The notes under the pieces were generated by a model. That model worked only from the letters and a program-made list of their open reading frames with translations, searched no databases and was not told the origin of the DNA. Positions 1-64,000 of a stretch of DNA of 64,000 nt are shown piece by piece. The stretch covers positions 186,001 to 250,000 of the forward strand of contig NC_016622.1 of NCBI RefSeq assembly GCF_000283655.1. The letters are read 5' to 3'. The DNA is from Azospirillum lipoferum 4B (GTDB taxonomy: Bacteria; Pseudomonadota; Alphaproteobacteria; Azospirillales; Azospirillaceae). Position 1 is the first letter of the stretch. Each line of letters begins with the position of its first letter. The position numbers and the translations under genes are program-made.

Positions 1-1031
1 CAGACGCCCGGCTCCAGACGGCCGGCGCGGCCGCGGCGCTGCTCGGCAGAGGCCTGGCTGACCTTCACCGTCGCCAGACGGGTCATGCCGCCGCGCGGGT
101 CGAAACGCGGAACCCGCATCAGCCCGCTGTCGACCACGATGCGGATGCCCTCGATGGTCAGGCTGGTCTCGGCGATGGAGGTTGCCAGCACGATCTTGCG
201 CTGGCCGGGCGGGGTGGGGGAGATGGCGCGGTCCTGCGCCTCGGCCGACAGGTCGCCATAGAGCGGGGCGATGACGGTGTCCGGGCCGAGGTCGGACTGG
301 TCGAGAAGGGACTGGACACGGCGGATCTCGCCGACGCCGGGCAGGAAGACCAGGGCGTTGCCGGGCTCCTCGCGCAGCGCGCGGCGGACGGCGGCGGCAA
401 CGGCGTCCTCGATGCGAGTGCCTTGGCTGGGTGCGTCGAGGTGGCGGGTCTCGACCGGATAGGCGCGGCCCTCGCTGGTCACCATCTGGGCCGGGCCTTG
501 CCCATCGGCCAGCAGGGCGGCGACCGGGGCGGCGTCCAGCGTCGCCGACATCACGACGAGGCGCAGATCGTCGCGCAGAGCGCCGCGCGCCTCCTGCACC
601 AGGGCAAGCGCGAGGTCGCTGTCGATGCCGCGCTCGTGGAACTCGTCGAACAGGACGGCGCCGACGGCGGGAAGCTCCGGGTCCTCTTGCAGTTGGCGCA
701 GGAACAGGCCGTCGGTCACCACCTCGATCCGCGTCTTCGGGCCGATCTTGGTGTCGAGCCGCACGCGGTAGCCGACGGTCTCGCCCACCGCCTCCCCCAG
801 CATCGACGCCATCCGGCGGGCGGCGGCGCGGGCGGCGAGGCGCCGCGGCTCCAGCACCAGGATCTTGCGGCCCTTTGCCCAAGCCGCCTCCAGCAGGGCC
901 AGCGGCACGCGGGTGGTCTTGCCGGCGCCGGGCGGGGCCTGCAGCACGGCGGTGCCGCGGCGGTCCAGCGCCTCCAACAGGGCGGGGAGAACGGGATCGA
1001 TTGGCAGGGCGGGGAAGGCGGGCTTGCTCAT
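1..1031 (-). CDS. hrpB: ATP-dependent RNA helicase HrpB (5' part, runs off window)
   Basis: Partial gene entering from the left edge; about 343 N-terminal residues of a family usually over 800 aa are visible. The start is the ATG at 1029-1031 (MSKPAFPALP...). A Walker A loop GAGKTT lies at residues 35-40 and a DEFHER box, the DEAH-type motif II of HrpB, near residue 128. The family is DEAH-box helicases of the HrpA/HrpB group; the physiological role in alphaproteobacteria is poorly defined. No operon partner is visible because the 3' end is missing and the next gene is divergent. Confidence 0.9.
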   Translation of the reverse strand, partial: MSKPAFPALPIDPVLPALLEALDRRGTAVLQAPPGAGKTTRVPLALLEAAWAKGRKILVLEPRRLAARAAARRMASMLGEAVGETVGYRVRLDTKIGPKTRIEVVTDGLFLRQLQEDPELPAVGAVLFDEFHERGIDSDLALALVQEARGALRDDLRLVVMSATLDAAPVAALLADGQGPAQMVTSEGRAYPVETRHLDAPSQGTRIEDAVAAAVRRALREEPGNALVFLPGVGEIRRVQSLLDQSDLGPDTVIAPLYGDLSAEAQDRAISPTPPGQRKIVLATSIAETSLTIEGIRIVVDSGLMRVPRFDPRGGMTRLATVKVSQASAEQRRGRAGRLEPGV

Positions 1032-1209
1032 GAGGGGGAGTCTGCTGCCGCGAACCGGGGCGAAAGGCAATGGATTTCGCGAGATTGGCGGGGCGGCACG
1101 CGCCAAAAGGTCGCAAGGGGCGGGGCAGAGGGCGAGGGTGCGCGACCGATGACCGCAAAAACTGTATGGTTTTGGGGTCGTCGGGTTTATTCGCTCATCA
1201 AAGGGATCC

Positions 1210-1683
1210 ATGACCGATATCCACGATGCCGCCCTGTTCCTCGCCCACGCCTGCGCGCTGGAGGAGGACGCCGCCAACCGCTTCGCCGATTTGTCGGAGA
1301 CGATGAAGACCTATGGCAACCAGGAGGTCGCGGCCTTCTTCGGCCAGATGGCGAAATTCTCGCGCATGCATCTGGCCGAGGCGCGGGAACGGTCGGGCTT
1401 CCGCCAGATCCCGGACCTGAAGCCGGAAGACTTCCAATGGCCGGACGGCGACAGCCCGGAAGCGGCCTCCATGGAAGGCTCGCACTATCTGATGACGGTG
1501 GAATACGCGCTGGAACTGGCGCTGGAGAGCGAAAAGCGCGGACTGGCCTTCTACGCCGAGGTGGCGAAGACCACCACCGATTCGGAAGTCCGCATGATGG
1601 CCGAGGAGTTCGCCGCCGAAGAGGCCGAGCATGTCGCCCAGCTGGAGGTGTGGGCCAAGCGCTATCCGGCGCTGCAGGGGTAG
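1210..1683 (+). CDS. Ferritin-like / rubrerythrin-family diiron protein
   Basis: 157-aa, almost entirely helical protein of the ferritin-like superfamily. Carboxylate and histidine ligands typical of a diiron four-helix bundle are seen at EE (17-18), near H55, in the ALESEKRG helix and in EEAEH near 136-140. It lacks the C-terminal rubredoxin domain of classical rubrerythrins. Expected roles are iron handling or peroxide detoxification in the cytoplasm. It is preceded by an AAAGGGATCC ribosome-binding region and stands alone between divergent hrpB and a repeat element. Family assignment is firm; the specific activity is inferred. Confidence 0.8.
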   Translation: MTDIHDAALFLAHACALEEDAANRFADLSETMKTYGNQEVAAFFGQMAKFSRMHLAEARERSGFRQIPDLKPEDFQWPDGDSPEAASMEGSHYLMTVEYALELALESEKRGLAFYAEVAKTTTDSEVRMMAEEFAAEEAEHVAQLEVWAKRYPALQG

Positions 1684-1689
1684 GGGTGC

Positions 1690-1858
1690 TCTTGAAAGCC
1701 CTTCTCCCCTTGCGGGGCGGGATCGGCCAAACGCCAACGGCGTTTTGCCGACCCGCGGGTTGGGATGAGGGGGACGGCCAGAGGCCGGTGGAAATCCCGA
1801 GCTTGCGCCCCCTCCACCCCAACCCCTCTCCCGCAAGGGGAGAGGGGCTTCTTTTCCA
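1690..1858. repeat. Intergenic palindromic repeat (C-rich/G-rich family)
   Basis: Two hairpin-forming blocks of the GC-rich family that recurs through the window. The second is a near-perfect palindrome around CCCCTCTCCCGCAAGGGGAG at about 1820-1850. It lies in the gap between the convergent ferritin-like gene and the small minus-strand gene. No coding potential is evident. Confidence 0.7.
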
Positions 1859-2071
1859 TCACTTCGCCAGGGCGGACCAGTCGATCTCGTACACCTTGTC
1901 GGCCGGCTTGAAGGTCTTGAAGGCGGCGATCACGTCGTCGACGGTCACATCGCCCGGCACATTCTGGATTTCATAGACGACCGAGCTGCCGCTGGTCGGG
2001 CCGAGGTCGGCGTTGCGGTGGGCCTGCGAGACCAGCCCTTCGCCGGCCTTCTTGATCATGATGGAAGCCAT
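1859..2071 (-). CDS. Small protein of unknown function (70 aa)
   Basis: 70-aa soluble protein starting MASIMIKKAGEG and ending DWSALAK. The start is the ATG at 2069-2071. It has no signal peptide, membrane segment or cysteine. I do not recognise a family. The composition is ordinary for this genome and the frame runs cleanly to a stop beside a palindromic repeat, so it looks like a genuine small gene. It stands downstream of the PP2C gene on the same strand, separated by about 55 bp, and could be co-transcribed with it. Confidence 0.55.
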   Translation of the reverse strand: MASIMIKKAGEGLVSQAHRNADLGPTSGSSVVYEIQNVPGDVTVDDVIAAFKTFKPADKVYEIDWSALAK

Positions 2072-2126
2072 GCATCCGTCTCCTGTTGCGACTCGCCCGA
2101 CCGCAAAACCATAAACAAAAAGTGGT

Positions 2127-3350
2127 TTAATCGGAAGGCGGAAAGAAGCGGTCCGGCGTCTCCTGCCGGGCGATCCACAGGGCGGTCAAATCGTCGCACA
2201 GCCGGGTGCCGAACCGCTCGGTGAAGCGGGTCATCACCCACAGAAGCGGCCAACCCGGCGCTTCCGCCAGCGCCTGCGCCACCAGATCGGCGAGCCCGTC
2301 GTCGCCCAGCATGGCGCCGGCGGCGTCCTGCGCCTCCGTCATGGCGTCGGAATAGAGGAACAGGGCGTCGCCGTCGCGGAAGGGGGCGGAGCGGGCGGCG
2401 TAGTCGGCCTCCTCCAGGATCCCGAGGGGCAGGCCGGAGGAATCGAGCGCGCTCAGCCCGCCGGACCGCGCCAGCAACGGCGGCGGCGCGCCGGCACCCG
2501 CATAGTGCAGGCGGTCGCTGCCGCGGTCGATCACGCCGTAGAAGGCGGTGGCGAACTGGCCGGGCGCCAGGATGGCGGACAGGCGCTGGTTCAGGTTGGT
2601 CAGAAGCCGTGCCGGTTCCGCCAACTCCTCCACCGGCTGGCGGGTCAGCAGGGTGTGGAGCCGGAAGGCGTTTATCGCCGCGGCGATGCCATGTCCCGAC
2701 AGGTCGGCGATGAAGACGCCGATCCGTTGGGCATCGATTTCGAAGGCGGTCCAGAAATCGCCGCCGACCTCGTCGGAGGTTTCGAACACCGGAGCGATGG
2801 CCAGGCGATGGCGGTCCGCCAGCGCTTCCAGCCACAGCGGCTCCGGCGCCAGCGAAAGCTGCATCGCCCGCGCCTGTCCCAAATCCTGGCCGACCCGCTC
2901 GCGGAAGGCGCGCAGTTCCTGCACCATCGACCGGCGTTCCAGATGATAGCGGACGCGGGCGATGCATTCGCCGGGATTGACCGGCTTGCCCAGCAGGTCG
3001 GTCGCGCCGGCCTGAAAGCACAGGGTCCGCATCTGGTCGGTCATCTGGGCGCCCTGCACCAGGATGGGCAGGTCATGCCAGCGCGGGTTGCTCCGCAACT
3101 CCCGGCACAGGGCGAGAAGGTCGTCGGCACCGGCAAGGTCGGCGTCCAACACCAGCAGGTCGGGGTCGAAGGCGCCGATGCAGGACAGCAACTCCGGCCC
3201 GTTGGAGACGCAGGCGATCCGCGTGATGCCGGCCCAATGCAGGAACCGGCTGAGGATGCGCTGGTCATACAGGCTGTCGTCGGCGATCAGCACCTTCCGA
3301 TCGCCCAGCGGCTGGCCGAGATCCAGCGCGTAGAGCTGTCCCGAAGCCAT
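2127..3350 (-). CDS. Response regulator with C-terminal PP2C (SpoIIE/RsbU) phosphatase domain
   Basis: 407 aa with start at 3348-3350 (MASGQLYALDLG); a longer upstream reading frame overlaps the STAS gene and has un-protein-like composition. An N-terminal receiver domain (about 18-135) shows DD at 24-25 and LLVLDAD near 66. A helical linker follows, then a SpoIIE/RsbU-type PP2C domain (about 190-395) with GGDFW, SGHG and YSDAMTE metal-site motifs. Known relatives dephosphorylate STAS anti-anti-sigma proteins on input from a histidine kinase. The STAS gene immediately upstream (22 bp, same strand) is the likely substrate. Confidence 0.88.
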   Translation of the reverse strand: MASGQLYALDLGQPLGDRKVLIADDSLYDQRILSRFLHWAGITRIACVSNGPELLSCIGAFDPDLLVLDADLAGADDLLALCRELRSNPRWHDLPILVQGAQMTDQMRTLCFQAGATDLLGKPVNPGECIARVRYHLERRSMVQELRAFRERVGQDLGQARAMQLSLAPEPLWLEALADRHRLAIAPVFETSDEVGGDFWTAFEIDAQRIGVFIADLSGHGIAAAINAFRLHTLLTRQPVEELAEPARLLTNLNQRLSAILAPGQFATAFYGVIDRGSDRLHYAGAGAPPPLLARSGGLSALDSSGLPLGILEEADYAARSAPFRDGDALFLYSDAMTEAQDAAGAMLGDDGLADLVAQALAEAPGWPLLWVMTRFTERFGTRLCDDLTALWIARQETPDRFFPPSD

Positions 3351-3372
3351 CGGATCCGCCCCGTCGTGCCGG

Positions 3373-3678
3373 TCAGGCCGAAACCGCGATGATCCCGTGC
3401 AGGTTGGCCGCACGGAAGACGCGGTGGACCTGATCGCGCACACCCTGCATCGCCAGCCGCAGATCCTTGCGGCGGGCGGTGTCGTGCGCGATGAAGAAGA
3501 CGCCCAACCCGGTGGAATCGACGAACTCAAGGTCCGACAGGTCGAAGACCACCCGGTGTCCGGCCGGCCGGTCCATCGCCGCGATCACCGACCGGAAGGC
3601 ATTGTGGTCGGTGAAGGTCATGCGGCCGCTCAGACGGATCTCGGTAAGGTCGTGGACATCGCTGACGGTGAAATCCAT
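3373..3678 (-). CDS. STAS-domain anti-sigma factor antagonist
   Basis: 101-aa STAS protein (MDFTVSDVHD...). The phosphoacceptor signature DSTGLG is at 54-59, making Ser55 the likely regulated residue. The start at 3676-3678 follows a GGGGAAAG ribosome-binding region. Together with the adjacent PP2C response regulator it forms a partner-switching pair in which the phosphatase would activate the STAS protein to sequester an anti-sigma factor or kinase. No anti-sigma kinase (HATPase) or sigma factor is visible next to it, so the output is unknown. Confidence 0.85.
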   Translation of the reverse strand: MDFTVSDVHDLTEIRLSGRMTFTDHNAFRSVIAAMDRPAGHRVVFDLSDLEFVDSTGLGVFFIAHDTARRKDLRLAMQGVRDQVHRVFRAANLHGIIAVSA

Positions 3679-3865
3679 CACTGCTTTCCCCTTTGCTCCT
3701 GGTCCGCAGCAACGTTGCGGCATTCACCGGCACGTGCTGCGCTGCGGAATGTTAGGGGGAGGGGATGTCATTTTGATGATGGATCGGCCAAAAAGCTGCA
3801 CTCGACATGAAATCACTCAACTTATTTGTGTTCTATACATTGAGTTTTCCGAGGGGAACTTTCCA

Positions 3866-4912
3866 TCAGGGCAGGGACGCGGACTCGCTGACGGCCTTCC
3901 GGTGGGACGCCGTCCGCTGCCGGTCCGAGGCGGGGATCGCCCGGCCGGGCATGCGGTCGGGCTGGGCGCCGGCGACCGCCCCGGCGATGCCGCCGGTCAG
4001 CCAGGCCGAGAAGGCGCTGCGGCCATCGGCGCCGGCCTCGCGGTCGGGGCAGGCCGGGGCGAGGGAGGCCTCCATCCCGTCATCGTCCTGCCCGGCGGCA
4101 TAGTTCCACAGCGGCAGGGGTGTGGCGGGCTTGGCGGCCGACTCGGCGGCCGATGCGGCGGCGACCGGGCCGGTGGAATGCGGGGCGGGGCGGCTGTGCA
4201 CCTCGATCAGGGCGACGCGGATGCCGGTGGCCCAGGCGCGGTCGATGAAGGCGCGCACCTGCCGGGCCGTGGCGGAGCTGCCGGTGACGGCGCCGGGCGT
4301 GCCGCCGGTCAGCCATGCCGACGGGGTGGGTCCGCAGCCGCGCCGGTACTGCAGCGCCACCTGATCCTGCACATGGGTCTGTCCGCGATAGAGCCTCATC
4401 AGGCCGTGGCCGTAACGCTCCAGCTCGTCCATCGGGCTGCGGCTGGCGGTCAGCAGGCTGCGGTCGATCAGGATCAGCGTCGGCTTCACCGCAACCAGCC
4501 GGTCGAGCAGCGGCTCGAAATCGGCGAACTGGGCCTGAGGGTGGACGATGCGCAGGAATTCCAGGTTCGCCACGCCGCGCCTGGCGGCAAGCTCCGCCAT
4601 GCCGCGCTCGTCCAGGGTGGCGTCGCGCAGCGCGGTGTCGCCCAGCGCCACCACCGACACCGAGTCGGGGCTCCGCGCCGCCCGGTCGGCCAGCGCACCG
4701 ATGCGGTTCAGGTTGTACCAGGCGAAGGGCCGGTCATAGAGCAGGGTGCCGCTCCACAGAACCGCCAGCACCGCCAATCCCCCCAAGGCCAGCGGCGCCA
4801 GCAGCAGCCCGGCGCCCAGCGTCCGCCAGCGGCTCCGGCCGCGGTTGGGTTCCGCGGCGATCCGCTCGGACGTGGGGTGTTCGGCAGCGGTTTGCGGTTC
4901 CGGATCGGACAT
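3866..4912 (-). CDS. Membrane-anchored protein of unknown function with internal repeat
   Basis: 348 aa. About 30 polar N-terminal residues precede one strong membrane segment (about 33-55), then an exported domain. A VVALGDTALRDATL stretch near residue 85 is reminiscent of SGNH/GDSL block I (GDS), but the nucleophile Ser is Thr or absent here, so hydrolase activity is doubtful. The segment AWLTGG-x2-GAV-x-G occurs twice (near 200 and 305), also as a DNA repeat. It stands alone; function is not recognised. Confidence 0.6.
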   Translation of the reverse strand: MSDPEPQTAAEHPTSERIAAEPNRGRSRWRTLGAGLLLAPLALGGLAVLAVLWSGTLLYDRPFAWYNLNRIGALADRAARSPDSVSVVALGDTALRDATLDERGMAELAARRGVANLEFLRIVHPQAQFADFEPLLDRLVAVKPTLILIDRSLLTASRSPMDELERYGHGLMRLYRGQTHVQDQVALQYRRGCGPTPSAWLTGGTPGAVTGSSATARQVRAFIDRAWATGIRVALIEVHSRPAPHSTGPVAAASAAESAAKPATPLPLWNYAAGQDDDGMEASLAPACPDREAGADGRSAFSAWLTGGIAGAVAGAQPDRMPGRAIPASDRQRTASHRKAVSESASLP

Positions 4913-4956
4913 CGGTGGACTCCACGGCGGTCATGGTGCGGCAGTCATGACACGGT

Positions 4957-4998
4957 GTTCGGGGCAGGGCGTTCGGGGCACTGCGTTCGGGGCAGGGC
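4957..4998. repeat. Tandem repeat, three 14-bp units
   Basis: Three consecutive copies of GTTCGGGGCAGGGC (the middle copy ends CTGC) just upstream of the minus-strand membrane-anchored protein, in the divergent intergenic region. The remainder of 4913-5210 holds no gene that I can see. Confidence 0.8.
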
Positions 4999-5210
4999 GA
5001 CCATGCGGCGGGCGCCGCCGTCGGACGCCCGGCGCGTCGGAAGAGCGCCCGGCTTCTCCCACAACGCGCGGGGGAGGAAAATCGGCATGGGGGAATTGGG
5101 GGTATCCCCAAGGGGCCGGAACACCCCTGCGGCAGGGTCGCAGTTTGCCGAACGCGCCAATCCTGTGTAGGATCCGAGCCCGACAGGACGGCCTCACAGC
5201 AGGATTGGCG

Positions 5211-5630
5211 ATGAGCACCGAAATCCGCACCTTCACCATTCCCGACGCCACCGCCGAGGAGGCGCAGACGCAGCTCTCCGCCTTCCTGCGGACGGTCGAG
5301 GTCCAGCGCATCGAGACAGCCTACGCCGACGGCGCGTGGCGCGTGCTGGTGCTGTTCACCGATCTCCGCCGCAAGGAGGAATCGCAGCAGATCGAGGCGG
5401 CCATCGCCGCCGCCCTGAACGGCTGGCGCGACAAGGCCGCGGTCCAGGCCGGGGTGACGCGCGACGCCGTGCTGTCGGACGATCTGGTGTCGGAGATCGC
5501 ACGCTTCGCCCCGACGACCGAGCACGAGTTGTCGATCATCATGAACGCCCGCGGCCTGGGCGCCGCGCCCCATGGCGGCGAGATCGTGCAGGTGGTGCGC
5601 TCCACGCTGGATTTGCTGATCGACGACTGA
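5211..5630 (+). CDS. HRDC-domain protein
   Basis: 139 aa. The ATG at 5211 is chosen because upstream frame extension gives low-complexity Arg-rich sequence. The C-terminal two thirds (about 62-135) resemble an HRDC helical domain (WRDKAAVQAGV...VLSDDLVSEIA), as found at the end of RecQ and RNase D. The N-terminal part carries no helicase or nuclease motif, so this is a free-standing HRDC-like protein, possibly nucleic-acid binding. There is no obvious operon partner. Confidence 0.65.
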   Translation: MSTEIRTFTIPDATAEEAQTQLSAFLRTVEVQRIETAYADGAWRVLVLFTDLRRKEESQQIEAAIAAALNGWRDKAAVQAGVTRDAVLSDDLVSEIARFAPTTEHELSIIMNARGLGAAPHGGEIVQVVRSTLDLLIDD

Positions 5631-5756
5631 TCGGCGGATCGATCGGTGGCTGCCTATCCGCTTCGGTCGGGTGGGCCACACCCAAAGGCTGCATCCGCCC
5701 TGCCGTAAGCGTCGGTTGGAGCCCGAACCCCGCCGTGCCAGGATCGCATCTTCGCG

Positions 5757-6032
5757 ATGCAATCAGCGGGTGGGGTGGTTGTGGCCTCGAAGGAACCTCC
5801 GAAGGCTGGTGCCGTAGCCGATGCGGCGTGGAACGGGAGTCCGGACTGTGGGTCCCCCCATTACCGGAAGCCCGATTACCGGAAGATCGCGCATGAGCTG
5901 GCACAGCTGGGTGCGGAAGCGGCCAGCCGGGCCCGCGTGACGGGCGACGGTCATTACGCCCGGCTGGCCCGCACCCTGACCAACCGCGCCGACCAGATCC
6001 TGGACGACCTCGACGGTGGCGGGAAGGCGTGA
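5757..6032 (+). CDS. Small hypothetical protein (up to 91 aa)
   Basis: The frame ends at 6032 just before a strong terminator. The C-terminal half (DYRKIAHELAQLGAEAA...LTNRADQILDDLDGG) reads like a helical bacterial protein, while the first 35 residues are poorly protein-like. The true start may be an internal codon (for example GTG at 5781). No family is recognised. Confidence 0.45.
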   Translation: MQSAGGVVVASKEPPKAGAVADAAWNGSPDCGSPHYRKPDYRKIAHELAQLGAEAASRARVTGDGHYARLARTLTNRADQILDDLDGGGKA

Positions 6033-6056
6033 GGGGCGGAAGGTTCGGGAAAAGGA

Positions 6057-6084
6057 AACGGCGCCCGGATGGGGCGCCGTTTTT
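6057..6084 (+). terminator. Intrinsic terminator
   Basis: GC-rich hairpin CGGCGCCC-GGAT-GGGGCGCCG followed by TTTTTG, 25 bp after the stop of the small gene. AAA-rich flanks on the left may give weak activity for the opposing frc transcript as well. Confidence 0.85.
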
Positions 6085-6107
6085 GTTTGTGGGGAGTGGT
6101 TGTGTCG

Positions 6108-6155
6108 CTTGCCCCCCGACCCTCCCCTGCGAAGCGGGGGAGGGCTAGGGTGGAG
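6108..6155. repeat. Intergenic palindromic repeat
   Basis: C-rich/G-rich hairpin (CCCTCCCCTGCG-AAG-CGGGGGAGGG) of the family seen at other gene ends here. It sits immediately downstream of frc (minus strand). Confidence 0.7.
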
Positions 6156-6165
6156 GCAAAGTGCC

Positions 6166-7416
6166 TCAGACCACCTTGGCCTGGTGCATGGCGGCGATCT
6201 GGTCCTTGCTGTAGCCGAGCTGGGCCAGCACCTCGTCGGTGTGCTCGCCGAGCAGCGGGGAGCCGGTGACCTCGACCGTCATGTCGGAGAACTTGATCGG
6301 GCTGCCGACGGTCAGGTACTTGCCGCGCACCTTGTGGTCGACCTCCACCACCGTGCCGCTGGCGCGCAGCGACGGGTCGTTGGCGATCTCCTTCATCGAC
6401 AGCACCGGCGCGCAGGGAATGTCGTACTTGCGCAGGATGTCGACGGCCTCGAACTTGGTCTTGTCCTTCAGCCAATCCTCGATGATCGCGAAGATGTCGA
6501 AGATCTTGTCCTGGCGCGCCTCGGCGGTGTTGTAGGCCGGGTCGTCGATCCACTCCTCACGGCCCAGCGCCTTGCAGATCGGCGCCCAGGCATGGCCCTG
6601 GATGGTGAAGTAGATGTAGGCGTTGGGATCGGTCTCCCAGCCCTTGCACTTCAGCACCCAGCCCGGCTGGCCGCCGCCGCCGGCATTGCCGCCGCGCGGA
6701 ACCACGTCGGTGAACTTGCCGTGCGGGTATTGCGGGTATTCCTCCAGATAGCCGACGCGGTCCAGGCGCTGCTGGTCGCGCAGCTTGACGCGGCAGAGGT
6801 TCAGCACGCTGTCCTGCATCGACACGGCGACCTTCTGGCCCTTGCCGGTCTTGGTGCGGGCCATCAGCGCGGTCAGGATGCCGATGGCGAGATGCATGCC
6901 GGTGTTGCTGTCGCCGAGAGCGGCGGCCGACACCGTCGGCGGGCCGTCCCAGAAGCCGGTGGTCGAGGCGGCGCCACCGGCGCACTGGGCCACATTCTCA
7001 TAGACCTTCAGATCCTGGTAATGGTGGCCGTCGCTGAAGCCCTTGACCGAGGCGACGATCATGCCGGGGTTCAGTTCCTTGATGCGGTCCCAGCTGAAGC
7101 CCATGCGGTCGAGCGCGCCGGGGCCGAAATTCTCCACCAGGACGTCGGATTCCTTGATCAGACGCTCCAGGACTTCCTTGCCCTCGGCGGTCTTGGTGTC
7201 CAGGGTGAGGGAGCGCTTGTTGCTGTTCAGCATGGTGAAATAGAGCGCATCGGCGCCCGGGATGTCGCGCAGCTGGCTGCGGGTGACGTCGCCGGCGCCC
7301 GGACGTTCGACCTTGATCACGTCCGCGCCGTACCAGGCCAGAAGCTGGGTGCAGGCGGGGCCGGCCTGCACATGGGTGAAGTCGATGATCTTGATGCCTT
7401 CGAGCGGCTTGGTCAT
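6166..7416 (-). CDS. frc: Formyl-CoA:oxalate CoA-transferase (class III CoA-transferase)
   Basis: 416 aa, the same length as E. coli Frc/YfdW. The start [13 protein letters not shown] at 7414-7416 is preceded by AAGGGAGTGTTG. The class III CoA-transferase fold is recognisable from the N-terminal [17 protein letters not shown] and the [12 protein letters not shown] segment, whose Asp is the catalytic nucleophile position. It would transfer CoA between formyl-CoA and oxalate. No oxalyl-CoA decarboxylase (oxc) is adjacent, so the partner must lie elsewhere or the acceptor may differ. Confidence 0.85.
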
Positions 7417-7487
7417 GACTGCAACACTCCCTTTATTCGCGTTGTTTCCGTTTGTCTCTTGGATCTGCCCTATGGTCCGCGCGGCAC

Positions 7488-7961
7488 TCATCCGGCCGAT
7501 GCCGCACCGGCTTGGGCGGCGGCTTCCAGTTCGCTGAGGCGGCGGCGCAATTTCCGTTCTTCGGTCCAGCGGGCGGTTTCGTCGCGCACGATGGCGACGA
7601 TCCCGGTCACCGCACCGTCGGTCCCGCGCAAAAGCGCGACGGTGAAGGCGATCGACAGGCTGTGCCCGTCCTTGTGGACCGCCGGAACCCGAAGCAGGTC
7701 ATGGCCGTAGCGGGTCTCGCCGGTGGCCATGGTCTTTTCGTAGCCATCCCAGTGACGCTGGCGCTGGCGTTCCGGAATGATGATGTCGAGCGACTTGCCC
7801 ATCGCCTCGTCGGCGGTGAAGCCGAACATCCGTTCCGCCGCCGCATTCCACAGGATGATGGCGCCGGTCGGGTCGGACACGATGACGGCATCGCCGATCA
7901 CCGCCACCAGCTGCTGGCAATCCACAACCGCAGGCGAACCCGCTGCCGTTTTCTCGTTCAT
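7488..7961 (-). CDS. PAS-domain sensory protein
   Basis: 157 aa consisting of a single PAS/PAC module (about 20-140: [24 protein letters not shown]..., then [13 protein letters not shown]) plus a short C-terminal helix. There is no kinase, GGDEF or HTH output domain. The start at 7959-7961 follows an AAGGAG ribosome-binding site. Such stand-alone PAS proteins may modulate a partner or lack their former output domain. The downstream gene frc begins about 70 bp later on the same strand. Confidence 0.8.
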
Positions 7962-8166
7962 GTCGATCTCCTTGGCGCCCGCCCCCTCTTGGATTGGGCA
8001 CCGGGGGAGCCGGTGCGGCGATGGCCCGTAAGTCGCCGTCGCACTGACATTATCGATACGGTATACCAGATACCATGTCTCCGGCAAGAGGATTCGCGCG
8101 CTCTGCGGACTGTTGTTCCGGCGAACCTTTCGGGGGAGGGAGCGCGCGCCTTGCCATACCCGAGGG

Positions 8167-8405
8167 ATCCCCTCTCCCCGGGGGGCTATGGCATTCACAC
8201 ATCTCAGCGTCACTTAAGACGTTGAAATAATGCAATTTTGTCGGCCGTCATTCCCGCGAAGGCGGGAATCCAGCCACATCCGCCGCTGATCTGCGGAGTT
8301 TCCTGGATCCCCGCCTTCGCGGGGATGACGCAAAGTTCCTTTTGTCTCAGAAGCTTAGCGATGCCCGGAATTGTGTGAATGCCATAGCCCCGGGGAGAGG
8401 GGGAT
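8167..8405. mobile_element. MITE-like element with long terminal inverted repeats
   Basis: Arms at 8167-8201 and 8372-8405 are near-perfect inverted repeats (about 34 bp, core GGCTATGGCATTCACACA). They enclose 170 bp without coding capacity that holds its own inverted repeat (8247-8273 versus 8303-8329, GTCATTCCCGCGAAGGCGGG type). No target-site duplication is obvious. A non-autonomous transposon or a composite REP element fits. It fills the 7962-8536 gap together with a terminator. Confidence 0.6.
8247..8329. repeat. REP-type inverted repeat
   Basis: Inverted pair GTCATTCCCGCGAAGGCGGG...CCCCGCCTTCGCGGGGATGAC, a pattern widely seen as extragenic palindromes in Proteobacteria. Here it is nested inside the larger MITE-like inverted repeat. 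Confidence 0.7.
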
Positions 8406-8430
8406 TTCCTGAGATTGGAGCGGGGGAGTG

Positions 8431-8462
8431 CAAAAAGAAAAAGGGCGCCTCGCGGCGCCCCT
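8431..8462 (-). terminator. Intrinsic terminator of the sucB transcript
   Basis: Read on the minus strand: GGGGCGCC-GCGA-GGCGCCC followed by TTTTTCTTTTTG, 75 bp after the sucB stop. It marks the end of the mdh-suc cluster transcript; lpd does not follow. Confidence 0.9.
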
Positions 8463-8536
8463 TCAGGGTTCCAAGGGCAATGCCCCTGGACGGGTGGGTC
8501 AAGGGAGGGGCGGAGCCCTCCCTTGCCTCGTTGGTC

Positions 8537-9781
<1,245 letters not shown>

Positions 9782-9821
9782 TTTTTATCCTCGTTCGTCT
9801 TCTTGTTCGCTTGGGTGATGG

Positions 9822-12776
<2,955 letters not shown>

Positions 12777-12847
12777 GGTTTCACCTCGGGCGTGGACCCG
12801 GGTCCCTGTGGGAGAATTTCGTGTGGATGAAGGGGACGGGGTTGGAT

Positions 12848-12932
12848 CCCCATGTGCAAACGCCGACGGGTGAGCGCCGCCGACAAAGCCGTCGACGCAC
12901 AGCCGCGCCGTCGGCGTTTGCATATGGGTCCC
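12848..12932. repeat. Large intergenic inverted repeat between sucD and sucA
   Basis: The arms CATGTGCAAACGCCGACGG and CCGTCGGCGTTTGCATATG face each other across about 40 bp within the 12777-13067 gap. The stem could fold in the sucD-sucA transcript and act in attenuation, processing or stability. It has no trailing U-run, so it is not a classical terminator. Nothing else was seen in this gap. Confidence 0.75.
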
Positions 12933-13067
12933 CAGGACCGTCCGTCCAAGAGGGCCGCCCGGAGGTGCGAGGGGCGGCGGGCGGGGCGCCGCGGCGTCCC
13001 GCCCGTCTTCCTCTCCTTCAAAGGCGCAAGGCCGCGGACGCCGCGGTGAGGCGGCGTCCGCAGGCGA

Positions 13068-13943
13068 TCAGCCCTTGAACACCTTCAGCATGGTGGAGCC
13101 CAGGCTGGCGGGGCTGTCGGCGACGGCGATGCCGACCGACTTCATGAAGTCGATCTTGAAGTCGGCGGTGTCGTTGCCGCCGGAGATCACCGCGCCGGCA
13201 TGGCCCATGCGGCGGCCCGGAGGAGCCGTGCGGCCGGCGATGAAGCCGACGACCGGCTTCTTCGTGCCCGACGCCTTGATGAACTCGGCGCCGCGGACTT
13301 CGGCGTCGCCGCCGATCTCGCCGATCATGATGATGCCCTCGGTCTCCGGGTCCTTCACGAACAGCTCCAGGCTGTCGACGAAGTTGGTGCCGTTGACCGG
13401 GTCGCCGCCGATGCCGATGCAGGTGGTCTGGCCCAGGCCGGCCGCCGTGGTCTGCGCGACGGCCTCATAGGTCAGCGTGCCGGAGCGCGACACGATGCCG
13501 ATCTTGCCGCGCTTGTGGATGTGGCCCGGCATGATGCCGATCTTGCACTCGTCCGGCGTGATGATGCCGGGGCAGTTCGGGCCGATCAGGCGGGTCTTGG
13601 AACCGTCGAGCGCGCGCTTGACGCGGACCATGTCCAGCACCGGGATGCCTTCGGTGATGCAGACCACCAGCGGGATCTCGGCGTCGATGGCTTCCAGGAT
13701 CGCGTCCGCGGCGAAGGGCGGCGGCACGTAGATCACGCTGGCGTTGGCACCGGTCTTCTCCACCGCTTCCGACACGGTGTCGAAGATCGGCAGGTCGAGG
13801 TGCTTGGCGCCGCCCTTACCGGGCGTGACGCCGCCGACCATCTTGGTGCCGTAGGCGATGGCCTGTTCGGAGTGGAAGGTGCCCTGGGCTCCGGTGAAGC
13901 CCTGGCAGATCACCTTCGTGTTCTTATCGACGAGAACAGCCAT
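13068..13943 (-). CDS. sucD: Succinyl-CoA synthetase alpha subunit
   Basis: 291 aa. An N-terminal CoA-binding Rossmann segment ([15 protein letters not shown]) is followed by the active-site histidine in [10 protein letters not shown] near residue 250, the phosphohistidine of the ADP-forming reaction. It pairs with the beta subunit encoded immediately upstream: the sucC stop and sucD start are one base apart, implying translational coupling. It performs substrate-level phosphorylation in the TCA cycle. Confidence 0.97.
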
Positions 13944-13944
13944 G

Positions 13945-15141
13945 TTACGCGGCCTCCTTCACGGCCTTGACCACCTTTTCGGCGGCATCGGCGAGGTTGT
14001 CGGCCGAGAGGATCGGCAGGCCGGATTCGGCCAGGATCTTCTTGCCCAGATCGACGTTGGTGCCTTCCAGGCGGACCACCAGCGGAACATGCAGGTGCAC
14101 TTCGCGGGCCGCGGCGACCACGCCCTCGGCGATCACGTCGCAGCGCATGATGCCGCCGAAGATGTTGACCAGGATGCCTTCGACGTTGCTGTCGGACAGG
14201 ATCAGCTTGAAGGCCGCGGTGACGCGCTCCTTCGTGGCGCCGCCGCCGACGTCGAGGAAGTTGGCCGGCTCGCCGCCATACAGCTTGATGATGTCCATGG
14301 TGGCCATCGCCAGACCGGCGCCGTTCACCATGCAGCCGATGTTGCCGTCGAGCTTGACGTAGTTGAGGCTGTGCTTGGCCGCCTCGATCTCCGCCGGATC
14401 CTCTTCGGCCTCGTCGCGCAGCTCTTCCACGTCCTTGTGACGGAACAGCGCGTTGTCGTCGAAGTTCATCTTGGCGTCGAGCGCCAGGATGTCGCCCGAG
14501 CCGGTGACGATCAGCGGGTTGATCTCGACGATGGCGCAATCCAGGTCCACGAAGGCCTGATAGGCGGCCTGGATGAACTTGGCGGCGGATCCCACCTGCT
14601 TGCCTTCCAGGCCCAGCGCGAAGGCGACCTTGCGGGTGTGGTAGCCCTGGATGCCGGTGGCCGGGTCGACGGCGACCTTGACGATCTTCTCCGGCGTGTT
14701 GTGGGCGACCTCTTCGATCTCCATGCCGCCTTCGGTCGAGGCCATGATCGTCACGCGGCCGGTGGCGCGGTCGATCAGCATGCCGAGATACAGCTCGCGC
14801 TTGATGTCGGCGCCTTCCTCGACATAGAGGCGCTTGACCTCGCGGCCTTCCGCGCCGGTCTGCTTGGTCACGAGAACGTGGTTCAGCATCTCGGCGGCGT
14901 TCTTGCCGACCTCCTCGATGGACTTGACGACGCGGACGCCGCCCTTGCCCTCGGGGTTGTCCTTGAAGCGCCCGGCGCCGCGGCCGCCGGCATGGATCTG
15001 GGACTTCACCACCCAGACCGGACCGCCCAGCTCGCGGGCGACCGTCTCGGCCTCCTGCGGGGTGTAGGCAACGCCGCCGCGGGGAACCGCGACGCCGTAC
15101 TTCTTCAGCAGGCTTTTCGCCTGGTACTCATGGATGTTCAT
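13945..15141 (-). CDS. sucC: Succinyl-CoA synthetase beta subunit
   Basis: 398 aa, beginning [17 protein letters not shown], with the ATP-grasp fold ([12 protein letters not shown]), [18 protein letters not shown] and the GGATKERV region typical of the ADP-forming enzyme. Length matches the family. It is downstream of mdh with a 133-bp spacer containing a strong hairpin, and is coupled to sucD. Confidence 0.97.
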
Positions 15142-15210
15142 CGGGCGTCCATCTGTTTTTTGGTTCGGCTGACGAGAACGGGTCGACTGAAGGACAAGAC
15201 GGGCGCACCA

Positions 15211-15254
15211 CCGGCGCCGTCCCGGACCCGGAATACGGGCCGGGACGGCGCCGG
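15211..15254. repeat. Perfect 15-bp hairpin between mdh and sucC
   Basis: The arms CCGGCGCCGTCCCGG (15211-15225) and CCGGGACGGCGCCGG (15240-15254) pair perfectly, with further CCCG/CGGG pairing inside the loop. There is no U-tract on the minus strand, so it is more likely an RNA-processing, stability or attenuation element setting mdh versus suc expression than a full terminator. Confidence 0.85.
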
Positions 15255-15274
15255 AGACCGCGCAAGTCCGTTCC

Positions 15275-16288
<1,014 letters not shown>

Positions 16289-16513
16289 CTAGAACCGTTG
16301 GTCATTCTAACGTCTTAGGGATCCAGCGCCCCGAGATTTCGGAAGCGTAGGTAGCGCGTTTTGTCGCGGAGGGCAAGCGTGACCGCAAGCGGGGCATTGC
16401 AGCTTTGCGTCGCACCCCCGATGATCCTTTCCAACACAGGGACCGTTCCGCTTTATACGTATGGTTCGCGTCCGGTCCTCACCTTGTTCGAATATGGTCG
16501 AAGGAGAGCGTTT

Positions 16514-17008
16514 ATGGCCAAACTTGCGGCCCGTATCATTCCCGGTCCGGCCATGTCGCTGGCGCTCGGCGCCGGCATCGCCGTTGCCGTGGTTGCCGGT
16601 GGCGCCCAGGCGCAGACCGTTGGCGACTACACCGCCGCCATCGCCGCCGCCCCCATCGTGGACGCCGCTGCGGAAGCCAGCGCCGCCTATTGCCGGCCGC
16701 TGGCCAACTATGTCTACACCTCCATTCCGGCCGACCAGCGGGCGGACTGGGTGCTGCCGCTGGTGACGCTCGACGGGTCGCAGTCGGCCGAGATGGCGGC
16801 CAAGCGCGAAGCCTGTCTGAAGGTGCGCCAGCAGGCGCTGATCGCCTTCGACGCCGGCACCGGCGAGCAGATCGTCACGCCTGCCGAGGCGATGGAAGGG
16901 CCGACCGACCGCGGCCCCTATTACAAGGAGGTCTCGCCCGACACCCCGGTTCCGCACACCGGCCGCGCCACGCCGCGCCAGCCGATGCCGCGCGGGGGCG
17001 TGCAGTAA
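16514..17008 (+). CDS. Exported protein of unknown function
   Basis: 164 aa. The start MAKLAARIIPGP at 16514 has the ribosome-binding site AAGGAGAG 6 bp upstream. An N-terminal signal peptide (hydrophobic about 14-30, cleavage likely after AQA near 34) precedes a mature domain with two cysteines (in AAYCRPL and REACLKV) that could form a disulfide, and a Pro-rich tail. No known family is recognised. It is divergent from mdh. Confidence 0.65.
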   Translation: MAKLAARIIPGPAMSLALGAGIAVAVVAGGAQAQTVGDYTAAIAAAPIVDAAAEASAAYCRPLANYVYTSIPADQRADWVLPLVTLDGSQSAEMAAKREACLKVRQQALIAFDAGTGEQIVTPAEAMEGPTDRGPYYKEVSPDTPVPHTGRATPRQPMPRGGVQ

Positions 17009-17017
17009 GGGCGTACT

Positions 17018-17166
17018 CGTTGCCCCCTCCCTCCCACGCTTGCGCGTGGGTCCCTCCCTCCCCCGCCTTCAGCGGTGGAGGGTAAGATTGCGGCAGTCCC
17101 CTCTCCCACGATCAGACCGGCTTTCAGCCGGCCGAGGGCGGGGGAGGGTCAGGGAGGGGCATAACG
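17018..17166. repeat. Composite intergenic palindromic repeat
   Basis: Multiple hairpins of the CCCCTCCC...GGGAGGG family, including the shared core resembling GATCAGACCGGCTTTCAGCC and GGGCGGGGGAGGG. It sits between convergent gene ends, as do the copies near 26.4, 30.8 and 47.8 kb. Confidence 0.75.
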
Positions 17167-17169
17167 CCC

Positions 17170-18402
17170 CTACGGCCCGATGCCGTAGCGTTCCAGGTGT
17201 CGGGCCATCTCGGCGGGGGACAGCGGGAAGCCGCTGCCCTGCCGGGCGTTCAGCATGGCGCGCGGGTGGATGCCGGCGGCGCGGGCCTGGATCTGCATGG
17301 CGCAGCGCATCGACAGGCCGGCACGCCAGACCAGCGCGGTGACCGCCTGCGGATCGTGGGCGTCCAGGATCAGATCCACCACCTCCGGCGCCACGCGGGC
17401 GCGCAAGGTCAGAGCCGCCCGCACGAATCCGGCCTCGTTCCACGACATCGCGTCGCCCAGAGCGGTCTCGTCCAGCTTGCCCAGTCGGTGCAGGCGGACG
17501 GCGCGGCGTTCCGGCGACTCGGAGGCTTCCGGGGCTTCGGCCCAGTCGATGCGGCGGCGGGTGGTGGCGGCGATCTCCGCCACCGTCGCATCGTCGAAGT
17601 CGGGGCGACGGCGCAGATGCTCCACCACCGCCAGATCGACGAAATCGGCCAGCCGCATCGCCAGCCGGCGGGGCAGGGCGGGGCGGCGGGACAGCTTCTC
17701 CCGCCAGTCGGGATGGTGGGCGGACTGTTCCACCAGCGATTCCAGCGTCGGTTCGGCGATCACCGCGCCGCTGTTGTCCAGCAGGATGCCGGTCGCCTCG
17801 GCATGACCGCTGCCGGCGATGGCGTCGGACAGGGCGGCGCCGATGCTGTGGCGCCGGGCGATGGCCGACAATGCCCAGCCGGCGGGCGCGGCGGCGACGA
17901 TGTCCAGCAGATCCTCGTCGCTGAGCGCGGCGCAGCAGCGCAGCACCGGCTCGGCCACCGATCGCTCGACATCGCGCGCCAGCGTCGCAACCACCGCAGG
18001 CGGCGCGCAGGCGATGTCCTTGATCGCCGTCGCCAACGCCTCGCGCACGCGGACGACGTGGTCGCGGGCCAGCTGTTCCAGCGCCCGTACGGCGACGGTG
18101 CTGACGGTGTCGGCCCCGCCCGGCGGCAGGTCGGGCAACAGGCGGCAGAGCTTGCGGGCCAGCGTGGAGCGGACGTCGGCATCGCCCATGCCCGCCAGCC
18201 GCGACTCGACCAGCACGTCGCCGACCTGGCGGGCGACGCTGCGGCCGGGTTGGGCCGGTGACGCTGGTGAAGCTGGTGACGCTGGCGCTGTGGTGTCCGG
18301 CGACTCGGCGAACAGATAGTCCATCAGTTCGGGCGCGACCCCGCAGTCCGTCTCCGGCGGGAGACGGGGGGAGGGGGGGGAAGGGGAGCGCCGGGCGGTC
18401 AC
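17170..18402 (-). CDS. DUF2336-domain protein
   Basis: 410 aa, helical, HEAT-like repeat protein of the DUF2336 family common in Rhodospirillales and Rhizobiales. The N-terminus has a low-complexity stretch with ASPASPASPA repeats (about 40-52). Arg/Leu-rich helical repeats occupy the remainder, ending HLERYGIGP. The biochemical role is unknown. The following upstream gene on the same strand also encodes an unknown protein; the gap is 112 bp, so the two may be co-expressed. Confidence 0.75.
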   Translation of the reverse strand: MTARRSPSPPSPRLPPETDCGVAPELMDYLFAESPDTTAPASPASPASPAQPGRSVARQVGDVLVESRLAGMGDADVRSTLARKLCRLLPDLPPGGADTVSTVAVRALEQLARDHVVRVREALATAIKDIACAPPAVVATLARDVERSVAEPVLRCCAALSDEDLLDIVAAAPAGWALSAIARRHSIGAALSDAIAGSGHAEATGILLDNSGAVIAEPTLESLVEQSAHHPDWREKLSRRPALPRRLAMRLADFVDLAVVEHLRRRPDFDDATVAEIAATTRRRIDWAEAPEASESPERRAVRLHRLGKLDETALGDAMSWNEAGFVRAALTLRARVAPEVVDLILDAHDPQAVTALVWRAGLSMRCAMQIQARAAGIHPRAMLNARQGSGFPLSPAEMARHLERYGIGP

Positions 18403-18515
18403 CGGACCTTGAGCCTTTTGGTTGTGCCGCGGCGGGGCCGTGGCGGCAGCGGTGGGATCATAGGCTTCATCGAAACGCCCCCCTGGTTAACGCCCCCCTA
18501 ATTCGCCATCGGGGA

Positions 18516-19427
18516 TCAGCGCCGCTTGGCCGCCGGGGTGGCGCCCAGCATGCTGCGCTGGGCCAGCATCGGGCGCGGCATCTGCCGGCCGCCCAGCACG
18601 CGGACGGGAACCGACTGCTCCTGCTTGTGCTTGTCGAACTGGTCGAAGATGCGCAGAAGCGCCTCCGCCGTTCCCTCGCCGTAATGGATATCGGTGCGGG
18701 CGCGGTCCAGTTCCGTGCGCAGACCGTCGCGAAGATGGCCGAACATGGCGTCGAACAGCGTCTGGAAATGCTCATCGGCGAAGATGAATTGCCGGTCGCG
18801 CAGCCGTTCGGTCATCCGCCGCATGAAGGTCTGCCGCTGCTGGTGGAACTGGCGGAAGCGCAGCATCACCCGGACGAAGGGCGTGCCGGCCAGCACCGCC
18901 AGCGTTTCCTCGCGCGCAAGCCTCTGCCAGACATCCGCATCGCGGTCGGTCCCCAGCCGGTTGAACAGCGAAATGGCGCTGGCATTCAGCGCCTCCCATT
19001 CCTTCTCGTAGAACAGGGCGGTCAGCGTCGATTGCAGGCCGGGGAGGATCACCTGGGGAAAGCTGGCGCCGGTGATCGGGTCCATGCTGTCGGGCAGGCG
19101 GGTGCGCAGGGCGGAGACCATCAGGCGGGTGACGAAATCGCGGCGGCGTCCATCGTGATGGAGAGGCTGTTGCCCGTCCCCCGGCGTCGTGCAGCCGCCG
19201 CAACCGGACGCGGTGCAGGAACCTGCGGTGCAGGATTGGCAGATCGATGCGAACAGCGGCAGCACCGATGGCCAATGCGCCATCATCAGCCCCATCGCGC
19301 GGGTGAACTCCTCGCGCGACAGGGCGCCCTTGGCGGTGAATTGAGGCTCCAGCGCTTCCTGAAAGGTGCTGACCAGGGCCTGCGCCGTGCGATGGTGGCG
19401 TTCGAACGGCGGCGGATCGGCGGTCAT
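18516..19427 (-). CDS. Unknown protein with internal cysteine cluster
   Basis: 303 aa, soluble and mostly helical. A compact Cys patch C-x2-C-x4-C-x4-C-x2-C lies near residues 63-77 (CQSCTAGSCTASGCGGC), suitable for metal or Fe-S binding, followed by helical segments and a basic C-terminus. No family is recognised. It neighbours the DUF2336 gene on the same strand. The start at 19425-19427 is supported by lack of protein-like sequence upstream. Confidence 0.6.
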   Translation of the reverse strand: MTADPPPFERHHRTAQALVSTFQEALEPQFTAKGALSREEFTRAMGLMMAHWPSVLPLFASICQSCTAGSCTASGCGGCTTPGDGQQPLHHDGRRRDFVTRLMVSALRTRLPDSMDPITGASFPQVILPGLQSTLTALFYEKEWEALNASAISLFNRLGTDRDADVWQRLAREETLAVLAGTPFVRVMLRFRQFHQQRQTFMRRMTERLRDRQFIFADEHFQTLFDAMFGHLRDGLRTELDRARTDIHYGEGTAEALLRIFDQFDKHKQEQSVPVRVLGGRQMPRPMLAQRSMLGATPAAKRR

Positions 19428-19587
19428 CCCACGCCCTCCCTTCCGATGGGGTCCGGCTTGCCGCCCGTCCCGGGCGGTCGCGATTGCCGGAACAATTTAT
19501 CCGGTATTTTATCGATCTTGCTGTGACGGCCATCACAGGGGCTGTCGGGACGACGGTCGAAGAAGGGGCGAGGCTGGCGGTTCAGGC

Positions 19588-19625
19588 AAAAAAAAGGCCG
19601 CAGCCCAATTGGGCGCGGCCTTTAG
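19588..19625 (-). terminator. Rho-independent terminator of the mmgR-like RNA
   Basis: Stem GGCCGC/GCGGCC with inner AGCCCAATTGGGC pairing, followed on the minus strand by eight consecutive Ts. Confidence 0.9.
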
Positions 19626-19665
19626 TCTAGGGAGGAAACGCACTGCAAAATGCAGTAACGCGGCG
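19588..19665 (-). ncRNA. mmgR: mmgR-like (alpha-r8 family) small RNA
   Basis: Read on the minus strand, a hairpin ACTGCA-TTT-TGCAGT (19656-19642) is followed by a single-stranded TTTCCTCCCT (19638-19629), then a strong Rho-independent terminator GGCCGC...GCGGCC with eight Ts (19620-19588). The layout and the TTTCCTCCCT core match what I recall for the alphaproteobacterial MmgR sRNA family, which limits polyhydroxybutyrate accumulation in Sinorhizobium. The 5' end is uncertain; no clear promoter was assigned. Confidence 0.65.
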
Positions 19666-19836
19666 GAGTGTACGGCCACGGCCGTGTTAGCGGTACCACG
19701 GATTTCGAATTGGTGCGGTGCGACATCCGCATAGCGTGGTATGAGATAGCATTTGGTTTGCACACAAGATGGGCTGAGAGGCAGCTTTCTGCATATTGTC
19801 TGAGCAAAATAGGAATCGGACGTCAGACGAACGATT

Positions 19837-19906
19837 GTTTGCGAAAACGATCGCGTTCACAAGGGTTCGCAAACGAAAAAGGGAGCGCCTTTCGACGCTC
19901 CCTTTT
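19837..19906. terminator. Bidirectional terminator after lysS with adjacent inverted repeat
   Basis: The hairpin GGGAGCG...CGCTCCC is flanked by AAAAA and TTTT (19876-19906), 23 bp past the lysS stop. Immediately beside it is a perfect 9-bp inverted repeat, GTTTGCGAA (19837-19845) and TTCGCAAAC (19866-19874). The interval 19666-19836 is visibly AT-richer than its surroundings and has no convincing ORF. Confidence 0.8.
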
Positions 19907-19928
19907 CATCCAAATGGAAAGGACGCGA

Positions 19929-21497
19929 TCAGGCCGCCAGCTTCTCGCGGATCAGCGCCTTGGTCTCGTCGATGCCGTAGAGCTGGATGAAGGAGCCCAT
20001 GCGCGGACCGGTGGTCTGGCCCAGCAGCACCTCGTACAGCGCCTGGAACCACGCCCGCAGTTCGGTGAAGCCATGCTCCTTGCCCACCGCGAACACCTCG
20101 TTCTGGATGGTGTCGGCGCGGGCGTCGGCCGGCAGGCTGTCCAGCTTGGCCAGCAGGTCCTGCAGGGCGGCGCGCTCGGCATCGGTGGGGGCGCGGAACT
20201 GCTTGGTCGGCTTCACCTGATCCTGGTAGTAGCGCACGGCATAGCCGACCATGCTGTCCAGGAAGGGGCTGTTCTCCGGCGTGGCGTCGGGCGCGTAGCG
20301 GCGGATGAAGCCCCACATGGTGTCCTTGGTCTCGGCGTTGGCGGCGCCGGCCAGGTTGAGCAGCAGGTTGAACGACACGTCGGAGCGCACCGCCGGCGGC
20401 TTGCCGTTGTGGATGTGCCAGGCCGGGTTCTCCAGCGTCTTCGCCGGCTCCTCGCCATGGACCTTGTCGACGAAGGTCAGATATTCGTCGACGGCGCGCG
20501 GGATGACGTCGAAATAGAGGCGCTTGGCCGACTTCGGCTTCTGGAACATGTAGAGGGCGAGGCTTTCCTGCGGCGCATAGGCCAGCCATTCCTCCATGGT
20601 CAGGCCGTTGCCCTTCGACTTGGAGATCTTCTGGCCCTTGTCGTCGAGGAACAACTCGTAATTGAAGCCTTCCGGCGGGGTACCGCCGAGGATTTTGCAG
20701 ATCTTGCCGGCGAGGTCGGCCGACGGGATCAGATCCTTGCCGTACATCTCGTAATCGACGCCCAACCCGAACCAGCGCATGCCCCAGTCGGGCTTCCACT
20801 GCAGCTTCACATGGCCGCCGGTGACCGGAAGCTCCACCTTCTTGCCGTCCTCGTCCTGGAAGACGATGGTGCCGGCATCGACGTTGCGCTCCAGCATCGG
20901 CACCTGCAGGACCCGCCCGGTCGAGGGCGAGATGGGCAGGAAGGGGCTGTAGGTCGCCTGACGCTCGGCGCCGAGGGTGGGCAGCATCACCGCCATCACC
21001 TCGTCGTAATGGCGCAGGATGCCGAGCAGCGCCTCGTCGAAGCGGCCGGACTTGTACCAGTCGGTGGAGGACTGGAACTCGTACTCGAAGCCGAAGCTGT
21101 CGAGGAAGGCGCGCAGCCGGGCGTTGTTGTGGGCGCCGAAGCTGTCATGGGTGCCGAAGGGATCGGGCACCTGGGTCAGCGGCTTGCCCAAATTGGCCGC
21201 CACCATCTCCTTGTTGGGGATGTTGTCGGGGACCTTGCGCAGCCCGTCCATGTCGTCCGAGAAGCAGAACAGCCGGGTCGGAATGTCGCTCATGGTCTGG
21301 AAGGCGTGGCGCACCATGCTGGTGCGCGCCACCTCGCCGAAGGTGCCGAGATGCGGCAGGCCCGACGGACCATAGCCGGTCTCGAACAGGACATAGCCTT
21401 TGGCGGGCGGCGCTTTCGCGAAGCGCGCGACCAGTTTGCGCGCCTCCTCGAACGGCCATGCCTTCGCCTGCAACGCCAGATCCCGTTCGCCGGTCAT
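19929..21497 (-). CDS. lysS: Lysyl-tRNA synthetase, class I
   Basis: 522 aa. The start [12 protein letters not shown] at 21495-21497 is preceded by a GAAAGGGTCCG region. Class I signatures are present: a HIGH-type motif in [11 protein letters not shown] (about 44-54) and KISKSKG (KMSKS, near 280). Archaeal-type class I LysRS is typical of alphaproteobacteria. It charges tRNA-Lys. The gene is monocistronic and ends in a bidirectional terminator. Confidence 0.95.
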
Positions 21498-21694
21498 CGT
21501 CGGACCCTTTCGAAACCACAAAGATAAAGTTGGGAATGAGGGCAAAGACCCTAGGGCCGGGCGGGCGTGGCGTCAACCGTGGGTGTCCGGCGTGGGCCGT
21601 GTTCGGCCGCTCTTGCGGCGCTCCCCCGTCCGGTTCATCCTGCGCGCCGCCCGCGGGATCGGCTTTGCGGGACCTGTCGGGGCGTTGCACGTCG

Positions 21695-22018
21695 ATGAGC
21701 TGGCTGTATCTGGTGGTGGCGATCCTGTTCGAGATCGTCGGCACCTCTGCGATGAAGATGTCGGACGGCATGACGCGGCTCGGCCCCGCGGCAGTGGTGG
21801 TGGTCTGCTATGGCGTCGCCTTCGTGCTGCTGGCCAAGGCGCTGCGGACCATCGAGGTCGGCATCGCCTATGCCATCTGGTCGGCGGCGGGAACGGCGGC
21901 CATCGCCGCCATCGGCGTGTTCGTGTTCGGGGAATCGCTGACGGTGATGAAGGTGGTGGGCATCGCCCTGATCGTTGCCGGGGTGATCAGCCTGCATATG
22001 GCGAACGGGGCGGCGTGA
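21695..22018 (+). CDS. SMR-family small multidrug efflux protein
   Basis: 107 aa with four membrane helices. The essential proton-coupled Glu is at position 13 (FEIVGTSAMKMSDG), and AYAIWSAAGTA in helix 3 is characteristic. The EIVGTSAMK and FTRL-like segment resemble the EmrE/QacE multidrug branch more than the guanidinium exporters (Gdx/SugE). SMR proteins act as dimers in the inner membrane. No SMR partner gene is adjacent. Confidence 0.9.
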   Translation: MSWLYLVVAILFEIVGTSAMKMSDGMTRLGPAAVVVVCYGVAFVLLAKALRTIEVGIAYAIWSAAGTAAIAAIGVFVFGESLTVMKVVGIALIVAGVISLHMANGAA

Positions 22019-22027
22019 CCGCAATAG

Positions 22028-22043
22028 TTAGGTGTTGACCTAA
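22028..22043. promoter_or_regulatory. Putative ArsR-family operator overlapping promoter
   Basis: Perfect inverted repeat TTAGGT-GTTG-ACCTAA. A TTGACC hexamer (22035-22040) lies inside the dyad and a weak TAGGGT is 17 bp downstream, which would start transcription at or next to the ATG at 22070. Autorepression by the ArsR protein is inferred. Confidence 0.6.
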
Positions 22044-22069
22044 GTGTTGGTTGCCGGTAGGGTGCCGTC

Positions 22070-22408
22070 ATGGATGTGGCACTCGACATGACTTTTCGCG
22101 CGCTGGCGGACCCCACGCGCAGGGCGGTTATTCAGGCGCTTGGACGCGGTCCGGCGTCGGTCGGCGACCTTGCGAAACCTTTCCACATGGCTCTGCCCAG
22201 CTTTCTCCAGCATCTGAAGATGCTGGAGGACAGCGGACTCGTCGAAACGCGGAAGGTCGGTCGGGTGCGCACCTGCACGCTGAAGCCGGAGGCGCTGGCG
22301 GCGGCGGAAAGCTGGCTTGAAGCCCAGCGGAATCTCTGGACGAAGCGGCTCGACCAACTGGACAGCTTGGTGCTGGATCTGAACAAACGGGAGGAAGAGA
22401 CCCCATGA
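22070..22408 (+). CDS. ArsR/SmtB-family transcriptional regulator
   Basis: 112 aa winged-helix regulator (FRALADPTRRAVIQAL... LPSFLQHLKMLEDSGLV). It lacks the Cys metal sites of ArsR or SmtB metal sensors, fitting the subgroup paired with SRPBCC (AHSA1) proteins. It overlaps the downstream SRPBCC gene by 4 bp (ATGA). A dyad overlapping the promoter suggests autorepression. The effector is unknown. Confidence 0.88.
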   Translation: MDVALDMTFRALADPTRRAVIQALGRGPASVGDLAKPFHMALPSFLQHLKMLEDSGLVETRKVGRVRTCTLKPEALAAAESWLEAQRNLWTKRLDQLDSLVLDLNKREEETP

Positions 22409-22887
22409 CCGCTTACAGCGCAGCGTCTTTCAATCCGCAGCTCGATCTTGAACTGAAGCGCGAGGTCGCGGTTCCGCCGAGCCTGATGTGGCGGGCCTGG
22501 ACCGAACCGGAACTTCTGATGAAGTGGTTCACTCCCGCACCCTGGCGGACCACCGCCTGTGAGATCGACCTGCGGCCCGGCGGCAAGTTCCGCACGGTGA
22601 TGGAAGGGCCGAACGGCGAGAGGAACGACAGTACCGGCTGCTTCCTGGCGGTGGAGCCGGAGAGGCTTCTCGTCTTTACCGACGCGCTCGGGCCGGGATT
22701 TCGTCCCACCGGCGGCGGATTCATGACCGCGTCGGTCACCATAGAGCCGACGGCCGGCGGCACGCTCTATACCGCCATCGCCTTCCACAAGGACGAAGCG
22801 GCCAAGACGCAGCATGAGGAGATGGGCTTCCACCAGGGGTGGAGGACCGCGCTCGACCAGCTCGTCGCCCTGGTGAAGGGGATGTGA
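22405..22887 (+). CDS. SRPBCC / AHSA1-domain protein
   Basis: 160-aa START-like fold protein. The AHSA1 pattern is visible in VPPSLMWRAWTEPELLMKWFTP, near DLRPGGKF, and in the C-terminal GFHQGWRTALDQL. These proteins form a hydrophobic ligand pocket. It is translationally coupled to the ArsR regulator, and such pairs are commonly co-regulated. The ligand or enzymatic role cannot be told from sequence. Confidence 0.88.
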   Translation: MTAYSAASFNPQLDLELKREVAVPPSLMWRAWTEPELLMKWFTPAPWRTTACEIDLRPGGKFRTVMEGPNGERNDSTGCFLAVEPERLLVFTDALGPGFRPTGGGFMTASVTIEPTAGGTLYTAIAFHKDEAAKTQHEEMGFHQGWRTALDQLVALVKGM

Positions 22888-22900
22888 GGGGACTGCCCGT

Positions 22901-25624
22901 TCAGACCCCGACCTTGAACGGGTTCACCTGCCGGGCGGCGCGTTCCACCGCCTCGGCCGGGCCGGGGCGGCCGAGGAAATAGCCCTGGGCGACGTCGCAG
23001 TTCAGCTGGCGCAGGGCCTCCAGCGTCTCGGCATCCTCCACACCCTCCGCCACGGCGGTCAGGTTCAGGCTGTGGGCCATCTGGATCACGGCGGCGGTGA
23101 TCTTGGCGCTGTCGTGGTTGCTGGTGAGGTCGGCGACGAAACTGCGGTCGATCTTCAGCTTGTCCACCGCCAGCCGGCCGATATAGGACAGGTTGGAATA
23201 GCCGGTGCCGAAATCGTCGATCGACACCTGCACGCCCATCGCCTTGATCCGGCGCAGGTTGTCCATCACCAGGTCGGTGTTCCGGATCAGCATCGATTCG
23301 GTCAGTTCCAGCTCCAGCAGCAGCGGGTCCAGCCCGCTGTCGGCCAGCGCACCGGTGACGGTGCGGACGAGGTCGCTGCGCTGGACCTGCAGGGCCGACA
23401 GGTTGACCGCCACCGACAGCGACAGGCCGCGGGCGTGCCATTCCGCCGCCTGACGGCAGGCCTCCGCCAGGACCCAGGCGCCGATGGGGACGATCAGGCC
23501 GCTGTCCTCGGCGATGGGGATGAAGGCGCCGGGCGGGACCATGCCCTTGTCGGGATGGTTCCAGCGCAGGAGGGCTTCCGCCCCGATCACCGCACCGGTC
23601 TCCAGGCTGACCTGCGGCTGGTAATGGATCAGGAACTCGCCCCGTTCCAGCGCGCGGCGCAGGCCGCTGCGGGTGGAGAGATGGGCGACCGCCTCGGCGT
23701 TCATCGCCTCGGCATAGAAGCGGTGGGTGTCGCGGCCGGCGGCCTTGGCGTGGTGCAGGGCGGTGTCGGCGTTCTTCAGCAGGGTGGCGAAATCCTTGCC
23801 GTCGGCCGGAGCCAGCGCGACGCCGGAGGACAGGGTGACGGTCAGCTCGTGCCCGGCGATCTGGAAGGGAGCCGCGATCCTCTCATGCAGGGACGCGACC
23901 GTTTCCACCACCGCGTCGACGTCGGGCAGGCCGGACAGCAGCAGGATGAACTCGTCGCCCCCGCTGCGGCTGACCGTGTCGGTGTCGCGCACCGCGGCCT
24001 TCAGCCGGCCCGCCGTCGCACGCAGCAGGGCGTCGCCCACGGCGTGGCCGAGGCTGTCGTTCACTGTCTTGAAGCGGTCGAGCCCGCAGGCGACCAGCGC
24101 CACCAGACGGCCGTTGCGCTCCGCCCGCGCCAGCGCCTGTTCGGTGCGGTCCTGCAGCAGCAGCCGGTTGGGCAGCAGGGTCAGCACGTCGTGGCGCGCC
24201 AGATACTCCACCCGCTCCTGCGCCGCCTTGCGTTCGGTGATGTCGCGCACGACGACCAGCAGGCGGCGGTCGTTGCCGTCCACGGTGGCGCGCCGCATGC
24301 TGACCTCCACCCAGAACAGGGTGCCGTCCAGCCGGCGGGCATGCCATTCGAACAGCTGCAGCTCGCCGCCGGACGCCTTGCGGATCCAGGCCGCCGCCTC
24401 GTCCTGGGTATAGGGCGGCAGGCCGGAGCTGAGCATTCCGACATGGATGTCCGCCAGCGGCGTGTCGCCGATGCGGTACATCTCCGCCATCCGCCGGTTG
24501 ACCTCCAGGATGGCGCCGGTGTCGAGGTCGTGGATGAAGATGGCGTCGGTGACGCTGTCGAAGATGGTGCGGACGCGCTCCTCGCTGGCGGTCAGGGCGG
24601 CGACCGCGGTGCGCAGGCTTTCCGTCTTGCTTTCCACCTGCCGGCGCAGCAGCAGCACCCAGACCAGCGCGCCGATGCCCAGCACCACGAGGCCGGCCAG
24701 CAGCTTGAGCAGCAGGTCGATCAGACCGGGGCTGACCCCGCCCAGGCTGCGGCCGACCCAGCGCTGCTCGATCGCCTTGCGTTCCTCCGGCGTGATGCGG
24801 GCGAAGCCGTCGGAGATCAGGCGGTGCAGCGCGGCATCGCCCTTGCGCACCGCCCAGTGCAGTTCGCCGGTATAGAGCGGATCGGTGTAGCGGAAGCGCC
24901 CCTGCACCCCGCGCTTGGTCATGTAATAGGTGGCCGACGGGTCGTCCATGCAGAAGACCCGCGTCTCCTGCCGGGAGGCGGCATCGACCATCACCTCGAA
25001 GCCCGAATAGCGCTGGAAGGCGGTGATGCCCTGATCGGTCAGCCATTCGATGCAGAAATCGCCGTCCTTGACGCCGACGGTGAAGGCGCGCAGCGACTCC
25101 ACCCCGGTGATCCCGCTGAGGTCGCTGCTGAACCAGATCGGCACATCGACACGGGCGTAGGGGGTGGAGAAGTCGTAGATCGCATCGCGCGCTTCGTTGC
25201 GGAAGATGGTCTCGATCACGTTGGCGGCGCCGGTGTCCATCGCCTGCCGCGCCAGATTCCAGTCGCTCGGCATCATCCGCACCGGGACGCCGGTCTTCTG
25301 CGACCACAGCGCCCACAGGTCCTTCACGATCCCGACATGGGTGCCGTCGGCGTTGCGGAAGCTGTAGGGCGGGTAATTGTCATCCAGAGCAACCCGGAGT
25401 TCGGCCGGCAGCAGTCCCGCATCGGACGCCGGCTGCGCCGTCTGCGCCGGCCGTGGCGAGCCGATCGCCTGGACCGGCCCGACGGCGAGCATCGGCAGCA
25501 GCAGCACGGCAAGCAGGCACAGCGCGACCAGCCCGCCGGCAAGACACCGGCCCCCCAGGTCCCGGCTCCCGAAGGGCCGGCCCGCAGATCGTCCATGACG
25601 GGCGGTCCGCGGATCGAGGTTCAT
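22901..25624 (-). CDS. Periplasmic-binding-domain sensor with PAS, GGDEF and EAL domains
   Basis: 907 aa. An N-terminal membrane or signal segment (about 30-55) leads into a family-3 solute-binding domain (about 65-290), then a membrane helix (about 300-325), a PAS domain (about 345-465), GGDEF (about 475-630) and EAL (about 650-900). The GGDEF motif is intact (SRSGGDEF) with an I-site RDTD five residues upstream. EAL residues are intact (EALLRW, DDFGTGYSN). It probably couples an amino-acid-like ligand to cyclic-di-GMP turnover; net direction is uncertain. Confidence 0.9.
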   Translation of the reverse strand: MNLDPRTARHGRSAGRPFGSRDLGGRCLAGGLVALCLLAVLLLPMLAVGPVQAIGSPRPAQTAQPASDAGLLPAELRVALDDNYPPYSFRNADGTHVGIVKDLWALWSQKTGVPVRMMPSDWNLARQAMDTGAANVIETIFRNEARDAIYDFSTPYARVDVPIWFSSDLSGITGVESLRAFTVGVKDGDFCIEWLTDQGITAFQRYSGFEVMVDAASRQETRVFCMDDPSATYYMTKRGVQGRFRYTDPLYTGELHWAVRKGDAALHRLISDGFARITPEERKAIEQRWVGRSLGGVSPGLIDLLLKLLAGLVVLGIGALVWVLLLRRQVESKTESLRTAVAALTASEERVRTIFDSVTDAIFIHDLDTGAILEVNRRMAEMYRIGDTPLADIHVGMLSSGLPPYTQDEAAAWIRKASGGELQLFEWHARRLDGTLFWVEVSMRRATVDGNDRRLLVVVRDITERKAAQERVEYLARHDVLTLLPNRLLLQDRTEQALARAERNGRLVALVACGLDRFKTVNDSLGHAVGDALLRATAGRLKAAVRDTDTVSRSGGDEFILLLSGLPDVDAVVETVASLHERIAAPFQIAGHELTVTLSSGVALAPADGKDFATLLKNADTALHHAKAAGRDTHRFYAEAMNAEAVAHLSTRSGLRRALERGEFLIHYQPQVSLETGAVIGAEALLRWNHPDKGMVPPGAFIPIAEDSGLIVPIGAWVLAEACRQAAEWHARGLSLSVAVNLSALQVQRSDLVRTVTGALADSGLDPLLLELELTESMLIRNTDLVMDNLRRIKAMGVQVSIDDFGTGYSNLSYIGRLAVDKLKIDRSFVADLTSNHDSAKITAAVIQMAHSLNLTAVAEGVEDAETLEALRQLNCDVAQGYFLGRPGPAEAVERAARQVNPFKVGV

Positions 25625-25870
25625 CCTCGGGTTCCGGCGCGGATGGCGGGTGGGAAGCGGCGGACGGACATTGGCATCGCTCTGGCCGGGGGCTCTTGCC
25701 GGGGGCGCACATGACGGCTGCGAAACCGGGCGCCGTCATCCGGCCGCCACCGCCCCGCTCCCGCCACCTCGCCAGAGAGGGTAGCCCGTTCGCCCCCAGT
25801 CGGCAATGGGGGGTCTCCCAACCCCGCGACAAACACCCGTTTTGGGGGAATGCGGCCTCAGGCGACGACC

Positions 25871-26323
25871 TCAGGCCGGACGCTCGGGGGGCGGAATTGC
25901 GTCAGTGGCGTCCCGCGGCCGGGCGCGCAGGGCGTCGCGGATTTCCTCCAGCAGCTGTTCCTGCCGCGGCGGGGTCTTCGGCGCTTCCTTGTGCAGGATG
26001 TGCAGCCGGTTGACCTGCCGCACGATCAGGAACAGGGCGCCCGACACGATCAGGAAATTGATGCAGGCGTTGATGAAGCGGCCGTAGTTGATGGTGGCGA
26101 CGCCTGCCGCCTCGGCCGCCTGCAGGGAGTCGTAGCGTCCGCCCGACAGGTTGAAGAAATAGTTGGAGAAATCGATGCCGCCCATGACCCAGCCGATCGG
26201 CGGCATCAGGATGTCCTTGACCAGGGAATTGACGATCCCGGTGAAGGCGGCACCGATGATGATGCCGACGGCCAGCTCCACGACATTGCCGCGGCTGATG
26301 AATTTCTTGAACTCTTCCAACAT
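25871..26323 (-). CDS. mscL: Large-conductance mechanosensitive channel
   Basis: 150 aa with the canonical MscL N-terminus ([20 protein letters not shown]) forming TM1, the conserved DILMPPIGW region, and TM2 (about 82-105: [16 protein letters not shown]). It ends in a charged cytoplasmic helix with EIRDAL. It forms an inner-membrane homopentamer that opens during hypo-osmotic shock. It is monocistronic, with a palindromic repeat upstream between it and secA. Confidence 0.95.
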
Positions 26324-26389
26324 GGCATCCCGTCCCCCTGTGGTTACGGGAGGGAAACGGGGTGGGGAGGGGTTGGTTTCAAGGGGACT

Positions 26390-26548
26390 CTTGCCCCCTC
26401 CCTATCCCTCCCCCGCCCTCGGCCGGCCGAAGGCCGGTCCGATCGCGGGAGAGGGGACTGCCGCCGCATTGCGAACTTTCCCCTCTCCCGCAAAGCGGGG
26501 GAGGGAGGGACCCGCTCGCAAGAGCGGGAGGGAGGGGGCGCCCGGCTG
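26390..26548. repeat. Composite intergenic palindromic repeat
   Basis: Several hairpins of the shared family between mscL and the secA 3' end, including CGGCCGGCCGAAGGCCGG with GGGAGAGGGGACTGCCGCCG, a block also found near 47.8 kb. Confidence 0.75.
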
Positions 26549-26562
26549 AGGCTCCCCGACCC

Positions 26563-29298
<2,736 letters not shown>

Positions 29299-29414
29299 GA
29301 AAACCTCGGGAGTGAAGCGGAATGCGGGCCAGTCTATCGACGGGTCTCACATAGGACTATGGCAAGGCCCTGTCAACGAGACCGGGCAGGCGGAGCCTCC
29401 CTGCGGCATCGTCG

Positions 29415-29458
29415 ATGGCGCCGCAATGGCACCGCAACGGCGCCACAATGGCGCCACC
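29415..29458. repeat. Four tandem 11-bp units
   Basis: Imperfect copies of ATGGCGCCGCA in head-to-tail array within the secA/ppiC divergent intergenic region (29299-29796). The rest of that gap shows no gene. Confidence 0.8.
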
Positions 29459-29796
29459 CGGGCCGTTGCGGGCATGACGGAACGATGAAATCGCGTCCAG
29501 AATGCGGGAAGGCGGCTGACGGACGGGTTCGGGGCTGGTATTGCCGGGTGCAGGGCACAGATCGTTGGAGAGGCTCATGGCCGCCGGAACCCCGGTGTGG
29601 GATCCAGGCGGGGATCATCCCGGCGGGGGTCCCAAGCGCACCCCTTGCCCCGCGGGGGCCAGCCATGCTTAATCCCTTGCGGAATCGGGCGCGGAGCGGC
29701 GGATGGCTCCGATGCCGCAGGCCATGCGAACCGGGGCTCCGATCCATCGGCCGCCCTCTTGTCGCGAAGCATCCGCCGGAAGGAAACAGACACGCC

Positions 29797-30765
29797 ATGG
29801 TTCAACGAGTGTTCCGCACCGCGCTCCTGTCGGTTGCCGCCTGTGGCATCGCGCTGGCCGCCAATGCCCAGACGCCGGCTCCCGCCACCCCCGCGCCGGC
29901 CACGCCGGCCCCGGCCGCCTCGGCTCCGGCCACGCCTGCCGCTCCGGCCGATCCGGTGGTCGCCCGCGTCAACGGCGAGGAGCTGCACAAGTCGGACGTC
30001 TCCCGCATGGTCTCGCAGCTGCCGCCCCAGGTGCAGCAGATGCCGATCGAGATGATCTATCCGGCGGTGATCGACCAGCTGGTCAGCGGCAAGCTGGTCG
30101 CCTCGGCCGGCTACAAGGCCGGTCTGGCCGATTCGGCCGAGGTCAAGGACGAGATCAAGCGCGCCGAGGAGCGCGCGGTGCAGCGCGCCTTCATCCAGAA
30201 GGAGATCAAGGCCCGCATCACCCCCGACGCGATGCAGAAGGCCTATCAGGACTTCCTGAAGGAGAACCCGGCGCAGGAGGAGGTCAAGGCCGCCCACATC
30301 CTGGTCGAGAAGGAAGACGAGGCCAAGGCCATCATCGCCCAGCTGAAGAAGGGCGGCGATTTCGCCAAGCTGGCCAAGGAGAAGTCCAAGGACGCCGCCG
30401 CGGCGGCCCAGGGCGGCGACCTCGGCTACTTCACCAAGGACGCGATGGTCGAGCCCTTCGCCAACGCCGCCTTCGCCATGAAGCCGGGCGAGATCAGCAA
30501 GGAGCCGGTCAAGACCCAGTTCGGCTATCACATCATCAAGGTCGAGGATAAGCGGACCCAGCCGCAGCCGACGCTGGACGAGGTGAAGCCGCAGCTGGAG
30601 CAGACGCTGTCGAAGGACATCGTCACCGCTCTGGTCGAGGAGCTGCGCGGCAAGGCGAAGATCGAGACCTTCCAGCTCGACGGCTCGCCGATGCCGAAGG
30701 AAGAGCCGGCCGCCGCCCCGGCCCCGGCCGCTCCCGCCGCTCCGGCGGAGCCGGCGAAGAAGTAA
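29797..30765 (+). CDS. Parvulin-type peptidyl-prolyl cis-trans isomerase, exported
   Basis: 322 aa. The start MVQRVFRTALLSV at 29797 gives a clean signal peptide (cleavage after ANA, about 24). An Ala/Pro-rich linker follows, then a SurA_N/PpiC-like chaperone helix region (about 50-135), a parvulin domain (about 165-255, with AAHILVE and GYHIIKVED) and an Ala/Pro tail. It likely assists folding of exported proteins in the periplasm. The locus divergent from secA fits this. Confidence 0.9.
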   Translation: MVQRVFRTALLSVAACGIALAANAQTPAPATPAPATPAPAASAPATPAAPADPVVARVNGEELHKSDVSRMVSQLPPQVQQMPIEMIYPAVIDQLVSGKLVASAGYKAGLADSAEVKDEIKRAEERAVQRAFIQKEIKARITPDAMQKAYQDFLKENPAQEEVKAAHILVEKEDEAKAIIAQLKKGGDFAKLAKEKSKDAAAAAQGGDLGYFTKDAMVEPFANAAFAMKPGEISKEPVKTQFGYHIIKVEDKRTQPQPTLDEVKPQLEQTLSKDIVTALVEELRGKAKIETFQLDGSPMPKEEPAAAPAPAAPAAPAEPAKK

Positions 30766-30779
30766 GGTCAGGCGTACAA

Positions 30780-30922
30780 GCCCCCCCTTGCCCCCTCCCC
30801 AACCCTCCCCCGCTTCGCGGGAGAGGGTGCCTTATGGCAGAGCGGCGGCAGTTCCCTCTCCCGCGATCGGACCGGCCTTCGGCCGGCCGAGGGCGGGGGA
30901 GGGCTGGGGAGGGGGCCTGAGG
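30780..30922. repeat. Composite intergenic palindromic repeat
   Basis: Two hairpins facing each other: CCCTCCCCGCTTCGCGGGAGAG-type, and the GATCGGACCGGCCTTCGGCC core plus GGCGGGGGAGGG. It lies between the ppiC-type gene and argJ, both on the plus strand. Confidence 0.8.
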
Positions 30923-30974
30923 CTTTCTCATTCCCACCACGCCACCACCACTCCCCACCACGGGAAACCCCTCC

Positions 30975-32213
30975 ATGGCCACGACCCTTTCTCCCCTGGC
31001 TCCCGCAAGCTTCCCGACGTTGCCGCCCATCGCGGGCGTGCGCATCGCCACGGCGAACAGCGGCATCCGATACAAGGGCCGCGACGATCTGCTGCTGGCC
31101 GTGCTGGATCCCGGCACCAGCGTGGCGGGCGTGCTGACCCGGTCGCTGACCTGCTCGGCCCCGGTGATCTGGTGCCGCGACAGCCTGCCCAAGGGCTCGG
31201 CCCGCGCCGTGGTGGTGAATGCCGGCAACGCCAACGCCTTCACCGGCAAGGCGGGCGACGCCACCGTGCAGGCCACCGTCAGCGCCGCCGCCGATCTGGC
31301 GGGCTGCGCCCCGGACGAGGTCTATATCGCCTCGACCGGCGTGATCGGCATCCCGCTGGCCGCCGACGCCATCGGCAAGTGCCTGGCGCCGATGGCCCCG
31401 AACCTCGCTGCCGACTCCGCCGCGTGGGAGAAGGCTGCCCGCGCCATCATGACCACCGACACCTTCCCGAAGGGCGCCGTGCGCACCGCCACCATCGGCG
31501 GGACGACGGTGACCATCGCCGGCTTCGCCAAGGGCTCCGGCATGATCGCGCCGGACATGGCGACGATGCTGGGCTTCGTCTTCACCGACGCCGCCATCGC
31601 CGCCTCCGCTCTGCAGGACATGCTGTCGGAATTCACCGAGCGTACCTTCAACGCCATCACGGTGGACGGCGACACCTCGACCAGCGACACGCTGCTGCTG
31701 TTCGCGACGGGCAAAGCCGGCAACGCCCCGGTGTCGAGCGCCGATGCCGCCGAACTGGCGGAGTTCCGCGCCGCGCTGGAGGATCTGCTGCTCGATCTGG
31801 CGCTGCAGGTGGTGCGTGACGGCGAGGGGGCGACCAAGTTCATCGCCATCACCGTGCGCGGCGCCGACAGCGACGCCGCCGCCAAGCGGATCGGCATGAC
31901 GGTGGCGAACTCGCCGCTGGTCAAGACCGCGGTGGCCGGCGAGGACGCCAACTGGGGCCGCATCGTCGCCGCCATCGGCCGCGCCGGCGAGCGCGCCGAC
32001 CGCGATCTCATCAAGATCACCGTCGGCGGCACCCTGATCTGCGCCGACGGGATGGAGGTTCCCGGCTATGACGAGACGCCGGTCGCCGCCCACATGAAGG
32101 GCAAGGAGATCGACATCGACGTCGACCTCGGCCTGGGCAAGGGCACGGCGAAGGTGTGGACCTGCGACCTGACGCACGGCTACATCGACATCAACGGCAG
32201 CTATCGGAGCTGA
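30975..32213 (+). CDS. argJ: Bifunctional ornithine acetyltransferase / N-acetylglutamate synthase
   Basis: 412 aa. The family signature includes TTDTFPK near 160 and the autoproteolytic site in GSGMIAPDMATML, where cleavage before Thr (near 196) yields alpha and beta chains. It recycles the acetyl group between N-acetylornithine and glutamate in arginine biosynthesis. It is followed after 6 bp by mutT in the same direction, so the two are probably co-transcribed. Confidence 0.96.
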   Translation: MATTLSPLAPASFPTLPPIAGVRIATANSGIRYKGRDDLLLAVLDPGTSVAGVLTRSLTCSAPVIWCRDSLPKGSARAVVVNAGNANAFTGKAGDATVQATVSAAADLAGCAPDEVYIASTGVIGIPLAADAIGKCLAPMAPNLAADSAAWEKAARAIMTTDTFPKGAVRTATIGGTTVTIAGFAKGSGMIAPDMATMLGFVFTDAAIAASALQDMLSEFTERTFNAITVDGDTSTSDTLLLFATGKAGNAPVSSADAAELAEFRAALEDLLLDLALQVVRDGEGATKFIAITVRGADSDAAAKRIGMTVANSPLVKTAVAGEDANWGRIVAAIGRAGERADRDLIKITVGGTLICADGMEVPGYDETPVAAHMKGKEIDIDVDLGLGKGTAKVWTCDLTHGYIDINGSYRS

Positions 32214-32219
32214 CCAGCC

Positions 32220-32663
32220 GTGACCGCCTGTTTCGATCCCAGCTCCACCCCCGCCCCCGGTTCGCTGCCGGTGCTGCTGGTCGTCGCGGTTGCGCTCGTC
32301 GATGCCGACGGGCGCGTGCTGCTGGCCCAGCGCCCGCCCGGCAAATCGCTGGCCGGCCTGTGGGAGTTCCCCGGCGGCAAGGTGCATGCCGACGAGACGC
32401 CGGAGGCCGCGCTGGTGCGCGAGCTGAAGGAGGAGCTGGGCATCGACACGGCGGCAAGCTGCCTCGCCCCCTTCACCTTCGCCTCGCACAGCTATGAGAG
32501 CTTCCACCTGCTGATGCCGCTCTATGTCTGCCGGGTGTGGGAGGGCGACGTGATGCCGCAGGAGGGGCAGAAGCTCGCCTGGGTCTACCCGAACCGGATG
32601 GGCGATTACCCGATGCCGCCGGCCGACGTGCCGCTGGTGGCGATGCTGCGGGATCTGCTGTAG
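32220..32663 (+). CDS. mutT: 8-oxo-dGTP diphosphatase (MutT, Nudix)
   Basis: 147 aa from a GTG start at 32220, chosen because argJ ends 6 bp upstream. A complete Nudix box GX5EX7RELKEELGI spans residues 52-74. The order LLAQRPPGKSLAGLWEFPGG is typical of MutT. It sanitises oxidised guanine nucleotides. argJ-mutT adjacency is common in alphaproteobacteria. Confidence 0.92.
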   Translation: MTACFDPSSTPAPGSLPVLLVVAVALVDADGRVLLAQRPPGKSLAGLWEFPGGKVHADETPEAALVRELKEELGIDTAASCLAPFTFASHSYESFHLLMPLYVCRVWEGDVMPQEGQKLAWVYPNRMGDYPMPPADVPLVAMLRDLL

Positions 32664-32760
32664 CGGCCGATACCGCGCGTTGAAAATCGGGCCGCGCGGC
32701 TGTATATTTTTCGGAGGTGGCCGACGGGTGATCCCGCACCCGCCGGCGCGCTCCCGATGC

Positions 32761-32835
32761 CTAGCGGTGGATCAAGCGGATTTCGATCCGCCATCTCCGC
32801 CACCGGAGCACCAGGAAGAACGGCATCTTATTCAT
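32761..32835 (-). CDS. Tiny cationic ORF (24 aa) with strong ribosome-binding site
   Basis: Reads MNKMPFFLVLRWRRWRIEIR plus LIHR. It is preceded by AGAAGGAGGAAGGTGGC, an unusually good Shine-Dalgarno, and by a strong hairpin just upstream (32851-32887). The Trp/Arg-rich, amphipathic composition is striking. It could be a real small peptide or a leader ORF; evidence is limited to the ribosome-binding site and composition. It lies in the 411-bp gap between mutT and recQ, which otherwise shows nothing. Confidence 0.4.
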   Translation of the reverse strand: MNKMPFFLVLRWRRWRIEIRLIHR

Positions 32836-32850
32836 GCCACCTTCCTCCTT

Positions 32851-32887
32851 CTGAAACGGCGGATGGACCACCCATCCGCCGTTTTCA
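32851..32887 (+). terminator. Intrinsic terminator of argJ-mutT (possible)
   Basis: Stem CTGAAACGGCGGATGG-ACCAC-CCATCCGCCGTTTTCAG, about 16 bp with one bulge and a short T4 run. In the opposite direction it would form a hairpin directly upstream of the tiny ORF. Confidence 0.65.
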
Positions 32888-33074
32888 GTTTACACGCGGA
32901 CGATGAACGGGCGCCACTGTTTCACACCAATGTGTGGTGGTGGCGGTAAGGGTCCGACCTTTGTTCCCGGGCGTGACCCTTTGCGGCTTTGCCCCGGGGA
33001 CGATCTGTGCCACATGATGGGGCGTTGAGACGACAAGCCGGATCTCCGGCACCACTTTCCTGAACCGCATCGGC

Positions 33075-35003
33075 GTGGATTCGTTGTTTTCCTACAGCAA
33101 CCGGGATGCGTCCGACGATGCCCCCGGTCAACGGCCGGCCACGGCGCTCGAGGCGCTGCGGACGGTGTTCGGCTACGACTCCTTCCGCGGCCAGCAGGCC
33201 GACATCATCGACCATGTGGTGCGCGGCGGCGACGCGCTGGTTCTGATGCCGACCGGCGGCGGCAAGTCGCTGTGCTACCAGATCCCGGCGCTGGTGCGCG
33301 ACGGCGTGACGGTCGTGGTCTCCCCCCTGATCGCCCTGATGCGCGACCAGGTGACGGCGTTGCGGGAGCTTGGCGTGCGCGCCGCATTCCTCAACTCCTC
33401 CCTCGGCCCGGCGGAGGCGCGGGAGGTGGAGCGGGCGATGGTGCAGGGCGAGATCGACCTCGTCTATGTCGCGCCGGAACGGCTGGTGACGCCGCGTTTC
33501 CTCGACCTGCTCGACCGCACCCGGCTGGCGCTGTTCGCGCTGGACGAGGCGCATTGCGTGTCGCAGTGGGGCCATGATTTCCGCCCCGAATATCTGCAGC
33601 TGTCGATCCTGCACGAACGCCACCCGATGGTGCCGCGCATCGCGCTGACCGCCACCGCCGACGTGCAGACCCGCGCCGAGATCAAGGACAAGCTGGGGCT
33701 GACCGACGCCCGCGTCTTCCTGTCCAGTTTCGACCGGCCCAACATCACCTACCGCGTGGTGCCGAAGAAGAGCGAGCGCCAGCAGATGCTGGCCTTCCTG
33801 CGTGAGAACCACCCGGAAGACGCCGGCATCGTCTATTGCATGTCGCGCAACAAGGTGGAGGATGTCGCCGCCTGGCTGAACCAACAGGGCCGCGAGGCTC
33901 TGCCCTACCATGCCGGGCTGCCTGCCGACGTGCGCGAGGCCAACCAGGACCGCTTCATCAAGAGCGAGGGTCTGGTGATGGTCGCCACCGTCGCCTTCGG
34001 CATGGGCATCGACAAGCCGAATGTCCGCTTCGTCTGCCACCTCGACCCGCCCAAGAGCCTGGAAGCCTATTACCAGGAGACCGGCCGCGCCGGCCGCGAC
34101 GGCCTGCCCGCCAACGCCTGGATGGCCTACGGCATGGCCGACGTGGTGATGCTGCGCCAGATGCTGGAACAGTCGGAGGCCGGCGACAGCCACCGCCGGG
34201 TGGAGCGCGGCAAGCTGGAGGCTCTGCTCGGCTTCTGCGAGACGCCGGACTGCCGCCGGCAGGTGCTGCTGAACTATTTCAACGAGACGCTGCCGGAGCC
34301 CTGCGGCAACTGCGACACCTGCCTGGACCCGGTCGAGACCTGGGACGGCACCGTCGCGGCGCAGAAGGCGCTGTCGGCGGTCTACCGCACCGGTCAGCGC
34401 TATGGCGCCGGGCACCTGATCGACGTGCTGGTCGGCAACGCCACCGAGAAGGTGGTGCAGCAGCAGCATGACCGGCTGAAGACCTTCGGCGTCGGCACGG
34501 ATTTGACCAAGGTCGAATGGCAGTCGGTCTACCGCCAGCTGGTGGCGACCGGCCTGCTGACCGTCGACCTGGAGGGCTATGGCGGCTTCCGCCTGACCGA
34601 TGCCGGGGTGTCGGTCATCAAGGGGCAGCGGGTGGTAAAGCTGCGCAAGGATCCGGTGCTGGAGCGCCGCCGCGGCGTCCACGACGCGCTGCGCCGCCAC
34701 ACCGCGCGGGGCGGGTCGGCCGGCGGCGGATCGAGCGGGGAGGGCGTGTCGCGCTCCGGCGCCCGCGGCGCCCTGTCTGCGGCCGACGACGCGCTGTGGC
34801 ATGCGCTGAAGGATTGCCGCACCGCGCTGGCGAAGGCGCAGAGCGTGCCGCCCTATGTGATCTTCCACGACAGCACGCTGCTGGAGATGGTGGCCCAGCG
34901 CCCCCGCGACCACACCGCCTTCGCCCATCTGCCGGGGGTGGGCGGACGCAAGCTGGAACGCTACGCCGACGCCTTCCTGGAGGTGATCCGGCAGCACGGG
35001 TGA
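33075..35003 (+). CDS. recQ: ATP-dependent DNA helicase RecQ
   Basis: 642 aa from GTG at 33075 ([11 protein letters not shown]). Walker [10 protein letters not shown] is near 58-66 and [17 protein letters not shown] near 158. A helicase C domain is followed by the RecQ zinc site (C-x5-C...CGNCDTC, about 390-416), an RQC winged helix and a C-terminal HRDC domain (about 565-642). It unwinds DNA in recombination and repair. The Gly/Ser-rich spacer before HRDC is normal. It is followed by tRNA-Thr on the same strand. Confidence 0.96.
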
Positions 35004-35062
35004 GGCTTTCGGGTGCATGGCAGGGATGAGTGCGGGCGGTTGATTTTTCCGAAATTCACCGC

Positions 35063-35091
35063 TTGCATCCCACGAAGCACCTCGCTATGTT
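35063..35091 (+). promoter_or_regulatory. Putative sigma-70-like promoter of tRNA-Thr
   Basis: TTGCAT (35063-35068), 17-bp spacer, TATGTT (35086-35091). The predicted start falls a few bases before the tRNA 5' end. Confidence 0.6.
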
Positions 35092-35106
35092 CCGCGCCAC
35101 AACGAC

Positions 35107-35181
<75 letters not shown>

Positions 35182-35476
35182 GTTTTCCCACCGGCGGATT
35201 TGCCGGTTTCCCACACAGGGCTCGGCAACGAGCCCTGTGTTTGTTTATGCGCCAGATCAAACAGCAACGTCGAGTCGACAGAAATTTGCGAGCTATGGCC
35301 AACTTTCCCGTCACAATTCGATTCCTTTCGGAATCCAGGACTCCGGGGAGTGGGTCATTTCGTTGCGTTTATGGCGCGCTAGTGGATTATCGCAGAATAA
35401 TACGTGTCAACCCGTGCTTATCCATGCCATATGGCGTTAAGAGCTTCGGTCGACCGAGCCGTATCGGGGGGATGCT

Positions 35477-35776
35477 ATGCTGCCCAATCTGATCCAAGCC
35501 GTGGTGCTCTTGGCCCTCGGCTCGTTTGCTGTATCGTGCTTTATGTTCGCAGCCAAGCTGTTCCGAGCTGATGGGCATGAGTACGCACGCAATCGGGATC
35601 GCACTGGCGGCTTTCGTAAAGCTCTGCGTGGCGAGATCGAGACGGTATTCGATGGTGCTCGTGATTACCGGGTTTCAGCTGGTATTGCGATCGACCGCAA
35701 TACCAATAGCTGGGTAGAGCAAGGGCGACTGTCTGAAGAGGCGATTTCGGCCTCCCTTCGGCCGGCTCGGCAGTAA
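35477..35776 (+). CDS. Small putative membrane protein (99 aa)
   Basis: Starts MLPNLIQAVVLLALGSFAVS after a GGGGGG stretch. One N-terminal membrane helix (about 5-28) is followed by a basic then mixed soluble tail containing RVSAGIAIDRNTNSW. Its stop is 14 bp before the TTG start of the following unknown gene, so the pair could form an operon. No family is recognised, and a shorter frame overlaps it, so it is uncertain. Confidence 0.4.
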   Translation: MLPNLIQAVVLLALGSFAVSCFMFAAKLFRADGHEYARNRDRTGGFRKALRGEIETVFDGARDYRVSAGIAIDRNTNSWVEQGRLSEEAISASLRPARQ

Positions 35777-35790
35777 CAGTAGCAAAACTG

Positions 35791-37179
35791 TTGAGCACTC
35801 AAGGTGATTTATCGAAGGCTTCGCTTCCCTCAAAAAGCGAAGCTTTTAAGGCGGATACTGCCAAGCATCCCTACCACTTCCGTGGTTGGGTTCCGGCGGT
35901 CAGTGGTCGTCTGTCTTTTCGAGCCTTTGGGCAATCATCCTTTCCCACTAAGGCGGTTAGTGCAAATCGTTCAGATGGCAAGACAAGTTATATTGTCTGC
36001 TATCAGAGACGAGATGCGTCTGATGTCGTTCTTCCATTCAAATCAGCGCTAGCTCCCTTGATGCTAAAACTTAAGGGAGATTTCTATTTTGTCTGCATAG
36101 CCAAGACTGTCCATCACGAGGGCCGCAAGCAGGAATTTCTAGATGGCTGGTTAATTTTATTTGAGAATACTGAGGTTTGGAAAAATCATGTAGCCCCTAT
36201 ACTAAAGGAGCTTCAGGATCATATTAGGCAATATCGAGCGTATTCTCTCTCGTGTTCGCTAGATGAACATGTGGCGGCGAAATATCAGGCAACTATTAAT
36301 GGAGCTAAGACGCTCTCAAGTTTCAATGCGCAATTCTCACTGTCTCGGTCGGGAACCGTATCTATTGCGGTTCCTCTCAAGCCCGTTGTTTCAAGCAAGG
36401 CCCCTGCTTTTCCAAAGGATGCCCCTAACAGAGGGCACATGATGCATTTGCTTTCAGCCCAGTTATTTTTCTTCTTGAGGGATATTGGGCATCGGCATCA
36501 GCACCATGATCCTAAGACAGATACAATTTCAGATCTTCACAGGATTGATAAGATCGATGATGACTTCAACTGGAGGCTCGGTACCCTCTATTCAATGTAT
36601 CGGAAGGTCATTGATCTAAAGCGTGCGCCGCATAGCGATACCCTTGCGAATGCTATGGGTGTAATTGCCTATGCTGAGACTTTTGAAAATATATGCAAAG
36701 ACGAACTGGATAAAAATTCAGCTGAGAACCTGCCAACATACTATAATGAACAAACTAAAGAAAGTATTTCTGCGGCAAAGTCAGCTTTAGAGCTTAGGTA
36801 TGCGGAGAATGTCAGGAAGAGGGATGGTCTTCGGTCTCTGCTCCTGAGCATTCTTGGTGCTGTATTCGCGTTTGTGGCTCTGCTTAGTTTGGCAGATGGC
36901 GCGGGTAGTATCAAGGCGCACCCAGCTCTCTTGGGTGCGGCGAGGATGATGCTTGTTCATCCATTTGAGTGTTTGTTTTTGGTAATCTTTCTGTATGTGA
37001 TTTATGCAAAAATTGCAACTTTTGGTGAGCCGAAGGCCTTTCCGTTGTTCAGAAAGACGCTAAGGCTTTTCCATTTTCTGGATCGTCCTGTCCAAGTGAT
37101 AGCTTGGATATTTCTTGGCTTGGCGACCATTGCGTTGATGTACTTCGTATTTTTAGTGGATTTTTCCAAGATATTGTAG
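35791..37179 (+). CDS. Orphan protein with three C-terminal membrane helices
   Basis: 462 aa from TTG at 35791; no ATG lies in frame before residue 90, and the in-frame upstream stop is at 35734. A soluble N-terminal region of about 340 residues contains HRHQHHDP near 235 and a helical stretch before the membrane part. Three TM helices follow (about 350-370, 393-412 and 433-455). Base composition differs from the core genome. No family is recognised. Membrane anchoring plus an island location would suit a defence or stress effector, but that is speculation. Confidence 0.7.
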   Translation: MSTQGDLSKASLPSKSEAFKADTAKHPYHFRGWVPAVSGRLSFRAFGQSSFPTKAVSANRSDGKTSYIVCYQRRDASDVVLPFKSALAPLMLKLKGDFYFVCIAKTVHHEGRKQEFLDGWLILFENTEVWKNHVAPILKELQDHIRQYRAYSLSCSLDEHVAAKYQATINGAKTLSSFNAQFSLSRSGTVSIAVPLKPVVSSKAPAFPKDAPNRGHMMHLLSAQLFFFLRDIGHRHQHHDPKTDTISDLHRIDKIDDDFNWRLGTLYSMYRKVIDLKRAPHSDTLANAMGVIAYAETFENICKDELDKNSAENLPTYYNEQTKESISAAKSALELRYAENVRKRDGLRSLLLSILGAVFAFVALLSLADGAGSIKAHPALLGAARMMLVHPFECLFLVIFLYVIYAKIATFGEPKAFPLFRKTLRLFHFLDRPVQVIAWIFLGLATIALMYFVFLVDFSKIL

Positions 37180-37730
37180 AGTTATCCTGCGGACTATTCT
37201 TTTCTCATTGTTCTCTTTATCTGCGCGGCATGCCGCCATGCGGTCATCCGGCCGGACATAAACGGCGACCACGCCGCGGGACCGGTGCCCCGTGACCGAC
37301 CGGATCTCGTCATCGGTCGCGCCGGCCGTGCCCAACTCGGTGGCGGCGGTGCGGCGCAGATCGCGGAACTGAAGCTCCGCCGGCAGCTGGGCGAGCGCAC
37401 GGATCCGGGCGAACTCATGGCCGAAGTGGAATTTCTGGTACGGCCGGCCGGTCGCCTCACTGACGATCACCTGCACGGCGTCGCGCTTCAACTTCCCCAG
37501 CAGTGCCTGCATGGCCGGCGTCACCGGCACCCGCAGGGCGTGCTTGGTCTTGCCCTGCACCAGGCTGAAGGCCGTGCCGTCATAGTCCGACCATTTCAGC
37601 GCCAGGATGTCTCCCTGTCGCTGGCCGATATCGAGCGCCAGCCGAACTGCGAGCGCCAGTGACCCCCCGGCCGGCCTTGATGGCGGCGGCGCAGAGGGTG
37701 TTCATCTGGTCCGGCTGGCCGCCAAAAACA
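37153..37730 (-). pseudogene. Tyrosine recombinase (integrase) remnant, frameshifted and truncated
   Basis: The frame encodes the catalytic C-terminus: LALDIGQRQGDILALKWSDY, then FRDLRRTAATELG, TGHRSR and the nucleophile in AVYVR, ending YLGKIH. Upstream, MNTLCAAAIKAGR is in another frame, switching near a run of six Cs at 37663-37668. No N-terminal core-binding domain remains. Presumably the former integrase of the tRNA-Thr element. Its 3' end overlaps the unknown plus-strand gene's end by 27 bp. Confidence 0.8.
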
Positions 37731-37790
37731 ACTCGGGCGCCGCATCCCCCGACACGGCGCCCGCCACTCTCCCCACAATACCCGTCAGCC

Positions 37791-38600
37791 TCACTCCACC
37801 GCGTAAGGCGGCTTCGTATACCCCGCCGGCGACAGGGTGAAGATCTCCGCGCCGTCCGCGGTCACGCCGATGGAATGCTCGAACTGGGCGGACAGCGACT
37901 TGTCCTTGGTCACGGCGGTCCAGCCGTCGCCCAGGATCTTCACGTCGGGGCGGCCGGTGTTGATCATCGGCTCGATGGTGAAGATCATACCTTCCTTCAA
38001 CACCAGACCCTCGCCCGGCTTGCCGTAATGCAGGACCGACGGCGGCTCGTGGAAGACGCGGCCGACGCCGTGGCCGCAGAAATCGCGCACCACCGAGAAG
38101 CGGTGGGACTCGGCGAAGGTCTGGATGGCGTGGCCGATGTCGCCCAGCGTGGCGCCCGGCTTCACCGCGGCGATGCCGATCATCAGCGCGTCATAGGTGA
38201 CGTCGACCAGCTTGCGCGCCTTCACGCCCACCTCGCCGCACAGATACATGCGGCTGCTGTCGCCGTACCAGCCGTCGACGATCGGCGTGACGTCGATGTT
38301 CAGGATGTCGCCGTCGACCAGCCGCTTGTCGCCGGGGATGCCGTGGCAGACGACATGGTTGACCGAGATGCAGTTGGCGCGCGGGAAACCGCGATAGCCC
38401 AGCGGGGCGGGGATGCCGCCATGGTCGCGGATGAACTGCTCCAGCAGGCGGTCCAGCTCGCCCGTGGTGACGCCCGGCTGCACATAGGGGACGATGTAGT
38501 CCAGAGCCAGCGCGGCCAGCCGGCCGGCCTTGCGCATGCCTTCGAATCCCTCCGGACCATGAAGACGGACGCGGTTGGATTCGACGTGATCCTGTTCCAA
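37791..38600 (-). CDS. map: Methionine aminopeptidase, type I
   Basis: 269 aa pitta-bread metallopeptidase. Metal ligands appear in order: NIDVTPIVDGWYGD (Asp), the second Asp in GDSSRM, His in GHGVGRVFHEPP, Glu in MIFTIEPM and Glu in FEHSIGVT. It removes N-terminal Met from nascent proteins. The sfsA gene lies upstream on the same strand (56 bp), a common alphaproteobacterial neighbour. Confidence 0.95.
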   Translation of the reverse strand: MEQDHVESNRVRLHGPEGFEGMRKAGRLAALALDYIVPYVQPGVTTGELDRLLEQFIRDHGGIPAPLGYRGFPRANCISVNHVVCHGIPGDKRLVDGDILNIDVTPIVDGWYGDSSRMYLCGEVGVKARKLVDVTYDALMIGIAAVKPGATLGDIGHAIQTFAESHRFSVVRDFCGHGVGRVFHEPPSVLHYGKPGEGLVLKEGMIFTIEPMINTGRPDVKILGDGWTAVTKDKSLSAQFEHSIGVTADGAEIFTLSPAGYTKPPYAVE

Positions 38601-38656
38601 GACGAAAGCCCCTATGCCAAGTAACCGAAAGCCCGATGCCCGAACCTGCCGCGGCG

Positions 38657-39394
38657 TTACAGCCGGATCGGCAGCGGCCGGTCCAATTCAATCGATTCGG
38701 GCGTGATCGCGCAAGACCAACACAGCGCCTCCACCCCCGAATCCAGCGCGCGGCGCAGACCGTCGTGATAGGCCGGGTCGAGATCGGCCGCCGTGCGGAA
38801 ATGGGTGCAGTCGCCGCGCTGGACAAGATAGAGCATGACCGCGCGGCAGCCCTGGGCCACCATCGCCGCCATCTCCTCCAGATGCTTGGCGCCGCGGGCG
38901 GTGACGCAGTCCGGAAACTCGGCGGCGTCACCGTGCGGGCCATCGGGGCGGCGGAGATGGACGTTCTTCACCTCGACATAGGCGGGAGGCCGGGGGGCGG
39001 GTTTGGCCGGGTCGTCCTCCAGCAGCACGTCGATTCGGCTGTTGCGGCCGTATTTCACCTCGCGCCGCAGCCGGTCGTAGCCGGCCAGCTCCGGGATGGT
39101 GCCGGCGGCAATCGCGGTGGCGACCAGCGCGTTGGGATGGCCGGTGTTGACGCCGACCAGCCCCTCGCCCCAGGGGGCGGCGGCCTCCACCAGCTCCAGC
39201 GTATAGGCCAGCTTGCGGTTGGGGTTGTCGGAGCGCGACACCCAGACGGCGGAGCCGGGGATGTCCAGCCCGATCATGCTGCCGGAATTGGGGACATGCG
39301 CCGTCACCTCCACCCCGTCCAGCAGGACATCGGCAAGGAACCGCTTGTAGCGGCGGATCAGGCGGCCTTGAAGAAGGGGGGTCGGAAAGCGCAT
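38657..39394 (-). CDS. sfsA: SfsA family protein (sugar fermentation stimulation)
   Basis: 245 aa from ATG at 39392-39394 ([12 protein letters not shown]). Family hallmarks include [12 protein letters not shown], the nuclease-like YVEVKNVHL and [13 protein letters not shown]. Members combine an OB-like and a restriction-endonuclease-like fold and are reported to bind DNA; the cellular role is unclear. It is probably co-transcribed with map and divergent from the CinA-like gene. Confidence 0.92.
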
Positions 39395-39459
39395 CTTGGC
39401 GGCGACGCTACCCCTGGCCTTCCCGCTCGACAAGAGCGTTCCACGGAGACCCGCAAGCC

Positions 39460-40260
39460 ATGACGTCCGAGACCGCAGAAAACCCGGTTGCCGCAAACCC
39501 GACCGCCGCAAATCCCACTGCCGCCGTCCTGGTGATCGGCAACGAGATCCTGTCGGGCCGCACCAAGGACGCCAACCTCGGCCACATCGCCGAGAAGCTG
39601 ACGGAGATCGGCGTGCGGCTGCGCGAGGCCCGCGTGGTGCCGGATGTGGAGGAGGAGGTCGTCGCTGCGGTCAACGCTCTGCGCGCCCGCTACACCTATG
39701 TCTTCACCACCGGCGGCATCGGCCCGACCCACGACGACATCACCGCAGCCTGCGTCGCCAAGGCCTTCGGCGTGGCGCTGGAGCGCAATCCGGAGGCGGT
39801 CGCCCGGCTGGAGCGCCATTATGCCGCCGGCCAGTTGAACGAGGCGCGGCTGCGCATGGCCAATGTCCCGGCCGGCGGCATCCTGATCGACAACCCGGTC
39901 AGCCAGGCGCCGGGGTTCCAGATCGGCAACGTCTTCGTCATGGCCGGGGTGCCCAACATCATGCGGGCGATGCTGGACGGCCTCCTGCCGCGGCTGGCCG
40001 GCGGGCCGGCGCTGCATGCCCGCACGGTGGCCTGCGAGTTGGGGGAGGGGGTGATCGCCGCCGATCTGTCGGACTTGCAGGATCGCCATCCGGCCCTGGA
40101 GATCGGCAGCTATCCTTACTTCCGCAACGGCTTCTTCGGCGTCAGCCTGGTCCTGCGCGGCACCGACGAGGTGGAGGTGGCGGCGGCAGCCGATGAATTG
40201 GCAAGCATTATTGGCCGTCTGGGGGGCACGCCGACCGTCACGGTTGGTACGAAGGGGTAA
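39460..40260 (+). CDS. Molybdopterin-binding / CinA N-terminal-like protein
   Basis: 266 aa. A short repetitive N-terminus ([13 protein letters not shown]) is followed by a MoCF-biosynthesis fold (about 22-185) with [15 protein letters not shown] and [11 protein letters not shown]. It corresponds to the N-terminal half of CinA (COG1058) and lacks the C-terminal nicotinamide-nucleotide amidase domain. It may hydrolyse ADP-ribose-like or pyridine nucleotides, as reported for COG1058 members. It is divergent from sfsA. Confidence 0.85.
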
Positions 40261-40366
40261 TGCGGCGCTATGACCGGAGCTATGTCGGCGGATCGATTGT
40301 CCCGACCCGATTCGGGCCTACATTGGTTCCCTATGATCCAGATCGCGTGTGCCGGGAGGCTCCGCC

Positions 40367-40612
40367 ATGAAGAGCTTTGAGAAAGCGGCGTTGTTGTTCC
40401 TTCTGCGCCATTTGGCCGCAGGGATTGCCGGTGCGGTGGTGCTGGCCACCGGCCTTTTGTGGTTCGACGTCGCCAAGCTGGCGACGCTGATCGGCAACAG
40501 CGAATACGGGATCACCGCGACCGTCATGCTCTATGCCGGCCTGATGCTGACCTTCGGCAGCGTGTCGATGGGAATCGGCATCATGGCGATGAACGAAGAC
40601 ACCCGTCCCTGA
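40367..40612 (+). CDS. Small inner-membrane protein (81 aa)
   Basis: MKSFEKAALLFLLRH start with GGGAGG ribosome-binding site at -13; an upstream GTG in frame is less likely. Two membrane helices are predicted (about 15-37 and 50-75). No cysteines or known motif were seen. Function not recognised. Confidence 0.55.
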   Translation: MKSFEKAALLFLLRHLAAGIAGAVVLATGLLWFDVAKLATLIGNSEYGITATVMLYAGLMLTFGSVSMGIGIMAMNEDTRP

Positions 40613-40675
40613 AGCATTCTGGCCCCTGAAGCTCTGCGAAGCATCCTGCGGGCTGGACGTTCGGACCGGCTGCGT

Positions 40676-40855
40676 TCAGAAATTGGCGCCGAACGGCCCG
40701 AAGCGGTCATAAATCCACACCAGCGCGACAATTGCCGCCAGCCAGAGTGCTGCGTTGCGCAGCACGACTCCGCGGTTCCGCCGAAGGGCCGCCGGCACCA
40801 CCAGAACGGCCACCATCAGAAGCGCCACCAGCGACAGCCAGTTCGTCTCGCTCAC
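40676..40855 (-). CDS. Small two-helix membrane protein (59 aa)
   Basis: GTG start at 40853-40855 with GGGAGG ribosome-binding site. Sequence SETNWLSLVALLMVAVLVV forms helix 1, a basic loop RRNRG follows, and AALWLAAIVALVWIYDRF forms helix 2, leaving the C-terminus cytosolic or periplasmic. Longer frame extension upstream is not protein-like. Similar short segments occur at the N-terminus of clan AA retropepsin-like proteins, but no protease domain follows here. Confidence 0.6.
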   Translation of the reverse strand: MSETNWLSLVALLMVAVLVVPAALRRNRGVVLRNAALWLAAIVALVWIYDRFGPFGANF

Positions 40856-40948
40856 GCCGCGTCCTCCCTTTCCCCGGCCCCGGTCGGGGCATTTCCCACA
40901 GTTGCGCTTCCTTCGATATGGGAATGCCTGCGGTTTTGCGAAGCCCCC

Positions 40949-40977
40949 TTGACCCGCAGCCCCGCGATTGTCTAAGT
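40949..40977 (+). promoter_or_regulatory. Putative promoter of a structured leader or small RNA
   Basis: TTGACC (40949-40954), 17-bp spacer, CTAAGT (40972-40977). The expected start, near 40984, coincides with the first base of a nested inverted repeat. Confidence 0.55.
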
Positions 40978-40984
40978 CATGACC

Positions 40985-41086
40985 ACGGAACGGTGCGTTG
41001 CATAACAAGGTATGCAATCTGCGCGGGCAGCGCGGGGCCGTTCCGTCGACATGAGCTTTGCCGTCATGTTCCGGTCGCCTGACCGG
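40985..41086 (+). ncRNA. Candidate structured RNA upstream of tRNA-Leu(UAA)
   Basis: A 9-bp outer stem ACGGAACGG/CCGTTCCGT (40985-40993, 41038-41046) encloses hairpin TTGCATA-ACAAGG-TATGCAA (40998-41017) and a small CTGC/GCAG stem, giving a three-way junction. Two more hairpins follow: ACATGA/TCATGT (41049-41069) and CCGGTC-GCCT-GACCGG (41071-41086). No T-run follows. The inner dyad could instead be a GntR-type operator. Confidence 0.4.
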
Positions 41087-41109
41087 TCTATGATGGCAGA
41101 GTCCGGGGC

Positions 41110-41194
41110 GCGGGCGTGGCGAAACCGGTAGACGCAAGGGACTTAAAATCCCTCACCCTAAGGTATGCGGGTTCGAGTCCCGCCGCCCGCACCA
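41110..41194 (+). tRNA. tRNA-Leu (anticodon UAA)
   Basis: 85 nt with encoded CCA. Acceptor GCGGGCG/CGCCCGC, a class II variable arm, and anticodon loop CTTAAAA within AGGGA/TCCCT. A TATGAT hexamer at 41089-41094 could be its -10 box. Confidence 0.96.
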
Positions 41195-41243
41195 ACTTCA
41201 TTGCAGTAACGTCTTTACAGTCCGGCCTGCCTCCATACCGACA

Positions 41244-41627
41244 TCAGCGTTCCACGGAACCGCCGGCATTGACCCAGGCGGCGAAGCCGCCGCGCAGGCG
41301 GTTGATGGGGCCGGTGTGGCCGGCGGCCACCATGCGTTCGGCGGCGGGGCCGCAGCGCATGCCACCCTGGCAATGGAAAACCAGATGCTTGGCCGGATCG
41401 GCCGGGACCCGCGACGGGTCGAAGGAGGAGAGTGGGTTCAGGATGGCGCCGGGAATATGGCCGGCGGCATGTTCGTGGGCTTCGCGAACATCGACGATCA
41501 CCGCTTGGCCGCTGGCCTGCCACTCGATGGCGGTCGCCGCGTCGATCTGGCGGATGGGAGCGGCGCCGCCCCGGTCGGTCGACGGGGCGGCGGGGATCAG
41601 GCGGCGGAACAGCGTGCACAGGGACAT
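41244..41627 (-). CDS. Rhodanese-domain sulfurtransferase
   Basis: 127 aa single rhodanese domain. The active-site loop CQGGMR contains the catalytic Cys near residue 92, and VDVREAHEHAAGHIPGA is the CDC25-like upstream motif. It transfers sulfane sulfur. It is divergent from a BigR/SqrR-like persulfide regulator across a shared operator, which points to a role in sulfide or persulfide handling. Confidence 0.9.
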   Translation of the reverse strand: MSLCTLFRRLIPAAPSTDRGGAAPIRQIDAATAIEWQASGQAVIVDVREAHEHAAGHIPGAILNPLSSFDPSRVPADPAKHLVFHCQGGMRCGPAAERMVAAGHTGPINRLRGGFAAWVNAGGSVER

Positions 41628-41685
41628 GGTCGGGATGCCTTGAATTGGGACGGTCGGACGGGCCGGGCGGATGCCGGGAAAACCC

Positions 41686-41722
41686 TTGACCATAAAATTA
41701 GTAATTTCTAATTTAGTGTCAA
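41686..41722. promoter_or_regulatory. Shared operator with two mirror-image promoters
   Basis: Dyad AAATTAG (41695-41701)-TAATTT-CTAATTT (41708-41714). Plus strand: TTGACC (41686-41691), 17 bp, TAATTT (41709-41714), for the ArsR gene. Minus strand: TTGACA (41722-41717), 16 bp, TAATTT (41700-41695), for the rhodanese gene. One repressor bound here would block both. The plus-strand start would fall at the ATG (41722), implying a leaderless mRNA. Confidence 0.8.
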
Positions 41723-42162
41723 TGAGTGCGTCCATCCTGACCCCGGGGCTGCGGCCCGCCGCCAAGCTGATGAAGGCGCTGTCCAACGAGGCGCGCCTGC
41801 TGATCCTGTGCGAATTGGGGCAGGGGGAGCGCAGCGTCGGCCAGCTGGGCGAGATCGTCGGTCTCAGCCAGTCGGCCCTGTCGCAGCATCTGGCGCGCTT
41901 GCGCGCCGACGGGCTGGTCCGCACGCGGCGACGGTCGCAGACCATCTTCTATTCGATCGCCAGCCGGGAAGTGACGGCTGTCATAGAGGTGCTGGCCGAC
42001 CTGTTCTGCCACACGCCGGACTCGTCCGGCGCGAGCGCACCGTCCTGCGGTGCCGCAGTGGGCGGTGCTGTGGGCGGAGCCGTGGCCGATGCTGCGACCG
42101 ATTCGGTGTCGGAGGAAGGGACGGCAAGTTGCCGGTCCGGACCGGGAGACCGGTCGGAATAA
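41722..42162 (+). CDS. BigR/SqrR-like persulfide-sensing ArsR regulator
   Basis: 146 aa. ArsR winged helix (about 12-95) with LLILCELGQGE and SQSALSQHLARL. Cys30 and Cys96 are 66 residues apart, the same spacing as the redox pair of Xylella BigR (42/108) and Rhodobacter SqrR (41/107), which form a disulfide or tetrasulfide on persulfide exposure. The C-terminal 45 residues are Ala/Gly/Ser-rich. Expected to derepress the divergent rhodanese gene on sulfide stress. Confidence 0.85.
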   Translation: MSASILTPGLRPAAKLMKALSNEARLLILCELGQGERSVGQLGEIVGLSQSALSQHLARLRADGLVRTRRRSQTIFYSIASREVTAVIEVLADLFCHTPDSSGASAPSCGAAVGGAVGGAVADAATDSVSEEGTASCRSGPGDRSE

Positions 42163-42164
42163 GG

Positions 42165-42249
42165 TGGTGCGGGCGGTCGGACTCGAACCGACACTCCTTG
42201 CGGAACCGGATTTTGAGTCCGGCGCGTCTACCAATTTCACCACGCCCGC
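42165..42249 (-). tRNA. tRNA-Leu (anticodon CAA)
   Basis: 85 nt with encoded CCA, read on the minus strand. Acceptor GCGGGCG/CGCCCGC identical to tRNA-Leu(UAA), class II variable arm, and anticodon loop CTCAAAA in the CCGGA/TCCGG stem. It begins 2 bp after the stop of the BigR-like gene and converges on it. Confidence 0.96.
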
Positions 42250-42467
42250 AGCGACGCCTCTTCTAACGCAACCGTCCGGAAACGGAAAGTGCAAAAGATG
42301 CAGGGTTTCTCTCCGGCCCGATCCCCCCGCCGGCCGGCGCCGGGGGACGCAGCCATAGCCACGCTTATTCCCCGGCGGCAGCACCGTCCCTGCCATGCCG
42401 TCGCAGGGGCCATGCGCGCGTCGCGGACGGCTGGTCGAACGGTCGCGCACGCGCTACCTTGTCGGCC

Positions 42468-43004
42468 ATGACGACCGAGCCCCTCATGTCCCGCATCTTC
42501 GACGATCCCCGCATTGCCGCGCTTCTGCTGGCCTTGGCCAGTGCCGGCGTGCTGCTGTCGGCCCTGTTCTTCCAGTTCGTGCTGGATTACCAGCCCTGCG
42601 TCCTCTGCATCATGCAGCGCTGGCCCTATGTGGCGGTGATGGTGTTCGGGCTGGTGACCTGGCTGTTCCGCCGCTGGAAGGGGCTGGGCGACGCGCTGCT
42701 GGTGGCGAGCGGGCTTGCCCTGCTGGCCGGCGCCGGCATCGCCGCCTATCACGTCGGGGTGGAGCAGCATTGGTGGGCCGGCACCTCGTCCTGCGGCGGC
42801 TCGGCCCCGGCGAACTCGCTGGAGGCGCTGCGGGCGCAGGTGATGGCGGCGCCGGTCACCCGCTGTGACGAAGTGGCCTGGTCGCTGTTCGGCATTTCCA
42901 TGGCGGGCTACAACGTGGCGATCTCGCTGGCGCTGGCGGCCTACGCCTTCGTCGCGGCACGCGCCGCCTACATCCGCACCCCGGTGTCGAGGACTGCACT
43001 GTGA
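42468..43004 (+). CDS. dsbB: Disulfide bond formation protein B
   Basis: 178 aa from ATG at 42468 (a second ATG at 42486 is possible). Four membrane helices are predicted. Periplasmic pairs are CVLC (44 and 47) and Cys109/Cys133, the set that shuttles electrons from DsbA to ubiquinone. The last base pairs overlap the GTG start of coq7 (GTGA), a notable coupling of a quinone user to a quinone-synthesis gene. Confidence 0.9.
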   Translation: MTTEPLMSRIFDDPRIAALLLALASAGVLLSALFFQFVLDYQPCVLCIMQRWPYVAVMVFGLVTWLFRRWKGLGDALLVASGLALLAGAGIAAYHVGVEQHWWAGTSSCGGSAPANSLEALRAQVMAAPVTRCDEVAWSLFGISMAGYNVAISLALAAYAFVAARAAYIRTPVSRTAL

Positions 43005-43600
43005 GCGAAACGAACACTCCGACCACCGCCCGCGCCTCCGCCCGCGCCTCTGCCGGCGCGACGAAGGGCGCGCTGCCCGGCGACCTGCCGCGGCGCCAGC
43101 GGCTGGCCCGCATCGTCCGCGTCGACCATGCCGGCGAATATGGCGCCAAGCGCATCTATGAGGGCCAGATCGCCGTCATCGGCAAGGGCCGGCACGGCAA
43201 GACCCTGCGCCACATGGCGGAGCAGGAGCTGGTCCATCTGCAATATTTCGAGAAGCAGCTGAACCGGCGCCGCGTGCGGCCGACCCTGTTGCAGCCGCTG
43301 TGGCATGTCACCGGCTTCCTGCTGGGTGCCGGCACCGCGATTCTCGGCGAGCGCGCGGCGATGGCCTGCACCGTCGCCGTCGAAGAGGTGATCGAGGAGC
43401 ATTACGAGGCGCAGCTGAAGCAGCTCGGCCCCGACGAGCAGGAGCTTGCCGACAGCATCCGCAAGTTCCAGGCGGAAGAGGTCGAGCACCGCGACATCGG
43501 CCTCGTCAACGAGGCGGAGCTTGCGGCCGGCTATCCGGTGCTGTCGGCGGCGATCAAGGCCGGCACGCGCGCGGTGATCTGGGTGGCGGAACGGGTCTGA
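43001..43600 (+). CDS. coq7: Demethoxyubiquinone hydroxylase (Coq7/UbiF-type diiron)
   Basis: 199 aa from GTG at 43001, overlapping dsbB. Diiron ligands appear in HAGEYGAKRIYEG, MAEQELVHLQYF, VEEVIEEHYE and AEEVEHRDIG (two ExxH and partner Glu). It performs C6 hydroxylation in ubiquinone biosynthesis at the inner membrane. The first 25 residues are Ala/Thr/Arg-rich and probably disordered. It ends convergently with malate synthase. Confidence 0.93.
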   Translation: MSETNTPTTARASARASAGATKGALPGDLPRRQRLARIVRVDHAGEYGAKRIYEGQIAVIGKGRHGKTLRHMAEQELVHLQYFEKQLNRRRVRPTLLQPLWHVTGFLLGAGTAILGERAAMACTVAVEEVIEEHYEAQLKQLGPDEQELADSIRKFQAEEVEHRDIGLVNEAELAAGYPVLSAAIKAGTRAVIWVAERV

Positions 43601-43650
43601 GGGACAGTTTTGGGGGGAGGGGGCTTCACGCCCCCGCCTTCGTATGAGCT

Positions 43651-45255
43651 TTACGCCCCTTCCGCCACCACGCGTTGGTAGGCCGGCAGGGTCAGGAACT
43701 CCGTGAAGTCCTCGCGCGCGACCAGATCGCGGAACAGGGCGGCGGCATCGGCATAACGGCCCCCGGCGTAGGCCTCGGCGCCGACACGGTCCTTCCAGGC
43801 GGACAGCTCTTCCGCGACGATGCGGTCGACGAGGTCGAGGGTGACGAGCTGACCGTCGTCCAGCATTGTGCCGGTGTGGACCCACTGCCAGACCTGGGTG
43901 CGGCTGATCTCCGCGGTGGCGGCGTCCTCCATCAGGTTGAACAGCGGGACGCAGCCCTGGCCGCGCAGCCATGCCTCGATATAGCCGATGCCGACCGCCA
44001 CGTTGTTGCGCAAGGCCCCTTCGGTCTTCGGCCCGGCGGGGACCGCCAGCAGGTCGGCGGCGGTGACGGTCACGTCGGTGCGCTTGCGGGCGATCTGGTT
44101 GGGCGTGGTCATGTAGGCGTCGAACACCTCGCGCGCCACCGGCACCAGACCGGGATGGGCGACCCAGGTGCCGTCATGGCCGTTGGACGCCTCGCGCTCC
44201 TTGTCGGCGCGCACGCGGGAGAAGGCGACCTCGTTCGCTTCCAGATTGTCCTTGACCGGAATGAAGGCGGCCATGCCGCCAATGGCCGGCGCGCCGCGGC
44301 GGTGGCAGGTCTTGATCGCCAGCTGGCTGTAGGCCGACAGGAAGGGGGCGGCCATCGTCACCTCGGCCCGGTCGGGCATGACGGCGGCGGGATCCTTCCG
44401 GAACTTCTTGATGAAGCTGAAGATGTAATCCCAGCGCCCGCAATTCAGGCCGGCGGAATGCTCGCGCAGCTCATACAGGATCTCGTCCATCTCGAAGGCG
44501 GCGAGGATGGTCTCGATCAGCACCGTCGCCTTGATCGAGCCGTGGGGCAGGTGGAGATACTCCTCCGCCACCAGGAAGACCTCGCGCCACAGCCGAGCCT
44601 CGAAATGGCTTTCCAGCTTGGGCAGGTAGAAATAGGGGCCGCTGCCGCGGGCCAGAAGCTCCTTGGCGTTGTGGAAGACATGCAGGCCGAAGTCGAACAG
44701 CGCGCCCGACATCGGCTCGCCTTCCATCAGCACATGGCTCTCGTCCAGATGCCAGCCGCGCGGGCGGATTTTCAGGACGGCGGTCTTGTCGCTGAGGCGG
44801 TATTTCTTGCCGCTGGCCGGATCCTCGTGGGAAATGGTCCGGCGCACGGCGTCGCGGATGTTGATCTGCCCCTCGACCAGATTGGTCCAGGTCGGGCAGG
44901 TGGCATCCTCGTAATCGGCCATGAAGACCTTGGCGCCGCTGTTCAGCGCGTTGATGACCATCTTGCGGTCGACCGGCCCGGTGATCTCCACCCGGCGGTC
45001 GAGCAGGTCGACGGGCAGCGGGCTGATGGTCCAGTCGGCTTCGCGGATGGCGCGGGTTTCCGGCAGGAAGTCCGGCTTGTGGCCCTGGTCGAGCAGCGCC
45101 TGCCGCTTGGTCCGCACGTCCAGCAGCCGCAGCCGCTCAGGCCCGAAGCGACCCTCCAGCTCCGCCAGGAAGGCCATCGCCTCCGGCGTCAGGATCTCCT
45201 CGAAACCGGGCTTCATCGGACCGCGGATCTCAAGGCTGGGCATGCTGGTGGCCAT
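43651..45255 (-). CDS. aceB: Malate synthase A
   Basis: 534 aa from ATG at 45253-45255, with a GGGGAGC ribosome-binding region. Malate synthase A signatures include MADYEDATCPTW, ESHFEARLWREVF, AFEMDEILYELREHSAGLNCGRWDY and the C-terminal active-site segment NLMEDAATAEISRTQ. It condenses glyoxylate and acetyl-CoA in the glyoxylate shunt. No isocitrate lyase gene is adjacent in this window. Confidence 0.95.
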   Translation of the reverse strand: MATSMPSLEIRGPMKPGFEEILTPEAMAFLAELEGRFGPERLRLLDVRTKRQALLDQGHKPDFLPETRAIREADWTISPLPVDLLDRRVEITGPVDRKMVINALNSGAKVFMADYEDATCPTWTNLVEGQINIRDAVRRTISHEDPASGKKYRLSDKTAVLKIRPRGWHLDESHVLMEGEPMSGALFDFGLHVFHNAKELLARGSGPYFYLPKLESHFEARLWREVFLVAEEYLHLPHGSIKATVLIETILAAFEMDEILYELREHSAGLNCGRWDYIFSFIKKFRKDPAAVMPDRAEVTMAAPFLSAYSQLAIKTCHRRGAPAIGGMAAFIPVKDNLEANEVAFSRVRADKEREASNGHDGTWVAHPGLVPVAREVFDAYMTTPNQIARKRTDVTVTAADLLAVPAGPKTEGALRNNVAVGIGYIEAWLRGQGCVPLFNLMEDAATAEISRTQVWQWVHTGTMLDDGQLVTLDLVDRIVAEELSAWKDRVGAEAYAGGRYADAAALFRDLVAREDFTEFLTLPAYQRVVAEGA

Positions 45256-45346
45256 CGTGCTGCTCCCCTTCCCGTATCGTGACGAACCGCTCTCTCGACG
45301 GTTGAGCGACCGGTATAGCACGGTACAGGCGCAAGCCGGGGACGGC

Positions 45347-46384
45347 CTATGGTCGCAGAGGGGGTGGCGGGATCAGCCCGTGCTTCTTCAGCATGCCGCG
45401 AAGCTGGTGGTAGCCGAGCCCCAGCGCCTCGGCGGTCTGGCGCTGGTTGAAACGGTTCCGCTCCAGCGCTTCGCGCAGCTTGGCGCCCTCGAAGGCGCGG
45501 ACCTGATCGAGGATACCGCCGTCGAAGGTCGGGATGGCGGGCGAAGGCTTGTCCGTGACGGGCGCCGGGGGGTGAGTTGGATCGGGGCGGGCGGTCGGCG
45601 CCGCGAACGGGCGCCAGGGCGAATCGAAGGGGTCGAGGATGATGCGGTCCAGCGGCTCGTCGGTCTCGGCGGCGGCGACCGAGCGCTCCACCGCGTTGCG
45701 CAGTTCGCGCACGTTGCCGGGCCAGTCATGGGCGCGCAGCCGGTCGAGCGCGGCGGCGGTGAAGCCGGAAAACAGCGGGCGTTGCAGCTCGCGCACCATG
45801 CCCAGGGCGAAATGCTCGGCCAGCGGCGGGATGTCCTCGGGCCGGGCGCGCAAGGGCGGCAGCGTCACCACGTCGAAGGCCAGCCGGTCCAGCAGGTCGG
45901 CGCGGAAGCGGCCGGCGGCGGCCAGCGCCGGCAGGTCGGCGTTGGTGGCCCCCACCACCCGCACGTCGACGGTGGCGGTCCGTCCGCCGACCCGCTCGAT
46001 CTCGCCATACTCGACGGCGCGCAGCAGCTTCTCCTGAACGGCGGGGGAGGCGGTGGCGATCTCGTCCAGGAACAGGGTGCCGCCGTCGGCCTGCTCGATC
46101 CGGCCGATCTGCCGGCGGGTGGCGCCGGTGAAGGCCCCGGCCTCATGGCCGAACAGCTCCGAATCGAGCAGCGATTCCGGCAGCGCGGCGCAGTTCACCT
46201 TGACGAAGGGGCGGTCCCAGCGTTGCGACAGGTAATGCAGGCGGGCGGCGATCAGCTCCTTGCCGGTCCCGCGCTCCCCGATCACCAGCACCGGCCGCTC
46301 CAGCGGCGCCACCCGCGAGACATGGGACAGCGTCGCCAGAAAGGCCGGCGATTCGCCGAGCAGGGAGGGGGGAGCGGCTTGCAT
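45347..46384 (-). CDS. pspF: Sigma-54-dependent activator PspF
   Basis: 345 aa from ATG at 46382-46384; upstream in-frame codons fall in the promoter region. AAA+ domain with Walker [13 protein letters not shown], the sigma-54-contacting GAFTGA loop and Walker B LFLDEI. C-terminal Fis-type HTH with [20 protein letters not shown]. There is no N-terminal sensory domain, as in PspF, whose control is by PspA binding. Divergent from the psp operon. Confidence 0.9.
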
Positions 46385-46403
46385 CGCGTAAGTCTTCACA
46401 TAT

Positions 46404-46445
46404 TCGCCGATATGGCGATGGTATCGTTGAAATGGCGATATGGCA
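46404..46445. promoter_or_regulatory. Putative PspF upstream activating sites
   Basis: TCGCC-GATAT-GGCGA (46404-46418) and a related GCGATATGGCA (46435-46445), sharing CGATATGGC 28 bp apart, lie between divergent pspF and the sigma-54 promoter. Assignment as enhancer is inferred from position. Confidence 0.5.
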
Positions 46446-46518
46446 ACCTGGGTGCCGTCATGCTGTTCGGAGCGGAAAATCAAGGCAAGGCAACGGCTTA
46501 AGACCATTCCGCCGGAAT

Positions 46519-46534
46519 TGGCACGCCGGTTGCG
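46519..46534 (+). promoter_or_regulatory. Sigma-54 (-24/-12) promoter of the psp operon
   Basis: TGGCACGCCGGTTGCG matches the sigma-54 consensus with GG at -24 and GC at -12, 30 bp before the first psp-locus ATG. Confidence 0.9.
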
Positions 46535-46563
46535 ATAGTGGCGGCATGGCAAGGAGGTCAAGC

Positions 46564-46728
46564 ATGAGCGACTTCAGCGATTTCCGCCGCCGCTACGGTG
46601 GCGACCGCTTCAACAGCGCGCAGAGCCGCCCGACGATGCGGCGCGTGCGCAACTATCTCGCCACCCGGCCGGTCGAAAGCTGGCTGTTCTTCTTCGCCGG
46701 CATCGTCGCCGGCGCCATCCTCGGCTGA
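46564..46728 (+). CDS. Small membrane protein heading the psp operon (54 aa)
   Basis: MSDFSDFRRRYGGDRF start with a strong AAGGAGG ribosome-binding site. A basic cytosolic half is followed by a single C-terminal helix (SWLFFFAGIVAGAILG). It is the first gene after the sigma-54 promoter and 17 bp before pspA, so it should be co-induced with PspA. It does not look like PspB, PspC, PspD or PspG. It may recruit PspA or a partner to the membrane. Confidence 0.75.
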   Translation: MSDFSDFRRRYGGDRFNSAQSRPTMRRVRNYLATRPVESWLFFFAGIVAGAILG

Positions 46729-46745
46729 TACACGGGACATCCATC

Positions 46746-47417
46746 ATGAGCATCTTTTCGCGCCTGACCGACATCGTGCAGTCGAACCTGAACTCCCTGC
46801 TCGACCGCGCCGAGGAGCCGGAGAAGCTGATCCGCCTGATCATCCAGGAAATGGAAGACACGCTGGTCGAGGTCCGCTCCTCCACCGTCAAGATCATCGC
46901 GGAGAAGAAGGAGATCGAACGCCGCGTCGCCGACCTCCACCGCGAGCGCGACGAATGGGACCGCAAGGCCGAGGTGGCGCTGACCCGCGACCGCGAGGAT
47001 CTGGCCAAGGGCGCCCTGATGGCCAAGTCGAAGGTCGCCGAGCAGGCCGACGCGCTGGCCGAACAGCTGGTGCAGGTCGAAGCCGCGCTGTCCAAGGCCA
47101 ACGAGGACATCGGCCGCCTGCAGGCCAAGCTGACCGACGCCAAGACCCGCGAGAAGGCGCTGGTCGCCCGCACCCAGACGGCCAGCAACCGGGTCAAGGT
47201 CCGCACCGTCCTGCATGACGAGCGCATCAACGACGCCCTGTCGCGCTTCGAGCAGGTCGAGCGTAACCTCGACGAGATGGAAGGCCGGGTCGAGGCCTAT
47301 GACGTCGGCCGCACCAAGAGCCTGACCGAAGAGATCGCGGAACTCGAAGCCTCCCACAAGGTCGAGGAGGATCTGGCCGCGCTGAAGGCCCGCATCGCGG
47401 CGCGGCGCAACGGCTGA
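46746..47417 (+). CDS. pspA: Phage shock protein A (ESCRT-III-like membrane effector)
   Basis: 223 aa, coiled-coil throughout. N-terminal amphipathic segment MSIFSRLTDIVQSNLNSLLD and EKLIRLIIQEMEDTL are characteristic of PspA/IM30. It binds stressed inner membrane and, in the resting state, inhibits PspF. Second gene of the operon, under sigma-54 control. Confidence 0.96.
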   Translation: MSIFSRLTDIVQSNLNSLLDRAEEPEKLIRLIIQEMEDTLVEVRSSTVKIIAEKKEIERRVADLHRERDEWDRKAEVALTRDREDLAKGALMAKSKVAEQADALAEQLVQVEAALSKANEDIGRLQAKLTDAKTREKALVARTQTASNRVKVRTVLHDERINDALSRFEQVERNLDEMEGRVEAYDVGRTKSLTEEIAELEASHKVEEDLAALKARIAARRNG

Positions 47418-47491
47418 CCGCGATTTGGTGCCGGGGTGGGGCGGTGACGCCCCGCCCACTCCCCTCACGACAATAAGAAGGCCCGACGACC

Positions 47492-47719
47492 ATGGGGTTC
47501 CTGGGTTTCGTCCTCGCGGTGCTGTTCATGGTGGTGGTGGCGCCGGTGTGGATCGTCTTCCACTACATCACCAAATGGCGGGCGCAGCGCGGACTCACCG
47601 CGCAGGACGAACGGCTGCTGGCCGAGTTGTGGGAGATCTCCAACCGGCTGGAGACCCGCGTCCATGCGCTGGAGCGTGTGCTGGATGCCGAGGCGCCGAA
47701 CTGGCGCAACAAGGTGTGA
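47492..47719 (+). CDS. pspB: Phage shock protein B
   Basis: 75 aa: one N-terminal membrane helix (FVLAVLFMVVVAPVWIVFHYI) followed by a cytoplasmic coiled-coil (ERLLAELWEISNRLETRVHALERVLD). Matches PspB length and layout. With PspC it relays membrane stress to PspA. It is separated from pspA by 74 bp. Confidence 0.9.
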   Translation: MGFLGFVLAVLFMVVVAPVWIVFHYITKWRAQRGLTAQDERLLAELWEISNRLETRVHALERVLDAEAPNWRNKV

Positions 47720-47752
47720 GGGGGTGAGTGGGTTAGGTGTCGGCTGGCGATT

Positions 47753-47902
47753 GCCCCCTCCCTAACCCTCCCCCTCTTCGAGGGAGAGGGGACTGCCGCC
47801 GCTTCGGCAGCTACGGTCCGCCGCCAAGCATCCTACCCCCTCCACCGCGATCGGACCGGCCTTTGGCCGGCCGAGGGCGGGGGAGGGATGGGGAGGGGGC
47901 AA
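47753..47902. repeat. Composite intergenic palindromic repeat within the psp operon
   Basis: Sits between pspB and pspC and contains GAGAGGGGACTGCCGCCG and GATCGGACCGGCCTTTGGCC with G-rich arms, closely like the copies at 26.4 and 30.8 kb. It could lower pspC expression relative to pspAB. Confidence 0.8.
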
Positions 47903-47956
47903 CCGCCGCAGCACCTCCCGCCCAACCCGAAACTCAACGAAAGGAACGAGGCCGCC

Positions 47957-48358
47957 ATGGACCGCAAGTCCTTCTACGACTCGCCGAATCCGCATCGGCT
48001 GTATCGCGATCCGCAGCGCGGGGTGCTGGGCGGGGTGTGCACGGGCGTCGCCGATTATTTCGGCGTGCAGCCGATGGTCGTCCGGCTGGCGATGCTGTTC
48101 GCCCTGTTCTTCTTCTCGGTGCCGCTGGTGATCGCCTATGTGATCGCGCTGATCGTGCTGCCGGTGCGCCCGGCGCAGCTGTATCGCGATGCCGAGGAGG
48201 AGGCGTTCTGGCGCACGGTGTCGACCAAGCCCGACCGGACGCTTGCCGGCCTGACCCAGCGCTTCCGCGACATGGAGAAGCGCATCGTCGGGATGGAGGC
48301 CTATGTCGCTTCCAAGGAGTTCGAACTGAACCGCGCGATCCGCGACCTGGACCGCTGA
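47957..48358 (+). CDS. pspC: Phage shock protein C
   Basis: 133 aa from ATG at 47957 after an AAGGAACGAGG region. PspC domain (about 18-75) with RGVLGGVCTGVADYFGVQP and a hydrophobic helix LFALFFFSVPLVIAYVIALIV. A C-terminal coiled segment with RFRDMEKRIVGMEAYV resembles the leucine-zipper region. Works with PspB as membrane sensor. Confidence 0.92.
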   Translation: MDRKSFYDSPNPHRLYRDPQRGVLGGVCTGVADYFGVQPMVVRLAMLFALFFFSVPLVIAYVIALIVLPVRPAQLYRDAEEEAFWRTVSTKPDRTLAGLTQRFRDMEKRIVGMEAYVASKEFELNRAIRDLDR

Positions 48359-48412
48359 TCCTTCCGGGCCATCGCAAGCCGGCCCGAAGCCGGCGCCTGA
48401 CGGAGCATCGAC

Positions 48413-49486
48413 ATGAATCGCTTTTCCCTTTCGGTGCTCCTCGCGCTGGCCATCGCGGCGGTGGGGCAGGCGGGCCTTGCCCATGCCGAAGAACCGGCCA
48501 TCGGCTTTCAAAGGCTGTCCCTGCCGGCGACGGACCGGCACCGGGCGCTGGAGGTCGCGGTCTGGTATCCGGCGGAGGCGGTGGGTGAGACCACGCCGGT
48601 CGGCGACAATCCGGTATTCGCGGGCACGGCGGTCAGGGTCGGCGCGCCGCCGCAGCCGGGCCGGCATGGGCTGGTGGTGGTGTCGCACGGCTATGGCGGC
48701 AACTGGACCAACCAGCAATGGCTGGCCGCCGATCTGGTGGCGCAAGGCTATGTCGTCGCCGCACCCAACCATCCCGGTTCGACCAGCCGGGACATGGCGC
48801 CGCCGGATGCCGTCATGCTGTGGAAGCGTCCCGGCGACATCAGCCGCGTCATCGACTGGCTGAACAGCGAGCCCCGCTGGTCGGGACTGCTCGTCGCTGG
48901 ACAGGCAGCGGTGGTCGGGCATTCGCTCGGCGGATGGACCGCCGTAGCCCTGGCCGGTGGGCGTTTCGAACCATCGCGTCTCAAGGCCGCCTGCGATGCC
49001 CATCCGCTGATGGCGGCTTGCGGACCGGAAATCGGTGTATTGGGCGACGATGGCCGGCCGTCGCAGGCTTGGGCAAGCCAGCCTCCGGCCGCCCGGACTT
49101 GGGACGATGGGCGGATCAAGGCCGTCGTCACGCTCGATCTCGGCTTGTCGCAGGGATTCGATCCGGAAAGCCTGTCCAGGAGCGAAGCCGCGTTCCTGGT
49201 CGTCGGGGCCGGCGCCGGCAATCCGAAAATGCCGGTCGAACTGGAATCACGCCATCTGGCCGGCGGTCTGCCGAGCGACCGGACGCGCTATGTCGAAATC
49301 GACGATGCCGGTCATTTCAGTTTTCTGGGCGTCTGCAAGGCCGACGCCATCCCGCGGCTGGAGGCCGAGCGGCCGGGCGACGGGGCGATATGCCGGGATC
49401 GTGACGGCCGAAACCGTGAGGCCATCCACCGTCAGGTGTCGGCCCTGGTCGTCGGCTTCCTCACGTCAACGATGCCGCCACGGTAG
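48413..49486 (+). CDS. Exported alpha/beta hydrolase (PAF-acetylhydrolase/dienelactone-hydrolase-like)
   Basis: 357 aa. Signal peptide 1-25 (cleavage after AHA). Nucleophile elbow GHSLGG with Ser171; catalytic His probably in DDAGHFSF near 304. Oxyanion region VVVSHGYGGN. Four cysteines in the mature part could form disulfides in the periplasm. Substrate unknown. It follows pspC by 54 bp on the same strand and might be read through from the psp promoter. Confidence 0.85.
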   Translation: MNRFSLSVLLALAIAAVGQAGLAHAEEPAIGFQRLSLPATDRHRALEVAVWYPAEAVGETTPVGDNPVFAGTAVRVGAPPQPGRHGLVVVSHGYGGNWTNQQWLAADLVAQGYVVAAPNHPGSTSRDMAPPDAVMLWKRPGDISRVIDWLNSEPRWSGLLVAGQAAVVGHSLGGWTAVALAGGRFEPSRLKAACDAHPLMAACGPEIGVLGDDGRPSQAWASQPPAARTWDDGRIKAVVTLDLGLSQGFDPESLSRSEAAFLVVGAGAGNPKMPVELESRHLAGGLPSDRTRYVEIDDAGHFSFLGVCKADAIPRLEAERPGDGAICRDRDGRNREAIHRQVSALVVGFLTSTMPPR

Positions 49487-49528
49487 CCGGCGGCCGCGGC
49501 CCGGAAGAACACGAACTCGGTGCGCGGA

Positions 49529-49657
49529 TCAGCGACGCTGACGGCGCCGGTCGCGGATGCGGATCGGAATCGGTTTGGGGGTGGGCATCGTGGCGATCAG
49601 ACCGGCCAACGCCGCAGCCGTCGCCACCGCACCACCGAGCAGAACGAGATCCATCAT
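49529..49657 (-). CDS. Small single-helix membrane protein (42 aa)
   Basis: MMDLVLLGGAVATAAALAGL start preceded by GGAGGGCCT. One membrane helix then a basic Pro/Ile/Arg tail (IPIRIRDRRRQRR). Upstream frame extension looks non-coding. Function unknown; being short, it could also be spurious. The gap 49658-49944 shows nothing else. Confidence 0.45.
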   Translation of the reverse strand: MMDLVLLGGAVATAAALAGLIATMPTPKPIPIRIRDRRRQRR

Positions 49658-49944
49658 AGGCCCTCCACCGTCGAGATCCCCGCGTTCACCCACATGGTGA
49701 AGCAGATGGGTAGAACATGGTAGCGAAAAGAGATGCTTGCAACATCTCTCCCATTGGGGCGGACCCCAGTAGACATCGTCATCGAACACCTGTCGGCCTG
49801 TTCGGGCCTTGATCCAAATCACGGGCTGGGCCGTTATTGGTCGAAGGGACAGGGTGCGGTCTTTTCCAGATCGGCCAGCTGGGCCAGATTGGAAGAACCG
49901 GCGCCCTTGTCGACTCACCCGCCCTTTGACGGAGCCCCGCCCCG

Positions 49945-50514
49945 ATGTCCGACAGCAGCCTTCGCCAAGGCGCCCCCCGCAGGCGCAAATCCCTGATCCG
50001 CGGCGCCCTGATGCTGAACGGAGCGTCGATGGTGGTGACGGCGCTGCTGTTCGTCCTGCTGCTGTCGCTGGTGGCGCCGCCGCTGGGCGTCAACGCGCCG
50101 GGCGCGCGGATGGCGCTGTGGGCGCGGTTGGCGGTCTGGCCGGCGCTGCTGCTGTTCGGCATGGTCGTCGGCGTCATGGCGATGCGCGGGCGCAGCCAGG
50201 CCTTCAATCCGGTCGAGGACCCCGAATCGCGCGGCCAGCGCGTCGCCCAGCGGGTGCTGGCCAACAGCGTGGAACAATCCGCCATCTTCCTGCCGGCGCT
50301 GGCCGCCCTGGTCGCCACCCTGCCGCAGCCCTCGCTGGCGGCGGCGGTCGTGGCGACCGGGCTGTTCGTGCTGGGGCGGCTGCTGTTCTGGGTGGGCTAT
50401 CTGGTGCATCCCTTTGCGCGGGCGCCGGGCATGGCGATGACGCTGACCGTCAATCTGATCGTGCTGGGCTGGGCCGTTCTGCTGCAGCTGGGCGGGATGC
50501 AGCCGGGCGGTTGA
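49945..50514 (+). CDS. MAPEG-family membrane protein
   Basis: 189 aa with about four membrane helices. The MAPEG-like segment NSVEQSAIFLPALAALV and LGRLLFWVGY near the C-terminal half are typical. Family members bind glutathione or lipid-derived substrates; the bacterial function is uncertain. Its 3' end overlaps the convergent glycosyltransferase gene by 65 bp. Confidence 0.8.
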   Translation: MSDSSLRQGAPRRRKSLIRGALMLNGASMVVTALLFVLLLSLVAPPLGVNAPGARMALWARLAVWPALLLFGMVVGVMAMRGRSQAFNPVEDPESRGQRVAQRVLANSVEQSAIFLPALAALVATLPQPSLAAAVVATGLFVLGRLLFWVGYLVHPFARAPGMAMTLTVNLIVLGWAVLLQLGGMQPGG

Positions 50515-51418
50515 CGGCTTTCTCGGCAGGCCTTCTTTCAGGCGGGGGCGCGCTGGCCGGCGCCGCGGTCTTCGCCAGATGCAGCCAGCGGCGGTAGGCC
50601 TCGACGCCCACCGGCGCCCGGTGCTTCAGCCCGATGCGGAGGATCTGCGGCAGGGCCAGCAGCACCTTCAGGTCGGTCATCCGCGGTCCGTGGCGCAGGT
50701 TCTTCCAGCTGTTGCCGGCCCAGGCGCGCGCCAGCCGCCACGCCAGCAGCGGGGACGGGCAGCGCGCCACCTCGCGGATCAGGTCGTTGCGGTGGTTGTA
50801 GAAGCGCTCCATCCCCGGCTTGCGGCCCTTCTCGCTCTTGTCGTGGTAGACCATCACATCCGGCAGGGCGACGACGCGGTAGCCGGCGCCGACCAGCCGC
50901 AGGCAGCGGTCCTTCTCCTCCCCCTGGCGGTAGAGTTCCGGCATGTAGAGGCCGACCCGCTCGACAGCGCTGCGCCGCAGCAGATGGCCGCAGCCGACAT
51001 ACCAGGGCACATCGAAGGGCGCCGCCCCCTTGGGGAAATAGACCAGCCCGTCGCGCGTCTCGATGTTGCAGGCGACGGCGGCGACCTCGGGGTTCTGTTC
51101 CAGATAGGCGACGCAGCGGGCCAGCCCGTCGGGATCCTCGAACCAGCTGTCGTCGTCGACCGACAGGATGCAGTCGCCGGCGGTGTTCACGAAGCCGAAG
51201 TTGCGGGCCAGGATCAACCCGCCATTGTGCGGCTGGCGGACGTAGCGGACGGTGGGAAACTCCGCCCGCATCATCGCGCCGGTGCCGTCGCTGGAACCGT
51301 CGTCGATGACGATGATCTCCATCGGCGGGGTGGTCTGGGTCATCAGCCGGGTCAGCGCGATGCGCAGCTCCGGCCCGCGGTTGTAGGTGGCGATGACGGC
51401 GCTGACGGTCAGCGTCAT
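50450..51418 (-). CDS. Family 2 glycosyltransferase
   Basis: 322 aa from ATG at 51416-51418. GT-A fold with VSAVIATYNRGPEL, IVIDDGSSDG and the metal-binding DDDSW (DXD). ERFYNHRNDLI and a C-terminal Pro/Ala/Arg-rich tail follow. Likely adds a sugar to a lipid-linked polysaccharide precursor on the cytoplasmic side. Its start overlaps the stop of the upstream polymerase gene by 4 bp (coupled). Confidence 0.9.
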   Translation of the reverse strand: MTLTVSAVIATYNRGPELRIALTRLMTQTTPPMEIIVIDDGSSDGTGAMMRAEFPTVRYVRQPHNGGLILARNFGFVNTAGDCILSVDDDSWFEDPDGLARCVAYLEQNPEVAAVACNIETRDGLVYFPKGAAPFDVPWYVGCGHLLRRSAVERVGLYMPELYRQGEEKDRCLRLVGAGYRVVALPDVMVYHDKSEKGRKPGMERFYNHRNDLIREVARCPSPLLAWRLARAWAGNSWKNLRHGPRMTDLKVLLALPQILRIGLKHRAPVGVEAYRRWLHLAKTAAPASAPPPERRPAEKAVNRPAASRPAAAERPSPARSD

Positions 51419-52824
51419 GACGGCTCCCTTCGGACAAGATTGGGCGGCGCCACCACCGGACGCAGCGGATCGTCCTCCAGGATTCCCCAGGCCCGCAGCA
51501 CGCGGGTCAGCGCGATCCACAGCAGGATCGGCAGCAGCGAGAAGAAACCGAACTTCACGATGGTGATGTTGCCGTCGCGGAACCATTGCAGGCACAGCGG
51601 CAGGAAGGCGCAGTAGAACAGCACAGCATAGCGGTTGCGGAACCCGTCGGTCCAGAACCAGCGGTGCAGCCGCCCCAGGATCAGCCCGACCACCACCATG
51701 GTGACGATCATGCCGATCCAGCCGGCGCTCATCCAGCCGTCGCCCGGCAGCGAGGTGGTCAGGTTGTAGAAGACGCCGTAGTCGTTCAGGTCCACCCATT
51801 TCACCGGCGCGCCCACCGGCTTGCCCGGCCACAATATGCGGGGGATCGGTTCGGTGAACAGCTGCAGATACTGGGTGAACCAAGTGTAGGTCGCCGACTG
51901 TTTCGGCACCACCCACAGGATGTAGGCGAGGAAGTCGAAGTTCGCCAGATCCTGGCCGGCCAGCGCGTCGATCGCCCGGCCGCCGCCGCTGCCGCCGTTG
52001 AACCTCAGCAGGACCGAGGGCGGCGCGTCGCCGGCCAGCACGTCGCGGAAGGCGTCGCGGTTGTTGCCGAGCAGCGTGAACAGCCCCAGCACCGGAACCG
52101 CGGCCAGCGCATGCCACAGACGGAACCATTTGGTGCGGGTGCGGTACAGCATCAGCAGCACCAGACCCAGGATGCCCATGATGATCGCCCAGCGGCCCCA
52201 GCCCAGATAGGCGCGGTAGGCGACGAAGCCGGCGAAGGGCAGGAAGGACAGCGGGTGGAAGCGGCAGATCCAGATCAGCCCCAGCGTCAGCGGCAGGCCC
52301 ATCGAATGGGCTTCGGCGATATAGCCGGTGGTGTTGGTGTAGATCGGCTGTCCGGTCAGCGGATCGCGCTCCATCTGCACGTCGCCGGTGCCGTCGAAGC
52401 TGGCGCCGCCCTGGCGCTGGATCGCCGAATAGATGGCGAGCGGACCCAGCAGCGCCGCGGTGGTCAGGAAGGCCACGATGTCGACGCGGTCGAAGGCGAA
52501 GGACGGCGCCGGTTCCCCGTTCGGGGTCCAGTCGGGGCGGATCATCCCGGCCCAGGCGCAGGCGGCGGCGAAGGCGACCAGCCCGACCGAGCTGACCATC
52601 AGGGTCATGACGAATTGCTGTTCGCTGGGCCAGAAGCCCATGAACAGCCACACGTCGTCGAAATTCTGCGTATGGACCAGGATCGGCCGCATGACGAAGA
52701 CCAGAGCATGGAAGATCAGGTACAGCGTCAGCGGATGGAACATCGATGCGCTGCCGGTGCTGTGGAACACCGCGGTCACCAGCACCAGCACCAGGACCTG
52801 CGCGATCAGCGCCATTTCGATCAT
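51415..52824 (-). CDS. O-antigen/exopolysaccharide polymerase-like membrane protein
   Basis: About 469 aa from ATG at 52822-52824 (MIEMALIAQVLVLVL); an in-frame ATG at 52866 would add 14 residues without a better ribosome-binding site. About ten membrane helices with a large periplasmic loop (about 285-370: GNNRDAFRDVL...ILWPGKPVGAP), a Wzy/oligosaccharide-repeat-polymerase layout. Overlaps the GT2 gene by 4 bp, suggesting a two-gene surface polysaccharide unit. The linkage formed is unknown. Confidence 0.78.
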   Translation of the reverse strand: MIEMALIAQVLVLVLVTAVFHSTGSASMFHPLTLYLIFHALVFVMRPILVHTQNFDDVWLFMGFWPSEQQFVMTLMVSSVGLVAFAAACAWAGMIRPDWTPNGEPAPSFAFDRVDIVAFLTTAALLGPLAIYSAIQRQGGASFDGTGDVQMERDPLTGQPIYTNTTGYIAEAHSMGLPLTLGLIWICRFHPLSFLPFAGFVAYRAYLGWGRWAIIMGILGLVLLMLYRTRTKWFRLWHALAAVPVLGLFTLLGNNRDAFRDVLAGDAPPSVLLRFNGGSGGGRAIDALAGQDLANFDFLAYILWVVPKQSATYTWFTQYLQLFTEPIPRILWPGKPVGAPVKWVDLNDYGVFYNLTTSLPGDGWMSAGWIGMIVTMVVVGLILGRLHRWFWTDGFRNRYAVLFYCAFLPLCLQWFRDGNITIVKFGFFSLLPILLWIALTRVLRAWGILEDDPLRPVVAPPNLVRREPS

Positions 52825-52866
52825 TGTGGCTTCATTCCAGTGTCTAAGCGTTGGAGAAATTGACAT

Positions 52867-53149
52867 AGCTTGTGACGATCAATAACCGCCAATTTATGCG
52901 AACGGAAAAGCGCTCAGGTGGATAGGGTGTGCGTCGATTTAATTAATGCCATAATGACCAATACCACTTTGGTTGTTCTCTGGCGGTGTTGCGCATAAAT
53001 ATTATGATGTTAATGGATTATTTTGACAAATAGGCGGTCTGGAAGTGGAGTTGTTGTTTTTGATCGCTATAGATTTGGATTGGAGAAATGCATGCATGCG
53101 AAAGATTTTCTTGAAACCTAAACTTTTCCCTAGCGCCGCTTTTCCTATC
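52867..53149. other. AT-rich intergenic stretch without a supported gene
   Basis: Sharply AT-richer than the neighbouring polymerase gene and lacking any convincing ORF on either strand. It marks the left edge of the AT-rich insertion carrying the toxin-antitoxin-like cassette. Confidence 0.6.
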
Positions 53150-53178
53150 TTGACGGCTCCTAGAGGTATGGGTTATAG
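53150..53178 (+). promoter_or_regulatory. Sigma-70-like promoter of the AT-rich cassette
   Basis: TTGACG (53150-53155), 17-bp spacer, TTATAG (53173-53178). The -10 box overlaps the left arm of the perfect dyad at 53174-53191. Confidence 0.7.
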
Positions 53179-53191
53179 CAAAAATGCTATA
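53174..53191. promoter_or_regulatory. Perfect dyad operator TATAGCA-AAAA-TGCTATA
   Basis: Seven-base arms and a four-base spacer, 49 bp before the first cassette gene. It covers the -10 element, the position expected for autorepression by the XRE protein of the cassette (inferred). Confidence 0.75.
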
Positions 53192-53239
53192 TCGCATTCA
53201 TAAGTTTGGATGCGGCGCACGCACAGAAGGGAGGTGAAA

Positions 53240-53617
53240 ATGCCCACCCCGGCAAAACCATCAATCAATCGCCAGTTTGATATCCGGTTTCTTCCCGGCG
53301 ATGAGCAAGATGGGTCCGGTCGGGAACTTCTTAATCTCCTTAAATCGTTATCGAGATTTGAGAGGGTCGATGTGTCGTCTCGTGTTGAGGCTCTTTTTTT
53401 GAATCTTTCTGCCAAAGGGCCTTACGGCGATCCGTACATGGAGAAGGATGAGACCCGATATTACAAGTACTATTACCAGGGAATTATTATATTTTATTCT
53501 GTTTTTGAAAATGTAATTACCGTCTTGCATTCTCGTCGTGTCAGGTGCTCTAGTGAAGAGCGAGAGGGTCAGCGCATTGTTGATCGGAGGCTTATGGGTA
53601 TCTATTTAGTTAAGTAA
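53240..53617 (+). CDS. RelE/HigB-like small protein, candidate toxin
   Basis: 125 aa from ATG at 53240 with strong GGGAGGTGAAA ribosome-binding site; an ATG at 53210 in frame is less likely. The core LNLSAKGPYGDPYMEKD...YYQGIIIFYSVFENVITVLHSRRV follows the beta-strand rhythm of RelE/HigB-type toxins (small-molecule-sized, G-rich turn, then two strands and a basic end). No catalytic residue can be assigned. First gene of an AT-rich three-ORF cassette ending with an XRE regulator. Confidence 0.65.
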   Translation: MPTPAKPSINRQFDIRFLPGDEQDGSGRELLNLLKSLSRFERVDVSSRVEALFLNLSAKGPYGDPYMEKDETRYYKYYYQGIIIFYSVFENVITVLHSRRVRCSSEEREGQRIVDRRLMGIYLVK

Positions 53618-53661
53618 ATAAAAAACTTCCAATGTCTCACCATGCTAAGAGGAGGTTACCA

Positions 53662-53754
53662 ATGCGCGCTGAATATCTAGGGGAACTCGAAATCAGAATC
53701 ATTTCCGTTAATATAAACTTAAATTATCAAGCAAAAAAGTGTCCCTTTGCTTAA
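53662..53754 (+). CDS. 30-aa peptide ORF between the cassette genes
   Basis: MRAEYLGELEIRIISVNINL plus NYQAKKCPFA, preceded by AGGAGGTTACC, one of the strongest Shine-Dalgarno sequences in the window. Its stop is 16 bp before the XRE start and abuts that gene's ribosome-binding site, so translation of the peptide could control XRE translation. Function unknown. Confidence 0.5.
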   Translation: MRAEYLGELEIRIISVNINLNYQAKKCPFA

Positions 53755-53770
53755 GAAGGTGGAGGGAGCG

Positions 53771-54196
53771 ATGGCTAAAATAACTAAAATTCAGGGTGGT
53801 GGCAATGCGGGTTATGTTGACGAAACTCTCGATAACTTTATATCAGATTTAAGAGAAATATCAGGTATTAATTATGTAAAACACGACCATCATGCAGCTA
53901 TTGATGCGGCGCGTTTCTGTTATGAAACACGCAAAAAGGCCGGTCTAACTCAGGCGAGGCTTGCTAAAAACATTAGGGTATCTCAATCTGTTATTGCGAG
54001 AATAGAAAGTGGTTCGTCAAAAAAAGGGCCAACTCTTGATATGCTTCAGCGCATAGCACGCGGCTGTGGCATGACGTTGGTTCTTAATACTGCTATTTCG
54101 CACGAAGCTGCGGCGGAAAAAAGCAGAAAAAGTGACGCGAGGACTTCAGGCGACGGGAATATTGTTTTTCCTACAATATTTTCTCCTAGAAAATAA
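53771..54196 (+). CDS. XRE-family HTH regulator, candidate antitoxin
   Basis: 141 aa from ATG at 53771, with a GGAGGGAGC ribosome-binding region; a TTG 24 bp upstream overlaps the peptide ORF and is unlikely. A central XRE helix-turn-helix (about 52-108: TRKKAGLTQARLAKNIRVSQSVIARIESG) follows an N-terminal region of about 45 residues that could bind the toxin; a polar tail ends it. HigA-like layout. Probable repressor of the dyad upstream of the cassette. Confidence 0.85.
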   Translation: MAKITKIQGGGNAGYVDETLDNFISDLREISGINYVKHDHHAAIDAARFCYETRKKAGLTQARLAKNIRVSQSVIARIESGSSKKGPTLDMLQRIARGCGMTLVLNTAISHEAAAEKSRKSDARTSGDGNIVFPTIFSPRK

Positions 54197-54205
54197 TCGC
54201 TTCGC

Positions 54206-54247
54206 AGAAAAGCCGCGATCCAGTTTTGCGCTGGAAGCGGCTTTTCT
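54206..54247 (+). terminator. Terminator of the AT-rich cassette
   Basis: Long hairpin AGAAAAGCCGC...GCGGCTTTTCT with an inner CCAG/CTGG pair, 10 bp after the XRE stop. The A-rich and T-rich stem base can act in either direction. The rest of the gap to 54544 holds no gene that I can see. Confidence 0.75.
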
Positions 54248-54544
54248 GATTCGCAAACATAGGCTCTTGCTGCGATGGCTGCTGCAGCCATACCTAAATA
54301 GACACGATGATATCTTGGCCACCTCAACCTTTACGGGGGGACGTTCCGCGGGCAAGCGGGTACGACCGGCCGGTCAGGCTAGGATGAAAAGCCAGCCTAT
54401 ACGTCCCGTCCCGGCCCGGCAGGGGTGCAGAGGGCGTGGCCCCTTCGCACCCGCACACCCCCTTCGCGCTTTTGCCGGTTGCCATGGGCCTGGGTCAGTC
54501 TCCCCCTTCGGCGGAAGATCCGTCGCAACGGAGGAGCTTTCTTC

Positions 54545-56503
54545 ATGCCCCGTTCCCACCCTGAGTTCTGGAGCGATCACCGGAGCCACCTCTGGAGCCG
54601 CGCAGTCCGCATCCTGGCGATGTGCGCGCTCCTGCTGCCTGCCGCCGGATGGGGACCGGCTGTCGCCGCGGAGACAACGTTCTATGTGTCGCCAACCGGA
54701 AACGACCGCTGGTCGGGCCGGCTGCCCCAGCCGTCGGCGGATGGGCGCGACGGCCCCTTCGCCACCCCGGCCCGCGCGTTGGCCGCCGCCAAGGGGGGCG
54801 GTCCGGCGACGGTGCGGCTGGGTGGCGGCACCTATCGGCTGACCGCGCCGCTGGTGGTGGACGGCTCGCTGTCGGGGCTGCGGCTGACGGCGGTGGAGGG
54901 CGAGCAGCCAGTTCTGTCGGGCGGCGAGGCGGTGGACGGCGCGCGCATGGCGAACGGTCTGCTGTCGGCGCCGCTGGCGCGCGATCCGGGGCTGGACGTC
55001 TCCATCGGGGGGCAACGGCTTGATGCCGCGCGCAGCGGCGATTTCGATCCCGGCGATCCGCGCAGCGGTTGGTTCCCGGCCAAGGCGGTGCAGCCCAACG
55101 CCAAGAATGCCGGTTCCAAGAGTCCGGGGAGCAAGCGGCAGATGCGGGTTCCGCCGGGCGTGCTGAAGGCCGCTTGGGCCGGGCCGGGGGTGCGGGCGCA
55201 GGCGCTGGACCGCGAACGGCTGTCCGACGATCTGCTGGGCGTCGTCTCCGCCGATCCCAACGGGCTGCTGAGCTTCGGCGCCGACGGGCAGTATCCGTAC
55301 CGCGACGGCTCCACCGTGCGGCTGCTCGGCCATCCCGATTTCCTGACCCGGCCGGGCGAGTTCGCCTGGGACGCCAAAGCCAAACGGTTGCTGGTGAAGC
55401 CGCCGACCGGGCTCGACGGCGGGCGGGCGGAGCTGGTGGTGGCGAGGACGGCCACCCTGCTGCGGCTGGACAACGCCCGCAACGTGACGGTCGAGGGGCT
55501 GACCTTCACCGACGTGCCCTGGGACGGCAGCGCCGTGCTGGCGAAGGGCGGCAGCGGCCTGCGCATTGCCGGCAACCGCTTCGCCCTGGTCGGCACCGCG
55601 GTCACGCTGGACGGCGCCACGCGCAGCGAGGTGTCGGGCAACCGGATGGAGCATCTCGGCCGCTCCGGTATCTTCCTGGCGCCGGGCAGCAGCGACAACC
55701 GTGTCCTCGCCAACCGCATCAGCGACGTGGGCGAGGTGCGATTCTTCGGCGGCGGGGTGATGGCGGCGGGCATCCGCAACACGCTGATCGCCCACAACGA
55801 CATCCGGCGGGCGGCGCGCTACGGCATCTCGGTGAAGAACTGGAACCCGCAGACGGTGAACAGCGACAACGTCATCGAATTCAACCGCATCCGCGACACC
55901 GCCCGCCAGACCGCCGATGCGGGCGCCATCGAGATGCTGGGCCGCAGCGGCAACGACACCCGCAGCATCGTCCGCTTCAACGACATCCGCGACACCGGCG
56001 GCCTCGCCACCGATGCGCAGGGGCGCTGGCTGGTCCGCTACAAGGGCTTCGGCATCTATCTGGACGACATGACCAGCGGCGTGACGGTGCAGGGCAATTT
56101 GCTGGAGAACACCGGCATGGCGGCGATCTTCGTGCATGGCGGCGACAACAACCGGGTGTCGGACAACATCACGATGATGAACGACATGAAGGACCGCTTC
56201 CTGCGGCTGGAATGGGTGCCCAGCGCCGGCAGGAACGGCCTGATGCACGGCAACGTCGCCAACGGCAACGTGGTGGCCGCCCCGGCGCCGAAGGAGCAGG
56301 TCGTCGTCAGCCTGACCGGCGGCGAATACAAGGTTGAGAACACGCAATTGGAAGCGTCGGTGCCAAGCGCGGGCACGGCCAGCCTCGCCAGGGCTGCCGC
56401 CCCACCGGCCCCGAACTCCCCGACCGGGGGGCGCCTGCTGGACCGGTTGCTGGCGATGAAGGAACTGCCGCTCGACCGCGTCGGGCCGGAGGGGATGCGG
56501 TAG
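54545..56503 (+). CDS. Exported right-handed parallel beta-helix protein
   Basis: 652 aa from ATG at 54545 with GGAGGAG 9 bp upstream. Signal peptide (about 18-43, hydrophobic ILAMCALLLPAAG, cleavage after VAA). The mature part opens with FYVSPTGNDRWSGRLPQPS, as in polysaccharide-lyase-like beta-helix proteins, then rungs with repeated NRI, GN-x-x and SDNR turns (about 330-560). A lyase, epimerase or adhesin role for a surface polysaccharide is plausible given neighbouring GT2 and polymerase genes; no catalytic residues were identified. Confidence 0.8.
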   Translation: MPRSHPEFWSDHRSHLWSRAVRILAMCALLLPAAGWGPAVAAETTFYVSPTGNDRWSGRLPQPSADGRDGPFATPARALAAAKGGGPATVRLGGGTYRLTAPLVVDGSLSGLRLTAVEGEQPVLSGGEAVDGARMANGLLSAPLARDPGLDVSIGGQRLDAARSGDFDPGDPRSGWFPAKAVQPNAKNAGSKSPGSKRQMRVPPGVLKAAWAGPGVRAQALDRERLSDDLLGVVSADPNGLLSFGADGQYPYRDGSTVRLLGHPDFLTRPGEFAWDAKAKRLLVKPPTGLDGGRAELVVARTATLLRLDNARNVTVEGLTFTDVPWDGSAVLAKGGSGLRIAGNRFALVGTAVTLDGATRSEVSGNRMEHLGRSGIFLAPGSSDNRVLANRISDVGEVRFFGGGVMAAGIRNTLIAHNDIRRAARYGISVKNWNPQTVNSDNVIEFNRIRDTARQTADAGAIEMLGRSGNDTRSIVRFNDIRDTGGLATDAQGRWLVRYKGFGIYLDDMTSGVTVQGNLLENTGMAAIFVHGGDNNRVSDNITMMNDMKDRFLRLEWVPSAGRNGLMHGNVANGNVVAAPAPKEQVVVSLTGGEYKVENTQLEASVPSAGTASLARAAAPPAPNSPTGGRLLDRLLAMKELPLDRVGPEGMR

Positions 56504-56507
56504 TAAA

Positions 56508-56660
56508 AAACCCTCTCCCGCCCCGGGAGAGGGGAGGGGCCCAAGCGAAGCTTGGGAGGGGTGAGGGGTGGGACAAGGATCAGAAATCCATGTCCCACCC
56601 CTCACCCTCCCGCCTTCGGCGGGCCCCTCCCTCTCCCGAGGCGGGAGAGGGGATTTTCAG
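56508..56660. repeat. Large composite palindromic repeat
   Basis: Nested inverted repeats built from CTCTCCCGCCCCGGGAGAGG and GGGTGAGGGGTGGGAC facing GTCCCACCCCTCACCC. It lies between the beta-helix gene and the convergent hemY 3' end and could act as a bidirectional terminator. Confidence 0.8.
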
Positions 56661-56670
56661 CGTCCAGTCT

Positions 56671-58020
56671 TTACACCGTCGCCGGACGGGCCAGTGCCGG
56701 GGGGATGTCGGTCGGTTCCATCACCGGGACCGCGACCGTCGGGGCCTTCCAGGTCAGGCTGTCGAAGGCGCCGCAATGGCCGCACAGCCCGCCCCAGTTG
56801 TGGCTGACCGCCCCGCAGGAGTTGCAGGTCCACACCGGGTCTTCCGGCGCGTTGGCGGCCTTGGCCAGCCAGTCCTTCGCCGCGTCCTCGTCATGGCGCT
56901 CGCTGCGGTCCAGCTCAGCCATCAGGCGGAAGGCGCGGCGGGTCGGGCCGATCTCCATGGCGCGGTTCAGGTGCTGGCGCGCCTCGCCCCACAGCTGGGC
57001 CTCGATGGCGGCCTGGGCGACAGCGAGATGCGATTCGGCCGAATCCGGGGCCTGACGCACCAGCTTCTGGAACAGGCGGACGCGGGCCAGCGGGTCGTAG
57101 CTGGACACCAGGCTGCGGTAGATCTCGGCCAGTTCCGGATGCGGCGACTGGCGCCACGCCCGCTCCACCACCTTGGCGGCCGGCTTCAGACGGTCGGCGG
57201 CGATTTGCAGACGAGCCAGACGCACCGCGGCGGGGACGAAGCCCGGCATCATGTCGTGCGCCGCCTGGGCATGCGACAGGGCGGAGTCGGCTCGGCCGCG
57301 GCGCTCCGCCTCGAAGCTGCGCTCCAGCAGCAGGACGGCGCGGTGGCGGCGGCCCTCCTCGGTCGGGATGGCCCCGGCCTGGATCGCCTGCTGCAGCGTG
57401 CCTTCGGCGGCAGCCCAGTCGCCGGACTGCGCCTCCAGGTCATAGAGCGTGCCGAGCAGCCAGGGCGTGTTGGGCTGCAGTCCGCGCGCCTTGCGGGCGA
57501 GGGTCAGAGCCTCCACCCGGTCGCCCGACTTGATCGCCTGGGTCAGCAGCCCGCGCATGCCGAGGAAGGCCGTTTCCGGCCGCTCCAGCATCGCTTGGAA
57601 ATATTGCTTGGCGGCGCGCTCGTCGCCCTGCAGCTGGGCGGCCTGGGCCGACAGCAGCATGGTCAGCGGCGGCTCGTTCAGCAGCCCGTCGGCCTTGCGC
57701 GCCATCTTGCGCGCGGTCGGCGCGTCGCCGGCGGCGATGGCGACCATGCCCTGGGTCAGGGCGCGGTAGCCGCGTTCGCGGCGGCGGGCGCGGCTGTGGC
57801 GGCGGATGCGCTGCGGCGTGCGGATCAGCCCGCGGATCAGGCGGTAGCCCAGCGCCGCGATGCCCAGCGCCGCCAGCGTGACCAGCAGGGCGACCCAGAA
57901 GGGAGCCTCGATGGCATAGCCCAGCCAATGGACGCTGACGGTGCCGGGACGGTCGGCGAGCCAGATCGCGGCGGCGATGACGACCGCGACCTTCAGAAGG
58001 AACCAGAGGGCGCGGATCAT
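56671..58020 (-). CDS. hemY: HemY-like TPR protein with C-terminal zinc ribbon
   Basis: 449 aa from ATG at 58018-58020. Two N-terminal membrane helices (about 5-22, 36-56) and the HemY-N domain precede TPR-like helices (about 95-395). A zinc ribbon CNSCGAVSHNWGGLCGHCG (near 405-425) closes it, similar to the rubredoxin-like ribbon of LapB/YciM. HemY proteins are linked to late tetrapyrrole steps; exact role unsettled. Its ATG overlaps the stop of the COG4223 gene by 4 bp. Confidence 0.88.
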   Translation of the reverse strand: MIRALWFLLKVAVVIAAAIWLADRPGTVSVHWLGYAIEAPFWVALLVTLAALGIAALGYRLIRGLIRTPQRIRRHSRARRRERGYRALTQGMVAIAAGDAPTARKMARKADGLLNEPPLTMLLSAQAAQLQGDERAAKQYFQAMLERPETAFLGMRGLLTQAIKSGDRVEALTLARKARGLQPNTPWLLGTLYDLEAQSGDWAAAEGTLQQAIQAGAIPTEEGRRHRAVLLLERSFEAERRGRADSALSHAQAAHDMMPGFVPAAVRLARLQIAADRLKPAAKVVERAWRQSPHPELAEIYRSLVSSYDPLARVRLFQKLVRQAPDSAESHLAVAQAAIEAQLWGEARQHLNRAMEIGPTRRAFRLMAELDRSERHDEDAAKDWLAKAANAPEDPVWTCNSCGAVSHNWGGLCGHCGAFDSLTWKAPTVAVPVMEPTDIPPALARPATV

Positions 58021-59774
58021 TGGGCCGTCCCCTTCCCGCCGGCGGCGGTGGTCATCAGGGCGATGGCGCGGTCGTTCAGCTGGCGGGCGGCCTGATCGGC
58101 GGCCAGACGCGCCTTGGCGTCGGTCAGCCACGGGCCGGCGGTCTGCGCAGCCGGACCCTGCAGGGTCGACAGCTCCTCCACCGCCTTGGCCAGATTGCCG
58201 GCGGCGAGAGCGGCTTCGGCACGGGCGACGACGGCGTCGGTGGTTGTGCCGACGACCCCGCCGCCTTCACGGCGCACGGTGACCAGGGTGGACAGCTTGC
58301 CCACCGCGGAGTCGATCCAGCTGCTGCCCTCGCCGCGGATGTCGGCGCGGACGATCTCGCCGGCCAGCGGCTCGAACCGGTCGGTCAGCTGGGCGCGGGT
58401 CGGGATGCCCTTGGCGGCATAGGGCGCAACGGCGTCGAGCGGCTGGGTCACGCCGGCATCGGCGATGTTGAGCGCGCGGACCGCCTGGAGATCCTGCTGG
58501 AACGGCTGGCCGCCCGACAGGGAGGAGCGCAGCTGGCCGGCTGCGAGCACCAGCGCCTGGGCGGCGGTGGCGGCGTCCTGGCGCTGAGTCACCGCCTGAT
58601 TGACGCTGGTGACCTGCTGCTTCAGCGAATCGACCTCGCCGCGCAGCTCCTGCGCCGCCTGGGCGTTGCCGGCGGCGGCGGAGACCTTCTGCTCCAGCGC
58701 GGAGATGCGGTCGGCCAGCTCCTTGCGGGCATCGCCGGCATCGGCGCTGGCGGTCGGGCGCTTCTCCAGCGCGTCGATCCGCTGCGTCAGGGCCGCGAGG
58801 CCGGCGGTGTCGCCGCCATTGGCGGGTGCGGCGGCCGGGCGCTGCTCCAGCTTGCCGACGCGGTCGACCAGCTGCTGGATCTGGGCGCGGAGCGCCGGGT
58901 CGGCCGGGGCGGCGGCGGAAGAGGCGGCGGGGGCGGCCGGCGACGGCCAGCCGGGCAGGGCCGGACCCCACCAGGGCGCCGACAGGGCGGCGGCGCCGAC
59001 CAGCAGGGCGACCACCGACAGCGCGGTGGCGAAGCCGCTGCCGGAGCGCGGCTCGTCGATATAGGATGGCGTCGGGGCGATGGTCGGACGGGCCGGCTCG
59101 GAGTCGCTGCGGGTGTAGCCGGCGCTGCCGGTGGTGCCGGACGGCGTCCAGGTGGAGGCCGTCGTCTTCGGCTCGTCGGAGGCGGTGCCCGGCTTGGTGG
59201 TGTCCGACTTCAACGGATCGGCCTTCGCGTCTTCCGCCTTCTCCGTTTCGGACTTCTCAGTTTCCGACTTCGGCGTGTCGGACAGGCTGTCCGTGGCGCC
59301 GATGGGCGTGGCCGGCGGAATCAGGGCGTCGGAGGACTGCAGCTCGTTCACCGGGCCGGCGGTGCTTCCCGCGGCCGGCGTGTCGGCGCCGGGGATGGTG
59401 TCGGCGGGGGAGGCGGACGGTACCGGATCGACAACCGGATCCACCACCGGAACCGGGTCGGCGGGGGGGATGACGGCGGCCGCAGCCGCGTCGGTCGGCC
59501 GGTCTTCGCTGGGGGTGGCGGCGTCCAGGTCGGCGTCGTCCAGCTTGATGCGGTGCTTGGCGGCGGCGGTGCGCAGGTCGGCATGGCGGGCCAGCGGGAT
59601 CGCGCCGCGCTTCTTCCAGCCCTGCACCGTCGTCACCGGGGTGTCCAGCTTGTGGGCCATGGGGCGGATGCCGCCGAAACGTTCGACGATGCGGTCGACC
59701 GCCGCATTGCCGGTGCTGGCGCCGTCGCCGTCACGGTCGGTGCCGGGGCGTTCGGAGCCTGGACGAGAGGTCAT
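58017..59774 (-). CDS. COG4223/mitofilin-like membrane protein with N-terminal HTH-like domain
   Basis: 585 aa from ATG at 59772-59774. Residues about 25-80 (VDRIVERFGGIRPMAHKLDT then TVQGWKKRGAIP) look like a Cro/carph-isopro helix-turn-helix. A long Pro/Asp/Ser-rich disordered segment (about 85-245), a membrane helix (about 250-275), coiled-coils (about 295-400) and a C-terminal mitofilin-like domain follow. COG4223 members sit between hemD and hemY in alphaproteobacteria and are considered ancestral to mitochondrial Mic60. Confidence 0.88.
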   Translation of the reverse strand: MTSRPGSERPGTDRDGDGASTGNAAVDRIVERFGGIRPMAHKLDTPVTTVQGWKKRGAIPLARHADLRTAAAKHRIKLDDADLDAATPSEDRPTDAAAAAVIPPADPVPVVDPVVDPVPSASPADTIPGADTPAAGSTAGPVNELQSSDALIPPATPIGATDSLSDTPKSETEKSETEKAEDAKADPLKSDTTKPGTASDEPKTTASTWTPSGTTGSAGYTRSDSEPARPTIAPTPSYIDEPRSGSGFATALSVVALLVGAAALSAPWWGPALPGWPSPAAPAASSAAAPADPALRAQIQQLVDRVGKLEQRPAAAPANGGDTAGLAALTQRIDALEKRPTASADAGDARKELADRISALEQKVSAAAGNAQAAQELRGEVDSLKQQVTSVNQAVTQRQDAATAAQALVLAAGQLRSSLSGGQPFQQDLQAVRALNIADAGVTQPLDAVAPYAAKGIPTRAQLTDRFEPLAGEIVRADIRGEGSSWIDSAVGKLSTLVTVRREGGGVVGTTTDAVVARAEAALAAGNLAKAVEELSTLQGPAAQTAGPWLTDAKARLAADQAARQLNDRAIALMTTAAGGKGTAQ

Positions 59775-59910
59775 GGGCTGTACCTTCGGTTCGCTGTTGT
59801 TCGTCTTAACGTCACAGCCCCCTGACCGGTCCCCCTCGTCCCCCGTACGGCTGACGTACCCACCCGGAAGGAAGCCGGGGTGTAAGCCGTACGGCCGGAC
59901 CGCGCCGGGA

Positions 59911-60681
59911 TTATCCGGCGACCGGCAACAGATCGAGCAGGGCGTCCTGCTCCGGCCTGGCCGCCACCCGTACGCTTCGCCACGGCACCACTCCCCTGTC
60001 GCCGTACGCACGGGCAGCCTCCGCGACCGCGGGGCTGAGGCAGAACGAATCGACCGTACGACAACAGTCGACCAACCCCGCCTCGGCCAGCAGCCTAACA
60101 AAGGAAACAGCGGTACGGGGAGAGAAAAACAACACGCCGCCGAGTGCCGACGTACGCAAAAATGTCGCGGTATCGTCCGACAGGGTTAGTGCGGGTACAG
60201 CATCGTACATCACGCTGCGGCGCAGCGTGAAGCCGGAGCCCCCGAGCAGACCGGCGAGGTCGCCCGCCACCTTGCTTCCCGCCACATGCAGCAGCGTACC
60301 GGCGGACGGATCGCGCAAGGCGCGGACCCGGTCGGCCAGCGCGTACACGTCGCCCGACGCGCTGTCGACCTGCCCGAAGCCGGCCGCCCGCGCCGCCCGC
60401 GCCGTGGCGTCGCCGACGGCATGTACCGGACGGTCGCGCCGGCTCGTACGTTTGGCGTAGGCGCGTACGCCGTTCGCGCTGGTGAACAGCAGGGCCTGTA
60501 CGTCGGACAGGTCCGGCTCCGGCCCGTCGAGCCAGACCATCGACAGCATGGGCTCGACCGCGGCGTCGAAGCCGAGCGCCTCCAGCCGCCGGACCAACGG
60601 CTCGGCATCCTCCGCCGGACGCGTCACCAGAAGACGCGTACGGCGGGGCGGGGAAGCGGGGTCGGGCTGCTTTCCCGTCAT
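59911..60681 (-). CDS. hemD: Uroporphyrinogen-III synthase
   Basis: 256 aa. Bilobed HemD fold with the diagnostic TRPAEDAEPLVRRLEALGF start, ALLFTSANGVRA and GVLFFSPRTAVSFVRLL. It closes hydroxymethylbilane to uroporphyrinogen III. It follows hemC by 26 bp. The DNA of this gene contains an unusual number of GTACG-rich codons compared with its neighbours. Confidence 0.93.
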   Translation of the reverse strand: MTGKQPDPASPPRRTRLLVTRPAEDAEPLVRRLEALGFDAAVEPMLSMVWLDGPEPDLSDVQALLFTSANGVRAYAKRTSRRDRPVHAVGDATARAARAAGFGQVDSASGDVYALADRVRALRDPSAGTLLHVAGSKVAGDLAGLLGGSGFTLRRSVMYDAVPALTLSDDTATFLRTSALGGVLFFSPRTAVSFVRLLAEAGLVDCCRTVDSFCLSPAVAEAARAYGDRGVVPWRSVRVAARPEQDALLDLLPVAG

Positions 60682-60707
60682 GCGGAAAACTCGGCCGAAG
60701 GGAGGGG

Positions 60708-61646
60708 TCAGTGCGGCGCGGCGGCGAAGAAATCGGGCGGCAGCTGCGCCCGGATCTCGGCCCCGGCATCGGCGCCCAGCGACTCGGCGTCGGCCGCCTT
60801 GCCGCGGCGCTCCGCCCGGAAGATGATGCGTCCGTCGGTCGACAGCACCTTGGCGCGCAGATGCAGATCCTCGCCGTCCAGCATCGCCAGCGCGGCGATG
60901 GGCGTGCGGCAGGAACCGTCGAGGGCGGACAGCAGCGCGCGTTCCGCCGTGACGCGGACCATGGTCTCCGCACAGTTCAGCGGGGCCAGCAGGGCGCGGG
61001 TGGCGTCGTCGGCGCTGCGGATTTCGATGCCGATGGCGCCCTGGGCCACCGCCGGCAGCATGGTTTCCGGTTCCAGCACCGCGGTGATGCGGTCGGTCAG
61101 GCCGAGGCGGCGCAGGCCCGCCAGCGCCAGCAGGGTGGCGTCGACCTCGCCGGCGTCCAGCTTGGACAGGCGGGTCTGCACATTGCCGCGCAGCGGGATG
61201 ACCGTCAGGTCGGGACGCAATTCCAGCACCTGGGCCTGACGGCGCAGCCCGGCGGTGCCGACCACGGCGCCGGCCGGCAGATCGGCCAGTCCGCCGCCGG
61301 AGCGGGCGAAGAAGGCGTCGCGCGGGTCCTCGCGCGGCAGCAGGGTGGCGATCTCCAGCCCGTCGGGAAGCTGGGTCGGCACGTCCTTCATCGAATGGAC
61401 GGCAAGATCGGCGCGGCCGTCGAACAGCGCCTCCTCCAGCTCCTTGGTGAACAGGCCCTTGCCGCCCGCTTCCGCCAGGGTGCGGTCGAGGATGCGGTCG
61501 CCGGTGGTCTTGAAGACGACGATCTCGATGGCGCCGGGGGCGGCCAGTTGCGGATGGGCGGCGATCAGGCGGTCGCGGGTTTCGTGGGCCTGCGCCAGCG
61601 CCAGCGGGCTGCCGCGCGTCCCGATACGGAGCGGGTGGGTCGTCAT
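60708..61646 (-). CDS. hemC: Porphobilinogen deaminase (hydroxymethylbilane synthase)
   Basis: 312 aa from ATG at 61644-61646. Signatures: LRIGTRGSPLALAQ, HSMKDVPTQLPDGL and the dipyrromethane-cofactor Cys in DGSCRTPIAA near 240. It makes the linear tetrapyrrole used by the downstream hemD. Order hemC-hemD-COG4223-hemY on the minus strand, divergent from tsaD. Confidence 0.96.
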   Translation of the reverse strand: MTTHPLRIGTRGSPLALAQAHETRDRLIAAHPQLAAPGAIEIVVFKTTGDRILDRTLAEAGGKGLFTKELEEALFDGRADLAVHSMKDVPTQLPDGLEIATLLPREDPRDAFFARSGGGLADLPAGAVVGTAGLRRQAQVLELRPDLTVIPLRGNVQTRLSKLDAGEVDATLLALAGLRRLGLTDRITAVLEPETMLPAVAQGAIGIEIRSADDATRALLAPLNCAETMVRVTAERALLSALDGSCRTPIAALAMLDGEDLHLRAKVLSTDGRIIFRAERRGKAADAESLGADAGAEIRAQLPPDFFAAAPH

Positions 61647-61804
61647 AGGGCGTGTTCTAGGGGATCCGCGCAGCTTTGCAAGGATTCGTCTGCCCCTCAT
61701 ACATAAGATTGAGACGGATCAAATTTCACGCGCCCGCCTTTTCGCGCCCGCTTGCGCGCAACTCCATCCTGTACCCGGACGGCCAAGGCGGCTAGTTTGG
61801 CGCC

Positions 61805-62878
61805 ATGATCGTTCTTGGAATTGAAACGAGCTGCGACGAGACGGCCGCCGCAATCGTCACCGACGCGCGCGAAATCCGCGCCGACGTCGTGCTGTCGCAG
61901 CTGGACGACCACACGCCCTATGGCGGCGTCGTCCCGGAAATCGCCGCCCGCGCCCATCTGGAACATCTGGACGGGCTGATCCGCCGCGCCATGGCGGAGG
62001 CCGGGATCGGCTTCGGCGACCTCGATGCGGTGGCGGCCACCGGCGGGCCGGGGCTGATCGGCGGCGTCATCGTCGGCGTGATGACGGCCAAGGCCATCGC
62101 CGCGGCGCGCAACCTGCCCTTCGTCGCCGTCAACCATCTGGAAGGCCACGCGCTGACCGCGCGGCTGACCGACGACGTCGCCTTTCCCTATCTGCTGCTG
62201 CTGGTGTCCGGTGGCCATTGCCAGCTTCTGGCGGTGGAGGGGGTGGGGCGCTACCGCCGGCTCGGCACCACCATCGACGATGCGGTGGGCGAGGCGTTCG
62301 ACAAGACCGCCAAGCTGCTGGGGCTGGGCTATCCCGGCGGGCCGCTGGTGGAGAAGGCGGCGGCGCGCGCCACCAACCCGGCGCGCTTCGAACTGCCGCG
62401 GCCGATGTTGGGGCGTCCGGGCTGCGACTTTTCCTTCTCCGGGCTGAAGACCGCGGTGCGGCGGCATGTGGAGGAGTTGGGCGGTGTGCTGTCGGAGGCC
62501 GACCGCGACGACCTCGCCGCCGCCTTCCAGGCGACGGTGGCGGAGGTGCTGGCCGACCGCTGCGCCCGCGCCATCCGCCGCTTCAAGGAGGACCATCCGC
62601 AGGGCGGTGCCCTGGTGGTGGCCGGCGGCGTCGCCGCCAACAAGGCGATCCGCAGCCGGCTGGCGACCCTGGCGGAGAAGCAGCGCATGCCGTTCGTCGC
62701 CCCGCCGCTGCGCCTGTGCACCGACAACGCGGCGATGATCGCCTGGGCCGGGATCGAGCGTTTCCGCCTGGGCGAGAGCGACCCGCTGAACTTCGCCCCC
62801 CGCCCGCGCTGGCCGCTGGACCCCACCGCGGCGCCGGTGATCGGGCGCGCGGGAGTGGGTGCGGGGGTGAAGGCGTGA
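61805..62878 (+). CDS. tsaD: tRNA N6-threonylcarbamoyladenosine transferase TsaD
   Basis: 357 aa. ASKHA fold with N-terminal [15 protein letters not shown], metal-binding HLEGH near 115-119, and [10 protein letters not shown]. It installs the t6A37 modification in ANN-decoding tRNAs. It is followed by gpsA after 56 bp, a conserved alphaproteobacterial order, and is divergent from hemC. Confidence 0.97.
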
Positions 62879-62881
62879 CAA

Positions 62882-62912
62882 TCTCCCTCTCCCGCCCCGG
62901 GAGAGGGCTTTG
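62882..62912. repeat. Short intergenic palindrome
   Basis: CTCCCTCTCCCGCCCCGGGAGAGGGC, a compact member of the window's palindromic family, in the 56-bp tsaD-gpsA gap. Confidence 0.7.
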
Positions 62913-62934
62913 ACCGGAATGGATACGTGGTGAG

Positions 62935-63954
62935 ATGAAGACGATGCCCCCCTCTCCCCTCAACCGCATCGGCGTTGTCGGCGGCGGCGCCTGGGGAACG
63001 GCGCTGGCGCTGGCGGCTCTGCGGGCCGGGCGGGAGACGCTGCTGTGGGCGCGCGAGCCGGCGGTGGTGGAGGCGATGAGCCTCCGCCGCGAGAACCGCG
63101 ATTACCTGCCCGGCGTGCCGCTGCCCGACGCGCTGCGGGTCACCGGCGACCTCGCCGATCTCGGCGGTTGCGACGCGGTGCTGCTGGTGTCGCCGGCCCA
63201 GCATGCGCGCAGCGTCACCGCGCGGATGGCGCCGCTGCTGAAGCCGGGCGCGCCGGTGGTCGTCTGCGCCAAGGGGATCGAGTTGGACAGCCACGCGCTG
63301 ATGAGCGAGGCGGTTGGCGCCGTGCTGCCGGGCGGCAATCCGGTGGCGATCCTGTCCGGCCCGACCTTCGCGGCGGAGGTGGCGCGCGGGCTGCCGACGG
63401 CGGTGACGCTGGCCTGCGCCGACGAGGCGCTGGGCACGGCGCTGGTCGCCGCGCTGGGCAGCCGCACCTTCCGGCCTTACCGCTCGGACGACGTCGTCGG
63501 CTCGCAGATCGGTGGGGCGGTGAAGAATGTGCTGGCCATCGCCTGCGGCGTGGTCGAGGGGCGGCGGCTGGGCGACAATGCCCGCGCCGCGCTGATCACC
63601 CGCGGGTTGGCCGAGATCACCCGGCTGGCGCTGGCGCTCGGCGGCCGGGCGGAGACGCTGATGGGCCTGTCCGGCCTGGGCGACCTGACGCTGACCTGCT
63701 CCAGCCTGCAGTCGCGCAACATGTCGCTGGGGGCGGCGCTGGGCGAGGGCAAGGCGCTGGCCGAGATCCTGGCGGTGCGCCGGTCGGTGGCGGAAGGCGT
63801 CTATACCGCCGCCGCGGTGGTCGGGCTGGCGGCGAAGCTGGGCGTCGACATGCCGATCTGCAGCGCGGTCGACGCCATCCTGAACCGCGGCGCCGGGCTG
63901 GACGAGACCATCGACGGGCTGCTGTCGCGCCCCTTCCGCGGAGAGGGTGTCTAG
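62935..63954 (+). CDS. gpsA: Glycerol-3-phosphate dehydrogenase [NAD(P)+]
   Basis: 339 aa from ATG at 62935 (a second ATG three codons later is possible). Rossmann motif [13 protein letters not shown] near 13-25, the VVCAKGIE segment, [15 protein letters not shown] with the catalytic Lys, and [12 protein letters not shown]. It makes sn-glycerol-3-phosphate for phospholipids. Confidence 0.97.
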
Positions 63955-64000
63955 GAGACGGCTTTCTCCACCCAGCCGGCGGCGCGCACCGAGGGCGCGT
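63951..64000 (-). CDS. Possible 3' end of a convergent gene (runs off window)
   Basis: The minus strand has one open frame from the right edge ending [15 protein letters not shown] and TAG at 63951-63953, overlapping the gpsA stop by 3 bp. Only 15 residues are visible, so identity and even reality are uncertain. Confidence 0.3.

Follow-up and report, generated by a model that had tools for sequence, protein, structure and literature searches.

What kind of element is the short AT-rich cassette that interrupts the polysaccharide genes of Azospirillum lipoferum 4B, and does it belong to any named class of toxin-antitoxin systems? The window analyzed here is the whole stretch of 64,000 nucleotides from contig NC_016622.1 (positions 186,001 to 250,000), and all coordinates below refer to it unless another locus is named. 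An earlier note on this DNA had described three genes that resembled a mobile toxin-antitoxin module. The features on which the argument turns are as follows.

51415-52824, minus strand: flanking gene, O-antigen-polymerase-like by inspection, with no Pfam match; its start codon borders the insert on the left side.
52825 to about 54332, no strand assigned: inserted segment of about 1508 bp, absent at the same site in relatives.
52825-53149, no strand assigned: left part of the insert, in which no gene is likely; it has displaced the upstream DNA native to the minus-strand neighbor, ribosome-binding region included.
53150-53179, plus strand: promoter-like TTGACG (53150), 18 nt, and TATAGC (53174), found by eye.
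53174-53191, no strand assigned: operator-like palindrome TATAGCA-AAAA-TGCTATA, read from the sequence and overlapping the presumed -10 box.
53240-53617, plus strand: P0001, an orphan ORF of 125 aa in the toxin position (ORF list and translation).
53662-53754, plus strand: P0002, a 30-aa ORF with a strong ribosome-binding site (ORF list).
53771-54196, plus strand: P0003, a 141-aa XRE-family protein, the probable antitoxin and repressor (ORF list and Pfam HTH_3).
54205-54248, plus strand: terminator-like hairpin with A and T tracts in its stem (inverted repeat and folding).
54545-56503, plus strand: flanking gene for a right-handed beta-helix protein.

The three same-direction ORFs of 125, 30, and 141 aa were confirmed as first described, together with their strong ribosome-binding sites. 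The duplex energies with what we take to be the anti-Shine-Dalgarno sequence were calculated to be -14.3, -11.3, and -9.8 kcal/mol for P0001, P0002, and P0003, respectively. By the same measure, the alternative in-frame upstream starts at 53210, 53632, and 53747 gave values of -0.9, +0.6, and -1.8 kcal/mol, and since these pair far more weakly, the called starts of the three ORFs are probably right. The single promoter that had been claimed is plausible: TTGACG-18-TATAGC can be recognized by eye, but a consensus scan reported no plus-strand promoter within 52600-54800. The proposed terminator corresponds to a terminator-like hairpin, for which folding gave -32.2 kcal/mol (z -5.45) and which is formed by the 12-bp perfect inverted repeat of 54205-54216 with 54237-54248. 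This hairpin is absent from the listing of the terminator scan, probably on account of its loop and of the T tract inside its stem. A search of 52600-54800 against Rfam returned no match at E values up to 1.

The cassette is an insertion, most likely acquired horizontally. Positions 51400-56600 were used as the query in a search for the empty site, and 42 of the 45 genomes of the genus were matched. The two flanks are nearly adjacent in 39 of the 39 same-genus genomes that had both flanks among the matches listed, and at this site the window has 1366 to 1618 bases more than these 39 relatives (1464 to 1481 in 30 of them). The junctions were read in 20 genomes of the genus. The left edge, at 52824/52825, is exactly the start codon of the minus-strand polymerase-like gene, where the BLAST match stops in 20/20, and the right edge is located near 54332. 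In 17 genomes the match picks up again close to this right edge, and these have 33-56 nt instead of the insert. No target-site duplication or terminal repeats were noticed at the edges of the insert. Searches with the DNA of the insert (52830-54325) gave no hits among phages or the 82 genomes of the order, and window DNA from 52400-54600 gave none in plasmids. The GC content is 43.2% in the insert but 65.9% in one flanking gene and 71.0% in the other, so that the cassette is AT-richer than its polysaccharide neighbors, as had been reported. An empty site in every one of the 39 genomes also supports recent acquisition and, with it, the proposal of a mobile or acquired module; the inserted unit is wider than the span of 53150-54247 given in the earlier note.

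With its upstream DNA replaced by the insert, the polymerase-like gene now has a weak ribosome-binding site (-3.3 kcal/mol). An in-frame ATG at 52866, which has no ribosome-binding site, would lengthen the polymerase-like protein by 14 residues into the insert. Elsewhere in the window, a second AT-rich stretch at 35100-37600 falls to 45% GC beside a tRNA-Thr gene (35107-35181). It contains a 135-aa phage-integrase fragment (37153-37560, minus strand) and two ORFs with no Pfam match, and it resembles an integrated island that is either small or decayed.

The identity of the cassette was approached through P0003. This protein has an HTH_3 domain at residues 52-103 (Pfam, E 5.4e-13), and in the five best matches of the phylum search the similarity begins at residues 32-40, that is, ahead of the HTH domain. 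Relatives were found in 24 of 398 genomes of the phylum and in 39 of 367 genomes of the class, and in 0 of the 82 genomes of the order at an E value of 1e-6. None were found in GTDB contigs or IMG/VR by a pattern method, and none in phages. Five plasmid records matched about half of the protein, and two of these places were inspected. On a cyanobacterial plasmid (L012), a Gp49 gene is directly upstream of the P0003-like gene; on a plasmid of Mycobacterium (L011), a Gp49 gene upstream of the P0003-like gene was not detected. The latter, from Mycobacterium intracellulare, encodes at positions 2299-3201 a 300-aa protein in which the P0003-like XRE domain is fused behind an HD domain.

For the survey of gene neighborhoods, 55 loci of XRE relatives were assembled from 26 phylum matches and 29 further ones out of the 45 listed in the class search. 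Of these, 51 could be placed (L027, L028, L111, and L116 were dropped), including L025, a spurious tblastn match (E 0.20) that was counted as having no upstream toxin. A same-strand frame matching a Gp49 or ParE profile, each constructed for this analysis, is present within 700 nt upstream in 37 of the 51 placed relatives. When the same criterion was applied to relatives and controls (any such frame within about 3 kb, on either strand), 42 of 55 relative loci were positive versus 2 of 28 HTH_3 control loci, and the two positive controls coincide with L110 and L102, which are already among the relatives. The controls were 28 of 30 loci fetched, with L146 and L147 left out. Four of the neighboring proteins were examined with Pfam; the Gp49 cut-off was passed by three (L023, L020, and L012) and the ParE cut-off by one (L018), and beside the XRE relatives as a whole Gp49-profile neighbors are far commoner than ParE-profile ones. 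No upstream toxin was seen in 14 of the 51 placed relatives, three of which (L013, L094, and L097) gained one under another criterion. P0003 is, on these counts, kin to toxin-partnered XRE proteins.

In two other genomes of the class, the XRE gene is preceded by a small protein of no classified kind. In L089 (1021-2147, minus strand) and L090 (341-1296, minus strand), this protein of 120 and 113 aa, respectively, overlaps the XRE gene by 4 nt, and the XRE gene is followed after 6 nt by a protein of 104 and 92 aa, respectively, which appears by eye to be a membrane protein. The two loci are possible three-gene cassettes without family names. Their small proteins matched no family over its cut-off; P0006 found no match in plasmids, and P0008 found none in plasmids or IMG/VR. 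They were considered and rejected as kin of P0001, because BLASTP gave no alignment for one and an E value of 1.1 for the other.

The second line of evidence is the palindrome, which was found in the window before the relatives were examined. By itself it is unremarkable: shuffling the 110-nt leader 1000 times gave one as good in 57 cases, and shuffling the whole 415-nt leader gave one in 188 of 1000. Upstream of the toxin genes of the relatives, for which the starts are profile-based estimates, the two commonest 6-mers are ATAGCA and GCTATA (21 and 16 of 38 regions, respectively). In 29 of these 38 regions (shuffle mean 2.06) the pattern ATAGC-N6-GCTAT agrees at 8 or more of its 10 positions, and in 11 of them (shuffle mean 0.0) it is complete. 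Within the 700 nt before the HTH match, corrected for strand, at least 9 of 10 positions were matched in 18 of 53 relatives versus 0 of 25 controls, and all 10 positions in 11 of 53 versus 0 of 25; at the looser threshold of at least 8 positions the contrast is weak (35/53 versus 9/25). The controls here were the 26 loci left after removal of the two that coincide with relatives, 25 of them being long enough for 700 nt, as were 53 of the 55 relatives. Within the 130 nt before the HTH match, at least 9 positions were matched in 0 of 54 relatives and 0 of 26 controls, which is expected if the operator precedes the toxin gene.

One relative (L117) carries 16 letters identical to the operator pattern of the window. 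The window has the pattern once at up to one mismatch, where 0.42 occurrences are expected, and TATAGCANNNNTGCTATA was found in 0 of the 45 genomes of the genus. The 16-letter pattern begins 65 nt before the start codon in the window; among the 29 relatives with 8 or more matching positions it begins 16-42 nt before the estimated start. The exact 18-bp palindrome also occurs in eight IMG/VR contigs; none of the eight has a toxin- or XRE-profile match (matching strand, downstream only), and these occurrences were put down to chance or unrelated use. On these counts, the palindrome is probably an operator common to the toxin operons of the relatives.

Because the XRE relatives have toxin neighbors and share the palindrome, an autoregulated toxin-first module is the most likely explanation. 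We consider it probable that the cassette is a horizontally acquired, autoregulated, toxin-first type II toxin-antitoxin operon built on the Gp49/HigBA plan. The earlier note had proposed a module with a toxin followed by an XRE gene, and this part of its proposal gains from the upstream toxins (37/51), the comparison with controls (42/55 versus 2/28), and the shared operator, but the identity of the toxin itself is weak. It could be argued that there is no toxin here at all and that the segment is a small mobile one on which the XRE repressor controls an unrelated cargo gene, given that P0001 has no demonstrated toxin homology and that 14 of the 51 placed relatives showed no upstream toxin in the 700-nt survey. 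The operator and the neighbors nevertheless link this group of XRE proteins to toxin operons, and we find this account quite unlikely.

The first protein is the most difficult part of the cassette. The best Pfam match of P0001 is ParE_toxin (PF05016) at residues 43-100, with an E value of 0.02 and 15.9 bits against a cut-off of 23, and Pfam gave no match to PF05973 (Gp49) or PF06296 at E values up to 1. NCBIfam and PADLOC returned nothing, and two PHROGs were matched only at E values of 0.13 and 0.29. With profiles built within this analysis, 70 of 5000 shuffles scored as well as P0001 on a small ParE profile, 105 of 5000 reached its score on a small Gp49 profile, and 834 of 5000 equaled it on a 27-sequence Gp49 profile. 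Comparison with Gp49 alignments using hhalign gave probabilities of 1.8 and 0.6%.

No homologues of P0001 were found at an E value of 0.01 in the 82 genomes of the order or the 398 genomes of the phylum. Ten of 385 genomes of the class had matches at E values up to 0.1 (best 0.002); the best of them (L001), which was the only one opened, sits in a ribosomal-protein gene cluster and was rejected. No usable homologues were obtained from GTDB contigs and IMG/VR, with a method that detects close relatives only, or from plasmids and phages. Three solved structures were matched at E values of 0.24 or worse and are unrelated by name. An AlphaFold2 model from the single sequence was all-helical and uninformative (mean pLDDT 44.2, pTM 0.28). 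The C-terminal half, with IIIFYSVFENVITVLHSRR, resembles by eye the last strands of RelE-type toxins, which serves as a lead only. The description of P0001 as RelE/HigB-like is weakly supported: the ParE_toxin match at E 0.02 speaks for it, but that match is below the cut-off, and 834 of 5000 shuffles do as well on the larger Gp49 profile. By these searches, P0001 has no demonstrated membership in any named toxin family, and the statement that it fits no nameable subfamily held, as no family exceeded its curated cut-off.

Two alternatives concern the nature of this protein. P0001 might have taken the place of the Gp49 toxin in an operon of the Gp49 type while being itself a toxin of a new family or fold; the regulator and operator would then be old and the toxin new. 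The XRE relatives and the operator do match Gp49 operons, P0001 is without a family over the cut-off or a usable homologue, and in L089 and L090, too, a related XRE protein is preceded by a small protein without classification. The ParE_toxin match (E 0.02, residues 43-100) and the score on the ParE profile (70/5000 shuffles) point instead to the RelE/ParE superfamily, and we judge such a replacement somewhat unlikely. The same match, as the sole one in Pfam, could indicate that P0001 is a ParE-like gyrase inhibitor and not an mRNase. At the aligned strand P0001 reads, by inspection, IIIFY, without the arginine that is common at that strand in the mRNases of the RelE type. The ParE_toxin family of Pfam, however, also includes mRNases, and Gp49-profile matches adjoin the XRE relatives far more often than ParE-profile ones. 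ParE modules are, moreover, antitoxin-first in Table 1 of PMC11980606, and a gyrase inhibitor is in our estimation highly improbable.

The 30-aa ORF sets the cassette apart as well. In 2000 shuffles of the 153-nt gap between P0001 and P0003, a ribosome-binding site as strong as that of P0002 preceded an ATG in eight, and in none did such a site also lead into a closed ORF at least 30 aa long. Since this combination is so rare in the shuffles, P0002 is probably translated, and it may be a leader or coupling peptide for translation of the antitoxin. The same shuffles could be taken to mean that the peptide is functional in a three-part module, for example as a second antitoxin or a phage-defense sensor. 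Pfam, NCBIfam, and PADLOC assign P0002 to no family and its single PHROG match has an E value of 0.22, and a translated leader that couples translation of the antitoxin explains it equally well; a functional third part is very unlikely. We also hold as unlikely the combined proposal that P0001 founds a new toxin family without detectable kin, has taken over a Gp49-type regulator and operator, and is accompanied by the translated 30-aa peptide as a third part. The replacement, gyrase, and three-part accounts overlap with the preferred explanation, and their odds do not sum to one.

How the preferred toxin-antitoxin operon compares with known systems can be stated for each of them. In PMC11980606, Gp49 modules have the order toxin-antitoxin and their toxins are ribosome-dependent mRNases; according to PMC5906591, the toxin comes first in every studied case of a module with a Gp49 domain. 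As in the Gp49-type HigBA systems described there (a PF05973 toxin, then an XRE antitoxin), the cassette is toxin-first with a related XRE protein downstream on the same strand, and it shares with the relatives a palindromic element, derived here from sequence only, upstream of the first gene. It differs from them in that the first protein has no PF05973 match, the leader of the operon is longer, and a 153-nt gap with a 30-aa ORF separates the genes, whereas the genes of the relatives overlap by 4-17 nt in 12 of 13 measured cases and are 5 nt apart in the other. In its working the cassette would resemble Gp49-type HigBA modules, but it is not classed among them, since its first protein lacks the family match and its genes are spaced differently. 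The likeness to the RelE/ParE superfamily (PF05016, residues 43-100) is weak and below the curated cut-off, and relative to ParE modules the gene order is reversed, being toxin-first here (PMC11980606). The relE-yiaG modules of the same source also have the toxin first, a longer N-terminus before the presumed toxin core, and an XRE protein downstream, but their toxins are members of PF06296, to which P0001 has no match. P0003, with its HTH_3 domain and with relatives that adjoin RelE-type toxins, resembles the XRE antitoxins of toxin-first modules.

The layout, the XRE group, and the operator are those of toxin-first modules, and P0003 is for this reason taken to be both repressor and neutralizer and P0001 to be the growth-arresting component. 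P0003, probably also in complex with P0001, would bind the palindrome over the promoter and repress the operon, and it would neutralize P0001 by direct binding. On loss or degradation of the antitoxin, P0001 would arrest growth. P0001 is most likely a very divergent protein of the RelE/ParE superfamily that would act on translation; its fold and target are predictions.

The types of regulator and operator are known; the unrecognized first protein, the additional 30-aa ORF, and the precise insertion are unusual. A literature search by title or the beginning of the abstract, with coverage far from the full literature, found no paper on an Azospirillum module of this kind. The insertion also provides an example of how a module of this type can enter a polysaccharide locus at its divergent promoter region and displace the leader of the polymerase-like gene. 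Toxin-antitoxin operons are often recognized through the toxin; here, XRE relatives and a conserved operator indicate a probable module whose putative toxin escapes sequence searches. If this is true, unrecognized toxins could be sought by way of ATAGC-N6-GCTAT next to an XRE gene, and the cassette would directly exemplify the exchange of a toxin, or its extreme divergence, under a conserved regulator.
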